Of a stretch of DNA of 45,482 nucleotides, positions 1 to 45,482 are shown in pieces. This DNA comes from a virus. The position numbers were made by a program, and so were the translations under genes. The stretch lies in IMG/VR virus record IMGVR_UViG_3300035698_007087, positions 1 to 45,482 of that record, one strand, 5' to 3'. Numbering within the stretch: the stretch's first letter is position 1; every line of letters begins with the position of its first letter. Below the pieces are notes generated by a model that saw nothing but the letters and a program-made list of their open reading frames with translations, had not been told where the DNA came from and did no database searches.

Positions 1-127
1 ATAGAAATCACTGCAGAACGTATTGCAGGTGACTTTGCAGTAGGTGGTATTGATGTAAGAACTACAGCTACAACTGGTCTATTAGTCCATGACATTCTAT
101 TCTTTGAAACTTATAATGCAGCAGATA
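1..127. repeat. 127-bp terminal direct repeat (circular overlap)
   Basis: Bases 1-127 are identical to 45356-45482. The repeat lies inside a protein gene and reading continues in frame across the join. An exact length of 127 is typical of the largest k-mer of short-read assemblers, so I read it as an assembly overlap that shows a circular or circularly permuted molecule, not as a biological terminal repeat. Unit length is 45,355 bp. Confidence 0.9.
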
Positions 128-327
128 TTTGTATTGTAGATACTATCACAGCTTCTACTGGCCAAATGGGCCCTAATATATATATGATGTTAAAACAAAA
201 TGCAGGTAATGTAACCGAAGCAATTACAGGTGCTACTTTCAGAGTAATGGATGTAGGTGTTCATGTAGTTAACTTAGTTAATGAGAAATCACTAGCAATT
301 AACTGGACAGCATCAACTGACGCTTAA
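1..327 (+). CDS. Virion structural protein, 3' part (continues from 44738)
   Basis: Open in frame 1 from the first base to TAA at 325-327. Joined through the 127-bp overlap with the 5' part at 44738, it gives a complete protein of 314 residues. This half carries alternating small-hydrophobic strands with the look of a beta-structured virion protein (for example 'VHDILFFETYNAADIC' and 'FRVMDVGVHVVNLVNEKS'). It sits directly after the major capsid gene and before other virion proteins. I do not recognise the family; a head or tail-associated structural role is inferred from position and composition. Confidence 0.85.
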   Translation: MEITAERIAGDFAVGGIDVRTTATTGLLVHDILFFETYNAADICIVDTITASTGQMGPNIYMMLKQNAGNVTEAITGATFRVMDVGVHVVNLVNEKSLAINWTASTDA

Positions 328-345
328 TAAAGGAGCAATGATAAT

Positions 346-1020
346 ATGAGACCAACAAGACTAGATATTGATCCAGCTAACGTGGATGCAGACGGTCTTG
401 CTGACAATAATGCTAGCTCAGGGGCAACCCTGGCGCTAGATGGTGCCCTCACATCAGGGGGCACTTTTACGTCAGCAGATGGACTAGCACACAGACTTAG
501 TATTACAGACACATCAACTCAAGCTCAAGATGATTCAGTGTTCACAGTAACCGGTACAGATGCGAATGGGAGAACCCAAACTGAAGCAGTAACTGGACCA
601 GGATCAACATTAACTGTTACAAGTACTAAATATTTCTTAACAGTATCAACAGTAACAATAGTAGGTGGGGACGCCAGTGATACCGTGGATATGGGAACTG
701 TAGACGAAGTAGCTGCAAAAACAATCATCGTCCCACACAGGAACACAACGCCCCACACGCTGCAGGTGGAAGTAACCGGGACAATCAACTATAGTGTAGA
801 AGTAACTGCCCAAGACCCTTTTACTGTAGGTGATTCCTCCCCCTTTGATCTTGATGACCAAGAAGACTTAGCTTGGATAGATGATGGTAACTTTAGCGGT
901 AAGACTGCAAGTATGCTAGACGACTTAGCTGCATCTGGTGTAAGAGCTTTACGTGTAGTAGCTAACTCATACACTGACACAGCTGAGTTACAGGTACGTA
1001 TAGTACCAGTAGTAAGATAG
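346..1020 (+). CDS. Putative virion structural protein, beta-rich
   Basis: 224 residues, rich in Thr, Val, Asp and Ala with few Lys and no Cys. Residues about 45-110 read as a beta-sandwich-like segment ('VFTVTGTDANGRTQTEAV'). A related pattern recurs in the next gene ('VLTVVGIGANNNEVTQTV'), so the two genes may share an ancestral domain. Start ATG at 346 follows an AGGAG about 10 bases upstream. It lies 18 bases after the preceding virion gene in the late operon. Function is inferred from context and composition only. Confidence 0.75.
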   Translation: MRPTRLDIDPANVDADGLADNNASSGATLALDGALTSGGTFTSADGLAHRLSITDTSTQAQDDSVFTVTGTDANGRTQTEAVTGPGSTLTVTSTKYFLTVSTVTIVGGDASDTVDMGTVDEVAAKTIIVPHRNTTPHTLQVEVTGTINYSVEVTAQDPFTVGDSSPFDLDDQEDLAWIDDGNFSGKTASMLDDLAASGVRALRVVANSYTDTAELQVRIVPVVR

Positions 1021-1028
1021 GATAGCTT

Positions 1029-1802
1029 ATGGCAGCATATGATAGGACATGCATACCTAAACCTAATAAAGGTTACGATCACGAGGTTGCAAGAGGTAAC
1101 GTAGTAGATACTTATGTAAATATTAAGTTCGGAAGGAATGCAGATATAGGAACAGCATTTGAGAATGTAAATGATCAAGGAGGTACCTATACCTACTCTA
1201 CATCAGTAGTCACGTATTACGTGTCCTCATCTAGTGCAGCAGATACAGACCAGGTACTGACAGTAGTAGGTATTGGTGCAAATAACAATGAAGTAACTCA
1301 AACTGTATCTTTAGCAGGTCAAACTAAGACTGCTATAGGTACAGGATTGTTTAGGGTGTACAGAGTATACGTAAGTTCAGGTAGTACTTTAGCAGGGACC
1401 TTATATGTATACGAGGACGATACGGTCACAGCAGGAGTACCGCAGACAGCTACTAAGATTAGGGCTAAGATTGTAATAGGTAACAACCAAACTCAGATGG
1501 CTCAAGTAACCGTACCACGTAACTATAGGTTTTTAATAACTGATTTTACTTTCACATCAGGAAAGGATAAGGAATCAGAGTTCCAGGCTAGGATAAGGCC
1601 AAGTGATGGGTCAGGGCCTTGGAGAGTAGTATACGATCATGACACGTACCGGGTGCCTTTAATAGTAAGAACTGAGATACCTTATGTTATTTTAGAGAAT
1701 ATGGATATAGAGGTACTATCTAAGGTAGGTTCAGGGACAGCTCCGATGGCGTGTAACTTTGGGTATATAGCAGAGAAGATAGATAATGAGCAAGTGGTTT
1801 AA
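1029..1802 (+). CDS. Putative virion structural protein
   Basis: 257 residues. Residues about 45-100 repeat the 'V-T-V-x-G-x-x-A-N' beta motif seen in the upstream gene. The C-terminal half ('FLITDFTFTSGKDKESEF', then 'WRVVYDHDTYRVPL') looks like a compact beta fold as in many phage decoration or baseplate-like proteins. The ribosome-binding site is weak (AGGAT). The gene's end overlaps the start of a small membrane-protein gene by 17 bases. Exact role unknown. Confidence 0.75.
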   Translation: MAAYDRTCIPKPNKGYDHEVARGNVVDTYVNIKFGRNADIGTAFENVNDQGGTYTYSTSVVTYYVSSSSAADTDQVLTVVGIGANNNEVTQTVSLAGQTKTAIGTGLFRVYRVYVSSGSTLAGTLYVYEDDTVTAGVPQTATKIRAKIVIGNNQTQMAQVTVPRNYRFLITDFTFTSGKDKESEFQARIRPSDGSGPWRVVYDHDTYRVPLIVRTEIPYVILENMDIEVLSKVGSGTAPMACNFGYIAEKIDNEQVV

Positions 1803-1941
1803 GATAAGAAAGTTTTATGACAGATATATGTACAGCTATAAGTATAGTCTAATGGTGTTCGTATATAAGGTAAGCATAGTAAGCACAGGAGTTGTGATAG
1901 CGATGAGCATAGATAGGTTAATACAACTATGGCTACTCTAA
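1786..1941 (+). CDS. Small putative membrane protein bridging two structural genes
   Basis: A 51-residue open frame that exactly fills the otherwise empty gap between two structural genes. Its ATG lies 17 bases before the end of the upstream gene, and it ends 13 bases into the next gene, giving a tightly coupled series. The protein begins with basic and aromatic residues (MSKWFKIRKFYDRY) followed by a hydrophobic segment 'SLMVFVYKVSIVSTGVVIAM', consistent with an inner-membrane protein of N-in topology. It could be a holin-like or lysis-timing peptide, but position is the only support for a role. The start has only a weak GAGAAG ribosome-binding site, so translation probably depends on coupling. 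Confidence 0.5.
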   Translation: MSKWFKIRKFYDRYMYSYKYSLMVFVYKVSIVSTGVVIAMSIDRLIQLWLL

Positions 1942-3326
1942 CAGGTAAGACACCAGCAAACACATATAAAGATTTATTACAGGTATCTAACTCCAATATA
2001 GGGGTAGATACCACACTTCGTTCTATAGAGGACGGACAGGGTACGGTTAGCTCAGCTAGCGTTAGTACCACAGAATTCAGGGTGACAGGATTCCTATCAC
2101 TCGGTAACGGAGCAACAGGGGGAGGAGAGGTTAGGTGGTTAGAAGACACTGATAATGGTTCTAACTACCTTTCATTGAAGTCTCCAGCAGCGGTAACAAC
2201 TACAACTACTTGGATACTACCAGATGGTGATGGATCAGCAGCTGAAGTATTAACTACAGACGGATCAGGAACATTATCATGGTCAGCAGCAGGTGGTGCA
2301 GATACCTTTACTAGCATAGAGGTAGATGGTGTAGCAGTATCCACAGCAGCCCCTACATTAGACTTTAATGGAACAGACTTCGACCTAACAGAAGCACCAG
2401 CAGATGACTTTGATATAACTATTAAAGCAGAGAGAATTCAAGACATAGCAGGAGCAATGGCTACGGGTAATACTGAAACAGGTATTACTGTAACGTATCA
2501 AGATAGTGATGGTACAATAGATTACGTAGTATCAGATTTAACTGTAGCAGGAGATTCAGGAACAACTGGAATGACCCCTGGGGATACTCTTACAATAGCA
2601 GGAGGTACAGGTGTCACTACAGCAATGTCTGGGGATACCTTAACAGTAAATGGAGATGCAGCATCAATTTCAGCTGTAGGAGTAGTAGAGTTAGCTACCG
2701 TAGCAGAAACAAATACAGGAGCATCTGCAGCATTAGCTGTCACACCAGACGGGTTAGATGGCTGGACAGGATCAGCACAGGTAACTACTTTAGGTACAAT
2801 AGCTACTGGTACATGGGAAGGAACAGCAGTAGCTGTAAACCAAGGTGGAACAGGTCAAACAAGCTATACGGATGGCCAATTACTAGTAGGTAATACAACT
2901 GGCAACACCTTAGCTAAAGCTGCGTTAACAGGAGGTACGAACCTCTCAGTAGTTAATGGATCAGGTACTATAACCCTTAATGTAGATGATGCTTTCTTAG
3001 CAAATAATGGAGATGTAGGAACCGGCGTATATGACTTTGGTGGAGCTACTTCTTTAGAAATACCAAACGGAGCAACACCAACGGTAGATGCAGCAGGCGA
3101 AATTGCAATAGATACAACTATAGCAGACTACACAGGATTAGTTAAGTATCATGACGGTGTAGAAGAATTAACAGTAGTAGCAATGCCAACAGCAAATCTA
3201 ACTACTACAGATACTCATGTTGTAATGTATGATGCAGGAAATAATGAGTTTAAAATGGCAGCACAATCTGGTGGAGCAGCAGGAATAGCTGCAGGCCTTG
3301 TAATAGCATTACATATGATTTTATAA
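1929..3326 (+). CDS. Tail fibre-like structural protein
   Basis: 465 residues, almost free of Lys and Cys and rich in Gly, Thr, Ala and Asp. Residues about 65-120 contain the module 'EDTDNGSNYLSLKSPAAV ... LPDGDG', which is also present in the two fibres at 13376 and 14702. About residues 260-285 read 'GVVELATVAE...AVTPDGLDGW', a pattern of phage tail-fibre repeats. About 300-320 read 'VNQGGTGQTSYTDGQLLVGN', typical of T4 short and long fibre repeat regions. This suggests a trimeric, beta-structured fibre or fibre-attachment protein. No chaperone or catalytic domain is seen. Confidence 0.8.
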   Translation: MATLTGKTPANTYKDLLQVSNSNIGVDTTLRSIEDGQGTVSSASVSTTEFRVTGFLSLGNGATGGGEVRWLEDTDNGSNYLSLKSPAAVTTTTTWILPDGDGSAAEVLTTDGSGTLSWSAAGGADTFTSIEVDGVAVSTAAPTLDFNGTDFDLTEAPADDFDITIKAERIQDIAGAMATGNTETGITVTYQDSDGTIDYVVSDLTVAGDSGTTGMTPGDTLTIAGGTGVTTAMSGDTLTVNGDAASISAVGVVELATVAETNTGASAALAVTPDGLDGWTGSAQVTTLGTIATGTWEGTAVAVNQGGTGQTSYTDGQLLVGNTTGNTLAKAALTGGTNLSVVNGSGTITLNVDDAFLANNGDVGTGVYDFGGATSLEIPNGATPTVDAAGEIAIDTTIADYTGLVKYHDGVEELTVVAMPTANLTTTDTHVVMYDAGNNEFKMAAQSGGAAGIAAGLVIALHMIL

Positions 3327-3341
3327 GAGGAATATTAGTAT

Positions 3342-3719
3342 ATGGCAAATCCAAATATAGTAAGTACAGCTACTATGACACTAGAGAGTTCTAAAGGTGC
3401 TCTAACTACAGCTGCAGGGACAATAGTAAATAATGCAGCAGCTTCTGAGACAGTAGTAAAGATAATATCATTGTATGTAGCTAACATAGATGGAACTAAC
3501 TCAGCAACTGTAACAATAAGCGTGTACTCAGAAGATGACCATGGCGGAACTGGTACAGCCATTGCTAGTACTGTAGCAGTTTCCGCAGACTCCTCTATAG
3601 TAATCATAGATGAGACATCACCAATAATACTAGAGGAAGATATGAGCTTAGGTGGTCTAGCATCCGCAGATGGTGACTTAGTATTTGTAGCAAGCTATCA
3701 GGTGATTAACGATGCCTAG
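3342..3719 (+). CDS. Hypothetical virion protein
   Basis: 125 residues, beta-rich and acidic ('VKIISLYVANIDGTNSATV', 'ADSSIVIIDETSPIILEED'). Sequences of this kind, with small Val/Ile strands and an 'xxxNxxGTxSATVTI' core, are common among small phage tail-tip or fibre-associated proteins, but I cannot name the family. GAGGAAT precedes the ATG by about 10 bases. Its last 8 bases overlap the start of the glycine-rich gene, so the two are probably translated together. Confidence 0.7.
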   Translation: MANPNIVSTATMTLESSKGALTTAAGTIVNNAAASETVVKIISLYVANIDGTNSATVTISVYSEDDHGGTGTAIASTVAVSADSSIVIIDETSPIILEEDMSLGGLASADGDLVFVASYQVINDA

Positions 3720-4557
3720 GTATATAGGATCTACTAATGCAGCAGCGGTAAATGCTTCAGGTGGAGCAGAGACAGCATCAGGAGGCTATAACATCCATAC
3801 GTTTACAGCTTCTGGTGACTTCACAATCAGTTCATTATCATTTAAAGGAATATACTCCTTATCTAAGCTTCTAGAGACTACTACAACAGCAGATATTGAG
3901 TATTTAGTAGTAGCTGGTGGCGGAGGCGGAGGTGGCTCCGGAGGCGGAGGCGGTGCAGGAGGAATGCAAACTTCTTCTGTAGATAAGTCCACAGGAGTCT
4001 ATACAGTAACAATCGGAGCAGGTGGAGCAGGCGGTGCTAGTTCTATAGGATCAGACGGCAGTGACTCTGTATTTGACTCTGTCACATCTACAGGCGGCGG
4101 TGGCGGAGGCTACAGATCTACAACTGCAGGACAGGACGGCGGTTCGGGTGGCGGTGCAGCTTACACAAACGAAGGTGTAGGTAGCGGAGTAAGTGGACAA
4201 GGTAATGCAGGTGGCGCAGGTGGCGGTGGTGACTATGATTCTGGTGGAGGCGGTGGCGCTACAGCAGCAGGTACATCAGGTGTTACTGGATTAGGAACAG
4301 GTGGAGCAGGAACAGCTAGTTCTATTTCGGGAGGTGCAGTAACCTATGCTGGGGGCGGCGGAGGCGGTGGCGGTACTTTAACAGCAGGAGCAGGTGGCGC
4401 AGGTGGCGGTGGTGCAGGCGGAAACCAAACCAACGTTGGAACAGCAGGAACAGCTAACACCGGTGGCGGTGGAGGCGGAGGTGGTTCAAGCGGTAGTGCA
4501 ATAGCTACAGGCGGAACAGGTGGTTCAGGTATTGTTATTGTGAGGTATTTAGGTTAA
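3712..4557 (+). CDS. Glycine-rich tail/receptor-interaction protein
   Basis: 281 residues. After a 65-residue N-terminal part, 'IEYLVVAGGGGGGG' opens a glycine-rich domain. Runs of 5-9 glycines alternate with Ala/Ser/Thr ('TVTIGAGGAGGASS') and the domain closes with 'GSGIVIVRYLG'. This start-and-end signature defines the glycine-rich domain found at the distal end of many marine and freshwater phage tail proteins, where polyglycine II-like sandwiches are thought to touch the receptor. The DNA is correspondingly GGN-rich, unlike the AT-rich surroundings, which is a coding effect rather than a sign of transfer. Confidence 0.8.
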   Translation: MPRYIGSTNAAAVNASGGAETASGGYNIHTFTASGDFTISSLSFKGIYSLSKLLETTTTADIEYLVVAGGGGGGGSGGGGGAGGMQTSSVDKSTGVYTVTIGAGGAGGASSIGSDGSDSVFDSVTSTGGGGGGYRSTTAGQDGGSGGGAAYTNEGVGSGVSGQGNAGGAGGGGDYDSGGGGGATAAGTSGVTGLGTGGAGTASSISGGAVTYAGGGGGGGGTLTAGAGGAGGGGAGGNQTNVGTAGTANTGGGGGGGGSSGSAIATGGTGGSGIVIVRYLG

Positions 4558-4558
4558 T

Positions 4559-4888
4559 ATGGGATACTGGGCAGAACTAGATAGTAATAAACGGGTTAAG
4601 AGAGTAATAATAGCTGACAGTAAGTATATAGCCACATTGGAAGGTAGATGGGTTGAGACTTTTAGTAGGTATAAAGATTTCGCTGGTAAAGGGTATGAAT
4701 ATAACCCAGTATATAAGGTATTTAAAAGTCCACAACCTTTCGGTTCTTGGAAGTATGATTATAGAGCTAAAGAATGGAAGGCTCCTGTAGATATGCCAAT
4801 AATTAGTAAGGTTAGTGATGTATCGTTTACCTGGGATGAGGAAGAGGGCACTTGGGAAGTGTTAAGGAAGTTAGATGAGATTACGTAA
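4559..4888 (+). CDS. Hypothetical tail-associated protein (GYxY/PFxSW type)
   Basis: 109 residues. It contains 'YKDFAGKGYEYNPVYKVF' and 'PQPFGSWKYDYRAKEWKAP', matching the common phage pattern of a G-Y-x-Y segment followed by a P-[FY]-x-S-W motif. Proteins with this motif sit downstream of fibres in many aquatic phages and are annotated as tail-fibre-associated or assembly proteins without proof. Starts one base after the preceding stop. The 3' end overlaps the first zinc-ribbon gene by 14 bases. Confidence 0.65.
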   Translation: MGYWAELDSNKRVKRVIIADSKYIATLEGRWVETFSRYKDFAGKGYEYNPVYKVFKSPQPFGSWKYDYRAKEWKAPVDMPIISKVSDVSFTWDEEEGTWEVLRKLDEIT

Positions 4889-5138
4889 AGAGGATGACAA
4901 ATATGTACCAGGAGATTACAACATAGTATGTGATGTCTGTGGTAGTGAAATTAAAGCATCACAAGCAAGGCAAAGATGGGATGGGTTTATTGTATGCCCA
5001 GAGGACTGGGAACCTAGACATCCTCAAGATGCGCCATCTCCAAGTATTAAAGATGGTATGCCAGTATATAGACCACAACTAGACGAGAGTATTGATGATA
5101 CAACGTTTATAAGTATAAAAGCAGGCCCAGAGGAATGA
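4875..5138 (+). CDS. Small zinc-ribbon-like protein, copy 1
   Basis: 87 residues with 'CDVCGSEIKASQARQRWDG' followed by 'CPEDWEPRHPQD'. Three cysteines plus the W-E-P-R-H-P motif suggest a small zinc-binding or treble-clef-like fold. The next gene is a clear paralogue sharing the Y-N-[IL]-[IV]-C-x-V-C-G core and the D-W-E-P-R-H-P-Q block. These small proteins recur in structural regions of aquatic phages, but their role is unknown. It overlaps the neighbouring genes on both sides (14 and 4 bases). Confidence 0.7.
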   Translation: MRLRKEDDKYVPGDYNIVCDVCGSEIKASQARQRWDGFIVCPEDWEPRHPQDAPSPSIKDGMPVYRPQLDESIDDTTFISIKAGPEE

Positions 5139-5443
5139 AGAAGAACAGTAGAGACGTATACATGTCTGGGGACCATAACTTAATATGTCATGTATGCGGT
5201 ATGAAGATTAAAGCTAGTGAGGCTAGGTTAAGATGGGACGGAGTATATACATGCCCTAGGGATTGGGAACCTAGGCACCCTCAAGAAGCTACACCACCTG
5301 TATTTAGAGATCCAAGAGCTTTAAAGGTCACAAGGCCAGCTAGAAAGATAGGTGATGAAGTGTTTGTAAGTCCAAATGAATGGGAAACACTTGTAAGAAA
5401 CTGGGAAGACTATACAACAGATAATTGGGAAGATTGGGGTTAA
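5135..5443 (+). CDS. Small zinc-ribbon-like protein, copy 2
   Basis: 102 residues and a tandem paralogue of the preceding gene: 'HNLICHVCGMKIKASEARLR', then 'CPRDWEPRHPQEA'. The C-terminal part differs and is rich in Trp, Asn and Asp ('NWEDYTTDNWEDWG'). The ATGA overlap with the upstream stop indicates translational coupling. The role is unknown; a virion-assembly or structural role is inferred from its place between fibre-associated and tail-completion genes. Confidence 0.7.
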   Translation: MKKNSRDVYMSGDHNLICHVCGMKIKASEARLRWDGVYTCPRDWEPRHPQEATPPVFRDPRALKVTRPARKIGDEVFVSPNEWETLVRNWEDYTTDNWEDWG

Positions 5444-5445
5444 TA

Positions 5446-6390
5446 ATGGCAACATCAGGATCTATAAATTTCACTCAGACAAGAGATGAGATAATTAAAG
5501 ATGCATTCATACTTTTGGGTGTATATGGTGAGCAAGAAGCAGTAAGAGGTGGTGATAACGCCCTAGCTTCTAGAACACTAAATGCAATGATTAAAGCATG
5601 GCAAGGCAGGGGTATCAACCTATTTGCACAAACTGAGGCTACTATATTCCTAGAGAAGGCTCAGGTAAAGTATAGCTTAAATGGAACAAGTGGGGATCAA
5701 GCATCCAATGAAACAGGGATTGTAGAGACAGACATGACAGCTGCCTCAATACTAGGTGCTTCTACAGTAGACGTAACATCAGTTACAGGTATGACTGCAG
5801 GAGATGTAATAGGCGTAGTGTTAGATGACGGTACAATGGACTGGGATACGATAGCCTCAATAGCTACCTTAGAGGTGACCTTAACGGGTACGTTAACAAG
5901 TGCAGCTGCTAAAGGTAACAGGGTATATACGTACACAACGTTACTTGCAAGACCAATGGACATTACAGATATACGACTACGTAACGATGGTGATACAGAT
6001 AGAACAATAACTAGGATATCTAGAGAAGAGTATTTTGGAATGTCAAATAAGACTTCTCAAAGCACACCAACAATGTACTTCTATGACAGACAGAACACTA
6101 CTGGGTACCTATACGTATGGCCAGCACCAGACACACCTAATGATAGACTAAAGGTAACTTATATAAGAACATTAGAAGACTTTGACTCGTCTTCAGATAA
6201 CCCTGACCTACCACAAGAATGGATAGAAGCAATGAAGTACCAACTAGCCGTAAGGTTAGCACCTGCATTTGGTAAAGATCAGAAGTTAGCATCATTAGCA
6301 CCACTAGCGTCCTCAATGTTAGAGTCTATGCTAGAGTGGGATAATGAACATACAAGCCTCTCAGTAACGCCAGACATGGGACCTAGTTGA
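5446..6390 (+). CDS. P22 gp4-like head completion / tail accessory factor
   Basis: 314 residues from the ATG at 5446, just after the previous stop; an ATG 21 bases upstream would overlap the upstream gene and has no better ribosome-binding site. The pattern 'TRDEIIKDAFILLGVYGEQE', 'LNAMIKAWQGRGINLFA', 'RPMDITDIRLR', 'LYVWPAPD' and a C-terminal 'PQEWIEAMKYQLAVRLAPAF' is that of P22 gp4-type proteins, which form the ring below the portal and plug the packaged DNA. Here a Thr/Val-rich insert (about residues 85-160) lengthens it beyond the 166 residues of P22 gp4. It is followed directly by the gp10-like gene, as in P22. Confidence 0.8.
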   Translation: MATSGSINFTQTRDEIIKDAFILLGVYGEQEAVRGGDNALASRTLNAMIKAWQGRGINLFAQTEATIFLEKAQVKYSLNGTSGDQASNETGIVETDMTAASILGASTVDVTSVTGMTAGDVIGVVLDDGTMDWDTIASIATLEVTLTGTLTSAAAKGNRVYTYTTLLARPMDITDIRLRNDGDTDRTITRISREEYFGMSNKTSQSTPTMYFYDRQNTTGYLYVWPAPDTPNDRLKVTYIRTLEDFDSSSDNPDLPQEWIEAMKYQLAVRLAPAFGKDQKLASLAPLASSMLESMLEWDNEHTSLSVTPDMGPS

Positions 6391-6391
6391 T

Positions 6392-7855
6392 ATGCCAGTA
6401 CTACCAATAACCGGGGGATTCTACAAGACTAAGTCAGATACACAGTCTAAGCAGGAGACTGTTAACTGGTATGTAGAAGAGGACCCTACTGATCAAGAAA
6501 GACAAGTAATATTAATGCCAACACCGGGCCTAGAGCTATACTTAAATTTAAAGTCTGATGGAGCTCAAGTAAGGGGGATGATAGAACATAAGGATGTAGG
6601 TTATGTAGTAGTCGATGACGAGGTATATACTATAGATAGCTCTGACGTAGCAACATTAATAGCTACACTGACGACTAGTACAGGACTAGTAAGCTTAGCA
6701 GCAACTAATGATGAGATAGTGCTGGCAGACGGGGATAAAGGCTACAGTTACAAGATAAGTACAACTACCTGGGCTGAAATAATAGATGGAGACTTCCCAA
6801 GTGATCCAACAGAGGTAAGTGCACAGGATGGCTACGTACTTGTAGCAAATCCTAGTACTAGACAATTTCAATTCTCAGCTATCAATGACGCTACTGACTG
6901 GAACTCATTACATATAGCTTCTGCAGAGTATGCTGAGGATAACATAGTAACACTATACTCTAGCTTTGATCAGATGTGGATATTCTGTGATAAGACAACA
7001 GAAGTATGGTACGACTCAGGAGACACGTTCCCTTGGACACCAATACAGGGTGGCGTACTAGAGATGGGATGTGCAGCACCAAGAACAGTAGCTGAAGCAG
7101 ATAACTCACTATTCTGGGTAGGTAAAGATAGATATGGTGAAGGAATAGTATGCATGTCTAATGGGTTTAACTACCAAATAGTGTCAACTAGAGCTATAAA
7201 CAATGAGATACGCACATACACATCAATAAGCAATGCACACGCTTACACATACAGGCAGGAAGGGCATACATTCTATGTCTTAACATTCCCTTCAGCAACT
7301 AAGGTTGAGGGAGAGGACATAGGAGTAACTTGGGTTTATGACACTACAACAGCTATATGGCATGAGAGGAGATCTTTAAGCCCCAACGCACCAACAACGC
7401 CCACGTATTCAAGGCATAGAGGAAATTCTTATATGTTCTTGAGAGGAATGAATTTAGTAGGCGACTATGCGTCAGGTAATCTATATAAGCTTGACCTGGA
7501 TACATACACAGACAATGGTGATGCTATACTAAGAAAGAGAGTAAGTGAGAATATAGATCAAGATGCTAGGATATTCAGTACATATAACTTAGATGTTCAA
7601 ATGAACACTGGAGTAGGGCTTGTAACAGGACAAGGATCAGATCCCTTATTCGGAGTAAGATACTCTAAAGATAAAGCTAATACATGGAGTGAACAGGTGT
7701 TCCTATCACCAGGTAAAATAGGTGAATATAATAAGAGATCTATTATATCCAGGCTGGGGTCAGGAAGATCACTCACCATAGAGGTTGAGGCTACAGATCC
7801 AGTCAAATGGGTACTACTAGGGGCAAGAGCGGACATTGAGGGGTCAACAGACTAA
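6392..7855 (+). CDS. P22 gp10-like tail hub / packaged-DNA stabilisation protein
   Basis: 487 residues, close to the 472 of P22 gp10. Typical features are 'ETVNWYVEEDPTD...PTPGLELY' at the N terminus, 'IFCDKTTEVWYDSGD', 'GCAAPRTVAEADNSLFWVG' and 'GHTFYVLTFPSA' in the middle, a run of beta strands consistent with the tail-hub propeller-like fold. In P22-like tails this protein forms the hexameric hub that attaches to gp4 and holds the tailspikes. Starts one base after the gp4-like stop. Confidence 0.85.
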   Translation: MPVLPITGGFYKTKSDTQSKQETVNWYVEEDPTDQERQVILMPTPGLELYLNLKSDGAQVRGMIEHKDVGYVVVDDEVYTIDSSDVATLIATLTTSTGLVSLAATNDEIVLADGDKGYSYKISTTTWAEIIDGDFPSDPTEVSAQDGYVLVANPSTRQFQFSAINDATDWNSLHIASAEYAEDNIVTLYSSFDQMWIFCDKTTEVWYDSGDTFPWTPIQGGVLEMGCAAPRTVAEADNSLFWVGKDRYGEGIVCMSNGFNYQIVSTRAINNEIRTYTSISNAHAYTYRQEGHTFYVLTFPSATKVEGEDIGVTWVYDTTTAIWHERRSLSPNAPTTPTYSRHRGNSYMFLRGMNLVGDYASGNLYKLDLDTYTDNGDAILRKRVSENIDQDARIFSTYNLDVQMNTGVGLVTGQGSDPLFGVRYSKDKANTWSEQVFLSPGKIGEYNKRSIISRLGSGRSLTIEVEATDPVKWVLLGARADIEGSTD

Positions 7856-8286
7856 TGGCTAGCAATACTCCTAGAGTTTCTCCTCCCCCTTCACAGCAGG
7901 AGTTAGTAATAGAGGATAAGAATGCCGGGACCATACTAAGTCCAGTATGGGTTCAATGGATGGATGTACTACGTAAAGAGGTTAACCCATCTAGACAGAA
8001 TATAACAGGTGCAGGTGCTATAGATCCTAATATAGACTATACATCCCTATCTGTAGCAGCAGGTACTTATGCGGTTACTTTAGCTGTTCCAGATGTACCA
8101 GGTAGACTTAAGATAATAGAGATGACAGACGCAACAGGTACTTCAGTTACACTAGCTTTAGCTAATGTTATTGGAGGTACTGCAGGTACGACAGCAACCT
8201 TTAATGCAGTTAATGAGACACTCACTTTAGTTAGTGTAGCTACTAAGTGGGTAGTTATAGATGAGCATGGAGTCACATTATCATGA
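7855..8286 (+). CDS. Hypothetical virion protein
   Basis: 143 residues. The N-terminal 'SPPPSQQELVIEDKNAGTIL' and 'SPVWVQWMDVLR' are typical of small proteins found next to tail-hub genes in podoviruses. The rest is a beta-rich domain ('DVPGRLKIIEMTDATGTSV'). It starts on the A of the upstream stop (TAATG) and overlaps the next gene by ATGA, so it is translated within the tail block. Probably a minor tail or fibre-adaptor protein. Confidence 0.65.
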   Translation: MASNTPRVSPPPSQQELVIEDKNAGTILSPVWVQWMDVLRKEVNPSRQNITGAGAIDPNIDYTSLSVAAGTYAVTLAVPDVPGRLKIIEMTDATGTSVTLALANVIGGTAGTTATFNAVNETLTLVSVATKWVVIDEHGVTLS

Positions 8287-8753
8287 CCGTAGTTAAACAG
8301 CTAGTATATGATGAAGTAGAGTTAAGAAGAGTGTACACTAATCCTATAGTGCATGAATCAGCCTACGGAGAGGCTCTATATGACTACACAGGAAGAGTAG
8401 GGCAAGGGTACAAGCACATGGTTTATTATGCTGAGAACGGAGCTGTAGTAGGTGCTATACCATTTAAACAAGTCAATAGGTTAATGGCTGAAGTTCATAT
8501 ACATGTAATGCCGGAGTATTGGGGAACAAATTTAAGCATAGAGATGGCATTAGACATGAAGAAGTGGTTAAAGATTAATACAACATATTTAAAGGTACTT
8601 ACTTGGCTTTGTTCAGAACATGAGTATGCAAGTAACTACGTAGGAAGATTAGGGTTTAAGAAGATAGATAGTATACCAGGCTCTGGACTATACAGAGGTA
8701 AGGTTTGTGATACAGTTTTATATTATGCAGATTTGTATGGTACTAATAAATAA
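8283..8753 (+). CDS. GNAT-like fold protein (phage type)
   Basis: 156 residues. The order of elements 'YYAENGAVVGAIPFKQVN', 'AEVHIHVMPEYWGTNLSIEM' and 'NYVGRLGFKKIDSIPG' resembles the beta4-alpha3 core and the C-terminal G-F-K motif of GNAT acetyltransferases. It corresponds to the GNAT-like proteins encoded between tail and ejection genes in P22-like phages (P22 gp14 is the analogue by position). The acetyl-CoA pyrophosphate loop (R/Q-x-x-G-x-G/A) is not obvious, so it may be a structural or assembly protein rather than an enzyme. Confidence 0.6.
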   Translation: MTVVKQLVYDEVELRRVYTNPIVHESAYGEALYDYTGRVGQGYKHMVYYAENGAVVGAIPFKQVNRLMAEVHIHVMPEYWGTNLSIEMALDMKKWLKINTTYLKVLTWLCSEHEYASNYVGRLGFKKIDSIPGSGLYRGKVCDTVLYYADLYGTNK

Positions 8754-8771
8754 TTATGAGGAATAAATAAT

Positions 8772-9536
8772 ATGGGCGGTGGTGGATTAGAATTACCTGA
8801 CAACTATGTGTCTCCTAGAGATTCAGTTATACAGGCAGCTGAGATACAAGCTAGTGCAGCTAGGGATGCAGCAGATACCCAAGAACGCATAGCACATGAA
8901 GGATTAGACTTCTTACAAACTCAATTTGATGAGTCAAGAGCTGTAGTACAACCTTTTGTAGCAGCAGGTCAAAGGGGTACTCAGGCATTGGAAGGATTGT
9001 TAGGTCTTAGAGGACAGGAGGCTCAGCAGAAACAACTTTCTTTCGTCACTGAGGGGCCACAGTTCACTGAAGCATTAAAGCTTGGTAGGGAGCAGTTAGA
9101 ACGCTCTGCAGCCGCTAAGGGTAATCTACAATCAGGTGGATTTGCTAGTGATCTGTCTAAGTTGACTACACAAACTCTATTAGGAGGTGTAGGTCAACAA
9201 CAGCAAGCCTTAGGTCAATTAGCTCAACTAGGAGCCAATGCAGCAGGTCAACAGGCAGCTGGATTACAGAACTTAGGTGCTCAAGGTAACCAAGTATATC
9301 AAGGAATAGGACAGTCACAAGCAGAGTCTAAGTTAGCTATAGGTAATGCCCAATCCCAAGGGTTACTTGCCCAAGCTCAAATAGATGCGTCTACAATGTC
9401 TGCTGGAGGATTCAACAAACAAGGCGGCCTTACAGGGGCTCCAATAATAGGTGCTATGGCAGGCGCTATGCTGGGAGGCCCTGCAGGTTACATAGCAGGA
9501 ACAGCAGCTGGCGGTTTAGCAGAGTTAATGTTTTAA
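8772..9536 (+). CDS. Internal virion (DNA ejection) protein, P22 gp7-like
   Basis: 254 residues, rich in Gln, Ala and Gly, with long predicted helices ('AAEIQASAARDAADTQER', 'QALGQLAQLGANAAGQQAAG') and a glycine-zipper C-terminal segment 'GAMAGAMLGGPAGYIAGTA' that could insert into membrane. P22 gp7 has the same build and genomic place (first of the ejection genes). After adsorption such proteins leave the capsid and help form the trans-envelope DNA channel. Confidence 0.75.
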   Translation: MGGGGLELPDNYVSPRDSVIQAAEIQASAARDAADTQERIAHEGLDFLQTQFDESRAVVQPFVAAGQRGTQALEGLLGLRGQEAQQKQLSFVTEGPQFTEALKLGREQLERSAAAKGNLQSGGFASDLSKLTTQTLLGGVGQQQQALGQLAQLGANAAGQQAAGLQNLGAQGNQVYQGIGQSQAESKLAIGNAQSQGLLAQAQIDASTMSAGGFNKQGGLTGAPIIGAMAGAMLGGPAGYIAGTAAGGLAELMF

Positions 9537-9552
9537 TTAGAGGGTATGTGAG

Positions 9553-10578
9553 ATGGGTATTATAAATTATGGATTGCTATCACAGATAGGGTCACCAGCC
9601 CAAATAGCCTCTTTTCAGAGGTCAACTGAGCGTCCTCAGGATATAGCATTAAAGAGAGAGGAAATGGCGAGGCAGTCTAACGAATCTGCTATGGATAGGG
9701 ACTTACAAAGAGAACTAACCGATACAGGTATTGCAGCTAGTGAAAGGAAAGGTGCGCTTGCTCAAGAAGCAGGTTTTAATAAGTTTGCTAGAGAGGCTAA
9801 TGAGGCCCGTAGAGTATCTGATCTTGATAGGAAGGGCAACGTAGGCTTAGAACAAGAAAAGCAAGCAGGAAGGCTAGAATTAGCTAGAGATAAGGATTCA
9901 AGGATGTCTCCTTTCCAAGAAGGTCAATTGGGTCTTAGAGCTGGAGAGTTAGGGTTAGCACAAGCTAAGTTTGGTCAAGGACAACTCAACAGGGAACAGG
10001 ACATAGAGCGTAAGAAGCCTCTAGATCAAGTAAAAATGAATCAAGCAGTAGCAGATCTAAACAGAACCTTCCTAGGTAATGATAAGATGCTTATGGATAT
10101 GGATAAGGCAAAGAGAGCTGAAGTTGGGGCTACCGCAGAAGCTTTAGCCACAGTAACAGCTACAATGAATTCTATGCCTAAAGCAATGAGACCTAAGTAT
10201 TGGAGTGATAATATCAAGATCATCCAAAGATTAGATCCAAATGCTCCAGATGAGTATACTGAGGAGCAGCATGCAGCTTATAATATTGCTGGTAAAGCAT
10301 TTCATAAAGAAGTTAAAGATAACCCATTACTAGCTGTGGATATATACTCTAAAGCTGGCCAAGCATTGACTGAGAGAGCTCTACTAGCTCAATTACCTGC
10401 AGAGGAGCAGTTGGATGTTATGGATAAGTTTGGGGGTAATGAACAACTTCAGAAAGCTCCACAAAAAGAGAAACCTAAAGCAGATCCTAACGAAGGTAGA
10501 GTTGTTGTAAATAAAGCAACAGGTGAAAGGTTTGTAATACGAAATGGAAAACCAGTACCTATAAAGGAGGGAGTGTAG
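9553..10578 (+). CDS. Internal virion (ejection) protein
   Basis: 341 residues, highly charged, Lys/Arg/Glu/Gln-rich and predicted mainly coiled coil ('REEMARQSNESAMDRDLQRE', 'NEARRVSDLDRKGNVGLEQE'). It lies second in a series of four genes that occupy the ejection-protein position of P22-like phages (gp7-gp20-gp16). No enzymatic motif is visible. It ends in a short beta hairpin 'GRVVVNKATGERFVIRNGKP', a motif often seen at the ends of phage structural proteins. Confidence 0.65.
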   Translation: MGIINYGLLSQIGSPAQIASFQRSTERPQDIALKREEMARQSNESAMDRDLQRELTDTGIAASERKGALAQEAGFNKFAREANEARRVSDLDRKGNVGLEQEKQAGRLELARDKDSRMSPFQEGQLGLRAGELGLAQAKFGQGQLNREQDIERKKPLDQVKMNQAVADLNRTFLGNDKMLMDMDKAKRAEVGATAEALATVTATMNSMPKAMRPKYWSDNIKIIQRLDPNAPDEYTEEQHAAYNIAGKAFHKEVKDNPLLAVDIYSKAGQALTERALLAQLPAEEQLDVMDKFGGNEQLQKAPQKEKPKADPNEGRVVVNKATGERFVIRNGKPVPIKEGV

Positions 10579-10579
10579 T

Positions 10580-11386
10580 ATGGCAGACTTTACATTAGGT
10601 GATGGATTTGCATTTGAAGACGAAATGGATGAAGTAGCTGCTGCTCCTGAAGGTTCTCCTTTAGCAGTACAGCAAGGTGGTAAGTCACCAACAATAGGCG
10701 GAGCTAGACTATCTTCAGCACAGAAGAAGCAGGTAAGGAAAGATCAAATAAACTTAGGTGAGGATAGGCAATTCTTAGGTAAGTCAGCTAGAACTAAGAT
10801 GCAAGGAAAGATAGTAGAACAAGGTACCTTACTTAAACGATTAGATGATTTAATAGTAGGGTTTGATGCAGACTTTATGAGGGCTTCTGGAAGGGTGCAA
10901 AGAAAGATATATGAAGGACTTGACTACGTAGGTATAGCTTCAGATGCTCAGCAGGACAGAATACAGGCAGCTAATAACTTTCTAGTAGGTGCAGAGCAAT
11001 TATTCTTAGATGCTAAAAAGGAAGCTACTGGAGCTCAAGCAAGTGTGCAAGAGATTGCAATGTTAAGAAAAGCTATACTAAACAACATGGTATCACCAGC
11101 TAAGTTCTTACAGATGTTTGAAGTAACAAGAAGACGTCTTTCTATGTCATTAACTGAGATGAAAGAATCTATTACAAAAGGTGTGGATACTTCAAGGGTA
11201 CCAGAGTCACCTTTAGCAGGCGTAGGCACAATGAGACGTATACTAGAAGGTGATGATCCACCAGAGACACTTGGATATGCAGATAAAGTAAGTGAAAGAA
11301 TAGAAGCTTTAAATGCTATTAAGAATGGTGCAGATCCTGACCTAGTTAAGAAGATGTATAAAGGTAATACAGGGGATGACTTATAA
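10580..11386 (+). CDS. Internal virion (ejection) protein
   Basis: 268 residues. An acidic N terminus is followed by a long helical region ('KMQGKIVEQGTLLKRLDDLI', 'RVQRKIYEGLDYVG'). The small protein lies between two larger internal virion proteins and overlaps the next gene by one base (TAATG). Identity is inferred from position and helical composition; no family is recognised. Confidence 0.6.
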   Translation: MADFTLGDGFAFEDEMDEVAAAPEGSPLAVQQGGKSPTIGGARLSSAQKKQVRKDQINLGEDRQFLGKSARTKMQGKIVEQGTLLKRLDDLIVGFDADFMRASGRVQRKIYEGLDYVGIASDAQQDRIQAANNFLVGAEQLFLDAKKEATGAQASVQEIAMLRKAILNNMVSPAKFLQMFEVTRRRLSMSLTEMKESITKGVDTSRVPESPLAGVGTMRRILEGDDPPETLGYADKVSERIEALNAIKNGADPDLVKKMYKGNTGDDL

Positions 11387-13332
11387 TGGCTTATAAACCA
11401 GGAGCTTACAGTAGCATACCTAAAGTAGGTGCAGGGGAAGGCCCACCTAGGAGTTATAGTGAGATACCTCCAGCAGGTGCTAAACAACCTGTAAGTATGC
11501 CAGCCAGCGAAGTAGCTCAACTTAAGCCCCGTAATGAGAAAGCTAATGTATGGGATAAGACTGAAGCTATGTTCTTAGGCGGAGCAGACTACTTAGCTGA
11601 GTTTACTGAAGGACTACTTCAGAACGCTAATTTAGGTGTACCAACAGATGTAAGTGACTTCAATATGGAAGATCCACAAGCAGGGTTCGACAAAGCAAGG
11701 GACAGGGATGTAACTGCTGAGTTTCAAGCAAGACAGAAGTCAAGACAGGAAACCATAGCCCAGATAGTTCCAGAAGATGCTAAACCCTATGTGAAAGCAG
11801 GCAGAGGAATAGCAGCAGTAGGGTCTGCGTTAGCGTTCCCTCAAGGTAAGGCAGCTACTGCAGTTAAAGGTGCTGGAGTACTGAGTAAGATAGTATCTCA
11901 AGGGTTACTTAACTCAGCAATATCATCTTCATCGTTTACTCAAGAAGGTGAATCTAAAGCAGTACAAGCAGGGATTGGGTTTGCAACAGGAGCAGCATTC
12001 GGTGTTGGAGCAGCAGGACTAGGTAGTGCTATACCTAAAGTAAGCGGATCACTAGCTAAGTTTATGGATTCTAAAGGAATTAAAGCTAGTGTAGGTCAAC
12101 TAAGTGGTAGTAAGCCTATACAGTTTGTAGAGAAACAATTAGCTAGAGTACCATTTGTAGGTACAAGTAGATTCTTTAAAGGACAGGCTAAGCAAGCTAC
12201 TAAACTTGTAGATGACTTAATTAATACAGCAGAGAGGAAGGCCCCAGGGTTCTCAGGTCATGCTGATGATGTAGTAGGTTCCTTAAAGCAGTCTCAAAAG
12301 ATAGCTGAGCAAACAGTAGATGCTATGTACAAAGATGCAGCTAGATCAGCAGCCAAGATAGGTGACATAAGAATTAGACCAAATAAAACTATAGTTGGAT
12401 TAAATAGTGCAATAGCTAAAGCCAAAGCAAGCTTTAAGAAGTCAGCAAGATTACGGTCTGAATCATCTAAAGATGTTATATCCAGAGCAGAGGATAAGCT
12501 ACTAGGTATAAAAGAAGAAGGTGGTAAATTCAGTATGCAGCAACTAACTGACTTAAGGGTATCCATACAGCAGGATGCCACTAAGTTATTTAAAAGTAAG
12601 GATTCTAATGCAGCAACTGAGTTATTAAAAGTAGTTAAAGGTATAGATGATGACATACTTGCTTTATCGGAGAAGGCAGGACCGGATGTGCTCAGAGGAA
12701 CAGCTAAAGCCAGAGCCTTCTATAAGAACCAAGTAGCACCTTTCCATGAAGGTGTGCTTAAGAAGTTAACTATAGGCGACCATGACTCTGTTAAGTTGAT
12801 AGATGCGTTTACTAAGGCTAATAAACCACTAGAGACAGCTAAGGTATACAATGCCTTGAGTGATGAAGGAAAGAGGGGCCTACAACTAGGTATCCTAAAG
12901 AAGGCATATGGTGATTCACTTACAGACGGTGTTATTAACCCTGTTAAATATCTAGATAACCTTAGTAAGTTATCAGATACAGCTAAGAAGATAATGTCAC
13001 CAACACTAGCTGGAGAGATAGCAGGATTTGAGAAGGTAATGGGTGCAATTAGAGGTGGTGTAAAGTTAGGTTCTAGAGACTTAGCAGGAGCCAGTGTAAT
13101 AGCACTTACCGCAGTAGGAGCCTCAGGGTTTGGACAAACAGAGAGTGTAGCTAAGACAGCTGGACTAGCGTTAGCTTTAACAGTAGCGTTTACCACACCA
13201 GCAGGTAGAGCAGCATTCCTTAAACTAGACAAGATGAGACCACTTGGTGCTGCATTTAATAAAGCTGCAGCTAAAGTAATATCAAAGTATGGCGGAGAGT
13301 TCTCAGGCCAACCAAACAAGGGGAATAAATAA
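11386..13332 (+). CDS. Large internal virion (ejection) protein
   Basis: 648 residues, largest of the ejection group, in the place of P22 gp16. An N-terminal Pro/Gly-rich tail is followed by hydrophobic Ala/Gly-rich segments (about residues 140-155 'GRGIAAVGSALAFP', 190-215 'GIGFATGAAFGVGAAGLG' and 550-605 'VIALTAVGASGFG ... LALALTVAF'), separated by a long Lys-rich helical middle. Such alternation fits a protein that leaves the capsid and inserts into the cell envelope. No lytic transglycosylase motif is visible. Confidence 0.7.
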   Translation: MAYKPGAYSSIPKVGAGEGPPRSYSEIPPAGAKQPVSMPASEVAQLKPRNEKANVWDKTEAMFLGGADYLAEFTEGLLQNANLGVPTDVSDFNMEDPQAGFDKARDRDVTAEFQARQKSRQETIAQIVPEDAKPYVKAGRGIAAVGSALAFPQGKAATAVKGAGVLSKIVSQGLLNSAISSSSFTQEGESKAVQAGIGFATGAAFGVGAAGLGSAIPKVSGSLAKFMDSKGIKASVGQLSGSKPIQFVEKQLARVPFVGTSRFFKGQAKQATKLVDDLINTAERKAPGFSGHADDVVGSLKQSQKIAEQTVDAMYKDAARSAAKIGDIRIRPNKTIVGLNSAIAKAKASFKKSARLRSESSKDVISRAEDKLLGIKEEGGKFSMQQLTDLRVSIQQDATKLFKSKDSNAATELLKVVKGIDDDILALSEKAGPDVLRGTAKARAFYKNQVAPFHEGVLKKLTIGDHDSVKLIDAFTKANKPLETAKVYNALSDEGKRGLQLGILKKAYGDSLTDGVINPVKYLDNLSKLSDTAKKIMSPTLAGEIAGFEKVMGAIRGGVKLGSRDLAGASVIALTAVGASGFGQTESVAKTAGLALALTVAFTTPAGRAAFLKLDKMRPLGAAFNKAAAKVISKYGGEFSGQPNKGNK

Positions 13333-13375
13333 TGACAATCTTCGATTGTAAGATGAGATTACCGGAGGTAATAGA

Positions 13376-14689
13376 ATGGCTGTATTAGGTTTAAATCCAA
13401 AGTTTACAGTATATGACACTAATGGTGATCCAGTAGTTGGAGGTAAGGTCTATACTTACATTGCTGGAACTACAACCAATAAAGCTACGTATACTGATTC
13501 AGGTGCAGGTACAGCTAATGCTAATCCTGTCGTACTAGACACTAATGGTAGGGCTGATATATGGTTACTTACGGATGAACTATATAAGATACGTGTAGAT
13601 GATGCAGATGATACTACACTATACACAGTAGACGACGTAAAAGGTCTGCTAGGAGGAAGCACAGTAGTATCGGATTCATCACCACAGTTAGGAGCTAATC
13701 TAGACTGTAATAGTTACAATATATTATTTGATGATAATACAGCTATAGCTGATGCAAATGGTAACGAGTTAATTAGACTACAAACGACGGCTAGTGCTGT
13801 AAATGAGTTAGAAGTTACTAATGCAGTGGCAGGTGCGTCACCTTCCTTGACAACGGCAGGCGGGGATACTAATATAGGGTTAACTATTGACTCAAAAGGT
13901 ACTGGAAGCATAAATATAGGCAGTGCTAATACTACCGCTGTTAATATAAATACAAGTATGACTGCTAATGTTACGGTTACAGTAGATGGGTCTTCTACAG
14001 CCCAAGGTGAGTTACGGTTAGCTGAGGATACGGATAACGGTACTAACTATATGGGTTTAAAAGCTCCAGCAGCAGTAACTAGTAGCACTACCTTAGTGAT
14101 GCCAGATGGGGATGGCACAGATGGGCAATATATTAAAACAGATGGTAGTGATAATCTAGGGTGGGCAAGCCCATCTAGCGCCTTATTATCTACACAAACT
14201 GCCTCTACCTCAGCCTCTATATCATTTACTTCCTTAATGGATTCTACTTACGATGATTATATACTAGTTATAGGTAGTTACGTAGCTTCAGACGACGCCA
14301 GTACGGCTATGCTAGAAGTATCTACAGATAACGGATCTAGTTATTTAGGAGTAGGATTATATCAATATGTCGGTAGATTAACCGATACGTCAGAAGCAAG
14401 TGATTTCACTAGTGGTAGTACAGATTACCTCCCATTGACGGCTTCCGGAGATTTAGGTAATAGTACAAATGAACATGTAAGTGCAATTGTTAGGTTGCAG
14501 GATGTAAATAGTAGCATATGGAAGTCATCAATCATAAGTTCAAGATATTTGGATGCAAGTACCGTATTCCACAGCATAAAAGCAGGAGGCTTAGCTGAAA
14601 CTACATCTGCTATAGACGCAATAAGGGTAAGCCCTTCTGCAGGAACAATAACAAGTGGTACATTTTCTTTATTTGGAATAGCTAAGTAG
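13376..14689 (+). CDS. Tail fibre/spike protein A with particle-binding head
   Basis: 437 residues. Residues 1-90 ('NPKFTVYDTNGDPVVGGKVY ... LTDELYKIRVDD') match the head-binding domain that anchors P22-type tailspikes and many podovirus fibres to the tail hub. A middle module about residues 195-260 ('EDTDNGTNYMGLKAPAAV') is shared with the fibre at 1929. The distal 160 residues form a beta-rich tip that differs from the sister gene. A strong GGAGG ribosome-binding site lies 7 bases before the ATG. No catalytic site is seen, so a receptor-binding fibre is more likely than an enzymatic spike. Confidence 0.8.
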   Translation: MAVLGLNPKFTVYDTNGDPVVGGKVYTYIAGTTTNKATYTDSGAGTANANPVVLDTNGRADIWLLTDELYKIRVDDADDTTLYTVDDVKGLLGGSTVVSDSSPQLGANLDCNSYNILFDDNTAIADANGNELIRLQTTASAVNELEVTNAVAGASPSLTTAGGDTNIGLTIDSKGTGSINIGSANTTAVNINTSMTANVTVTVDGSSTAQGELRLAEDTDNGTNYMGLKAPAAVTSSTTLVMPDGDGTDGQYIKTDGSDNLGWASPSSALLSTQTASTSASISFTSLMDSTYDDYILVIGSYVASDDASTAMLEVSTDNGSSYLGVGLYQYVGRLTDTSEASDFTSGSTDYLPLTASGDLGNSTNEHVSAIVRLQDVNSSIWKSSIISSRYLDASTVFHSIKAGGLAETTSAIDAIRVSPSAGTITSGTFSLFGIAK

Positions 14690-14701
14690 AACGGTGAAAG
14701 T

Positions 14702-16012
14702 ATGGCAATATTAAGTTTAAACCCTAAGTTTACAGTATATGATAGTAATGGGGATCCTGTAGTAGGTGGTAAGGTATATACTTATAAAGTAGGTACAGTT
14801 ACATTAAAAGCTTCCTACACAGACTCTACAGAGGGTACAGCTAACGCTAATCCAGTCATACTAGATTCCTTTGGTCAGGCAAATATATGGTTACTTACTG
14901 ATGAACTATATAAGATACGTGTGGATGATTCAGAGGACAGTACTTTATATACTGTAGATAACTTAAGAGGAGTGGTAGGTGGAGGTATATCAGCAGACAC
15001 ATCACCACAGTTAGGGGCTAATCTAGACTGTAATAGTTACAATATATTATTTGATGATAATACAGCTATAGCTGACGAGAACGGTAACGAGTTAATTAGA
15101 CTACAAACAGTAGCATCTGCAGTAAATGAGTTAGAAGTTACTAATGCAGTAACAGGATCTGCGCCTTTATTATCGTCATCAGGTGGGGATACTAACGTAG
15201 GTCTTACAATAGATAGTAAAGGTACTGGAAGTATAGGTATAGGGAGTGCTGATACTACCGCTGTTAATGTAAATACAGCTCTAACAGTAGATGAGGTATT
15301 AACTATAGACGGATCTGCATCAGCCCAAGGTGAACTAAGGCTATCAGAGGATACTGATAACGGTACTAACTATATGGGTTTAAAAGCTCCCGCAGCAACA
15401 ACTTCTAGCTTATCTTTAGTACTTCCAGATGGGGACGGTACTAGTGATCAGAGGTTAGCTACAAACGCTTCTGGCACACTAGCTTGGGGTGATGAAGTAT
15501 TAGTTTTATTAAATACTCAAAATGCTAGTACGGATCTTAACATAGACATTACATCTGTCATGAGTTCTACGTACGATACTTACATTATTACCATAGATAG
15601 CTGGGTAGCTAGTCAGGATTCGGCAAATCCACATATAAGTGTATCTATAGATAATGGAAGTAGTTATTTAGCAGCATCTATGTACTCAACAACAAGCTAT
15701 TATGTTAATACTGCCGCAAGTGGACACCTTGGGTCATCTGAAACTTCCGCAATAAGTCTTACTACATCCGGCAACCTACTAGGTAATGCTGCAAACGAAC
15801 ATTTAAGTGCTGTTATTAGGATGCAAGACGTTAATAGTAGCTTGTATAAAACATGCGATATAGATTGCAGGTGGATAAGTGACGCTGGAGCCTTTACTGC
15901 CATGACTATTGATGGGTTAATACATACAACAGATCCAATTAATGCTATACAATTCGATACTCAAGGATCAATCGTCTCAGGAAGATTTAGTATATATGGA
16001 GTAGTGGGCTAA
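14702..16012 (+). CDS. Tail fibre/spike protein B, paralogue of A
   Basis: 436 residues and a tandem duplicate of the preceding gene: the same particle-binding head, a near-identical shaft and a different tip. Bases 15017-15075 are identical to 13694-13752 (59 of 59), far more similar than the tips, which points to recent duplication or gene conversion of the shaft. Tip residues such as 'ANEHLSAVIRMQDVNSS' still align with 'NEHVSAIVRLQDVNSS' in copy A. Two fibres with one attachment base would let the virion carry two receptor specificities. Confidence 0.8.
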   Translation: MAILSLNPKFTVYDSNGDPVVGGKVYTYKVGTVTLKASYTDSTEGTANANPVILDSFGQANIWLLTDELYKIRVDDSEDSTLYTVDNLRGVVGGGISADTSPQLGANLDCNSYNILFDDNTAIADENGNELIRLQTVASAVNELEVTNAVTGSAPLLSSSGGDTNVGLTIDSKGTGSIGIGSADTTAVNVNTALTVDEVLTIDGSASAQGELRLSEDTDNGTNYMGLKAPAATTSSLSLVLPDGDGTSDQRLATNASGTLAWGDEVLVLLNTQNASTDLNIDITSVMSSTYDTYIITIDSWVASQDSANPHISVSIDNGSSYLAASMYSTTSYYVNTAASGHLGSSETSAISLTTSGNLLGNAANEHLSAVIRMQDVNSSLYKTCDIDCRWISDAGAFTAMTIDGLIHTTDPINAIQFDTQGSIVSGRFSIYGVVG

Positions 16013-16030
16013 CGTAATGCAAGGTAACTT

Positions 16031-16279
16031 ATGAACGATATAATAATACAAGTAGCTTTAGGAGTCATAGCCTTATGGTTAGGGTCTATAGAGTACAGGT
16101 GGAGAACAATGTCAAATAGAATATACACTATGCCTGATAAGCAAGAGGTCAGGGAGCTAATAGACCTTAAGCAAGAGGTAGTCAAGGCAATGCAAATAGA
16201 AGTTAAGGAAGACATTAGTGAGCTTAAACAGAAATTAGATACTATTGAGGGGTTACTTAGAAGACAATTACCTAAATAG
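16031..16279 (+). CDS. Small membrane-anchored coiled-coil protein
   Basis: 82 residues: one N-terminal membrane segment 'IIIQVALGVIALWLGSIEY', then a charged helical tail with heptad-like spacing ('EDISELKQKLDTIEGLLRRQ'). The layout matches small phage proteins often annotated as holin-like or XhlA-like, which anchor to the inner membrane with the coiled coil in the cytoplasm. It is last in the late operon. A possible lysis role is inference; a canonical holin is encoded at 30917. Confidence 0.65.
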   Translation: MNDIIIQVALGVIALWLGSIEYRWRTMSNRIYTMPDKQEVRELIDLKQEVVKAMQIEVKEDISELKQKLDTIEGLLRRQLPK

Positions 16280-16308
16280 TTGACATTAGGGAAAGAGTGT
16301 GCTATATT
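16280..16308 (+). promoter_or_regulatory. Sigma70-type promoter
   Basis: TTGACA at 16280-16285, 17-bp spacer, TATATT at 16303-16308, preceded by TG one base upstream of the -10 (extended -10). It begins on the last base of the preceding gene and would transcribe the leader at 16315-16507 and the small genes that follow. Confidence 0.8.
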
Positions 16309-16384
16309 AATAGTATGCAGTGAAGGGAAGGAGTTGAAGTTAACCAACTAGAGGAGGATACAAATTACCATCCAACATATACCG

Positions 16385-16409
16385 TTCAGTTATCATATGT
16401 TTAACTGAA
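16385..16409 (+). other. Leader stem-loop
   Basis: TTCAGTTA (16385-16392) and TAACTGAA (16402-16409) form an 8-bp stem with a 9-nt loop. It stands five bases before an exceptionally long Shine-Dalgarno-like sequence. A 5' hairpin next to a bound ribosome is a known way of stabilising mRNA. Confidence 0.6.
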
Positions 16410-16413
16410 AGAC

Positions 16414-16428
16414 TAAGGAGGTGATCCA
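16414..16428 (+). promoter_or_regulatory. Orphan 15-nt Shine-Dalgarno (full complement of 16S 3' end)
   Basis: TAAGGAGGTGATCCA is complementary over all 15 bases to the 3' end of bacterial 16S rRNA (UGGAUCACCUCCUUA). No ATG, GTG or TTG with an open frame lies in the 4-12 bases after the GGAGG core; the only nearby GTG overlaps the motif itself. The next real gene starts 80 bases downstream with its own AAGGAG. It therefore looks like a ribosome-binding element without a gene, as in STAB-SD mRNA stabilisers or a 30S decoy. Confidence 0.7.
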
Positions 16429-16507
16429 GTATCTATCTAAGCCGCGTAGATTAGGACAACGATGGTGTAAGACAAGGATGTCTAACCTAATTAAGGAGTG
16501 AGTTGTA

Positions 16508-16687
16508 ATGAAACTAGAAGAATTTATGGCTATATTAATAGATATTAGAAAAGATAGGTTTAATAATGATATCCATGTAGTTTTAGAAACTAGCTCAGGC
16601 AGTACTACATCATTTAATATAGAAGATATACAGACATCTAGCTTGTCAGATGGTGTCACAATACTAATAAGGGAAGCAAATGAATGA
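16508..16687 (+). CDS. Small hypothetical protein
   Basis: 59 residues (MKLEEFMAILIDIRKD..., ending REANE). Alternating charged and hydrophobic residues suggest a small alpha/beta fold. AAGGAG lies 10 bases before the ATG. The end overlaps the next gene by 8 bases. It resembles small proteins of the 'ILI-x-x-A/E' type common in phage accessory regions, but the function is unknown. Confidence 0.65.
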   Translation: MKLEEFMAILIDIRKDRFNNDIHVVLETSSGSTTSFNIEDIQTSSLSDGVTILIREANE

Positions 16688-16964
16688 GGATGTGATGAGG
16701 AATTTAGTAGAGGACCTAGAAACATTTATAGTTACTTGTGATAACACAGTTAGCTATACAGGAGTTAGGCTATGGCCTCCATATAACTTACCTGATGAAT
16801 TTTATGATGCTGAAGTTACAGATAGGGTAGATAAGAATTCAGGTGAGTATAAGAGCAGTGGGATTATTAGTAACAAGGCTTGGGATAGCTTTTTTAATTC
16901 CAAAGAAGGTGATGACTTTATGAAGGATCACTTTCCTCAATTTACTAACAGTAAGCAGGATTAA
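16680..16964 (+). CDS. Hypothetical protein
   Basis: 94 residues, acidic, with 'VRLWPPYNLPDEFYDAEVTD' in the middle. No signal peptide, membrane segment or known motif. Translationally coupled to the preceding gene. Function unknown. Confidence 0.65.
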   Translation: MNEDVMRNLVEDLETFIVTCDNTVSYTGVRLWPPYNLPDEFYDAEVTDRVDKNSGEYKSSGIISNKAWDSFFNSKEGDDFMKDHFPQFTNSKQD

Positions 16965-16989
16965 GGGGGAGGAGACGGCAAGTCCCTCA

Positions 16990-17145
16990 CATGTCAAGCC
17001 AGTAGGGATCAGCACTTGTTGATTGACATGACCCAGAGCCAGGGGTGAGCTCTTTAAACAAACACCCCACTAACTAATACTTATGGTATGCTCTATACAG
17101 GGTTATGCGGGACATACCCGATAGAGCCAGCAGCTGAACCATAAG
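16990..17145 (+). ncRNA. Candidate structured RNA (hairpin-rich block)
   Basis: Between two small genes lies a non-coding stretch (16965-17235) with nested inverted repeats: CATGTCAA/TTGACATG (16990-16997 with 17023-17030); GGGGTG/CACCCC (17042-17047 with 17063-17068); and a three-step stem, CTTATGGT/ACCATAAG (17080-17087 with 17138-17145), GCTCTAT/ATAGAGC (17090-17096 with 17121-17127) and GGGTTATG/CATACCC at the tip. A terminator follows. This may be an independent small RNA or a structured untranslated region processed from the upstream transcript. It does not fold as a tRNA and matches no riboswitch I know. Confidence 0.5.
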
Positions 17146-17183
17146 ATCCTAGCCTCAGAGGATGTACTGGGGCACCAATCAAC

Positions 17184-17216
17184 AGGCCTCTATGCTGATG
17201 TATAGGGGCTTCTTTT
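17184..17216 (+). terminator. Rho-independent terminator
   Basis: A 10-bp stem (17184-17193 with 17202-17211, two G-T pairs, 8-nt loop) is followed by CTTTT. It closes the hairpin-rich block and would end transcription from the promoter at 16280. Confidence 0.7.
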
Positions 17217-17235
17217 ATGAGAGTAGGGGGTTTAT

Positions 17236-17415
17236 ATGTCGTTAGATAATGATAAGTGTCACAGAATGGATTGTCTAGTTAACGAGTGGTTGTTAGACTT
17301 AGATGAGGATAGTGAGTGCCCAGTAACTGTAGCTGATTCGGACTATAACTATCGCATGTGTCAGATACTTAAGGAGATAATAACTAAAGCCTTAAAGGAG
17401 CAGGGGCATACCTAA
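17236..17415 (+). CDS. Small hypothetical protein
   Basis: 59 residues (MSLDNDKCHRMDCLVNEWLL...), acidic N-terminal half and helical 'QILKEIITKALKEQG' end. AGGGGG lies 5-10 bases before the ATG. It comes after a terminator, so it needs read-through or an unseen promoter. Unknown function. Confidence 0.5.
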   Translation: MSLDNDKCHRMDCLVNEWLLDLDEDSECPVTVADSDYNYRMCQILKEIITKALKEQGHT

Positions 17416-17427
17416 TGGAGGGTGTGT

Positions 17428-17460
17428 GTCGTGATTATGTCGGGATTATGTCGTGATTAT
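17428..17460. repeat. Three tandem 11-bp repeats
   Basis: GTCGTGATTAT, GTCGGGATTAT, GTCGTGATTAT in direct tandem; copies 1 and 3 are identical and copy 2 differs by one base. It lies in the gap where plus- and minus-strand operons converge. The rest of 17416-17525 shows only a short inverted repeat, TAAACT/AGTTTA (17493-17506). The 11-bp phasing suits cooperative protein binding on one DNA face. Confidence 0.75.
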
Positions 17461-17525
17461 AGGCAGGGTAGTAGGTAAGGTGGTTCACAGTATAAACTGT
17501 AGTTTACAAGTAGTATGGGGTGTTG

Positions 17526-17684
17526 TTAGATAACTCCAAATAGTCTAAGTATAATTATTATCTGGAACACAACAACTATAAGGTTACACCCAGTCCTAAT
17601 GAACTCACCTTCAATTCTTAATCTCTTTAGCTTATGTAGCTCATTGAAGCTAGGCTTCTTATCGTCATCTTTGTTGTTAGCCAT
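17526..17684 (-). CDS. Small tail-anchored membrane protein
   Basis: 52 residues: a charged start (MANNKDDDKKPSF) and one C-terminal membrane segment 'CNLIVVVFQIIIILRLFGVI'. AAGGAG stands 8 bases before the ATG, overlapping the end of the upstream gene. It is last in the leftward operon. The function is unknown; membrane location is a direct reading of the hydrophobic run. Confidence 0.6.
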   Translation of the reverse strand: MANNKDDDKKPSFNELHKLKRLRIEGEFIRTGCNLIVVVFQIIIILRLFGVI

Positions 17685-17695
17685 AGCTTAGCTCC

Positions 17696-18079
17696 TTACT
17701 TACCGAAGTTCTTAATATCTTTCTTATAAAATCCAGTATCCTCCACATCTAAGTATTCTACAAACTTACCTATTCTCTTAGCATAAGCTAGCTCATCCTG
17801 TACCCCTACAGACTCTTTCCATCCATCTAACCTAAGACATACTACCCCGTCTGTTAAGCTAATGAGGGTCCTATCTCTTACCTTCCAGCTCTCGTAACCT
17901 CCTTCAAAGCCAAATATCTTAGTTAAGTTATGGCACATACCTATAGGGTTTAATACTACATACCCCCTAGTAAGTAAGTGCACCTCTGCCTTAAGCAATT
18001 GTAAGTATCTTAACTCCTTCACCATTGGATCTCTGTGAGAGTAAGGTCCTGCAAGATATACTACTTTAGGTCTATTCAT
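17696..18079 (-). CDS. Nucleoside 2-deoxyribosyltransferase-like protein
   Basis: 127 residues. The N-terminal 'VYLAGPYSHRD' is the hallmark of the nucleoside 2-deoxyribosyltransferase / DUF1937-DUF4406 fold. It is followed by 'YVVLNPIGMCHN', 'RDRTLISLTDGVVCLRLDGW' and 'ESVGVQDELAYAKRIGKFVEY', which place the acidic and glycine residues of the active-site rim in the usual order. Such enzymes move or cleave bases on deoxynucleosides, so a role in phage nucleotide salvage or base modification is inferred. GGAGG lies 6 bases before the ATG. Confidence 0.7.
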   Translation of the reverse strand: MNRPKVVYLAGPYSHRDPMVKELRYLQLLKAEVHLLTRGYVVLNPIGMCHNLTKIFGFEGGYESWKVRDRTLISLTDGVVCLRLDGWKESVGVQDELAYAKRIGKFVEYLDVEDTGFYKKDIKNFGK

Positions 18080-18104
18080 TAGTTCCTCCTACGCTCCTTC
18101 CAGA

Positions 18105-18191
18105 TTAAGGTAAATCATCTATCGTATCCTGGTCCACATCTACGTTACTTACATATACAAAATGTCTAACTTTATGTGTATCTTTACTCAT
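18105..18191 (-). CDS. Tiny hypothetical protein
   Basis: 28 residues (MSKDTHKVRHFVYVSNVDVD...). Its ATGA overlaps the stop of the upstream membrane-protein gene and a GGAGAGGAG stands just before it, both strong signs of coupled translation. Nothing else can be said of function. Confidence 0.45.
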   Translation of the reverse strand: MSKDTHKVRHFVYVSNVDVDQDTIDDLP

Positions 18192-18378
18192 ATCTCCTCT
18201 CCATCTGTTTTCTAAACTTCCTTAATAACCAGCTAACTGTCTCTATTATTAGGAATACTGTAAGTAATATCTTTAATGTTACAAAGATATCAAACATCAC
18301 TGCTAATACTAAGTACACTACTATATTAATTACTATACAGTTATATATCCACCAAAATATGTTACGCATCTTACTCAC
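18184..18378 (-). CDS. Small two-pass membrane protein
   Basis: 64 residues with two hydrophobic stretches (about 8-28 and 30-52: 'IFWWIYNCIVINIVVYLVLA', 'VTLKILLTVFLIIETVSWLL') and a strongly basic tail (RKFRKQMERRYE). By topology it could be a holin or antiholin, but it lies far from the endolysin. Function unknown. Confidence 0.6.
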   Translation of the reverse strand: MSKMRNIFWWIYNCIVINIVVYLVLAVMFDIFVTLKILLTVFLIIETVSWLLRKFRKQMERRYE

Positions 18379-18660
18379 CTATATCTTATACAGTATGTCT
18401 TCGTATACGTCACCGTTACGCTCTATACATGTATCCTCATACGGATCTAATACCCTACGTCTGAACTCTGCTGCTGCATCGTTAGCTGCTGCTACAGCGT
18501 CTGATATAGCTTGATAGCTCTTACCTTTATCTAACACATACTCAATCATTAACTGTGTAATTACATAATTAAGTTCACCTTTATGCTTTGGGTAGCCTTT
18601 TGAAGGTGGGTCACCAAAGGGTACTAGTCTGTTTCTATCCTCTTGTGGTATATACGGCAT
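18379..18660 (-). CDS. Conserved phage hypothetical protein (MPYIPQEDR type)
   Basis: 93 residues from the second of two ATGs; this one has GGAGG at 8 bases, whereas the first ATG has only 2. The start 'MPYIPQEDRNRL', the centre 'KGELNYVITQLMIEYV' and the end 'RRVLDPYEDTCIERNGDVY' form a pattern seen in many unrelated phages. Its role is unknown; it is generally found with nucleotide-metabolism and replication genes. Confidence 0.7.
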   Translation of the reverse strand: MPYIPQEDRNRLVPFGDPPSKGYPKHKGELNYVITQLMIEYVLDKGKSYQAISDAVAAANDAAAEFRRRVLDPYEDTCIERNGDVYEDILYKI

Positions 18661-18672
18661 AATCATAACCTC

Positions 18673-18933
18673 CTAAATCATCGTATCGCTATAGCAGTAC
18701 ACTATGCTTGATGATTGTTTACTGTAGCCCCTAATGTACCAATAGTTAGGCCCTTCTAGCCTTGTATCAGTACGTGGATTGAACATTCTAAGTACCTCAA
18801 GATCTACCCTGTAATCTGAAATACCTACATATACTTCTATATTAAATAACTCACCTGTGTGATTAATCATGTCAGCTATAGCATCTAAACTTAGATGTAC
18901 TGGTTTCTTAAGTTCTACTATTCTAATGTTCAT
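18673..18933 (-). CDS. Hypothetical protein
   Basis: 86 residues from ATG at 18933; a GTG one codon upstream is the alternative. 'ELKKPVHLSLDAIADMINHT' suggests a helix-containing N terminus, and the rest is mixed. The start directly follows the stop of the upstream gene. No recognised motif. Confidence 0.55.
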   Translation of the reverse strand: MNIRIVELKKPVHLSLDAIADMINHTGELFNIEVYVGISDYRVDLEVLRMFNPRTDTRLEGPNYWYIRGYSKQSSSIVYCYSDTMI

Positions 18934-18935
18934 CA

Positions 18936-19139
18936 CTAATCACCTGCTAATTCTAATAACTTATCCCTAGTTATATCAAGATCCTCTAGTATCATAGCTA
19001 GCTCTAAAGGATCCTCTCCACGTATACTTAACACTATGTCATACATCTCTTTTAACGGCATATCTACCCAAATAAATGGATCTCTATAGCCGTCATTGAC
19101 ATAGCTAACTATTCCGCTATCACTAGATATTATACACAT
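18936..19139 (-). CDS. Hypothetical acidic protein
   Basis: 67 residues, acidic and helical at the end ('PLELAMILEDLDITRDKLLE'). It starts 2 bases after the exonuclease stop with a weak GGCGGT ribosome-binding site. Unknown function. Confidence 0.5.
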   Translation of the reverse strand: MCIISSDSGIVSYVNDGYRDPFIWVDMPLKEMYDIVLSIRGEDPLELAMILEDLDITRDKLLELAGD

Positions 19140-19140
19140 G

Positions 19141-19887
19141 TTATTTACCGCCCTTTAGCTGCCGTGTATCCCTATACCATTTACCGCACTCAGTACATTG
19201 GTAACGTTGATACTTACCAGCTTTAGTGTAGTATACCCCTCTCTTCTGTACCTTATGACTAGAGCATGAAGGACATACCTCTCTATCCCCTAGCATAGCT
19301 TGAGCTGATAAAGTACCTTCAACATATGGCATTAACTTCTTATAGACATTCTCTAACTCTAGTACATCCCTCTTACAGTACTTAACCATCTTCCTTAATG
19401 ACTTATCGTTACCTTTCATAACCTCTTTCCAGTCGTCAAAGGCCATATTATCCTTACCCTTACCGCCTAGGAACTTAGATATGTAGGCTAACTTATTACT
19501 ATTGAGATAAAACACCCGTCTAAGTGCTTTAAGTGTATCAAATTGATGTACATTCTTCAAAGGTGGTAGCTTATTCTTAAGTAACCTAGTGTTAATCCAT
19601 TTTAAATCAAATGCATCTCCGTTATGACCTACTGCACTATCGGCTTCATTGAATACTTTAGAAAATCTTATAAGTAACTCTCTATCCTTATCCTCACCTC
19701 GTGTGTTATCCCATTCCACACAGTGAACTTTAGATTCACCTAGCCACTTATAGGCTATGCAGATGATCTGACGTTCCTCTATTATATTCTCAGGACCTAT
19801 AGATATCTTATATCCAGATCTCCAGAAATACCCTATGTTAGGAGATGTTTCTATATCGAGTATTAAAACTTTACTCTTGGACTTCAT
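19141..19887 (-). CDS. DEDD 3'-5' exonuclease with C-terminal zinc ribbon
   Basis: 248 residues from the ATG best spaced from GGAG. Exo I 'VLILDIETSP' (Asp and Glu ligands near residues 11 and 13), exo II 'AVGHNGDAFDLKWI' near 95, and exo III 'MVKYCKRDVLELENVYKKL' near 175 give the metal-binding residues of the RNase H-like, YprB/PolB-type exonuclease fold. Residues about 208-240 add a zinc ribbon, 'CPSCSSHKVQKRG ... CTECGKWY'. The DNA polymerase here has its own exonuclease domain, so this enzyme may act in recombination, repair or host DNA degradation. Overlaps the ClpP-like gene by 17 bases. Confidence 0.8.
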   Translation of the reverse strand: MKSKSKVLILDIETSPNIGYFWRSGYKISIGPENIIEERQIICIAYKWLGESKVHCVEWDNTRGEDKDRELLIRFSKVFNEADSAVGHNGDAFDLKWINTRLLKNKLPPLKNVHQFDTLKALRRVFYLNSNKLAYISKFLGGKGKDNMAFDDWKEVMKGNDKSLRKMVKYCKRDVLELENVYKKLMPYVEGTLSAQAMLGDREVCPSCSSHKVQKRGVYYTKAGKYQRYQCTECGKWYRDTRQLKGGK

Positions 19888-20602
19888 CATCTTCTCCTAT
19901 AAAATCTTCCTTAGTTACAATCTCTATACTTTCCACTACTGCGCCCTCTTCTTGTTCTTCTTCGTCATCCTCTTCCTCTTCTGCCTTCTTCTTCTCTAAG
20001 TCTGCTAACTCTCCTAAGCTAACATATACATCTACTCCTTTTAATATATCACTTGCTTGCTCTAATGTCAATAGCCCTTTACTTACACACTCGTTAGTTA
20101 ACATATCACTATATAATTTATTATAAGCTTCTATATTACCAGTCATCTCGGATGATTTACCTTCCATAGCTGAAGAGAAGTGGTGGAACATTAAGAATGA
20201 ATAAGGGTGTACTATCAACTCATCTGATGCGCAGGCTATTAAAGCTGCCATAGAGTAGGTAGGTCCCTCTATCTCGGCTATTATAGTAGCTGAGCTAGCA
20301 TGCATAGAATTTATTATCTGAATACCTGTATCTAAGTCTCCTCCATGGTTAGCTATATGAAGTATTACTTTGTCATCCTCTGTAAGTAACTTTAATCCTC
20401 TAATAAAGTCTCTGTAATGATTCATTCCTATAATAGATTCTCCTAAGTATACATCATATACTGAATCACTTTTAATTATTGCATAAGCTTCTGTCTCTCC
20501 TAATGTAAATGGCTCAGTACCCTCGCTACTAACAAACTCTATGCTAATGAATGACCTTAGTTTATCTCGTAACAATTCTATAATATCAGTAAACTTACTC
20601 AT
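19871..20602 (-). CDS. ClpP-like cytoplasmic serine protease
   Basis: 243 residues without a signal peptide. The ClpP fold is marked by the glycine loop 'ILHIANHGGDLDTGIQIINSM' (about 80-100). The catalytic triad reads Ser117 ('EGPTYSMAALIA', ClpP A-A-S-M-G), His140 ('FLMFHHF', ClpP M-I-H-Q) and Asp191 ('GVDVYVSLGELADL', ClpP R-D-R-F-L-S). A very acidic C-terminal tail follows ('EEEEDDEEEQEEG'), absent from housekeeping ClpP (about 207 residues). It stands downstream of GroEL. A ClpX-like unfoldase is encoded at 28292, so an ATP-driven protease is plausible. A phage prohead protease is the other possibility, but the gene is not in the head operon. Confidence 0.8.
   Translation of the reverse strand: MSKFTDIIELLRDKLRSFISIEFVSSEGTEPFTLGETEAYAIIKSDSVYDVYLGESIIGMNHYRDFIRGLKLLTEDDKVILHIANHGGDLDTGIQIINSMHASSATIIAEIEGPTYSMAALIACASDELIVHPYSFLMFHHFSSAMEGKSSEMTGNIEAYNKLYSDMLTNECVSKGLLTLEQASDILKGVDVYVSLGELADLEKKKAEEEEDDEEEQEEGAVVESIEIVTKEDFIGEDDEVQE
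20043..20071 (-). promoter_or_regulatory. Sigma70-type promoter inside the ClpP-like gene
   Basis: On the minus strand: TTGACA (20066-20071), exactly 17 bp, TATATT (20043-20048). It would transcribe the 3'-5' exonuclease and the small genes after it. Being within a coding region it needs experimental support, but both boxes and spacing match the other promoters here. Confidence 0.55.
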
Positions 20603-20616
20603 TTAGTACCCCTCAG

Positions 20617-20946
20617 TTATCCCTCAAACCTTATCTTAGCCTCCTCAGCATCCTCTATTCTCTCATATGAGGCTACTTGTAGATTTTTATGTATATCTAG
20701 AACTACATAACGGATTTCTTCCATTTTTATGATCTGAAATACATTGCCACTTCTAGCCTCTAACTTATCTAATGAAATCCATTCACCATCTACTTTATAT
20801 GACTTAAAGTATTCCCTAGTCACTACATTAGCTCCACCTATAGGGTTAGCTAAGCCCAACCCTGTTATGTGTACATTCTCTTCTTCTCTAATATCCTCTA
20901 TAAAGTTACCACTAACTACATCACCTATATTGTATTCATTATTCAT
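20617..20946 (-). CDS. Unknown protein coupled to GroEL
   Basis: 109 residues, beta-rich and acidic, starting 'MNNEYNIGDVVSGNFIEDI', with 'GLGLANPIGGANVVTREYF' in the middle and an amphipathic end. Its ATG overlaps the GroEL stop codon (ATGA) and has AGGAG 8 bases upstream, so its synthesis is tied to GroEL. It does not read as GroES: the mobile loop is missing, and a true GroES-like gene is at 40867. A GroEL-partner or substrate-adaptor role is inference from coupling alone. Confidence 0.6.
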   Translation of the reverse strand: MNNEYNIGDVVSGNFIEDIREEENVHITGLGLANPIGGANVVTREYFKSYKVDGEWISLDKLEARSGNVFQIIKMEEIRYVVLDIHKNLQVASYERIEDAEEAKIRFEG

Positions 20947-22523
20947 TTAATATTCTCCTCGTTATCAATAGCTATTATACATCCAGTAGTTAGCATTAGT
21001 CCTACTACAGATACTGCATTCTGTAGAGCACTTCGGACTACTTTGGTGGGGTCAAGTACTCCCATCTTAACCATATCACCATACTTATCTGACTCAGCAT
21101 TGTACCCATAATTTAAGTTAGTCTTATTCTTAAGTAACTTAGCTATAACAATCTCCTCATTACCACCTGCATTAATTACAATTTGCTTTAGTGGATCACT
21201 CAATACACTCCTAATTAGCCTGGCGCCTTCAGAATCACCTTTCACTGCATTATATGACCTAAGCAATGCTATCCCACCACCTGGTACTACGCCTTCCTCT
21301 ACGGCTGCTTTGGTGGCATGTAGCGCATCCTCTACTCGTGCCTTCTTTTGTTCTAACTCTACCTCTGTAGCTGCACCTACTTTAATTATTGCTACACCTC
21401 CAGATAACTTAGCTGCCCTTTCCTTCATAAGGCGAACATTATGAGGTATAGTACCGTCCTTCTCTGCTTCGCTACGGATAGCTTCAACTCTAGCTTTAAT
21501 ATTTTTAATATCGCCAGCACCCTCAACTATTGTTGTACATTCACTGGTTATAGTAACTTTCTTAGCTGTACCTAGATCTTCAACAACAGTCTGCTCTAAG
21601 TGTTTACTAGAGCTGGATGTTAATACTTTACCACCTGTGAGAATTGCTATATCTTCTAATACATCTTTCATGTGAGTACCGAATCCTGGTGCTTTAACTA
21701 CACCTAATCTAAGTACTCCTTGAACGGCATTTACGTTTAATGTAGTTAACGCATCCCCATCTACTTCCTCAGCTATAAGTAATAGTGAACGTCCTTCACT
21801 TATAATCTTTTCTAGTATAGGTATTATATCCCTTATAAAGCTAAGCTTATGATCTATAATCATAATGTATGGATTATCTAATTCTACTGTCATATTAGAC
21901 TTGTTAGTTACAAAGTAAGGTGAGACATAGCCTCTATCGAACTGCATTCCTTCAACTACTACTAGCTCATCCTCTAACCCTGAACCATCTTCTATAGTTA
22001 TAACTCCTTCCTTTCCTACCTTCTCCATTGCATCTGCTAGCAAGTTACCTATTACTTCATCTGAATTAGCAGATATTGTACCTACCTGCTTAATAGCATT
22101 CTTTTCTCTACAAGGTGTTGACATCTTCCTAACGTTAGCTATTACTTCAGCAGCAGCTTTCTCTATCTCACTCTTAAGACCTACTGGATTAGCTCCTTCT
22201 TCAACTAATTCGTTACCTTTACGGTATAGTGAATAAGCTAATATAGTGGCCGTAGTAGTGCCGTCTCCTGTATCATCAGCTGTCCTTGCTGCTACACTCT
22301 TAACTAAGTCTGCACCTACATTATGTACATTATCTGTTAACATAATACTCTTAGCTACTGTCACCCCATCTTTAGTTATTAGTGGGTAGCCGTGCTCATT
22401 CTCTATCACTACGTTCCTTCCCTTAGGACCTAGTGTTAATCTTACTGCGTCAGCTAATAAAGTTACTCCTTCTAGTAAAGATTCACTTACTGCTGAGTCT
22501 AGTTGTATTAGTTTATTTCTCAT
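20943..22523 (-). CDS. groEL: GroEL-like chaperonin (Hsp60)
   Basis: 526 residues against 548 in E. coli GroEL. ATP-site motifs are intact: 'LTLGPKGRNVVI' (30-41), 'KDGVTVAKSI' with Asp52, 'GDGTTTAT' with Asp87, and the catalytic Asp398 equivalent in 'ARVEDALHATKAAVEEGVV', followed by 'GGGIALL'. The C-terminal equatorial block 'GVLDPTKVVRSALQNAVS' is conserved, but the flexible GGM tail is replaced by 'DNEENIK'. It should form a double-ring folding chamber in the host cytoplasm. It is flanked by two ClpP-family proteases and coupled to a small gene downstream. Chaperonins are known in a few large phages (phage EL) but are unusual at 45 kb. Confidence 0.95.
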   Translation of the reverse strand: MRNKLIQLDSAVSESLLEGVTLLADAVRLTLGPKGRNVVIENEHGYPLITKDGVTVAKSIMLTDNVHNVGADLVKSVAARTADDTGDGTTTATILAYSLYRKGNELVEEGANPVGLKSEIEKAAAEVIANVRKMSTPCREKNAIKQVGTISANSDEVIGNLLADAMEKVGKEGVITIEDGSGLEDELVVVEGMQFDRGYVSPYFVTNKSNMTVELDNPYIMIIDHKLSFIRDIIPILEKIISEGRSLLLIAEEVDGDALTTLNVNAVQGVLRLGVVKAPGFGTHMKDVLEDIAILTGGKVLTSSSSKHLEQTVVEDLGTAKKVTITSECTTIVEGAGDIKNIKARVEAIRSEAEKDGTIPHNVRLMKERAAKLSGGVAIIKVGAATEVELEQKKARVEDALHATKAAVEEGVVPGGGIALLRSYNAVKGDSEGARLIRSVLSDPLKQIVINAGGNEEIVIAKLLKNKTNLNYGYNAESDKYGDMVKMGVLDPTKVVRSALQNAVSVVGLMLTTGCIIAIDNEENIK

Positions 22524-22550
22524 AGCTTAATAACACCTTAAATATATTTA

Positions 22551-23201
22551 CTACCATGAACCACATACCTTACTGCTTAACCGCTCATAGACTAACCTAC
22601 GTGGGTATACAATATCTCTACCTTCATAGTACCATTTCTTCTCAATCTTGGTTAAGAACTTACCAGCTGCTTTATTTAGTACACGTATGAAATATAAATC
22701 AGCTTCAGTTGAGCTCTTTGGTCTTAACCCTTTAAACTTAAGGTTATGACTTACAGGTCTATGGAACAAGTACAACGCTTTCGGCTTAGCCTTTATACAG
22801 TCCCCTGCTAAAGCTATCGGCATAGCACCTGATGCGGCCCAACCTATATTGTAAGTGACAACATACGCTTTACTACTCTTTATCTCATCTACAATAATAC
22901 CAGATAAGAATAATGAGCCACCACCACTGTTGATGAATATAGTTACCCTATCACCTTCCCTAGCTCTGTCTAGTGCGGTTAATAACTTATCAACCTTAGG
23001 ATTACGCTCGCTTATCACTCCATCAAAGTATATTGAAATATTAGTATAATTAGTCTTACCATAATCATAATCGTAACTACGACCACTGTAGGTATCTCCA
23101 ATCCTATTAGCTCCTGCATGAGCCCCTACAGACCAAGCAACTGTACATACAGTAATTGCTATCACTACAAATGTACTTTTTATTAATTTATCTATAAACA
23201 T
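22551..23201 (-). CDS. Exported ClpP-like serine protease
   Basis: 216 residues from the ATG at 23201, which has GAGGTGG just upstream; a start 27 bases earlier has no ribosome-binding site and would spoil the signal peptide. Residues 1-29 form a Sec signal (basic start, core 'STFVVIAITVCTVAWSVG', AHA cleavage motif). The mature part shows the ClpP fold: 'DRVTIFINSGGGSLFLSG', Ser124 in 'GWAASGAMPIALAG', His147 in 'LYLFHRPVS' and Asp196 in 'EGRDIVYPRRL'. It would act in the periplasm without an ATPase, perhaps on envelope or receptor proteins. Starts upstream of GroEL in the same operon. Confidence 0.8.
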   Translation of the reverse strand: MFIDKLIKSTFVVIAITVCTVAWSVGAHAGANRIGDTYSGRSYDYDYGKTNYTNISIYFDGVISERNPKVDKLLTALDRAREGDRVTIFINSGGGSLFLSGIIVDEIKSSKAYVVTYNIGWAASGAMPIALAGDCIKAKPKALYLFHRPVSHNLKFKGLRPKSSTEADLYFIRVLNKAAGKFLTKIEKKWYYEGRDIVYPRRLVYERLSSKVCGSW

Positions 23202-23234
23202 CTTACCACCTCTAACACTCTTGACCATACTATA

Positions 23235-23263
23235 AATGTATCATATAACTATAGCATAGTCAA
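23235..23263 (-). promoter_or_regulatory. Putative sigma70-type promoter for the exported protease/GroEL operon
   Basis: On the minus strand: TTGACT (23258-23263), 17 bp, TACATT (23235-23240). The -10 is weaker than in the other promoters. It stands at the right distance upstream of the exported protease and GroEL. The stretch 23202-23314 holds no gene; a G-rich/C-rich inverted repeat (about 23287-23302) lies upstream. Confidence 0.5.
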
Positions 23264-23314
23264 GCTTATTACCTATATAATTATAAGGGGGAGGAAACCC
23301 CTCTGTCAGCTTAG

Positions 23315-23419
23315 TTATAATATAGCTACAGCTATTACTATAATTACGATTACTACAAAGATACCTACTATCGCCTTCTCGCTAAGTCCGCCTAGCTTTT
23401 CTGTTAGTTTATCAATCAT
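23315..23419 (-). CDS. 34-residue single-pass membrane protein
   Basis: MIDKLTEKLGGLSEKA followed by one strongly hydrophobic segment 'IVGIFVVIVIIVIAVAIL' reaching the C terminus. GAAGGAG lies 8 bases before the ATG. It fills the gap before the endonuclease gene. A tiny N-in membrane protein; function unknown (a toxin-like or holin-like peptide cannot be excluded). Confidence 0.6.
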   Translation of the reverse strand: MIDKLTEKLGGLSEKAIVGIFVVIVIIVIAVAIL

Positions 23420-23424
23420 TTAGA

Positions 23425-23847
23425 TTACTCCTTCATGCATTCTTCTAGCCATTCTTCAGGTATAGTACCTTTATTTCCTTTAGCGTACTTAAACCCATTC
23501 TTGTCACACCAATCCCCGTATGTTGTCTTAGATCCTTTATATATCTTACCCTTAGGATTAGAGAATACAAACCTTATATCTAGGTCTGGAAATTGTTGAC
23601 CTATGAGCTTCATCTTCTTCCTATCCTCTGGTAGAAACCTTCCTTTGGTCTCCACTATCATAGGGTTACCGTCTGTTTTAAATAACTCAAAGTCTGGTGT
23701 GTATCTACGCTTCTTAACTGGTTGAGTAAACATCAGTGTTAACTCTTCATACCTATAAGTAACTCCTAAGGCATCCAACTGTGCAGCTACCCTAGATTCT
23801 AGCCCAGACCTGAACCCATACTTCAGCCCTACTTGCTTCTGCCTCAT
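23425..23847 (-). CDS. Endonuclease I (T7 gp3-like Holliday junction resolvase)
   Basis: 140 residues, close to the 149 of T7 gp3. The PD-(D/E)XK site is complete: Glu17 ('GLESRVAAQLDALG'), Asp52 ('RRYTPDFEL'), Glu66 and Lys68 ('MIVETKGRF'), matching Glu20, Asp55, Glu65 and Lys67 of T7. The enzyme cuts four-way junctions and branched replication intermediates and helps break down host DNA. It overlaps the small upstream gene by 4 bases within the replication block. Confidence 0.9.
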   Translation of the reverse strand: MRQKQVGLKYGFRSGLESRVAAQLDALGVTYRYEELTLMFTQPVKKRRYTPDFELFKTDGNPMIVETKGRFLPEDRKKMKLIGQQFPDLDIRFVFSNPKGKIYKGSKTTYGDWCDKNGFKYAKGNKGTIPEEWLEECMKE

Positions 23848-24044
23848 AAGTCACCTTTTAGCAAGTTCTCTATGGCACGTAACCTATCCTCTACAGTATC
23901 ATATGACTTCCCATGCTCAAATTGTAGCCTTATACGTAACTTCATACACCCCTCTCTAATACTATATTCGCTACCTGATTCCTCATAGTGCAGTAGTGCT
24001 ACATAGAGTATGTCATTCTCTATACTATCTATTTTAAAATTCAT
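23844..24044 (-). CDS. Hypothetical protein
   Basis: 66 residues ('MNFKIDSIENDILYVALLHY ...'), small alpha/beta with a helical end 'TVEDRLRAIENLLKGDL'. ATGA overlap with the endonuclease gene downstream indicates coupled translation. Unknown function. Confidence 0.55.
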   Translation of the reverse strand: MNFKIDSIENDILYVALLHYEESGSEYSIREGCMKLRIRLQFEHGKSYDTVEDRLRAIENLLKGDL

Positions 24045-24054
24045 AACTCCTCTC

Positions 24055-24231
24055 CTATAGCTTCCCCAAGAACTCAGCTGATAGTCTTACCATATCCCTT
24101 TCATATACTTCAACATGTGTAGTGTTAAGTATCTTATCAAGATCTTTAGTAGTCATATCAGCCATATGATCTTCAAGTAGTTTTAGAATAGTCTTAGCAG
24201 CGGCTACTGCTTTAATTGTCTTAGCGTCCAT
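24055..24231 (-). CDS. Small helical hypothetical protein
   Basis: 58 residues (MDAKTIKAVAAAKTILKLLE..., ending SAEFLGKL), almost entirely helical and Lys/Ala-rich. Its ATG overlaps the stop of the 5'-3' exonuclease gene (ATGGACGCTAA), and GGAGG lies 7-8 bases upstream. Unknown function, probably tied to replication by position. Confidence 0.6.
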   Translation of the reverse strand: MDAKTIKAVAAAKTILKLLEDHMADMTTKDLDKILNTTHVEVYERDMVRLSAEFLGKL

Positions 24232-24964
24232 CTATATCCTCCTCGGATCTATGTATCCATAATAGTTGATATACTTCATCAAACCTATCCTCTACCTTCT
24301 GTTCTTTATATATATTATACACTGCTTCCTTGAGTTGGTCAACTGTTCCACATCCACACAATGTTTTATATGTCTTCACATCCCCGTACCCTTTGATACC
24401 TGGTATATTGTCAGCTATATCCCCTAATAGCATTTGTGCATAAAACCAAGCTAGTCCTGTACCAAACAACTTAGACTTCTTACCGTACTTCCTCTCAAGT
24501 AATAAAATACCAGGGTCTGCGACATAGTATGGGGGCTTGTCTCCCATCTCCCAATGCCATCCTTCTATCATTCTCATATCCTTATCAGCGGATACTATGA
24601 CACAGTTCTCTGGATCCTTAGAACAAACTATCCCTAGTTCGTCATCAGCTTCCTTTCCTCCTATGACTATTGCGTGATGCACATTAATCAAATACTCCCT
24701 TATTTCCTTGTAATGGAGCGGCTTAGACTCCTCCTTTCGATGGCCTTTGTACTCTTTAGTCTTAGCTATATCTAACCTAAAATTAGATTTATCATCTGAG
24801 GTTAGGTATAGTGTAACTTTATCTATAGTAAAATGTTCAGCTAATCGTTCCTTGTAGCTTACTAGCATCCTCTTTACTATATACAGGGCATGGCTTAAAG
24901 GTTCCATCTTAGCCCCATGCCCCGCCTTATAGACTAATAGGTCTGCATCTATTAGTATATGCAT
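24221..24964 (-). CDS. 5'-3' exonuclease (FEN/PIN-like, T7 gp6 / Pol I N-domain type)
   Basis: 247 residues from the ATG with GAGGGAG 6 bases upstream. 'ILIDADLLVYKAG' begins the PIN-like fold. 'GGKEADDELGIV' and 'VIVSADKDMRMI' carry metal-binding acids. 'LLGDIADNIPGIKGYGDVKT' is the helix-hairpin-helix that grips DNA. In T7-type replication this enzyme removes primers and degrades host DNA. The DNA polymerase here lacks this domain, so the activity is supplied as a separate protein. Confidence 0.85.
   Translation of the reverse strand: MHILIDADLLVYKAGHGAKMEPLSHALYIVKRMLVSYKERLAEHFTIDKVTLYLTSDDKSNFRLDIAKTKEYKGHRKEESKPLHYKEIREYLINVHHAIVIGGKEADDELGIVCSKDPENCVIVSADKDMRMIEGWHWEMGDKPPYYVADPGILLLERKYGKKSKLFGTGLAWFYAQMLLGDIADNIPGIKGYGDVKTYKTLCGCGTVDQLKEAVYNIYKEQKVEDRFDEVYQLLWIHRSEEDIDGR
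24314..24342 (-). promoter_or_regulatory. Sigma70-type promoter inside the exonuclease gene
   Basis: On the minus strand: TTGACC (24337-24342), 17 bp, perfect TATAAT (24314-24319). It would serve the 58-residue gene, the 66-residue gene and endonuclease I. Confidence 0.55.
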
Positions 24965-24979
24965 TAACAACTCCCTCTA

Positions 24980-25477
24980 TTAAAAAGCATCTTTCTTAGC
25001 TTTAGGTTCGTTAGTATAACCGTCTTTAGCTTCAAACATGTTATTAACTTTCTCATACTTAACTAAGTCAATAACTTGTAACCCATTAAGCCTAGTGGTA
25101 GCTCCAGTACCAAACTTATTTGAGTATGGGATTATGCTAAAGTTAACTGTGCAGATACTGCCGTTACCTATTAATGTTCCTTCCTCCAATGGTTGTAGGT
25201 CAGCTGTAACAACTTGTGGACCTGGGATTTCCTTTTGAGTTGCTTTAGATACTGCTCCCCTCTTAAATACAAATACTTTTTCCTCCTCTGAGTCAGTCTT
25301 AATGTTCTGAGCAATCTTATGCTCTGCACGTAAAGCTTCTAACTCCTTCTCAAGATCTTTATCTAGGACAAGGTTGACTTGATACTCCAATTTACCGCTC
25401 ATTTGGTTTAACTGAGGACTGGCAACTCTAGCCCATTTAACTTTACCTGTTAACGTTTTAGTAATGATTTCCGTCAT
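24980..25477 (-). CDS. Single-stranded DNA-binding protein (T7 gp2.5-like)
   Basis: 165 residues from the ATG preceded by AGGAG; an in-frame start 45 bases upstream has no such site. The N-terminal beta core 'LTGKVKWARVASPQLN...LEYQVNLVLDKDLEKEL' and the later 'TLIGNGSICTVNFSIIPYSN' with 'TRLNGLQVIDLVKYE' follow the gp2.5 / phage SSB (DUF2815-like) pattern. It ends in Asp-Ala-Phe, and a terminal Phe is what gp2.5 uses to contact polymerase. Placed between DNA polymerase and the 5'-3' exonuclease. Confidence 0.8.
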   Translation of the reverse strand: MTEIITKTLTGKVKWARVASPQLNQMSGKLEYQVNLVLDKDLEKELEALRAEHKIAQNIKTDSEEEKVFVFKRGAVSKATQKEIPGPQVVTADLQPLEEGTLIGNGSICTVNFSIIPYSNKFGTGATTRLNGLQVIDLVKYEKVNNMFEAKDGYTNEPKAKKDAF

Positions 25478-25544
25478 TATATTCTCCTGGTTTATAGTTT
25501 CTTGATTACAATTAGTACCCATATCTAATTATGAGTACTTAGTC

Positions 25545-25573
25545 AGTATACCTTAATTACCTCCTAATGTCAA
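25545..25573 (-). promoter_or_regulatory. Sigma70-type promoter for SSB and exonuclease
   Basis: On the minus strand: TTGACA (25568-25573), 17 bp, TATACT (25545-25550), about 70 bases upstream of the SSB start in the 130-bp gap after the polymerase gene. Confidence 0.75.
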
Positions 25574-25606
25574 TAGTACACTTGGATGTATTTTAGTGTA
25601 CCTCCT

Positions 25607-27385
25607 CTACTTAGCTTCTGCCCAGCTATCTCCTACCCCTATATCGCTAATCATAGGTACAGTTAGTTCTACGCATGATTCCATTATCTTCTTTACTGCC
25701 TTAGCATCCTCCTCATTGTCTAGTGATAAGTTTATCTCATCATGTACTGAGAATAGCATATCTATTCCGGCTTTATCTATAGCTATCATAGCTTCAATTA
25801 CTTGATCTGCTGCACTACCTTGAATTAGTTTATTAAGTCCTTTATATCCAAACCCTTTAATTCTTCCAGTCTCTTCATCAAATACTGCGCTATCCAGGTA
25901 AGACTTCCTATTACCTAACGTAAGTATGTACCCTCTATCTTCTAGTACTTGCTTACAGTAATTACTTAACCCTTTAAGGTACGGTAGCTTCTCGTTATAC
26001 TGTGCAAGTATATACTTAGCCCTTTCCTTACCTGACTTAAGAGCTTTAGTTAGTGTAGCTATACCCATCCCGTAGCTAAGACCTAAGTTAACAACCTTAG
26101 CATCATTTCTAGGTATGTTACACAAGTCTGCTACTAGTTGGTGTATGCACATCTTAGGGTCCTTATAATACTTGTTAGCGAGATACGCCCCTCCTTTAAC
26201 TCCTGCTACGTATGCATAATGTACCTGTAATCTTGTCTCCTGTGAGCTAAAGTCTAAGCTATACCACTTATCACCATCATCTGGTATGTACACAGACCTT
26301 ATTAAGGGCCCTATCTCATCGTCTCTAGACGGTATTTGTTGGATGTTAGGTGATACACAGCTAAACCTTCCAGTACGTGCCCCAAATAATCTAAACTCTG
26401 GGTATACTCTACCCTTCTTTTCTAAAGGAAGTATCCTCTGCACCTCTGATACCTTATCACAGAAGTCTCTCCTAGCTTTCTGATACTTTCTATGCTCCTT
26501 CATCTTCTTACATATTGGGTACGCCTGGTCTTGTAGCCAGTCTGATTTAATACTTGGGTTACCTTTACGTGTTCTAGGGTATGGTATCTCTAATTTATCA
26601 AATATTAAACTTACTTGTTTAGATGAATTTAAGTTAAACTCCTCCCCCGCTATCTCATATATGCTATTAAGTGAGTTTATTTCCTTAGTATACAGTATGT
26701 CCCTCACATTAGATAACCTATCTAGGTCTATCCTTACTCCCCTAGCTCTCGTCTTAATTAGTATCTTATACATTCTACTTATCTTATCTAGCCATATCCT
26801 GTCACAATCAGGTAAGAAGTTATGGTATAGCTTATAAGTTAAGTTTACATCTTGCTCAGCATACTCAGCTACAAGGTCAGGTCTAACCTTCTCTAATTGA
26901 TCCATATGCCTTTTAGCATATAGTGTTGCACTCTTAATAATTCTCTCTTTCCACTTAGCCGATCTTGGCCCCTTTCTTTCACTTACATTAAATAGCCTAT
27001 GCCTTATAGCCATTAGGCCTAGTGTTGTGCTAGACTTGTGCTCCTTTAGATACCTTTCGGATAAGGCATCCAGGCCATAGCTTGGTAGTACGTTATTAAA
27101 TATCTTAGCCATAATCATTGTATCTATAAGGTACTTATTAGAGATATCTACTCCCCACATTACTAAGATACCTACATCATACTGTAAATTATGGCACACT
27201 ATGGTCTTAGCTTTACGTACATACTCTAATATTATCTCCTTAGATCTAATATATACAGCATGGTTCATAAAGTCTGTACGTACAGCAGCACCTAGGACAG
27301 TCATCCTTCCATGCACCCACCCTGAGCCTAACTCTTTCAGGTATGGGTCTACTGTCTCAAAGTCAATAAATAGTATATTATTCAT
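25607..27385 (-). CDS. Family A DNA polymerase with 3'-5' proofreading domain
   Basis: 592 residues. Exonuclease motifs: 'LFIDFETVDP' (Asp8, Glu10), 'IVCHNLQYDVGIL' (Asp70), 'YAEQDVNL' (Tyr175, Asp179). Polymerase motifs: 'FGARTGRFSC', motif A 'WYSLDFSSQETRLQ' (Asp378), motif B 'RNDAKVVNLGLSYG' (Arg426, Lys430, Tyr438), motif C 'LFSVHDEIN' (Asp549). The residue at E. coli Pol I position 762 (here 434) is Leu, not the Tyr of T7 or Phe of Pol I. Length and layout are T7-like, without a 5'-nuclease domain. Translation is coupled by ATGA to the zinc-finger gene upstream. Confidence 0.95.
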   Translation of the reverse strand: MNNILFIDFETVDPYLKELGSGWVHGRMTVLGAAVRTDFMNHAVYIRSKEIILEYVRKAKTIVCHNLQYDVGILVMWGVDISNKYLIDTMIMAKIFNNVLPSYGLDALSERYLKEHKSSTTLGLMAIRHRLFNVSERKGPRSAKWKERIIKSATLYAKRHMDQLEKVRPDLVAEYAEQDVNLTYKLYHNFLPDCDRIWLDKISRMYKILIKTRARGVRIDLDRLSNVRDILYTKEINSLNSIYEIAGEEFNLNSSKQVSLIFDKLEIPYPRTRKGNPSIKSDWLQDQAYPICKKMKEHRKYQKARRDFCDKVSEVQRILPLEKKGRVYPEFRLFGARTGRFSCVSPNIQQIPSRDDEIGPLIRSVYIPDDGDKWYSLDFSSQETRLQVHYAYVAGVKGGAYLANKYYKDPKMCIHQLVADLCNIPRNDAKVVNLGLSYGMGIATLTKALKSGKERAKYILAQYNEKLPYLKGLSNYCKQVLEDRGYILTLGNRKSYLDSAVFDEETGRIKGFGYKGLNKLIQGSAADQVIEAMIAIDKAGIDMLFSVHDEINLSLDNEEDAKAVKKIMESCVELTVPMISDIGVGDSWAEAK

Positions 27386-27566
27386 ATAAACTTATGCTGC
27401 CGTTCATGATGTCTTCTTCCTCATTAAAGCCATAATAGCCTCTGTTGTCTAACTCTTCACCTACTTCTGCTCTACACTCACTGCACAAGTCTTCTGGTGC
27501 ACCATCACTTCTAACTAAGGTTAACTCAAAATCAGTTAACGGCTTGTTACATGCTAAACATCTCAT
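27378..27566 (-). CDS. Small zinc-finger protein
   Basis: 62 residues. 'MRCLACNKPLTDFEL' and 'EDLCSECRAEVGEE' give a Cys4 zinc site of the kind found next to DNA polymerase in many T7-like phages. Ends acidic. GGAGG about 10 bases upstream; stop overlaps the polymerase ATG. Unknown role. Confidence 0.7.
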   Translation of the reverse strand: MRCLACNKPLTDFELTLVRSDGAPEDLCSECRAEVGEELDNRGYYGFNEEEDIMNGSISLYE

Positions 27567-27570
27567 TTTA

Positions 27571-27759
27571 CTATCTCCTCCAAAATGGTCTGTTAATTCC
27601 GTTCCTTTCTATGTATCTTGCTCTCTCTTCGTCTGATCTTCTTTGTAACTCTTCGTCACTAAGTACTACGTATCCTCTTACCTCCCTGTCCCTTCTTAGT
27701 AGTTCCCTAACGTGTCTATAGCTTTGAAGGTAACTTCTATTGTTGTTTGTTGCTCTCAT
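27571..27759 (-). CDS. Small arginine-rich hypothetical protein
   Basis: 62 residues, about one in four Arg ('YRHVRELLRRDREVRGYV', 'RRSDEERARYIERNGIN'), helical, probably nucleic-acid binding. GGAGG stands 8 bases before the ATG. First gene after the promoter at 27799. Confidence 0.55.
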   Translation of the reverse strand: MRATNNNRSYLQSYRHVRELLRRDREVRGYVVLSDEELQRRSDEERARYIERNGINRPFWRR

Positions 27760-27798
27760 TTTGGGTTCCTCCTGCTATCTTTCTTACTCCATACTTAT

Positions 27799-27827
27799 AG
27801 TATTTCATACTTTGGGCTACCTGTCAA
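27799..27827 (-). promoter_or_regulatory. Sigma70-type promoter for the polymerase operon
   Basis: On the minus strand: TTGACA (27822-27827), 17 bp, AATACT (27799-27804), then ATAAGTATGG, a start-site region almost identical to that of the promoters at 28178 and 34720. Confidence 0.8.
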
Positions 27828-27838
27828 GTTATATTTTA

Positions 27839-28030
27839 CTAAAATGCTATTGATACCAGAACTAGTGCAACTACCCATATTCCTATAACTACTGCTAGTG
27901 CTATTGCATCTTCTTTATTAATTGATTGTCTCCTACCTCTTCTCTCATCTGCTAGATTAGCAGTTTTCTTATAAGTATCATATGGTTCGTATGATTTGTA
28001 TCTAAATATTGTTCTTTTTAAGCTACGCAT
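27839..28030 (-). CDS. Small tail-anchored membrane protein
   Basis: 63 residues from ATG at 28030 (a GTG one codon upstream is possible). Basic N-terminal half ('MRSLKRTIFRYKSYEPYD', 'ERRGRRQSINKEDAI') and one C-terminal membrane segment 'LAVVIGIWVVALVLVSIAF'. First gene of the leftward operon from the promoter at 28178, hence probably early. Unknown function. Confidence 0.6.
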   Translation of the reverse strand: MRSLKRTIFRYKSYEPYDTYKKTANLADERRGRRQSINKEDAIALAVVIGIWVVALVLVSIAF

Positions 28031-28074
28031 CACTGGTTATCCTTCTATATTGTGTAATTAATCCTATTTAGTGC

Positions 28075-28103
28075 TTGACTTTCATTTGATTCTATGCTAT
28101 AAT
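28075..28103 (+). promoter_or_regulatory. Near-consensus sigma70 promoter (extended -10)
   Basis: TTGACT at 28075-28080, 17 bp, perfect TATAAT at 28098-28103, with TG at 28095-28096 one base before the -10. It is among the strongest-looking promoters of the window and faces right into the control region, where it meets the opposing promoter at 28178. Confidence 0.85.
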
Positions 28104-28131
28104 ATGATTATGCCGCCAAGCGGAGGAACAT

Positions 28132-28179
28132 ATGTACTCTATCAATCCTTGTTCCTATATCCCTTTCCTATACTTATAG
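28132..28179 (+). CDS. Possible 15-residue leader peptide
   Basis: ATG at 28132 with GGAGG (28122-28126) 5 bases before it, about 25 bases downstream of the start expected from the promoter at 28075. It encodes MYSINPCSYIPFLYL and stops inside the opposing promoter. A small hairpin CCGC-CAA-GCGG (28112-28122) covers part of the ribosome-binding site. It may be a leader peptide, a small membrane-active peptide or chance. Confidence 0.35.
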   Translation: MYSINPCSYIPFLYL

Positions 28180-28206
28180 TATTTCACATTTTTAGGGATT
28201 AGTCAA
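28178..28206 (-). promoter_or_regulatory. Leftward early sigma70-type promoter
   Basis: On the minus strand: TTGACT (28201-28206), 17 bp, AATACT (28178-28183), followed by ATAAGTATAGG. It drives the minus-strand operon beginning at 28030 and faces the rightward promoter at 28075. Confidence 0.8.
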
Positions 28207-28228
28207 GGTGCCAAGATGATTAAATTAC

Positions 28229-28257
28229 TTGACAATTAATGAGAAGTATGGAATACT
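28229..28257 (+). promoter_or_regulatory. Rightward sigma70-type promoter for the ClpX-like gene
   Basis: TTGACA at 28229-28234, 17 bp, AATACT at 28252-28257, followed by ATAATAATG. It starts transcription about 25 bases before the ClpX-like gene. Confidence 0.8.
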
Positions 28258-28291
28258 ATAATAATGATGCAAGCTGAGAAGGATAACTATA

Positions 28292-29182
28292 ATGAATGAA
28301 GTATACGAGCAGATTTTAGAGCACCTAGATAGGCGTGTAGCAGGGCTGACTAAAGCTAAAGATAAGCTTGCTACATTAGGTCGTATGTATATAAAGAGAT
28401 GTCAGAGGACAGCTGAGGGTACTCCATTGAAGGATTTACCTAACCTTAACATGTTTTTAATAGGGCCAACAGGTACTGGTAAAACATTACTGGTAAAGAC
28501 TATGGCAGATTCGTTGTATGTACCCTTTATACGTGTAGATTGCTCTAGCTTAGCCCAGGTTGGCTGGTCTGGAACAGATATATCAGAACACCTAGCAAGA
28601 TTTACACCTAAACTAGATGAAGTAGGTTTCGGGGTCATTATGTTAGATGAGTTTGATAAATTAGGTAATAAGGTCGTATCGGAGAGTGGCAGCGTACCTT
28701 CACTAGGTATCCAACATAACTTACTTGACTTATTAGATGGTAGTTATGAGCATAAAGATGTATCAGACTGTATTAATAATTGCCTGGTACTATGCTCAGG
28801 TGCATTCTCAGAAGGTACAGAACATGCTAAGAAGGATAAGTCCAATATTGGGTTTATGGATCAACCAACTAATAAGGAACCGATGAAGTGGAAGAAAGTA
28901 ATGAAAGACTCAGGTATACTACCAGAGGTTGTAGGTAGAATACTTGATGTTATAGAAACTGAACCATTAAATAAGGAAGAGATTAGGGAGGTTATAGAAG
29001 ATAAGGAAGGAAGTATATTTAATAAATTTAAGAATCTATTTCCTGAATTAGAGCTATCTGACGAAGATATAGACACTCTTATTGAAATGACCTATGGAAG
29101 TGAATATGGGTTAAGAGAGTTAAATACAAGCATGTACAATGTGTTACATGATAAGTTAACTAAAGGTAACAAAGATGAGTAA
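28292..29182 (+). CDS. ClpX-like AAA+ unfoldase retaining the IGF ClpP-docking motif
   Basis: 296 residues; E. coli ClpX has 424, and the N-terminal zinc-binding domain is missing. Motifs in order: Walker A 'GPTGTGKT' (58-65), pore loop 'GWSG' (91-94, GYVG in ClpX), Walker B 'IMLDEFDK' (116-123), sensor 1 'LVLCSGAF' (165-172, ClpX F-I-C-G-G-A-F), 'IGF' (186-188), arginine finger Arg216 in 'LPEVVGR', sensor 2 Arg275 in 'YGLREL'. IGF is the loop by which ClpX, but not general AAA+ proteins, docks ClpP. It overlaps the endolysin gene by 8 bases and has its own promoter. Confidence 0.85.
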   Translation: MNEVYEQILEHLDRRVAGLTKAKDKLATLGRMYIKRCQRTAEGTPLKDLPNLNMFLIGPTGTGKTLLVKTMADSLYVPFIRVDCSSLAQVGWSGTDISEHLARFTPKLDEVGFGVIMLDEFDKLGNKVVSESGSVPSLGIQHNLLDLLDGSYEHKDVSDCINNCLVLCSGAFSEGTEHAKKDKSNIGFMDQPTNKEPMKWKKVMKDSGILPEVVGRILDVIETEPLNKEEIREVIEDKEGSIFNKFKNLFPELELSDEDIDTLIEMTYGSEYGLRELNTSMYNVLHDKLTKGNKDE

Positions 29183-29678
29183 GAAACATAATTTATTTAA
29201 ATCAAGAACAAGAATGGCTGATGCACATACAGTGATACTACATCATACTGGGGGAGGAACATTGAGGGGTGCTGAGGATACTTTAGTTAAGAAAGGCTTA
29301 GGGTACCATTACATGATAGATAAAGATGGTACTATTATAGAGTATGTACCACCAGATAGGTACTGTTCTCATGCATTTAGAAATAATACTGGTACTGTTG
29401 GAGTGTCCTTTGTAGGAGGTGGTAAGTATGGGCCAATGAGTGGTATTCAACTAGAAAGTATAGTTTATTTAATGAGACTACTTAAGGTAAACAGTGGTAT
29501 TACACACTTTACTGGTCATAAACATGTAGATCCTAGAGGGTGGAAGATAGATCCTAGATGGGAAGGTGAGCCACCTAATGGCATTGATTGGGATGTAGAT
29601 AGAGTTAAAATGGAGTATCTAGAATTAAGAACAGGATTAAAGGCTAAGTTTAAGGATAGTGTTAAGGGTAAGTATTAA
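29175..29678 (+). CDS. Endolysin, N-acetylmuramoyl-L-alanine amidase
   Basis: 167 residues of the amidase_2/PGRP fold, like T7 lysozyme (151). 'VILHHTGGGT' supplies the first zinc His (23 or 24), 'LGYHYMIDKDGTI' the conserved Tyr/His, and 'FTGHKHVDPRGWKIDP' the second His, Lys124 and Asp126. It cleaves the amide between MurNAc and L-Ala in peptidoglycan. No signal peptide, so release needs a holin (candidate at 30917). Translationally coupled to the ClpX-like gene. Confidence 0.85.
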   Translation: MSKKHNLFKSRTRMADAHTVILHHTGGGTLRGAEDTLVKKGLGYHYMIDKDGTIIEYVPPDRYCSHAFRNNTGTVGVSFVGGGKYGPMSGIQLESIVYLMRLLKVNSGITHFTGHKHVDPRGWKIDPRWEGEPPNGIDWDVDRVKMEYLELRTGLKAKFKDSVKGKY

Positions 29679-29691
29679 TAATAAATATATG

Positions 29692-29720
29692 TTGACACTA
29701 GCCATAGTTTATGCCATACT
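29692..29720 (+). promoter_or_regulatory. Sigma70-type promoter
   Basis: TTGACA at 29692-29697, 17 bp, CATACT at 29715-29720, followed by ATAAATATAG. Drives the gene at 29745 and those after it. Confidence 0.8.
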
Positions 29721-29744
29721 ATAAATATAGAGAAGGAGGATGCC

Positions 29745-29969
29745 ATGAGACCACAACACACAATGACTTACACAGTAAGCAAGCGGAAGACGGATAGAAT
29801 AGTAAATGGGAGGACAGTTTGTGAGTACGAATGTGGGGACTACTTCTTTAAAGATATAGACTTACTAGACCAAGGAGTTGAGGAACAGTACTTAAATGAT
29901 GCAGCCATCAAAGCTTTCCATTCTATTTACAAGCTTAAAGATGTACGCTTAATCGTAAGAGAGGAATAG
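29745..29969 (+). CDS. Hypothetical protein
   Basis: 74 residues, mixed charge ('YTVSKRKTDRIVNGRTVCEY', then 'LIVREE' at the end). AAGGAGG lies 6 bases before the ATG and a promoter directly upstream, so it is well expressed. No recognised motif. Confidence 0.6.
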   Translation: MRPQHTMTYTVSKRKTDRIVNGRTVCEYECGDYFFKDIDLLDQGVEEQYLNDAAIKAFHSIYKLKDVRLIVREE

Positions 29970-29973
29970 GGTG

Positions 29974-30441
29974 ATGTTAATGAAAAGCATAACTAAACAT
30001 GAACTAAGAGACATGATATCAGAACATACTACATGGCTAGATACAGCTGGTAGGTTAGGTAAGCAGATTAACCTCTCTAGAAGAGTAGTGAGAGGTGTTA
30101 ACTTGTCAGGACGTAACCTATCTAAAGGTATATTTGTTAGTACTAGATTTTATGATGTTAAACTTAAGGAAGCAAAGTTCACTGGAGCTAACCTAGAACG
30201 AGCTTACTTAGGGCCTACTAACTTATCTAAGGTTAGTTTTAAGAAGGCTAATCTTACTAGAACTAACTTTAAGGAAGCAATATTAAATAGCACTAATTTT
30301 CATGGAGCTAAGTTTAATAATACCAACTTTGAAGGTACATTATTAAGTAATGCTCTATTTGATGATGACATGTTACGTAAGATAAAGAAAAGAGTAGTAG
30401 AATCAATGGATAACAAGACTCCACTAGTCCTAACAATATAA
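29974..30441 (+). CDS. Pentapeptide-repeat protein
   Basis: About 155 residues; GTG 29971, ATG 29974 and ATG 29980 are all possible starts, and GAGGAA best fits 29974. From about residue 55 the pattern A/x-N/D-[LF]-x-x repeats ('AKFTGANLERAYLGPTNLSK', 'ANLTRTNFKEAILNSTNF'), forming a right-handed quadrilateral helix of roughly 14 turns' worth of repeats. Some such proteins mimic DNA and protect or inhibit gyrase; a host-takeover role is possible but not shown by sequence. Confidence 0.75.
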   Translation: MLMKSITKHELRDMISEHTTWLDTAGRLGKQINLSRRVVRGVNLSGRNLSKGIFVSTRFYDVKLKEAKFTGANLERAYLGPTNLSKVSFKKANLTRTNFKEAILNSTNFHGAKFNNTNFEGTLLSNALFDDDMLRKIKKRVVESMDNKTPLVLTI

Positions 30442-30451
30442 GAGGGATACC

Positions 30452-30898
30452 ATGACTGATGTGTATGTAATTGAAGAGGGGGACCCAAGAGGGTTCAGTA
30501 CAACTCCCTATGCTTATAGAGAGTTCCTTAAGCAAGAGAATTTAGGTGTATTTATATACGAGATATTAAGCACTATAGATGTGTTAGGCAGTACTTCAGA
30601 GGCCGAGGCTGTAGGTGAGGAGATAAGGATATCCATATTAGAGACACCACTACCTAGACCTCTAATAGAGGCTGTAGTAGCTGAATTTCTTAAGTTTGAT
30701 AGTACAACATTATTTGAGGTAAGCTCGTTAGGTGTTACAAATGTACCATTAGAGGTAAGGGGAATAGCTAACGTAATCACCGCAATTCATGAGGTGTTTG
30801 CCTCACTATGGAGTGATAAAGCTATACTATATAGAGAGCAGCAAGGCTTTGAGCATGAGACTGCTATAATATCAGCAATTATTAAAGAGAACCAGTAG
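30452..30898 (+). CDS. Hypothetical protein
   Basis: 148 residues, acidic and helical ('IRISILETPLPRPLIEAVVA', 'GIANVITAIHEVFASLWS'). GAGGG stands about 8 bases before the ATG. No known motif. Sits between the pentapeptide-repeat and holin genes. Confidence 0.6.
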   Translation: MTDVYVIEEGDPRGFSTTPYAYREFLKQENLGVFIYEILSTIDVLGSTSEAEAVGEEIRISILETPLPRPLIEAVVAEFLKFDSTTLFEVSSLGVTNVPLEVRGIANVITAIHEVFASLWSDKAILYREQQGFEHETAIISAIIKENQ

Positions 30899-30916
30899 TT
30901 TCAGAGGAGAAATAAA

Positions 30917-31315
30917 ATGAGTTGGTTAAGCTTAGTACCAGTTATAGGGGGTATTATAGACAAGATAATACCTGATAAGGATGCAGCAAATAAAGCTAAA
31001 GCTGCCTTAGAGATGATGGCTGCCCAAGGTGAGTTAGATATCATGCTTGAGCAGATTAAGACTAATAGACAGGCTTCCCAGCACAGTAGTATATTTGTAG
31101 CTGGTGCAAGACCATTTATAATCTGGGTATGCGGTAGTGTATTTGCATATCACTATTTACTATACCCTATAATTGTAACAATTGCTAGTATGCATGGGTT
31201 AGATGTCAGTCATCTACCTGTGTTTGATTTAGCTAGTATACAGTATGTGCTAGGTGGTTTATTAGGCTTAGGTGGAATGAGAACTTTTGAGAAGATTAAG
31301 GGGGTTAACAGATGA
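30917..31315 (+). CDS. Holin (3-TM phage holin family)
   Basis: 132 residues. A Lys/Ala-rich helix ('ANKAKAALEMMAAQGELDIM') and 'SIFVAGARPFIIWVCGSVFA' are the hallmarks of the three-membrane-segment holin family. Two more hydrophobic stretches follow ('YHYLLYPIIVTIAS' and 'IQYVLGGLLGLGGMRTFEK'). The end 'GLGGMRTFEKIKGV' is the usual signature of the family. It would permeabilise the inner membrane for the endolysin at 29175. Confidence 0.8.
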   Translation: MSWLSLVPVIGGIIDKIIPDKDAANKAKAALEMMAAQGELDIMLEQIKTNRQASQHSSIFVAGARPFIIWVCGSVFAYHYLLYPIIVTIASMHGLDVSHLPVFDLASIQYVLGGLLGLGGMRTFEKIKGVNR

Positions 31316-31509
31316 AGAAAGAAATTGTAGTTATAAACCCTGAGACGTACTATACGGAACCCGGGGAGTGTAGGTACTGCGGTAGAGATAACAGTACGTT
31401 CACTGTAGATTCATACTTAGCGGATGAATACGGTGCAGAGGACTGGTGCTATATGTGCGATGATTGCTACTACTTAGCAGCGTTAAACAGGATAGGTGGT
31501 AGAAGGTGA
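31312..31509 (+). CDS. Small zinc-binding hypothetical protein
   Basis: 65 residues with 'CRYCGRDNSTF' and 'CYMCDDCYYLA', two Cys pairs for one zinc. ATGA overlap with the holin gene and GTGA overlap with the next small frame. Unknown role. Confidence 0.65.
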   Translation: MKKEIVVINPETYYTEPGECRYCGRDNSTFTVDSYLADEYGAEDWCYMCDDCYYLAALNRIGGRR

Positions 31510-31598
31510 GCGAACCTAACCAAGAGGCAACTTGTAAGTATTCCTTACAGGCTCAAAGTGAGGGTGAACGAAACATAGATTTGAATAGGGAGAGGTAG
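31506..31598 (+). CDS. Possible 30-residue protein (GTG start)
   Basis: GTG overlaps the preceding TGA (GTGA). The frame runs to TAG at 31596-31598, 3 bases before the next ATG, and so fills the gap exactly. The product is hydrophilic (MSEPNQEATCKY...). Only position and coupling support it. Confidence 0.35.
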   Translation: MSEPNQEATCKYSLQAQSEGERNIDLNRER

Positions 31599-31601
31599 AG
31601 G

Positions 31602-31808
31602 ATGAAATTACTTACCTATAAGATATCAGAAGGCGACCATAAGGACGATGTATTTAGAGTTATGGAATACGGAGATAACAGGCTTATAGCTTTATCAATG
31701 CCGTCTATGGCTAATCATGTATTCTATTCTATAGATGAAATTAAATTAATGTTAGGATCAGGGCTTGACTTACTGTACTCAATATCATATACTGATAGTG
31801 AAAGGTAA
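31602..31808 (+). CDS. Hypothetical protein
   Basis: 68 residues ('MKLLTYKISEGDHKDDVFRV ...'), small beta-rich fold. GAGGTAGAGG lies directly upstream. The 3' end contains a promoter. Unknown function. Confidence 0.55.
   Translation: MKLLTYKISEGDHKDDVFRVMEYGDNRLIALSMPSMANHVFYSIDEIKLMLGSGLDLLYSISYTDSER
31765..31793 (+). promoter_or_regulatory. Sigma70-type promoter within a gene end
   Basis: TTGACT at 31765-31770, 17 bp, TATACT at 31788-31793, about 35 bases before the next gene. Composition and spacing match the intergenic promoters. Confidence 0.6.
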
Positions 31809-31828
31809 GTTAAACAGAGAGGTATAAG

Positions 31829-32020
31829 ATGTGTGAAGTTAGCGTAGACATTAGAACAGTTAGAGATCTAGAGTCACTTCTAAGAGCTAAAATAAACAAA
31901 CAATTAAGCTTAGTAGAGAGTACTGATGAAGAGTATGTTACCTTAGATACAGGTGACTATGATCATATTATTAACATGTGGCTTGACTTAAGGGATGTAT
32001 TAGTAAGGGCACAACCGTAA
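31829..32020 (+). CDS. Hypothetical acidic protein
   Basis: 63 residues with one helix ('LESLLRAKINKQLSLVES') and a second ('IINMWLDLRDVLVRA'), likely a helical hairpin. AGAGAGG upstream. Unknown function. Confidence 0.55.
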   Translation: MCEVSVDIRTVRDLESLLRAKINKQLSLVESTDEEYVTLDTGDYDHIINMWLDLRDVLVRAQP

Positions 32021-32038
32021 GATTAAAAGGTGTACGAC

Positions 32039-32431
32039 ATGAGTGGCATTAGTTTAACAGAACAATGGACTATAGATAAGTTAGCAAGGGAAGCTGATGT
32101 GGTATCTAACTTATTCTTAATAGAGGTGTTTAACATAGTTAAGGATGAGATGGATAAGAGAAGTTTACTTATCCTAGATATGTTTGAGGAAGAGGATGAC
32201 GATGATAGTGACTTAGGTTATTCCGTAAGTTATGAAGACATGAATATGTTGATACACTTAGAGGATATAGATACCCGTAAAGGCAGTCATCTTAAGCTTG
32301 TAGTAGATAACACTAACTTAGGGCCAATAGACTCTGAGATAGTAGAAAGTAACTTGTCAGATCCTCCTGAGGCTAACGAGGCACTTAAGGAGCTTCTAAG
32401 CAGCAATGATGGAGATGAGGATGAAGAGTAA
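32039..32431 (+). CDS. Hypothetical acidic protein
   Basis: 130 residues from the ATG at 32039 with AAAGG 8 bases upstream (a GTG 9 bases earlier is the alternative). Strongly acidic, with 'DMFEEEDDDDSDLG' in the middle and 'LLSSNDGDEDEE' at the end, as in DNA-mimic-like or host-interaction proteins. Unknown function. Overlaps the next gene. Confidence 0.55.
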   Translation: MSGISLTEQWTIDKLAREADVVSNLFLIEVFNIVKDEMDKRSLLILDMFEEEDDDDSDLGYSVSYEDMNMLIHLEDIDTRKGSHLKLVVDNTNLGPIDSEIVESNLSDPPEANEALKELLSSNDGDEDEE

Positions 32432-32657
32432 CGAGTACTCTAATAAGCTTTGGAAGTATATAGAAGTGGATGATGCATTCCCTGTATTAATAAATGATGC
32501 AGTCAAGCAGCACTACAACATGTTAGCTTTAAGAGAATACGCTATGGAGTTAGGTTGGAGATGGACACCTCATAGAGCTAGTTTTGGAGTATTCTTAGAT
32601 ACTACAGGGTTCGTACCTAGTAAGGCCCCAACATTAAAGGAGATAAGTCATGTATAG
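32421..32657 (+). CDS. Hypothetical protein
   Basis: 78 residues from the third in-frame ATG, the one with GGAG at 6 bases. 'WKYIEVDDAFPVLINDAVKQ' and 'YAMELGWRWTPHRASFGVFL' suggest a compact alpha/beta domain. Overlaps both neighbours. Unknown function. Confidence 0.55.
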   Translation: MKSNEYSNKLWKYIEVDDAFPVLINDAVKQHYNMLALREYAMELGWRWTPHRASFGVFLDTTGFVPSKAPTLKEISHV

Positions 32658-32913
32658 TTTAACAATAATGGATATGGTTACAATAGTAATCTTTCAAGCA
32701 ATAGTAATGGTAGTACTTAACTACACTTGGTTTAAGGTTAAGAAGACTATTAAAGCTAAGTCAGAAGATGCTATGATTCAAGAGCTTAAGGACCTGTTTG
32801 GTGAGGATGCTATAATCACTGTAGATCAGTTAACTGAAGATGGTAGTCTAGAGGTAGACGTATGTGCAGATGGTGAGAAGGAAGATGACGATACACCACC
32901 TAGATTACACTAA
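32650..32913 (+). CDS. N-terminally membrane-anchored acidic protein
   Basis: 87 residues. 'MDMVTIVIFQAIVMVVLNYT' is a membrane segment, followed by a short basic patch and a cytoplasmic acidic part. The C-terminal nine residues (DDDTPPRLH) closely match those of the next gene (GDDEPPKVH), though the rest is unrelated. Confidence 0.6.
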   Translation: MYSLTIMDMVTIVIFQAIVMVVLNYTWFKVKKTIKAKSEDAMIQELKDLFGEDAIITVDQLTEDGSLEVDVCADGEKEDDDTPPRLH

Positions 32914-32932
32914 TATACATAGGACATAGATA

Positions 32933-33253
32933 ATGCGTAATAGTAAAATAGAGTTAGAGATAACAGTACATGAACTAGATATCATACTAGACTCCTTAAC
33001 TGACTTTAGTAAGGATAAGTATACGTATTCTGCAGGTAGGAGAAACTTAGCTAACGCATTACGTATATGGTTTGAGAAAGAAGGTACAATATTGAGTTCT
33101 GAGCTGGACGATCTAAGTAGCAATGACGAGGAGGGTGAGGATGCACAGGAGGATGAAGATCTTGAGGTAGAATATACCCTAGGCGAGGATATGTTGAAGA
33201 GAGGTCTAAGTAATCTAAGTGATGGTGATGACGAGCCTCCTAAGGTTCATTAA
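32933..33253 (+). CDS. Hypothetical protein, tandem paralogue 1
   Basis: 106 residues. Residues 2-60 ('KIELEITVHELDIILDSLTD', 'YSAGRRNLANALRIWFEKEG') are closely similar to the whole of the next gene. A long acidic tail follows ('SNDEEGEDAQEDEDLEVEY') ending in DEPPKVH. Predicted helical. Unknown function. Confidence 0.6.
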   Translation: MRNSKIELEITVHELDIILDSLTDFSKDKYTYSAGRRNLANALRIWFEKEGTILSSELDDLSSNDEEGEDAQEDEDLEVEYTLGEDMLKRGLSNLSDGDDEPPKVH

Positions 33254-33270
33254 TAAAGAGGTAATAGGTA

Positions 33271-33480
33271 ATGAGTAATAATAAAATAGAATTAGAAGTA
33301 ACAACATATGAGCTAGGTATTATACTAGACGCGTTAGATGACTTTAGTAAAAATAAGCATATATACTCTGCAGGTAGAAGAAATGCAGCTAACGCGATGT
33401 ACTTATGGTTTGAAAATGAAGGTACAGTACTTAACGCCAAACTAGACGACCTAGTTAATGGGTTAGGGCAAGCTTACTAG
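33271..33480 (+). CDS. Hypothetical protein, tandem paralogue 2
   Basis: 69 residues ('KIELEVTTYELGIILDALDD', 'YSAGRRNAANAMYLWFENEG'), a duplicate of the preceding gene without its acidic tail. AGAGG upstream. A hairpin begins with the base after its stop codon. Confidence 0.6.
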   Translation: MSNNKIELEVTTYELGIILDALDDFSKNKHIYSAGRRNAANAMYLWFENEGTVLNAKLDDLVNGLGQAY

Positions 33481-33500
33481 TGTATATTAGGTAATATACA
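33481..33500. terminator. AT-rich hairpin terminator, possibly bidirectional
   Basis: TGTATATT (33481-33488) pairs perfectly with AATATACA (33493-33500) across the tetraloop AGGT, then TATTCTT. It starts right after the stop codon at 33480, where a minus-strand gene converges. The rest of the gap to 33590 has only a 12-bp palindrome, TAGGTTAACCTA (33587-33598). Confidence 0.5.
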
Positions 33501-33590
33501 TATTCTTACCACAATCTTTACTAGTAATACCGTTATTAACTTAGCAGAGTAAGTTACATGCCACGGTAGCTCACCCTGCCCTCCTGTAGG

Positions 33591-33902
33591 TTAACCTAGT
33601 GTACGATCTAACCTATTAGCTTTGTTCATTATCTTCCAATACACATTCAATAGCTTCCTAGAGGCCCCACTACTTAACAATATACCTGACCTAGTACTCT
33701 TAATATAGAATCCTAAAGCTCTTGTAGCTAACTCCCTAAGTCTTGATACTACGTCTTTATTAGCAAAGTCTTCTTGTACTGACATTAACACATCAAAGTC
33801 TATCTCTAGATTTCTAATAACACTAGCATATATCCTTATCAAGTTGTCACAATTCTTATGCTCAGTACTCGTCATTGGTATTATAAATGGGCATCTCTTC
33901 AT
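33591..33902 (-). CDS. Hypothetical protein, isolated minus-strand gene
   Basis: 103 residues, basic and helical ('NLIRIYASVIRNLEIDFDVL', 'RKLLNVYWKIMNKANRLDRT'). The only minus-strand gene in the rightward early region. It has its own GAGG ribosome-binding site and promoter. No helix-turn-helix is obvious, though an isolated, oppositely oriented gene of this size in a phage is often a regulator or a cargo gene. Confidence 0.6.
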   Translation of the reverse strand: MKRCPFIIPMTSTEHKNCDNLIRIYASVIRNLEIDFDVLMSVQEDFANKDVVSRLRELATRALGFYIKSTRSGILLSSGASRKLLNVYWKIMNKANRLDRTLG

Positions 33903-33968
33903 GGCTACGTCCTCTTTGTCTATTAAGTAAACTCTCTCTTGGAATCATTAGATTCTATCTATACTATT

Positions 33969-33997
33969 AATATAGCACAGGCTGAGGAGTGTGCCAG
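33969..33997 (-). promoter_or_regulatory. Promoter for the isolated minus-strand gene
   Basis: On the minus strand: CTGGCA (33992-33997), 17 bp, TATATT (33969-33974) with an extended TG. The 18 bases around the -10 (TGTGCTATATTAATAGTAT) are identical to those of the promoter at 16280. In the transcribed leader lies the inverted repeat GAATC-TAAT-GATTC (33942-33955). Confidence 0.65.
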
Positions 33998-34023
33998 CAT
34001 ATATCTATAATATTATCACTAAT

Positions 34024-34038
34024 CAGACGAACGGTACT
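34024..34038. repeat. 15-bp element CAGACGAACGGTACT, copy 1
   Basis: An exact second copy lies at 36667-36681, where it runs straight into the -35 box of the terminase promoter. Here it lies about 85 bases upstream of the gene at 34109 and next to a TA-rich stretch (34039-34083). The remaining gap 33903-34108 holds only promoter sequences. Confidence 0.65.
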
Positions 34039-34108
34039 ATACATCTACTAAATAGTATGAGACACTTATACTATACTATATATAAGAGCACAGCTAGAGA
34101 GGTATACC

Positions 34109-34306
34109 ATGAACGCATTTAAAATAGGAGAGGAAGCATACGTAAGTAATGTAATATGGGCTATAGAGCGCATACGGTACGTTGCAGTGATAGTTATGCA
34201 TACCTACGATGATGATACTAGTGAGGAGATAAAAGTGTCTGCTAGGGCTACTGAGTACTATCTAGGGGGTCAATGGGCTGCAGAGTCAAAGTTAACTAAG
34301 CTATAA
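34109..34306 (+). CDS. Hypothetical protein
   Basis: 65 residues ('MNAFKIGEEAYVSNVIWAIE ...'), a small beta-rich fold with 'YYLGGQWAAESKL' at the end. AGAGAGG upstream at good distance. Unknown function. Confidence 0.55.
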   Translation: MNAFKIGEEAYVSNVIWAIERIRYVAVIVMHTYDDDTSEEIKVSARATEYYLGGQWAAESKLTKL

Positions 34307-34331
34307 TATAAATATATCGTATGAGTAATGC

Positions 34332-34360
34332 TTGACAACTAGTGTAGAGTATGTCATACT
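34332..34360 (+). promoter_or_regulatory. Sigma70-type promoter
   Basis: TTGACA at 34332-34337, 17 bp, CATACT at 34355-34360. Drives the gene at 34416 through a purine-rich leader with AAAGGAGG. Confidence 0.8.
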
Positions 34361-34415
34361 AATAATAGAGGAGAAATAAACAGGAACAAAGAAGGAAAGA
34401 AAGGAGGTACCCAAA

Positions 34416-34604
34416 ATGAGAGCACCACACAGCGACAATGAACCAAGAGATGGTAGGTACTATGAAGAAGAAAGAAGAAGAAGGGATGATGAAAGGAGAA
34501 TAAGAGAGACAGATACAGAATTAAGAAGGATATGGGATAGTATAGTAGAGGCAACAAGGAACGTGATAGAGCAAGTAAGAGGAGAAACAGATGACCAAGA
34601 GTAG
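34416..34604 (+). CDS. Small highly charged helical protein
   Basis: 62 residues, about half charged ('YYEEERRRRDDERRIRETDT'), a single long helix. Strong AAGGAGGT ribosome-binding site. Composition suggests nucleic-acid or polymerase contact, but nothing specific is recognised. Confidence 0.55.
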   Translation: MRAPHSDNEPRDGRYYEEERRRRDDERRIRETDTELRRIWDSIVEATRNVIEQVRGETDDQE

Positions 34605-34639
34605 TGCGATACAAGAGGAAGGGCTTAAAGGAACGTACG

Positions 34640-34703
34640 CTGGTAGCTGAGGAATCTAATGATTCTTAAAGAGAACAAAGAGAGGAACCTCATCACTTAC
34701 CAG
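34640..34703 (+). ncRNA. Candidate structured untranslated RNA
   Basis: CTGGTA/TACCAG (34640-34645 with 34698-34703), TGAGG/CCTCA (34648-34652 with 34688-34692) and an inner hairpin GAATC-TAAT-GATTC (34652-34665) form a nested, branched fold just upstream of the promoter at 34720. The hairpin motif recurs inverted at 33942-33955. Could be a 3' end processing or regulatory structure. Confidence 0.4.
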
Positions 34704-34719
34704 ATACAGCCCGCACCAC

Positions 34720-34748
34720 TTGACAACGTGTCAATATAGTGTCATACT
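34720..34748 (+). promoter_or_regulatory. Sigma70-type promoter
   Basis: TTGACA at 34720-34725, 17 bp, CATACT at 34743-34748, followed by ATAAGTATAG. Drives the gene at 34790 and the two tiny membrane proteins after it. Confidence 0.8.
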
Positions 34749-34789
34749 ATAAGTATAGAATATAATAACAGAAAGAGGAGGAACCTAAA

Positions 34790-34987
34790 ATGCGTGTTAA
34801 TAACTACAGGTTCTTACAAGAGACAGGATATGATATAAGTACAACAGTTACTATAAGGCAGGGAGGACGTTATTACGGAGGTACCAACTACAATGTATTT
34901 GATGCTGCTACCCTTGGATTTGATGAGGTAGACCGTAACCACCACGTAATAAGATTAACCTGCAACCAATACGGAGGTAACCAGTAA
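34790..34987 (+). CDS. Hypothetical protein
   Basis: 65 residues, rich in Gly, Tyr and Asn ('TIRQGGRYYGGTNYNVFDAA'), uncharged overall. GAGGAGG upstream. Its stop overlaps the next start (TAATG). Unknown function. Confidence 0.55.
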   Translation: MRVNNYRFLQETGYDISTTVTIRQGGRYYGGTNYNVFDAATLGFDEVDRNHHVIRLTCNQYGGNQ

Positions 34988-35064
34988 TGTTAAGTTTTAT
35001 AATAGTGCTACTAGTTATTTGTGTAGCAGTTTACATAGAAGACCACTACGATACAGAAGACTAG
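34987..35064 (+). CDS. 25-residue single-pass membrane peptide
   Basis: MLSFIIVLLVICVAVYIEDHYDTED: a membrane segment and an acidic tail. GGAGG lies 9 bases before the ATG inside the upstream gene; TAATG coupling. Too short for most gene finders. An early membrane peptide of unknown action. Confidence 0.55.
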   Translation: MLSFIIVLLVICVAVYIEDHYDTED

Positions 35065-35082
35065 CAATAGAAGGAGATTACA

Positions 35083-35181
35083 ATGGCCGCAATGATAGTA
35101 CTAGCAGTTACAACAGCTATCGTTATCACATTAATATGTGTATTTGATACTGATGAAGATATTACATCGGAGGGGGAATAG
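35083..35181 (+). CDS. 32-residue single-pass membrane peptide
   Basis: MAAMIVLAVTTAIVITLICV then FDTDEDITSEGE: the same plan as the preceding peptide (membrane segment, acidic tail). AAGGAG stands 7 bases before the ATG, an excellent site. Confidence 0.6.
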   Translation: MAAMIVLAVTTAIVITLICVFDTDEDITSEGE

Positions 35182-35187
35182 TCATAC

Positions 35188-35415
35188 ATGAGAAAGTTTA
35201 AAAGTGCAGCTGGTCTTAAAGCAAGAGAGAATGAGTTTATGAGGGAGCTAGAGAAGCTATGCAATAAGTATAAGCTAAGGCCTTCTCGTACCACTACTGG
35301 GTGTTATTACATGCTTGACTATGAGTACTTACTACATAAGGGTGAGCATATAGATATCCTTAAAGATGACTACCTACCTCATAGGTTTATTATAACAGTA
35401 GGAAAGGATGATTAA
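35188..35415 (+). CDS. Hypothetical protein
   Basis: 75 residues, basic helical N-terminal half ('ARENEFMRELEKLCNKYKLR') and a beta-containing end ('HRFIITVGKDD'). GGAGGGGG about 12 bases upstream. The pattern (helix, then Tyr-rich hairpin) is common among small phage proteins of unknown function. Confidence 0.6.
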   Translation: MRKFKSAAGLKARENEFMRELEKLCNKYKLRPSRTTTGCYYMLDYEYLLHKGEHIDILKDDYLPHRFIITVGKDD

Positions 35416-35479
35416 GATATAGCAGTAGGTAGTTTAGAGGACACTACATTATATAAGGTAACAATAGGAAGGAACGAAG

Positions 35480-35692
35480 ATGATAATTAAACATAACCCC
35501 ACCCAGATGTGCAAGGTAACTACTGGTGTAGTACTGCCTATAAGTCCACTGTATCACCCTAATGCCATCAGATTGACTCCAAATGGACCAAGAAAAGGGC
35601 TCAAAAGCGATGAAGAAGTGCCAAAATTCTCTGAATCTTACTGCTATAGCGTGTATCATGAGCCTAAACCAGATGAACTATGGGTATTCTAG
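35480..35692 (+). CDS. Hypothetical protein
   Basis: 70 residues, Pro-rich ('VVLPISPLYHPNAIRLTPNG', 'EPKPDELWVF'). AAGGAA before the ATG. Last gene before the long non-coding region. Unknown function. Confidence 0.5.
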   Translation: MIIKHNPTQMCKVTTGVVLPISPLYHPNAIRLTPNGPRKGLKSDEEVPKFSESYCYSVYHEPKPDELWVF

Positions 35693-35741
35693 GGGGTAAC
35701 TCCACTATCTTACTGCCTTAGCGGTAGAAGCAGTAGGCTTC

Positions 35742-35774
35742 CAAGTAGAGACAGTAGTCACTCAAGTAGAGACA
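35742..35774. repeat. Two 12-bp direct repeats CAAGTAGAGACA
   Basis: Copies at 35742-35753 and 35763-35774, offset 21 bp (two helical turns). ACAGTAG also recurs at 35751 and 35781. Suits a dimeric or cooperative DNA-binding protein. Confidence 0.65.
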
Positions 35775-35992
35775 ATATGGACAGTAGATGAACGGTAGGT
35801 TACATATCAACTAAGAAGTAGCCTGCCAATCTCTGCATCAGAGGTGGCTAGCATTATGATTAACAACTCACACTAAATCAATACGTTATATCTGCACTAA
35901 ACAGTAGTTTATCTAGTCACTAGCTCTAGTTATCTAACCCAATCGCACCAACTACGTCTCTATCTACCCAGCCATGCCTAGTGCTGTACCTA

Positions 35993-36036
35993 CTACTCTA
36001 TCCTAGTGCTATCCCGATACTATCCCAATACTATCC
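35993..36036. repeat. Four imperfect 11-bp tandem repeats ending CTATCC
   Basis: CTACTCTATCC, TAGTGCTATCC, CGATACTATCC, CAATACTATCC without spacers. Each ends in CTATCC. Same period as the repeats at 17428. Iteron-like or terminase/regulator binding array. Confidence 0.65.
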
Positions 36037-36245
36037 CAACTTAGCCCCCACATCACACTATTATTACTTACTTAAAAAGGAGATACCCTTATTCCTGTAC
36101 CTACACTAGTACCCTAACTTAGGTGTAGTTATGTCTACTGTGACTGGACTTACCTAGGCTAAAGAAGAGGGTGTTTCAAATTACATGTTTCTAGATGAAG
36201 GGCTTGTCTATAAACCAGTACGTGTAGAAAAGTGGGTATATAGGA

Positions 36246-36293
36246 GGGGGCACCCCAAAGTGATTCATAAATATTTATTGTAAGGGGCCCCCC
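36246..36293. other. GC-flanked AT palindrome, candidate cos/pac or origin element
   Basis: GGGGGCACCCC (36246-36256) and GGGGCCCCCC (36284-36293) flank a perfect AT palindrome ATAAATATTTAT (36267-36278). The GC tracts stand out sharply from the AT-rich surroundings. It lies about 480 bases upstream of the small terminase gene. Confidence 0.45.
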
Positions 36294-36501
36294 ACTCAAC
36301 CTGGCTAACGGTATTTATAGAGGATTAGGTGTAGATACATCCATACATGGCTCAACAGAGCACATATGCAATGTAAAGGGAAGGGGTTATTGAGTAGTTA
36401 ATTAAACTTGGGGGGTGTATACAAATATAGATACAATCTGTACTATTATGTTAACCCATAGCGTACATCTATAGGGTGTATCACTGGGAACGCATAATCA
36501 T

Positions 36502-36530
36502 AGTATAACACATAAACCTTCACTTGTCAA
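36502..36530 (-). promoter_or_regulatory. Strong leftward promoter facing non-coding DNA
   Basis: On the minus strand: TTGACA (36525-36530), 17 bp, TATACT (36502-36507) with extended TG. No minus-strand gene follows for over 2.5 kb. The first about 60 transcribed bases contain a stem CCCTATAG/CTATGGG. A small RNA or an origin-priming transcript is plausible. Confidence 0.7.
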
Positions 36531-36680
36531 CACCGTTGGTCAGTTAATACTAAGCACAAGCAAAACAACTAGTTACTATGAAAAACTACCGCTTATCGTG
36601 AAAAAGGGAAGCTCACACTAAGTTCTATGACAAGTACACGCTATATTTCGGGTTTCACGTATAAAACAGACGAACGGTAC

Positions 36681-36709
36681 TTGACAAGCCATTCTAAGTA
36701 TGGTATAGT
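36681..36709 (+). promoter_or_regulatory. Sigma70-type promoter for terminase and the late operon
   Basis: TTGACA at 36681-36686, 17 bp, TATAGT at 36704-36709. CAGACGAACGGTACT (36667-36681), also found at 34024, abuts the -35, which suggests a regulator site. No other clear promoter was seen between here and 16280. Confidence 0.8.
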
Positions 36710-36769
36710 ATAGATATGGCTAAGAGAACTAACGAAAGTATTTAATTAATAAGTAGGAATTCATAATTT

Positions 36770-37222
36770 ATGGCAAGAAAAACGCAGTATCGTAAGATAC
36801 ACTGCTCTACCTTGGTAGATATGATGAAAGAAGGCAAGTCCTACCAACAAGTAGCAGCAGAAATAGGTGTATCAGCCCGTACATTACGTAATTGGAGAGA
36901 TAGATACCCAGAATTTAAGAAAGCATATGAAAAAGGTCTAGTATTATCCTGTGCATGGTGGGAAACCGAGCTAATGACAGGAATGAATGACAAGAGTAAG
37001 CCTAAACATTGGGCTACATCATTGATTTATACAATGAAATGTAGATTCAAAGAATTTGGCTACAATGAAAGACAAGAGCAATCGATTGAAGTAACTAACA
37101 AGTTAGATACAATGTCAAATGCTGACCTTGACAGAGCTTTAAAATCGTTTCAGGAGAAGGCAGAAGAGAGAAAACTTACAGATGACCCCTTATCAGAGAA
37201 TCAGGACCAAGAGATTCACTAG
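36770..37222 (+). CDS. Terminase small subunit
   Basis: 150 residues. A helix-turn-helix lies at about 14-48 ('LVDMMKEGKSYQQVAAEIGV', 'SARTLRNWRDRYPEFKKA'), followed by 'HWATSLIYTMKCRFKEFGYN', the usual second part of this family. It binds the packaging site and brings in the large subunit encoded next. First gene of the late operon. Confidence 0.85.
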   Translation: MARKTQYRKIHCSTLVDMMKEGKSYQQVAAEIGVSARTLRNWRDRYPEFKKAYEKGLVLSCAWWETELMTGMNDKSKPKHWATSLIYTMKCRFKEFGYNERQEQSIEVTNKLDTMSNADLDRALKSFQEKAEERKLTDDPLSENQDQEIH

Positions 37223-37225
37223 CCG

Positions 37226-37960
37226 ATGACCATTGATAAGGGGTTATCCCGTAAGCAAAAAGTAGAAATGCTTGAGCTCCTTCAGGAACGTAAGAAACGT
37301 ATAAGAGAAAATCAGTTAGACAACTATTTTCCAGATGAAGGCCCATTAAGACGAGAGCTGTATTCCAAGCATACGGCTTTTTTTGCTGCCGGTAAGAAAC
37401 ATAAAGAACGAGCATTCATTGCAGGTAACAGAATAGGTAAATCAGTAGTAGGTGGCTATGAGGCCACTTTACATGCAACTGGGCTATATCCAGAGTGGTG
37501 GGAAGGTAAGAGATTTTCAGATCCAGTAACAATTTGGTGTGCTGGCAAGACAAATGAAACTACACGTGATATTTTACAGTACTTATTAGTAGGACCTAAA
37601 TCAGATGTTGGTACCGGTTTGATACCGAAAAACCTAATTAAGCGTGTAACAAGTAAATCAGGGGTAACAGACGCAATCCAAGATGTGTACGTACAGCACG
37701 TATCTGGAGGATCCAGTCACATAGGGTTTAAGTCGTATGTTCAAGGGATTGAGTCGTTTATGGGTACCTCTAAACACGTGATATGGCTGGACGAAGAGCC
37801 TTCAGATGCCGGAATATACTCCGAATGCTTAACACGTACTATGACCACAGATGGAATAGTAATGTGCACATTTACACCACTAATGGGACTATCAGATATA
37901 GTCCTTTCATTTTTACCAGGTGGTATTATACCAGAAGGTGGGGTAATAGAAGATAAATGA
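37226..37960 (+). CDS. Terminase large subunit, ATPase half
   Basis: 244 residues. Walker A 'AGNRIGKS' (66-73), Walker B 'HVIWLDEEP' (Asp189, Glu190) and coupling motif 'CTFTPLMG' (214-221) make a complete packaging ATPase. The frame then stops at TGA within ATGA, just where related large subunits continue into the nuclease domain. The nuclease half is the next gene. P22 gp2 joins both in one 499-residue chain. Confidence 0.85.
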   Translation: MTIDKGLSRKQKVEMLELLQERKKRIRENQLDNYFPDEGPLRRELYSKHTAFFAAGKKHKERAFIAGNRIGKSVVGGYEATLHATGLYPEWWEGKRFSDPVTIWCAGKTNETTRDILQYLLVGPKSDVGTGLIPKNLIKRVTSKSGVTDAIQDVYVQHVSGGSSHIGFKSYVQGIESFMGTSKHVIWLDEEPSDAGIYSECLTRTMTTDGIVMCTFTPLMGLSDIVLSFLPGGIIPEGGVIEDK

Positions 37961-38697
37961 GTAAGTTCGTAATACAAGCATCATGGGAAGACGCACCCCA
38001 CTTATCAGATAAGGATAAGAAGCAACTTAAGAGCGCATATATGCCTCATGAGGTCGAAGCTAGAACAAAAGGTATACCATCACTAGGAGCAGGTGCAATA
38101 TACCCAATACCAGAAGATGACGTATTAGTAGATCCTTTTGAGATACCATTTCACTGGCCTAAAGTATACGCAATGGACGTAGGGTGGAACAGAACTGCTG
38201 TAGTATGGGGAGCACTAGACAGGTCTACAAGTACAGTGTATTTATACTCAGAACATTACAGAGGTAACGCTGAACCCTCAATACATGCAGACGCAGTTAA
38301 GTCTAGAGGGTTGTGGCTACCAGGAGTTATAGATCCAGCAGCCAACGGAAGGTCTCAGATAGACGGTAAATGCCTATTAGAAGTATACGAAGGACTAGGG
38401 CTAGAGCTTACACCAGCAAACAACGCAGTAGAGTCAGGAATCTACGCAACATGGCAAGCGCTATCAGCAGGTAGACTAAAAGTATTTAAATCACTAAGTA
38501 ATTGGGTAGCAGAGTTCAGAATATATAGAAGAAGTGAGAAAGGTAAGATTGTAAAGAAGAATGATCACTTAATGGACGCTACAAGATACTTAATGATGAC
38601 AGGATTAGAGGAAGCAATGACCCAACCAGACGATGATGATGAACTGGGGCGAGGCGAGGGTCATTCATCAGATATTAATGATATTACAGGATATTAA
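37957..38697 (+). CDS. Terminase large subunit, nuclease half
   Basis: 246 residues. RNase H-like nuclease with acids Asp74 ('AMDVGWNRTAVVWG'), Asp126 ('GVIDPAANG') and Asp208 ('DHLMDATRYLMM'). It starts by ATGA overlap with the ATPase half, and its first residues ('SKFVIQASWEDAPHL') correspond to the linker of intact large terminases. It may be a true two-protein terminase with coupled translation, or a one-base indel; no conserved residue is lost at the join. Confidence 0.8.
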   Translation: MSKFVIQASWEDAPHLSDKDKKQLKSAYMPHEVEARTKGIPSLGAGAIYPIPEDDVLVDPFEIPFHWPKVYAMDVGWNRTAVVWGALDRSTSTVYLYSEHYRGNAEPSIHADAVKSRGLWLPGVIDPAANGRSQIDGKCLLEVYEGLGLELTPANNAVESGIYATWQALSAGRLKVFKSLSNWVAEFRIYRRSEKGKIVKKNDHLMDATRYLMMTGLEEAMTQPDDDDELGRGEGHSSDINDITGY

Positions 38698-38702
38698 AAA
38701 TT

Positions 38703-40709
38703 ATGGCTGTTAAGGATTTAGAAAAGTTCATAGGTAAACCAAATATAGTAGATATGCTAGAAGATGACGAGCTAGTAAGAATATCTAGTAGAGTAGTTGA
38801 AGGCCTAGAGAAAGACGAGGAGAGCAGAAGGGAGTGGATGAATGACGTAGATAAGGCCATGGACCTAGCTACACTAAAAAGAGAAACCAAATCGCACCCA
38901 TGGCCTAATGCAGCTAATATCAAGTACCCACTAATAACAAGTGCATCAATTCAGTTCGCTGCAAGAACTTATCCTGAAATAATAAGGGATGAGAAAGTAG
39001 TACTAGCAAGAACTATAGGATTTGATAGACAAGGACTAAAACAAGAAAGGGCACGAAGAGTGTCTAAGCACATGTCAACCCAGCTACTATATGAAATGGA
39101 TGGATGGGAAGCAGATTTTGATAAATTACTAACCCTATACTCCATAGTAGGTACTGTATTTAAGAAAACATGGTTTAACCCAATAACAGGTAAGAACGTA
39201 AGTGAGTTATTGCTACATGATCAACTAGTAGTAAATAATGATATACGATCATTAAGAGAAGCAAGAAGAGTAAGTCACCTAATAACGGTGCATATGAATG
39301 ATATCATAGAAAAGATGAGAGCAGGGTTATTCAAACAGTTTGATTTAGAAGAGATAGGATTTAAAGAAGGGATAGGCGGAAACGATGAGGATGGAGAGCA
39401 CGTACTAGTAGAGCAGCACGGATGGCTAGACTTAGACGATGACGGATACGAAGAACCCTACATTGTAACAGTACATAGAGAAAGCAGAAAAGTACTTAGG
39501 ATAGTTCCTAGGTATACTAGTTCTGACATAATAGTAAATGAAGATTTGGAAGTAGTTAGGATAGAACCTACTCACTTCTTTACGGACTTTCATTTTCTTC
39601 CTTCTCCTGATGGCAAATTTCATAGCATCGGATACGGTGTATTAATGCTACCACTAAACGTGACAGTTAACACTATACTAAATCAGTTAGTGGATGCAGG
39701 AACTTTATCTAATATGCCAGGTGGTTTCTTAGGAAAGGCATTACGTATAAAAGGTGGGTCTTTAAGGATGAAGCCAGGTGAGTGGAAAAAGATGGATTCA
39801 GCATCAGGTATTGATATCACAAAGAATATAGTTCCGTTGATGTATAAAGAACCTTCTCCAACACTATTTCAATTATTAGGATTATTAATTAGCGCATCTA
39901 AAGAGTTATCTTCAAGCACTGAAGCATTGCAAGGTACAGCAGAATCCCAGAATACTCCAGCTACCACAATACTAGCTTTAGTAGAACAAGGTTTAAAGGT
40001 GTATTCAGCAATCCAAAGAAGACTTCATAGGTCTTTAAAGGAAGAGTTTATAAAAGTATATAAGCTAAATCAATTATTCTTAGATCCAGCAGCTTACCTA
40101 AACGTATTAGATGAGCCAGCTGAAGGTCTTATTAGTGTAGATGAGGAAGGTAAGGCAGTTATCTTAGATTATGTAGAAGAGGATATGGACATAAGACCGA
40201 TAGCTAACCCTAATATGTCTTCAGAAGCTCAAAGGTTTGCTAGAGACCAAGCTATGCTAGCATTGACCTCACTACCAGAAACTAATTCTAGAGAAATAAT
40301 AAGGCAACACTTGGAGACTATCCAAGTACCAAATATAGAACAAATATTACCACCACCTCAGCCTCAACCACCATCTCCAGAGATGATAGAGTTGCAATCA
40401 CAACTTGATATGAGAGCTAAGGAACTAGAGTTTAAAGAACAGGAGTTGTTCGTAAAAATAGCAGAGACTAATTCAAAGATTATAAAGAATAAGGCAGAGG
40501 CTATGAAGTCAATAGCTGAAGCTGAAGGTGTAGAGCCTGGAATACAGTTAGAACAGTATAAAGCAGAGATAGCTAACCTAGCTGCAGTAAACAAATTAGA
40601 AATAGGTATGGCCAAAGAGGAGCAAGAGGTAGATGAAAAGGCAAGAGCTGAGGGAATGGACGGAGCATCCGGTGACCCAGGAGCTGTTCAAGGAGCTGAG
40701 CAACCGTAG
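38703..40709 (+). CDS. Portal protein (P22 gp1-like)
   Basis: 668 residues. 'HPWPNAANIKYPLITSASIQ' and 'YPEIIRDEKVVLAR' near the N terminus, 'LNVTVNTILNQLVDAG' and 'ESQNTPATTILALVEQGLK' in the crown-stem region, and a Gln/Glu-rich coiled-coil end are typical of P22-type portals (725 residues). Twelve copies form the DNA channel at one capsid vertex and dock the terminase and gp4-like ring. Confidence 0.85.
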   Translation: MAVKDLEKFIGKPNIVDMLEDDELVRISSRVVEGLEKDEESRREWMNDVDKAMDLATLKRETKSHPWPNAANIKYPLITSASIQFAARTYPEIIRDEKVVLARTIGFDRQGLKQERARRVSKHMSTQLLYEMDGWEADFDKLLTLYSIVGTVFKKTWFNPITGKNVSELLLHDQLVVNNDIRSLREARRVSHLITVHMNDIIEKMRAGLFKQFDLEEIGFKEGIGGNDEDGEHVLVEQHGWLDLDDDGYEEPYIVTVHRESRKVLRIVPRYTSSDIIVNEDLEVVRIEPTHFFTDFHFLPSPDGKFHSIGYGVLMLPLNVTVNTILNQLVDAGTLSNMPGGFLGKALRIKGGSLRMKPGEWKKMDSASGIDITKNIVPLMYKEPSPTLFQLLGLLISASKELSSSTEALQGTAESQNTPATTILALVEQGLKVYSAIQRRLHRSLKEEFIKVYKLNQLFLDPAAYLNVLDEPAEGLISVDEEGKAVILDYVEEDMDIRPIANPNMSSEAQRFARDQAMLALTSLPETNSREIIRQHLETIQVPNIEQILPPPQPQPPSPEMIELQSQLDMRAKELEFKEQELFVKIAETNSKIIKNKAEAMKSIAEAEGVEPGIQLEQYKAEIANLAAVNKLEIGMAKEEQEVDEKARAEGMDGASGDPGAVQGAEQP

Positions 40710-40866
40710 GGAGGAAGCTAAGGAGTACATAGTTCAGGGAGGAGTATTCGCCGAAAAGGATGCACTAGGAGCGATTAGACGTATAAATGGATCTGTAGAG
40801 ATAATTGATGACATAATTACTACGGATGTATTTAGTCAACTACTAGATGACAAGGAGGAGGAATAG
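40633..40866 (+). CDS. Small protein overlapping the portal 3' end
   Basis: 77 residues in another frame, sharing its first 77 bases with the portal gene. 'WTEHPVTQELFKELSNRREE' is a motif shared by many small phage proteins between portal and scaffold, so I take it as real. GAGG lies close to its ATG. Unknown function, likely head assembly. Confidence 0.65.
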   Translation: MKRQELREWTEHPVTQELFKELSNRREEAKEYIVQGGVFAEKDALGAIRRINGSVEIIDDIITTDVFSQLLDDKEEE

Positions 40867-41148
40867 ATGGCAAGACCAGCAGGACACAGGATCATGATAA
40901 GAGTTGATGATACTGAAGAGGTTACAAAAGGTGGAGTCGTTTTATCTAGTGAGACAGTTCTAAAGGAATCTAGAGCCATAGATAAAGGGGTAGTAGTAGC
41001 ATTAGGAGCTACAGCATACAAGGATTTTACTGGGGAGCCTTGGGTTAAGGTAGGCGACAAAGTATGGTTCAAGAAGTATGCAGGATTAAAAGTAGATGAC
41101 TGTAATGTCATAATAGAAGACGAAGATATATACGCCATAGAGGACTAA
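40867..41148 (+). CDS. groES: GroES-like co-chaperonin
   Basis: 93 residues against 97 in E. coli. 'HRIMIRVDDTEEVTKGGVVL' holds the start of the fold and the mobile loop (GGVVLSS, GroES GGIVLTG), which binds GroEL; 'KGVVVALGATAY' and 'VKVGDKVWFKKYAG' follow. GGAGG lies 8 bases before the ATG. Sits between portal and scaffold genes, so expressed with the capsid, while GroEL is in the early leftward operon. T4 gp31 is the classical phage co-chaperonin for capsid folding. Confidence 0.85.
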   Translation: MARPAGHRIMIRVDDTEEVTKGGVVLSSETVLKESRAIDKGVVVALGATAYKDFTGEPWVKVGDKVWFKKYAGLKVDDCNVIIEDEDIYAIED

Positions 41149-41151
41149 AGC

Positions 41152-41997
41152 ATGAGTAGTGAAGAACTAGTAGACGACGCGACAGAAGAGCAACCTATTG
41201 AACTGGAAGACTCAGGCGATAGTGTTGAAGAGGCAGTAGTAGAAGAAGTTATAGAACCTACAATTGAAGACAAGGCAAAAGCTCAAGGATGGAGAGCTAA
41301 AGAGGCCTTTGACGGATCTTCAGAAGAGTTTGTAGGTGCAGGAGAATTCTTAAGAAGGGGTGAGTTATTTTCAAAGATATCATCTCAAAATAAGAAGATA
41401 AGGGACTTAGAGGAGACGTTTAGGGATATAAGTAGTCACATGGAGAAGAGTGACAAGTTAGCTTACGACAAAGCCTTAAGGCAGTTGAAAGTAGAAAGAA
41501 CGGAAGCAGTTGAGAGTGGTGATACAGAAAAATTTACGAAGTTAGATGAAGAATTCCAAGAATTAAAGTCTAACAAACCTGATTATAATACTAAAGAAAA
41601 ATTAGAGGAACTTCCTGAGGAAGTATTAGAGTTCAAGAACAAGCATAGCTGGTTCGGAGGAACCTCGGTAGAAGATAAGATAATGACTCAAGCAGCAATA
41701 GAGCTGAGTAACGACGTAATAGCAAAGAAACCTGGAGCAACACCAAAAGATGAAATTAGGCTGGTAGAGCAAGGAATAATGAGGATGTTTCCTCACAAAT
41801 TCAAGAACTCTAATAGAAAGGCACCAGCAGCTGTAACTAGCTCAACTACTAGTTCAGTTAAAAAGTCCGGCCCAAAAGATTGGGATAAACTAACAGACCA
41901 TCAAAAACAGTGTGCTAAGAGGTTCTCTAGACAGATAGAAGGATATAGCATAGAAGATTATATCAAAGATTTAAAAGCATTAGGAGAAGTAAAGTAA
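41152..41997 (+). CDS. Scaffolding protein
   Basis: 281 residues. A very acidic N terminus, then 'KAKAQGWRAKEAFDGSSEEF' and 'GEFLRRGELFSKISSQNKKI', a pattern of scaffold-like proteins of aquatic podoviruses, a coiled-coil middle and a basic C-terminal helix ('HQKQCAKRFSRQIEGYSIED') suited to contact capsid. Directly follows GroES. Confidence 0.75.
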   Translation: MSSEELVDDATEEQPIELEDSGDSVEEAVVEEVIEPTIEDKAKAQGWRAKEAFDGSSEEFVGAGEFLRRGELFSKISSQNKKIRDLEETFRDISSHMEKSDKLAYDKALRQLKVERTEAVESGDTEKFTKLDEEFQELKSNKPDYNTKEKLEELPEEVLEFKNKHSWFGGTSVEDKIMTQAAIELSNDVIAKKPGATPKDEIRLVEQGIMRMFPHKFKNSNRKAPAAVTSSTTSSVKKSGPKDWDKLTDHQKQCAKRFSRQIEGYSIEDYIKDLKALGEVK

Positions 41998-42383
41998 TGA
42001 GTAAGAGCAAAGCCAGTAATAGACCTAAGAGAAGAGGTTTGCGTAGAAGAGGTCCTTTAAAGACTAAACAGATACCTGGATTCCATTTGAGATGGTGTAA
42101 TATTCATCAAAGCAATATAGAAGAGCTTGAAGAGCTTGGATACACACCAGTAACTGAGGAAGACATGCTAGAGGGAGACAAAAGTCTAACTAAAGCAGGT
42201 ACTGATAAGGGTTCAATTTTACAAAAACATGTAGGAAGAGGCACTGAAGCTATACTCATGAAAATACCTAATGATATTTATGAAGAGATTCAGCAAGAGA
42301 AAATTGACGAGTCAGACGAAAGAGCGGAGGCATGCGTACCACGCGAAGGCCAAGGCTATATACGTCATGACGTTGAAACATAA
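41997..42383 (+). CDS. Conserved phage head-region protein
   Basis: 128 residues: a very basic N terminus (SKSKASNRPKRRGLRRRG), then 'GFHLRWCNIHQSNIEELEEL', 'VGRGTEAILMKIPNDIYEE'. The pattern of basic tail, R-W-x-N, G-Y-x-x-V and Y-L-M-x-I-P is common just before capsid genes. It may bind DNA or act in assembly. TAATG coupling with the scaffold gene. Confidence 0.65.
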   Translation: MSKSKASNRPKRRGLRRRGPLKTKQIPGFHLRWCNIHQSNIEELEELGYTPVTEEDMLEGDKSLTKAGTDKGSILQKHVGRGTEAILMKIPNDIYEEIQQEKIDESDERAEACVPREGQGYIRHDVET

Positions 42384-42409
42384 TTTAATTTATTTAAAGG
42401 AAGTAAAAA

Positions 42410-43036
42410 ATGGCAAACCAAGACCAACCTTTTGGTTTACGTCCACTAAGACATGCTAACGGAAGGCCCTACAATGGAGCTAGTACCAAATACGCTATAC
42501 CAGCATTATATGGAACAGCACTATATGTGGGAGATGCCGTAGTAAAGGTAGCAACTGCTAACACAACTGTTATTGAGACAGGTACCGAAATACATCAAAT
42601 AGGTACTTTAATGGAAGTTAACGTAGCTACCGCAGGCGATGATAACCCTATAGTAGGTGTCATTGTCGGATTTGAATCAATATCAACTGATTTGGAATCT
42701 CTATATAGCCCTGCAACGGAGGCGGGAGTAGCTTTAGTAGCCGATAATCCAGATCTAATATTTGAAATACAAGCAGACGGTATATACGGGGCAGCTTCTG
42801 TAGGACTTAACGCTGTACTTATCTACACTCATTCAGGGGATACTGCAACAGGTATTTCGGGAGCAGAGTTAGACACCAGCAGTGAATCACCAGCAGCCGA
42901 TGCATCATTCCAATTGTTAACCACGGGTATCTCTAAAGACCCTAATAACAATGATGGAGCATCTGCAAACACTAATCTAGAGGTAATGATCTCTAGACAT
43001 CAAAACCGTCCAATAGACGGCATACTAGGAGTATAA
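42410..43036 (+). CDS. Capsid decoration-like protein, copy 1
   Basis: 208 residues. 'FGLRPLRHANGRPYNGASTK' followed by 'YAIPALYGTALYVGDAVV' is the usual opening of phage head decoration or minor structural proteins next to the major capsid gene. Beta-rich; ends 'NRPIDGILGV'. A close paralogue follows 2 bases later. Confidence 0.75.
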   Translation: MANQDQPFGLRPLRHANGRPYNGASTKYAIPALYGTALYVGDAVVKVATANTTVIETGTEIHQIGTLMEVNVATAGDDNPIVGVIVGFESISTDLESLYSPATEAGVALVADNPDLIFEIQADGIYGAASVGLNAVLIYTHSGDTATGISGAELDTSSESPAADASFQLLTTGISKDPNNNDGASANTNLEVMISRHQNRPIDGILGV

Positions 43037-43037
43037 T

Positions 43038-43667
43038 ATGGCTAACCAAGATAAACCTTTTGGCTTACGCCCACTAAGACACGCCTCTGGCATGCCCTAC
43101 GCAGGATCAGGCACTAAATATGCTATACCTGCAGGATTTGGCACGGCGTTGTTTGTAGGCGATGCAGTGATAAAGACAGGAACCGCTAATACAGCTGTAA
43201 TAGAATCTGGAACAGAAGTACATCAAATCGGTACTTTGCAAGAGATTAATGCAGCAGCAGCAGGGGACACTGACTATATCGTAGGTGTTATAGTAGACTT
43301 TGAACCAGTCGCAACAAGTTTGGATGGTGCACCTCAAAGTGCTTTGTCAACTGCAGGTGTATGCCTAGTAGCTGATGATCCAGAATTAATATTTGAAATA
43401 CAAGCAGACGGCATTGTAGGTGCAGCTTCTGTAGGACTTAACGCTAACATAATTCTAGCTCACGGCGGAGACTCTGTAACAGGGTTATCTGGTACTGAAT
43501 TAGATACAACTAGTGACGTTCCAGCAGGAGATGCCTCTAACCAGCTCTTGATAACAGGTGTCTCTAAAGACCCTAAAAATCAGGACTCTACGGCTGCGTA
43601 TGTAAACCTGGAAGTAATGATATCCATACATCAAAATCGTCCAATTGACGGTATCTTAGGAGTATAA
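43038..43667 (+). CDS. Capsid decoration-like protein, copy 2
   Basis: 209 residues, a tandem paralogue of the preceding gene over its whole length ('FGLRPLRHASGMPYAGSGTK', 'VGLNANIILAHGGD', 'NRPIDGILGV'). Two copies may occupy different sites on the capsid or form mixed trimers. Confidence 0.75.
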   Translation: MANQDKPFGLRPLRHASGMPYAGSGTKYAIPAGFGTALFVGDAVIKTGTANTAVIESGTEVHQIGTLQEINAAAAGDTDYIVGVIVDFEPVATSLDGAPQSALSTAGVCLVADDPELIFEIQADGIVGAASVGLNANIILAHGGDSVTGLSGTELDTTSDVPAGDASNQLLITGVSKDPKNQDSTAAYVNLEVMISIHQNRPIDGILGV

Positions 43668-43671
43668 GAAC

Positions 43672-44580
43672 ATGGCAGGATTAATATCAACAGGTTCTTT
43701 CGCTAAGGACCTATTACCTGGTGTAAATAAATGGTTTGGGGATGCTTACAAGAATCTCTCACCAGAATACACCGAAATCTTTACAGAAAGCAAGTCAGAA
43801 CGTAACTTCGAAGAAGACGTTCTTTCTAGTGGACTGGGCTTGGCTAGACAAAAGGTCGAGGGAGCATCACTCTCTTATGACTCAATGAGCCAAGGTTACA
43901 CAAAACGTTATATACATACCACGTATGCAAATGGATTTATTATAACAAGAGAAATGCTTGAAGACGGTCAATCTGACGTCATAGCAAAACAACGTTCTAT
44001 GTCTCTTAAAAAGTCTATGATGGACACTAAAGAGGTTCAAGGTGCGTTGATTTTAGATAGAGCTTTTGCAACATACACTGGTGGGGATGGTAAAGTACTA
44101 TGTGCTACCGATCATCCTACTAGGGGTGCAGACGTAGCGAATACGCTATCTACAGCTGCTGACTTGTCAGAATCTTCACTAGAGCAAGCTTTAATTGATG
44201 TAGCTAACTTTACAAATGATAGGGGCTTGAGAATAGCTGCTGTTGCACGTAAGTTAATCGTACCAAGAAGCTCAATCTTTGAAGCAGAAAGACTATTGTC
44301 ATCAGAACTAAGACCATCATCAGCTAACAATGATGTTAATGCAAATAAATCTTTAGGTATGATCCCTGAAGGCGCTTGCGTGAACCATTATATGTCAGAT
44401 CAAGATGCATGGTTCTTACTTACTGACGTTCCAGAGGGAATGAAGTACATGAACAGAAGAGAAATGGCTATTAGTACCGATAACGACTTCGATACTGAGA
44501 ATGCTAAGTTCAAGGCTGTAATGAGATTTAGTTTTGGATGGACAGATCCTAGAGGCGTTTTTGGTGTTCCAGGAGCTTAA
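43672..44580 (+). CDS. Major capsid protein (Mu gpT-like, HK97 fold)
   Basis: 302 residues. 'LSPEYTEIFTESKSERNFEE' and 'YANGFIITREMLED' at the N terminus, 'LIVPRSSIFEAERLLSSEL' with 'DAWFLLTDVPEGMKYMNRRE' near the end match the Mu gpT-type major head subunit. No protease-cleaved delta domain is evident, fitting the separate scaffold gene and lack of an obvious prohead protease in this operon. Confidence 0.85.
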   Translation: MAGLISTGSFAKDLLPGVNKWFGDAYKNLSPEYTEIFTESKSERNFEEDVLSSGLGLARQKVEGASLSYDSMSQGYTKRYIHTTYANGFIITREMLEDGQSDVIAKQRSMSLKKSMMDTKEVQGALILDRAFATYTGGDGKVLCATDHPTRGADVANTLSTAADLSESSLEQALIDVANFTNDRGLRIAAVARKLIVPRSSIFEAERLLSSELRPSSANNDVNANKSLGMIPEGACVNHYMSDQDAWFLLTDVPEGMKYMNRREMAISTDNDFDTENAKFKAVMRFSFGWTDPRGVFGVPGA

Positions 44581-44737
44581 TCGTAACTAAACAATAAAAG
44601 GTCTGTAGGCTACCCTTACTATAACAATTATAATAATAATGAGTAGAAAGCCTACACTAATTTAGTATGTTTAAACATATAGATTTCAATATAAACAACT
44701 AATATTGACCCCACAGGGGTTATATAGGAGAAACAAT
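44581..44737. other. Post-capsid gap with hairpins and a 14-bp palindrome
   Basis: TGTAGGCT/AGCCTACA (44604-44611 with 44649-44656) frame a 37-nt loop, TATGTTTAAACATA (44666-44679) is a perfect 14-bp palindrome, and ACCCC-ACA-GGGGT (44708-44720) forms a small hairpin 5 bases before the ribosome-binding site of the next gene. They may trim or attenuate the late transcript after the capsid gene. No promoter was recognised. Confidence 0.45.
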
Positions 44738-45482
44738 ATGCCAATGTCAAATTATCCCAACGGTTTTAAAGATGGGGTATCAATTAGGGGAGTTCCTTTA
44801 GCGGTAACACACCCAGGAAGAGTATTCTTTGTAAATAGCACTAGTGTGCTAGCAGAAGGTGGTCTAGGCGGATCAAACGGAAACGATGGCTCATACTTAA
44901 GACCATATGCTACAATTGATTATGCTATAGGTAAATGTAAAGCCAGCCGAGGCGACGTAGTATTTGTTATGCCAGGCCATACAGAAGACGTAGCAGCAGC
45001 ATCAGGTATTGATGTAGATGTAGCAGGGGTAGCAGTTATAGGTTTAGGAAGAGGTGCTTTAAGACCTACTCTAAACTGTTCAGCAACTACCTCAACTATT
45101 ACTGTAGCAGCATCAAGTTGCTTACTACATAACCTTTTAATTACTGGCGGAATAGATGAAGTAGCATCACCAGTAGTTGTATCAGGCGCAGATTGCGAAC
45201 TAAGTTCACTAGAACTAAGAGATGTAACAGGTCAAATGACTGACGGTGTCCTAACAACGGATGCAGCAATTAGGTTAAAGATCCTTGATCATATACATGA
45301 TGGTGCAGCAGCTGCAGGAACTAATGCAGCTATTGCCATTGTTGGGGGTAAAGATATAGAAATCACTGCAGAACGTATTGCAGGTGACTTTGCAGTAGGT
45401 GGTATTGATGTAAGAACTACAGCTACAACTGGTCTATTAGTCCATGACATTCTATTCTTTGAAACTTATAATGCAGCAGATA
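44738..45482 (+). CDS. Virion structural protein, 5' part (continues at 1)
   Basis: Starts at ATG 44738 (AGGAG 7 bases upstream) and is open to the end of the window; reading continues at base 128 after the overlap and ends at 327, 314 residues in all. 'VTHPGRVFFVNSTSVLAEGG', 'LRPYATIDYAIGKCKASRGD', 'VVFVMPGHTEDV' and 'VAVIGLGRGALRPTLN' resemble the opening of beta-helix virion proteins. Follows the major capsid gene. Role unknown. Confidence 0.8.
   Translation, partial: MPMSNYPNGFKDGVSIRGVPLAVTHPGRVFFVNSTSVLAEGGLGGSNGNDGSYLRPYATIDYAIGKCKASRGDVVFVMPGHTEDVAAASGIDVDVAGVAVIGLGRGALRPTLNCSATTSTITVAASSCLLHNLLITGGIDEVASPVVVSGADCELSSLELRDVTGQMTDGVLTTDAAIRLKILDHIHDGAAAAGTNAAIAIVGGKDIEITAERIAGDFAVGGIDVRTTATTGLLVHDILFFETYNAAD

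Follow-up and report, generated by a model that had tools for sequence, protein, structure and literature searches.

A zinc-domain-free ClpX-like protein of an uncultured phage keeps the IGF loop and may dock on host ClpP

Results

The DNA analysed here, which we call the window, is the whole of the virus record IMGVR_UViG_3300035698_007087, which is 45,482 bp long and carries a 127-bp direct terminal repeat. The gene of interest encodes a ClpX-like AAA+ protein (Table 1) and lies ahead of lysis genes, an arrangement that is also found in several relatives; in several of these phages it comes after an exonuclease gene. A promoter-like sequence precedes the gene, and the regional count of promoter matches upstream of it does not exceed that in shuffled sequence. 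This 45-kb phage carries both a GroEL gene and a GroES-like gene; the GroES gene in the head block is common to the window phage and its relatives, and GroEL was found in the window phage alone among the 17 records searched. The window also contains three tandem pairs of similar genes (42410-43036/43038-43667 near the capsid gene, 13376-14689/14702-16012 in the tail region, and 4875-5138/5135-5443, the last encoding zinc-ribbon proteins). At 30452-30898 (+), adjoining a pentapeptide-repeat protein and a holin, a short protein corresponds to part of the PPDK ATP-binding domain only (E 3e-19).

Table 1. Positions of the genes and motifs discussed in the text, numbered along the window
Feature	Position	Strand	Remarks
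ClpP-like protein 1	19871..20602	-	cytosolic; S-H-D triad intact; has lost the docking pocket and the axial N-terminal region
GroEL chaperonin	20943..22523	-	context gene
ClpP-like protein 2	22551..23228	-	N-terminal signal peptide or membrane anchor; near GroEL
Sigma-70-like promoter TTGACT-17-TATAAT	28075..28103	+	upstream of the ClpX-like gene; consensus match only
ClpX-like AAA+ unfoldase (predicted)	28292..29182	+	296 aa; lacks zinc-binding domain and RKH loop
Walker A GPTGTGKT	28463..28486	+	residues 58-65; G58, G61, G63 and K64 invariant in the alignment
Pore-1 loop GWSG	28562..28573	+	residues 91-94
Walker B IMLDEFD	28637..28657	+	residues 116-122
Flexible loop bearing IGF	28835..28888	+	residues 182-199, linking helices 173-181 and 200-206; pLDDT about 58-67
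IGF tripeptide, ClpP-docking motif	28847..28855	+	residues 186-188
Arginine finger R216 in GILPEVVGR	28937..28939	+	R216 invariant
Sensor-2 arginine R275	29114..29116	+	R275 invariant
Amidase endolysin	29175..29678	+	start overlaps the 3' end of the ClpX-like gene
GroES-like co-chaperonin	40867..41148	+	context gene, within the head gene block

A phmmer search of the PDB returned ClpX first (E 5e-23), and the alignment with E. coli ClpX begins at the AAA+ module. The NCBIfam scores fall far below the equivalog cut-offs (PRK05342, 114.3 bits against 359; TIGR00382, 97 against 371), and the protein is therefore ClpX-like and not an orthologue by the NCBIfam standard. The Walker A, Walker B, R216 and R275 residues that are invariant over an alignment of phage and bacterial ClpX are all present, and the pore-1 loop reads GWSG where ClpX has GYVG, so that an aromatic residue is kept. 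An AlphaFold2 monomer model built from 39 aligned sequences has a mean pLDDT of 88.8. Comparison of this model with known structures by Foldseek and VIA-align placed ClpX chains from ClpXP complexes at the top (E 3e-18, Z 27, rmsd 2.7-3.6), with HslU below them (Z about 23). The structural superposition spans ClpX residues 63-391 only, and the N-terminal zinc domain is thus absent. Because an in-frame stop lies just 5' of the gene and the open frame begins at 28268, no in-frame zinc domain is hidden upstream. The RKH loop is likewise absent from the alignment, where its region is shortened in the window protein, and no HslU-type inserted I-domain was found between the AAA+ motifs of the 296-residue chain. 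The C terminus is charged (KGNKDE). The first-pass annotation, made from the DNA alone, had called the protein a ClpX-type unfoldase with complete AAA+ motifs and no zinc domain, and the translation, the alignment and the predicted fold agree with it on both counts.

In the phmmer alignment, the IGF tripeptide falls unforced on the IGF of E. coli ClpX, which confirms its proposed position between sensor 1 and the arginine finger. Docking on ClpP is the known role of the IGF loop (PMC8745299, PMC9753991). Burial of the tripeptide and its loss from homologues had been named in advance as outcomes that would speak against docking; in the monomer model it sits in a predicted flexible loop, and it is kept in the closest group of relatives described below. 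The low-confidence stretch between two helices in which it lies is what a mobile docking loop would be expected to look like, and the model suggests no burial. Composition gives a probability of about 0.03 for an [ILVM]GF tripeptide anywhere in the 44-residue linker, so the motif by itself would be insufficient evidence; its exact placement at the ClpX position and its retention in five other divergent lineages argue that it is not there by chance. The loop after the tripeptide is shorter in the window protein (19 residues) than in the four ClpX proteins measured for comparison, two from bacteria and two from jumbo phages (27-29 residues).

Single-sequence searches of IMG/VR found no close relatives, the best among the matches listed being about 30-32% identical, and GTDB genome contigs gave only two matches (29-30%), both in Bacilli bins. 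Selection on the tripeptide is accordingly judged from distant relatives, the nearest at most about 32% identical, and several of the IMG/VR counts given here are samples and not censuses. In the initial IMG/VR sample of viral ClpX-like ORFs, most carry IGF, MGF, LGF, VGF or FGF at the docking position, nearly all fit [IMLVF]G[FY], and 139 have a GYVG pore; this first set of loci may include some bacterial contigs. Some "phage" records, L006 and L010 among them, have the gene order trigger factor-ClpP-ClpX, are probable bacterial contamination, and served in the comparison solely as examples of bacterial ClpX. One viral ClpX, encoded by a 773-aa ORF (L194/L339, IMGVR_UViG_3300036760_000306), is split at Walker A by an apparent intein.

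The proteins most like that of the window form what we call the GWxG group, which among the matches listed comprises L177, L185, L188/L189, L193, L196 and the window protein. The window protein has the traits of the group: its pore is GWxG, it is missing both the zinc domain and the RKH loop, and it has [IML]GF at the docking position. In all six proteins (among the matches listed) these two elements are absent and [IML]GF is kept, with GW-G and GF invariant across them, even though their mutual identity is only 22-43% and the other members share only about 22-27% identity with the window protein. Four of the six have a spacing of 13/19 residues around the tripeptide; in the four bacterial and jumbo-phage proteins measured it is 15/27-29. 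The phages of the group also have genes in common with the window phage: a terminase (47%) and a portal protein (39%) in L193, and exonuclease, DUF4406/DUF1937 and DUF6899 genes in others.

Other phage lineages without a zinc domain have gone different ways. In phrog_5534 (HD01, S6, PM135, Philippe and others), the docking loop is cut to a short linker and the pore-1 motif is G-x-S/A-G, with no aromatic residue. In a second type, which we name SGYxGRS after its pore (12 loci among the matches listed, at least some of them near-copies), the loop is similarly cut and the pore tyrosine is kept. Conversely, L336, L337, L340 and L342 lack the zinc domain and the pore-1 aromatic residue (TSAVG, TSADG) and keep IGF. 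The loop is thus dispensable for the AAA+ fold, since two lineages have deleted it, and its retention in the GWxG group, where it could have been removed, argues for a docking function. In one tree, the window protein falls together with the GWxG group and with phrog_5534, apart from nearly all ordinary ClpX proteins (support 100/99). Membership of the window protein in phrog_5534 is excluded, as phrog_5534 forms its own clade with 100/100 support and the window protein outside it, and the window protein has IGF and not the GxSGNS pore. A single GWxG clade that includes the window protein was not rejected (p-AU 0.295); the branch to the window protein is very long, and its placement differed between two trees.

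The window phage encodes two ClpP-like proteins, the second of which is unmentioned in the first-pass annotation. ClpP-like protein 1 is related to the stand-alone ClpP found in T5-like phages (phrog_1827), and the alignment shows its catalytic Ser, His and Asp all in place. At the seven positions that we take to form the docking pocket of ClpP (Y60, Y62, F82, I90, M92, F112 and L114 in E. coli numbering), it has I, H, A, E, E, I and H. Five of these changes (Y62 to H, F82 to A, I90 to E, M92 to E, L114 to H) remove the hydrophobic pocket for IGF and leave two glutamates facing it. Nor could we recognise in the alignment the axial N-terminal region that true ClpP has. The pairing of the unfoldase with this protein, put forward in the first-pass annotation, finds no support here. 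A true ClpP is present in all six of the jumbo phages with an IGF-bearing ClpX that were checked; in these ClpPs Tyr62 is retained, and so for the most part are the Phe82 and Leu114 positions.

ClpP-like protein 2 has similar anchored counterparts in L177, L189 and L193, and is disfavoured as a partner by its N-terminal signal or anchor. If its positively charged N terminus stays inside, the protein would have its catalytic domain outside the cytoplasm. Anchored ClpP-like proteins stand beside a membrane protein in L177 (417-2068), L266 (3-1117) and L264 (10690-12800). This neighbour is SbmA/BacA-like by Pfam in L177 and by appearance in the other two, and the pair possibly forms a membrane module.

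Since the pocket of one phage ClpP is lost and the other is anchored, the phage's own ClpPs are poor candidates, which leaves host ClpP as the best candidate. From these comparisons, we give host ClpP about an even chance of being the partner of the ClpX-like protein. Three of the four contigs with IGF-bearing, zinc-less, aromatic-less proteins (L337, L340 and L342; 30-46 kb) have no ClpP gene, which fits host ClpP as the partner, although these contigs may be incomplete. We considered a rule by which IGF tracks a phage-encoded ClpP, and rejected it: a ClpP-family gene, possibly a head maturation protease, occurs in 8 of the 12 loop-less SGYxGRS contigs, and IGF-bearing proteins also occur without ClpP.

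Three of the GWxG relatives encode another kind of peptidase. A protein of about 200 aa, which we call an Ntn hydrolase, is encoded near the ClpX-like gene in L177 (7670-8284), L189 (7485-8096; also in L188) and L193 (10854-11528), and the two genes overlap in L193. It gave no Pfam match above cut-off, and its sequence profile matched nothing significantly in the PDB; only a Foldseek search with a predicted model (pLDDT 68) gave matches, to BPH and HslV, at E 1e-7 to 1e-5. Phage proteasome homologues PPH and AAH have already been published (PMC8665760). An M17 leucyl aminopeptidase is encoded in L189 (1023-1925) and in L193 (11806-12693), in the latter directly 3' of the Ntn hydrolase, which suggests that unfoldase, Ntn hydrolase and aminopeptidase form a phage-borne proteolysis set in these relatives. 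A search of the window phage found neither a proteasome-type peptidase nor an M17 aminopeptidase.

Discussion

The predicted properties of the window protein are best explained if it is a minimal phage ClpX, which would assemble into a hexameric AAA+ ATPase and work as an unfoldase and translocase. Such a protein would have shed the zinc and adaptor-binding domain and the RKH loop and changed its pore to GWSG while keeping the IGF loop, and this loop would most likely dock on host ClpP. Host ClpP would then be fed proteins that host ClpX would not pick, and the host adaptors would be sidestepped. We regard it as an even call whether a minimal phage ClpX docks on host ClpP through IGF and redirects ClpP to other substrates in this way. 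The grounds in hand are homology, the predicted fold, the motifs, the place and predicted flexibility of the loop, conservation of the tripeptide, and the loss of the pocket in ClpP-like protein 1. The contrast with phrog_5534, which has lost both the pore aromatic residue and the loop when the window protein has lost neither, also speaks for docking. Against docking on host ClpP stand the shortened loop after the tripeptide and the three relatives in which the proteasome-type peptidase could be the partner.

The alternative that weighs most is that the protein works without any protease, as a remodelling unfoldase that dismantles phage or host complexes, with IGF as a leftover. The superfamily includes two phage lineages that manage without the loop, most phages with phrog_5534 (7 of 8) have no ClpP, and roles in translocation or virion assembly have been proposed for phage ClpX in jumbo phages (PMC7824862). 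Yet the loop is readily lost elsewhere, whereas among the matches listed [IML]GF persists in each of the six GWxG proteins and in a further four zinc-less ones; on balance, we consider a stand-alone role possible but rather improbable. The phage might instead possess a self-contained ClpXP, in which the unfoldase docks on ClpP-like protein 1, perhaps by another surface. That peptidase is cytosolic and has an intact S-H-D triad, the jumbo phages checked have a ClpP of their own as well as an IGF-bearing ClpX, and the cytosolic peptidase slot is held in the relatives by the proteasome-type protein, as would fit a rule of one own peptidase per phage. What makes this arrangement unlikely is that ClpP-like protein 1 has neither the hydrophobic pocket residues nor the axial region, that its gene lies about 8 kb from the ClpX-like gene on the opposite strand, and that phrog_1827 occurs in T5-like phages, of which PM135, the one checked whole, has it alongside an AAA+ protein lacking IGF.

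The HslU protein has an inserted I-domain and lacks an IGF loop. It is relevant to a further proposal, in which the true partner in this lineage is the proteasome- or HslV-like Ntn hydrolase and the window phage has either lost that gene or uses host HslV. In its favour are the position of the gene near the unfoldase gene in three relatives, with an overlap in L193, and the predicted fold of its product, and several of the relatives' ClpX-like proteins end in short hydrophobic tails that are somewhat HslU-like. The window phage, however, has no such gene, its ClpX-like protein ends in charged residues, and IGF would go unexplained because HslU lacks the loop; we think this proposal very improbable.

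Docking on host ClpP thus remains our preferred reading, and it has wider consequences. Somewhat below even chance, in our judgement from the sequences, is the broader idea that a "delta-N ClpX" phage family, defined by a GWxG pore, the absence of the zinc domain and a retained loop, takes the place of host ClpX on host ClpP and reprograms proteolysis in the infected bacterium. If it is correct, the loss and retention of the loop among zinc-less phage ClpX-like proteins would be a natural record of the use of host ClpP. The comparison also yields a test set of proteins of the same fold, with and without the docking loop and with and without a phage peptidase, that would show why IGF is kept. 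Phages are known to redirect host proteases by other means: an SPO1 adaptor acts on host ClpCP (PMC6873191), and a phage ClpS has been proposed to feed host ClpAP (PMC7824862). Compared with such adaptors, a phage-encoded unfoldase docked on host ClpP would give the virus full choice of substrates.

Phage ClpX and phage ClpXP pairs have precedents: both proteins have been described from jumbo phages (PMC7824862), and adjacent ClpP-like and ClpX-like genes are annotated in Bacillus phage G. The rarity implied by the first-pass annotation was overstated, given this gene pair and how common phage ClpX with a docking loop is in IMG/VR. A limited literature search found no paper on phage ClpX without the zinc domain or on the docking loops of such proteins. 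Bacterial ClpX (TIGR00382/PRK05342) resembles the window protein in its AAA+ module, Walker A and B motifs, arginine finger, sensor 2, IGF position and fold (Z 27), and differs in having the zinc domain, the RKH loop, a longer loop after IGF and a pore other than GWSG, as the score of 114 bits against 359 also indicates. The jumbo-phage ClpX proteins (Bacillus phage G gp258, Agrobacterium phage Atu_ph07, Lak phages, Sinorhizobium phage Phosso, Salicola phage SCTP-2) are likewise phage encoded and carry a docking tripeptide, but they keep the zinc domain and a GY pore, and the true ClpP of their phages has largely kept its pocket. HslU shares the AAA+ fold (Z about 23) and matches the window protein less well in sequence than ClpX does. 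The AAA+ proteins of phrog_5534, from Schitoviridae and others (Acinetobacter phage HD01, Erwinia phage S6, Proteus phage PM135), are similarly small, ClpX-like and zinc-less, with a G-x-S-G pore, whereas they lack the IGF loop and the pore aromatic residue and form a separate supported clade. The GWxG proteins of uncultured phages share the pore, the domain losses and [IML]GF with the window protein, and their phages have terminase, portal, exonuclease or other genes in common with the window phage; they differ from it in their low identity (about 22-27%) and in the proteasome-type peptidase that three of these phages add.
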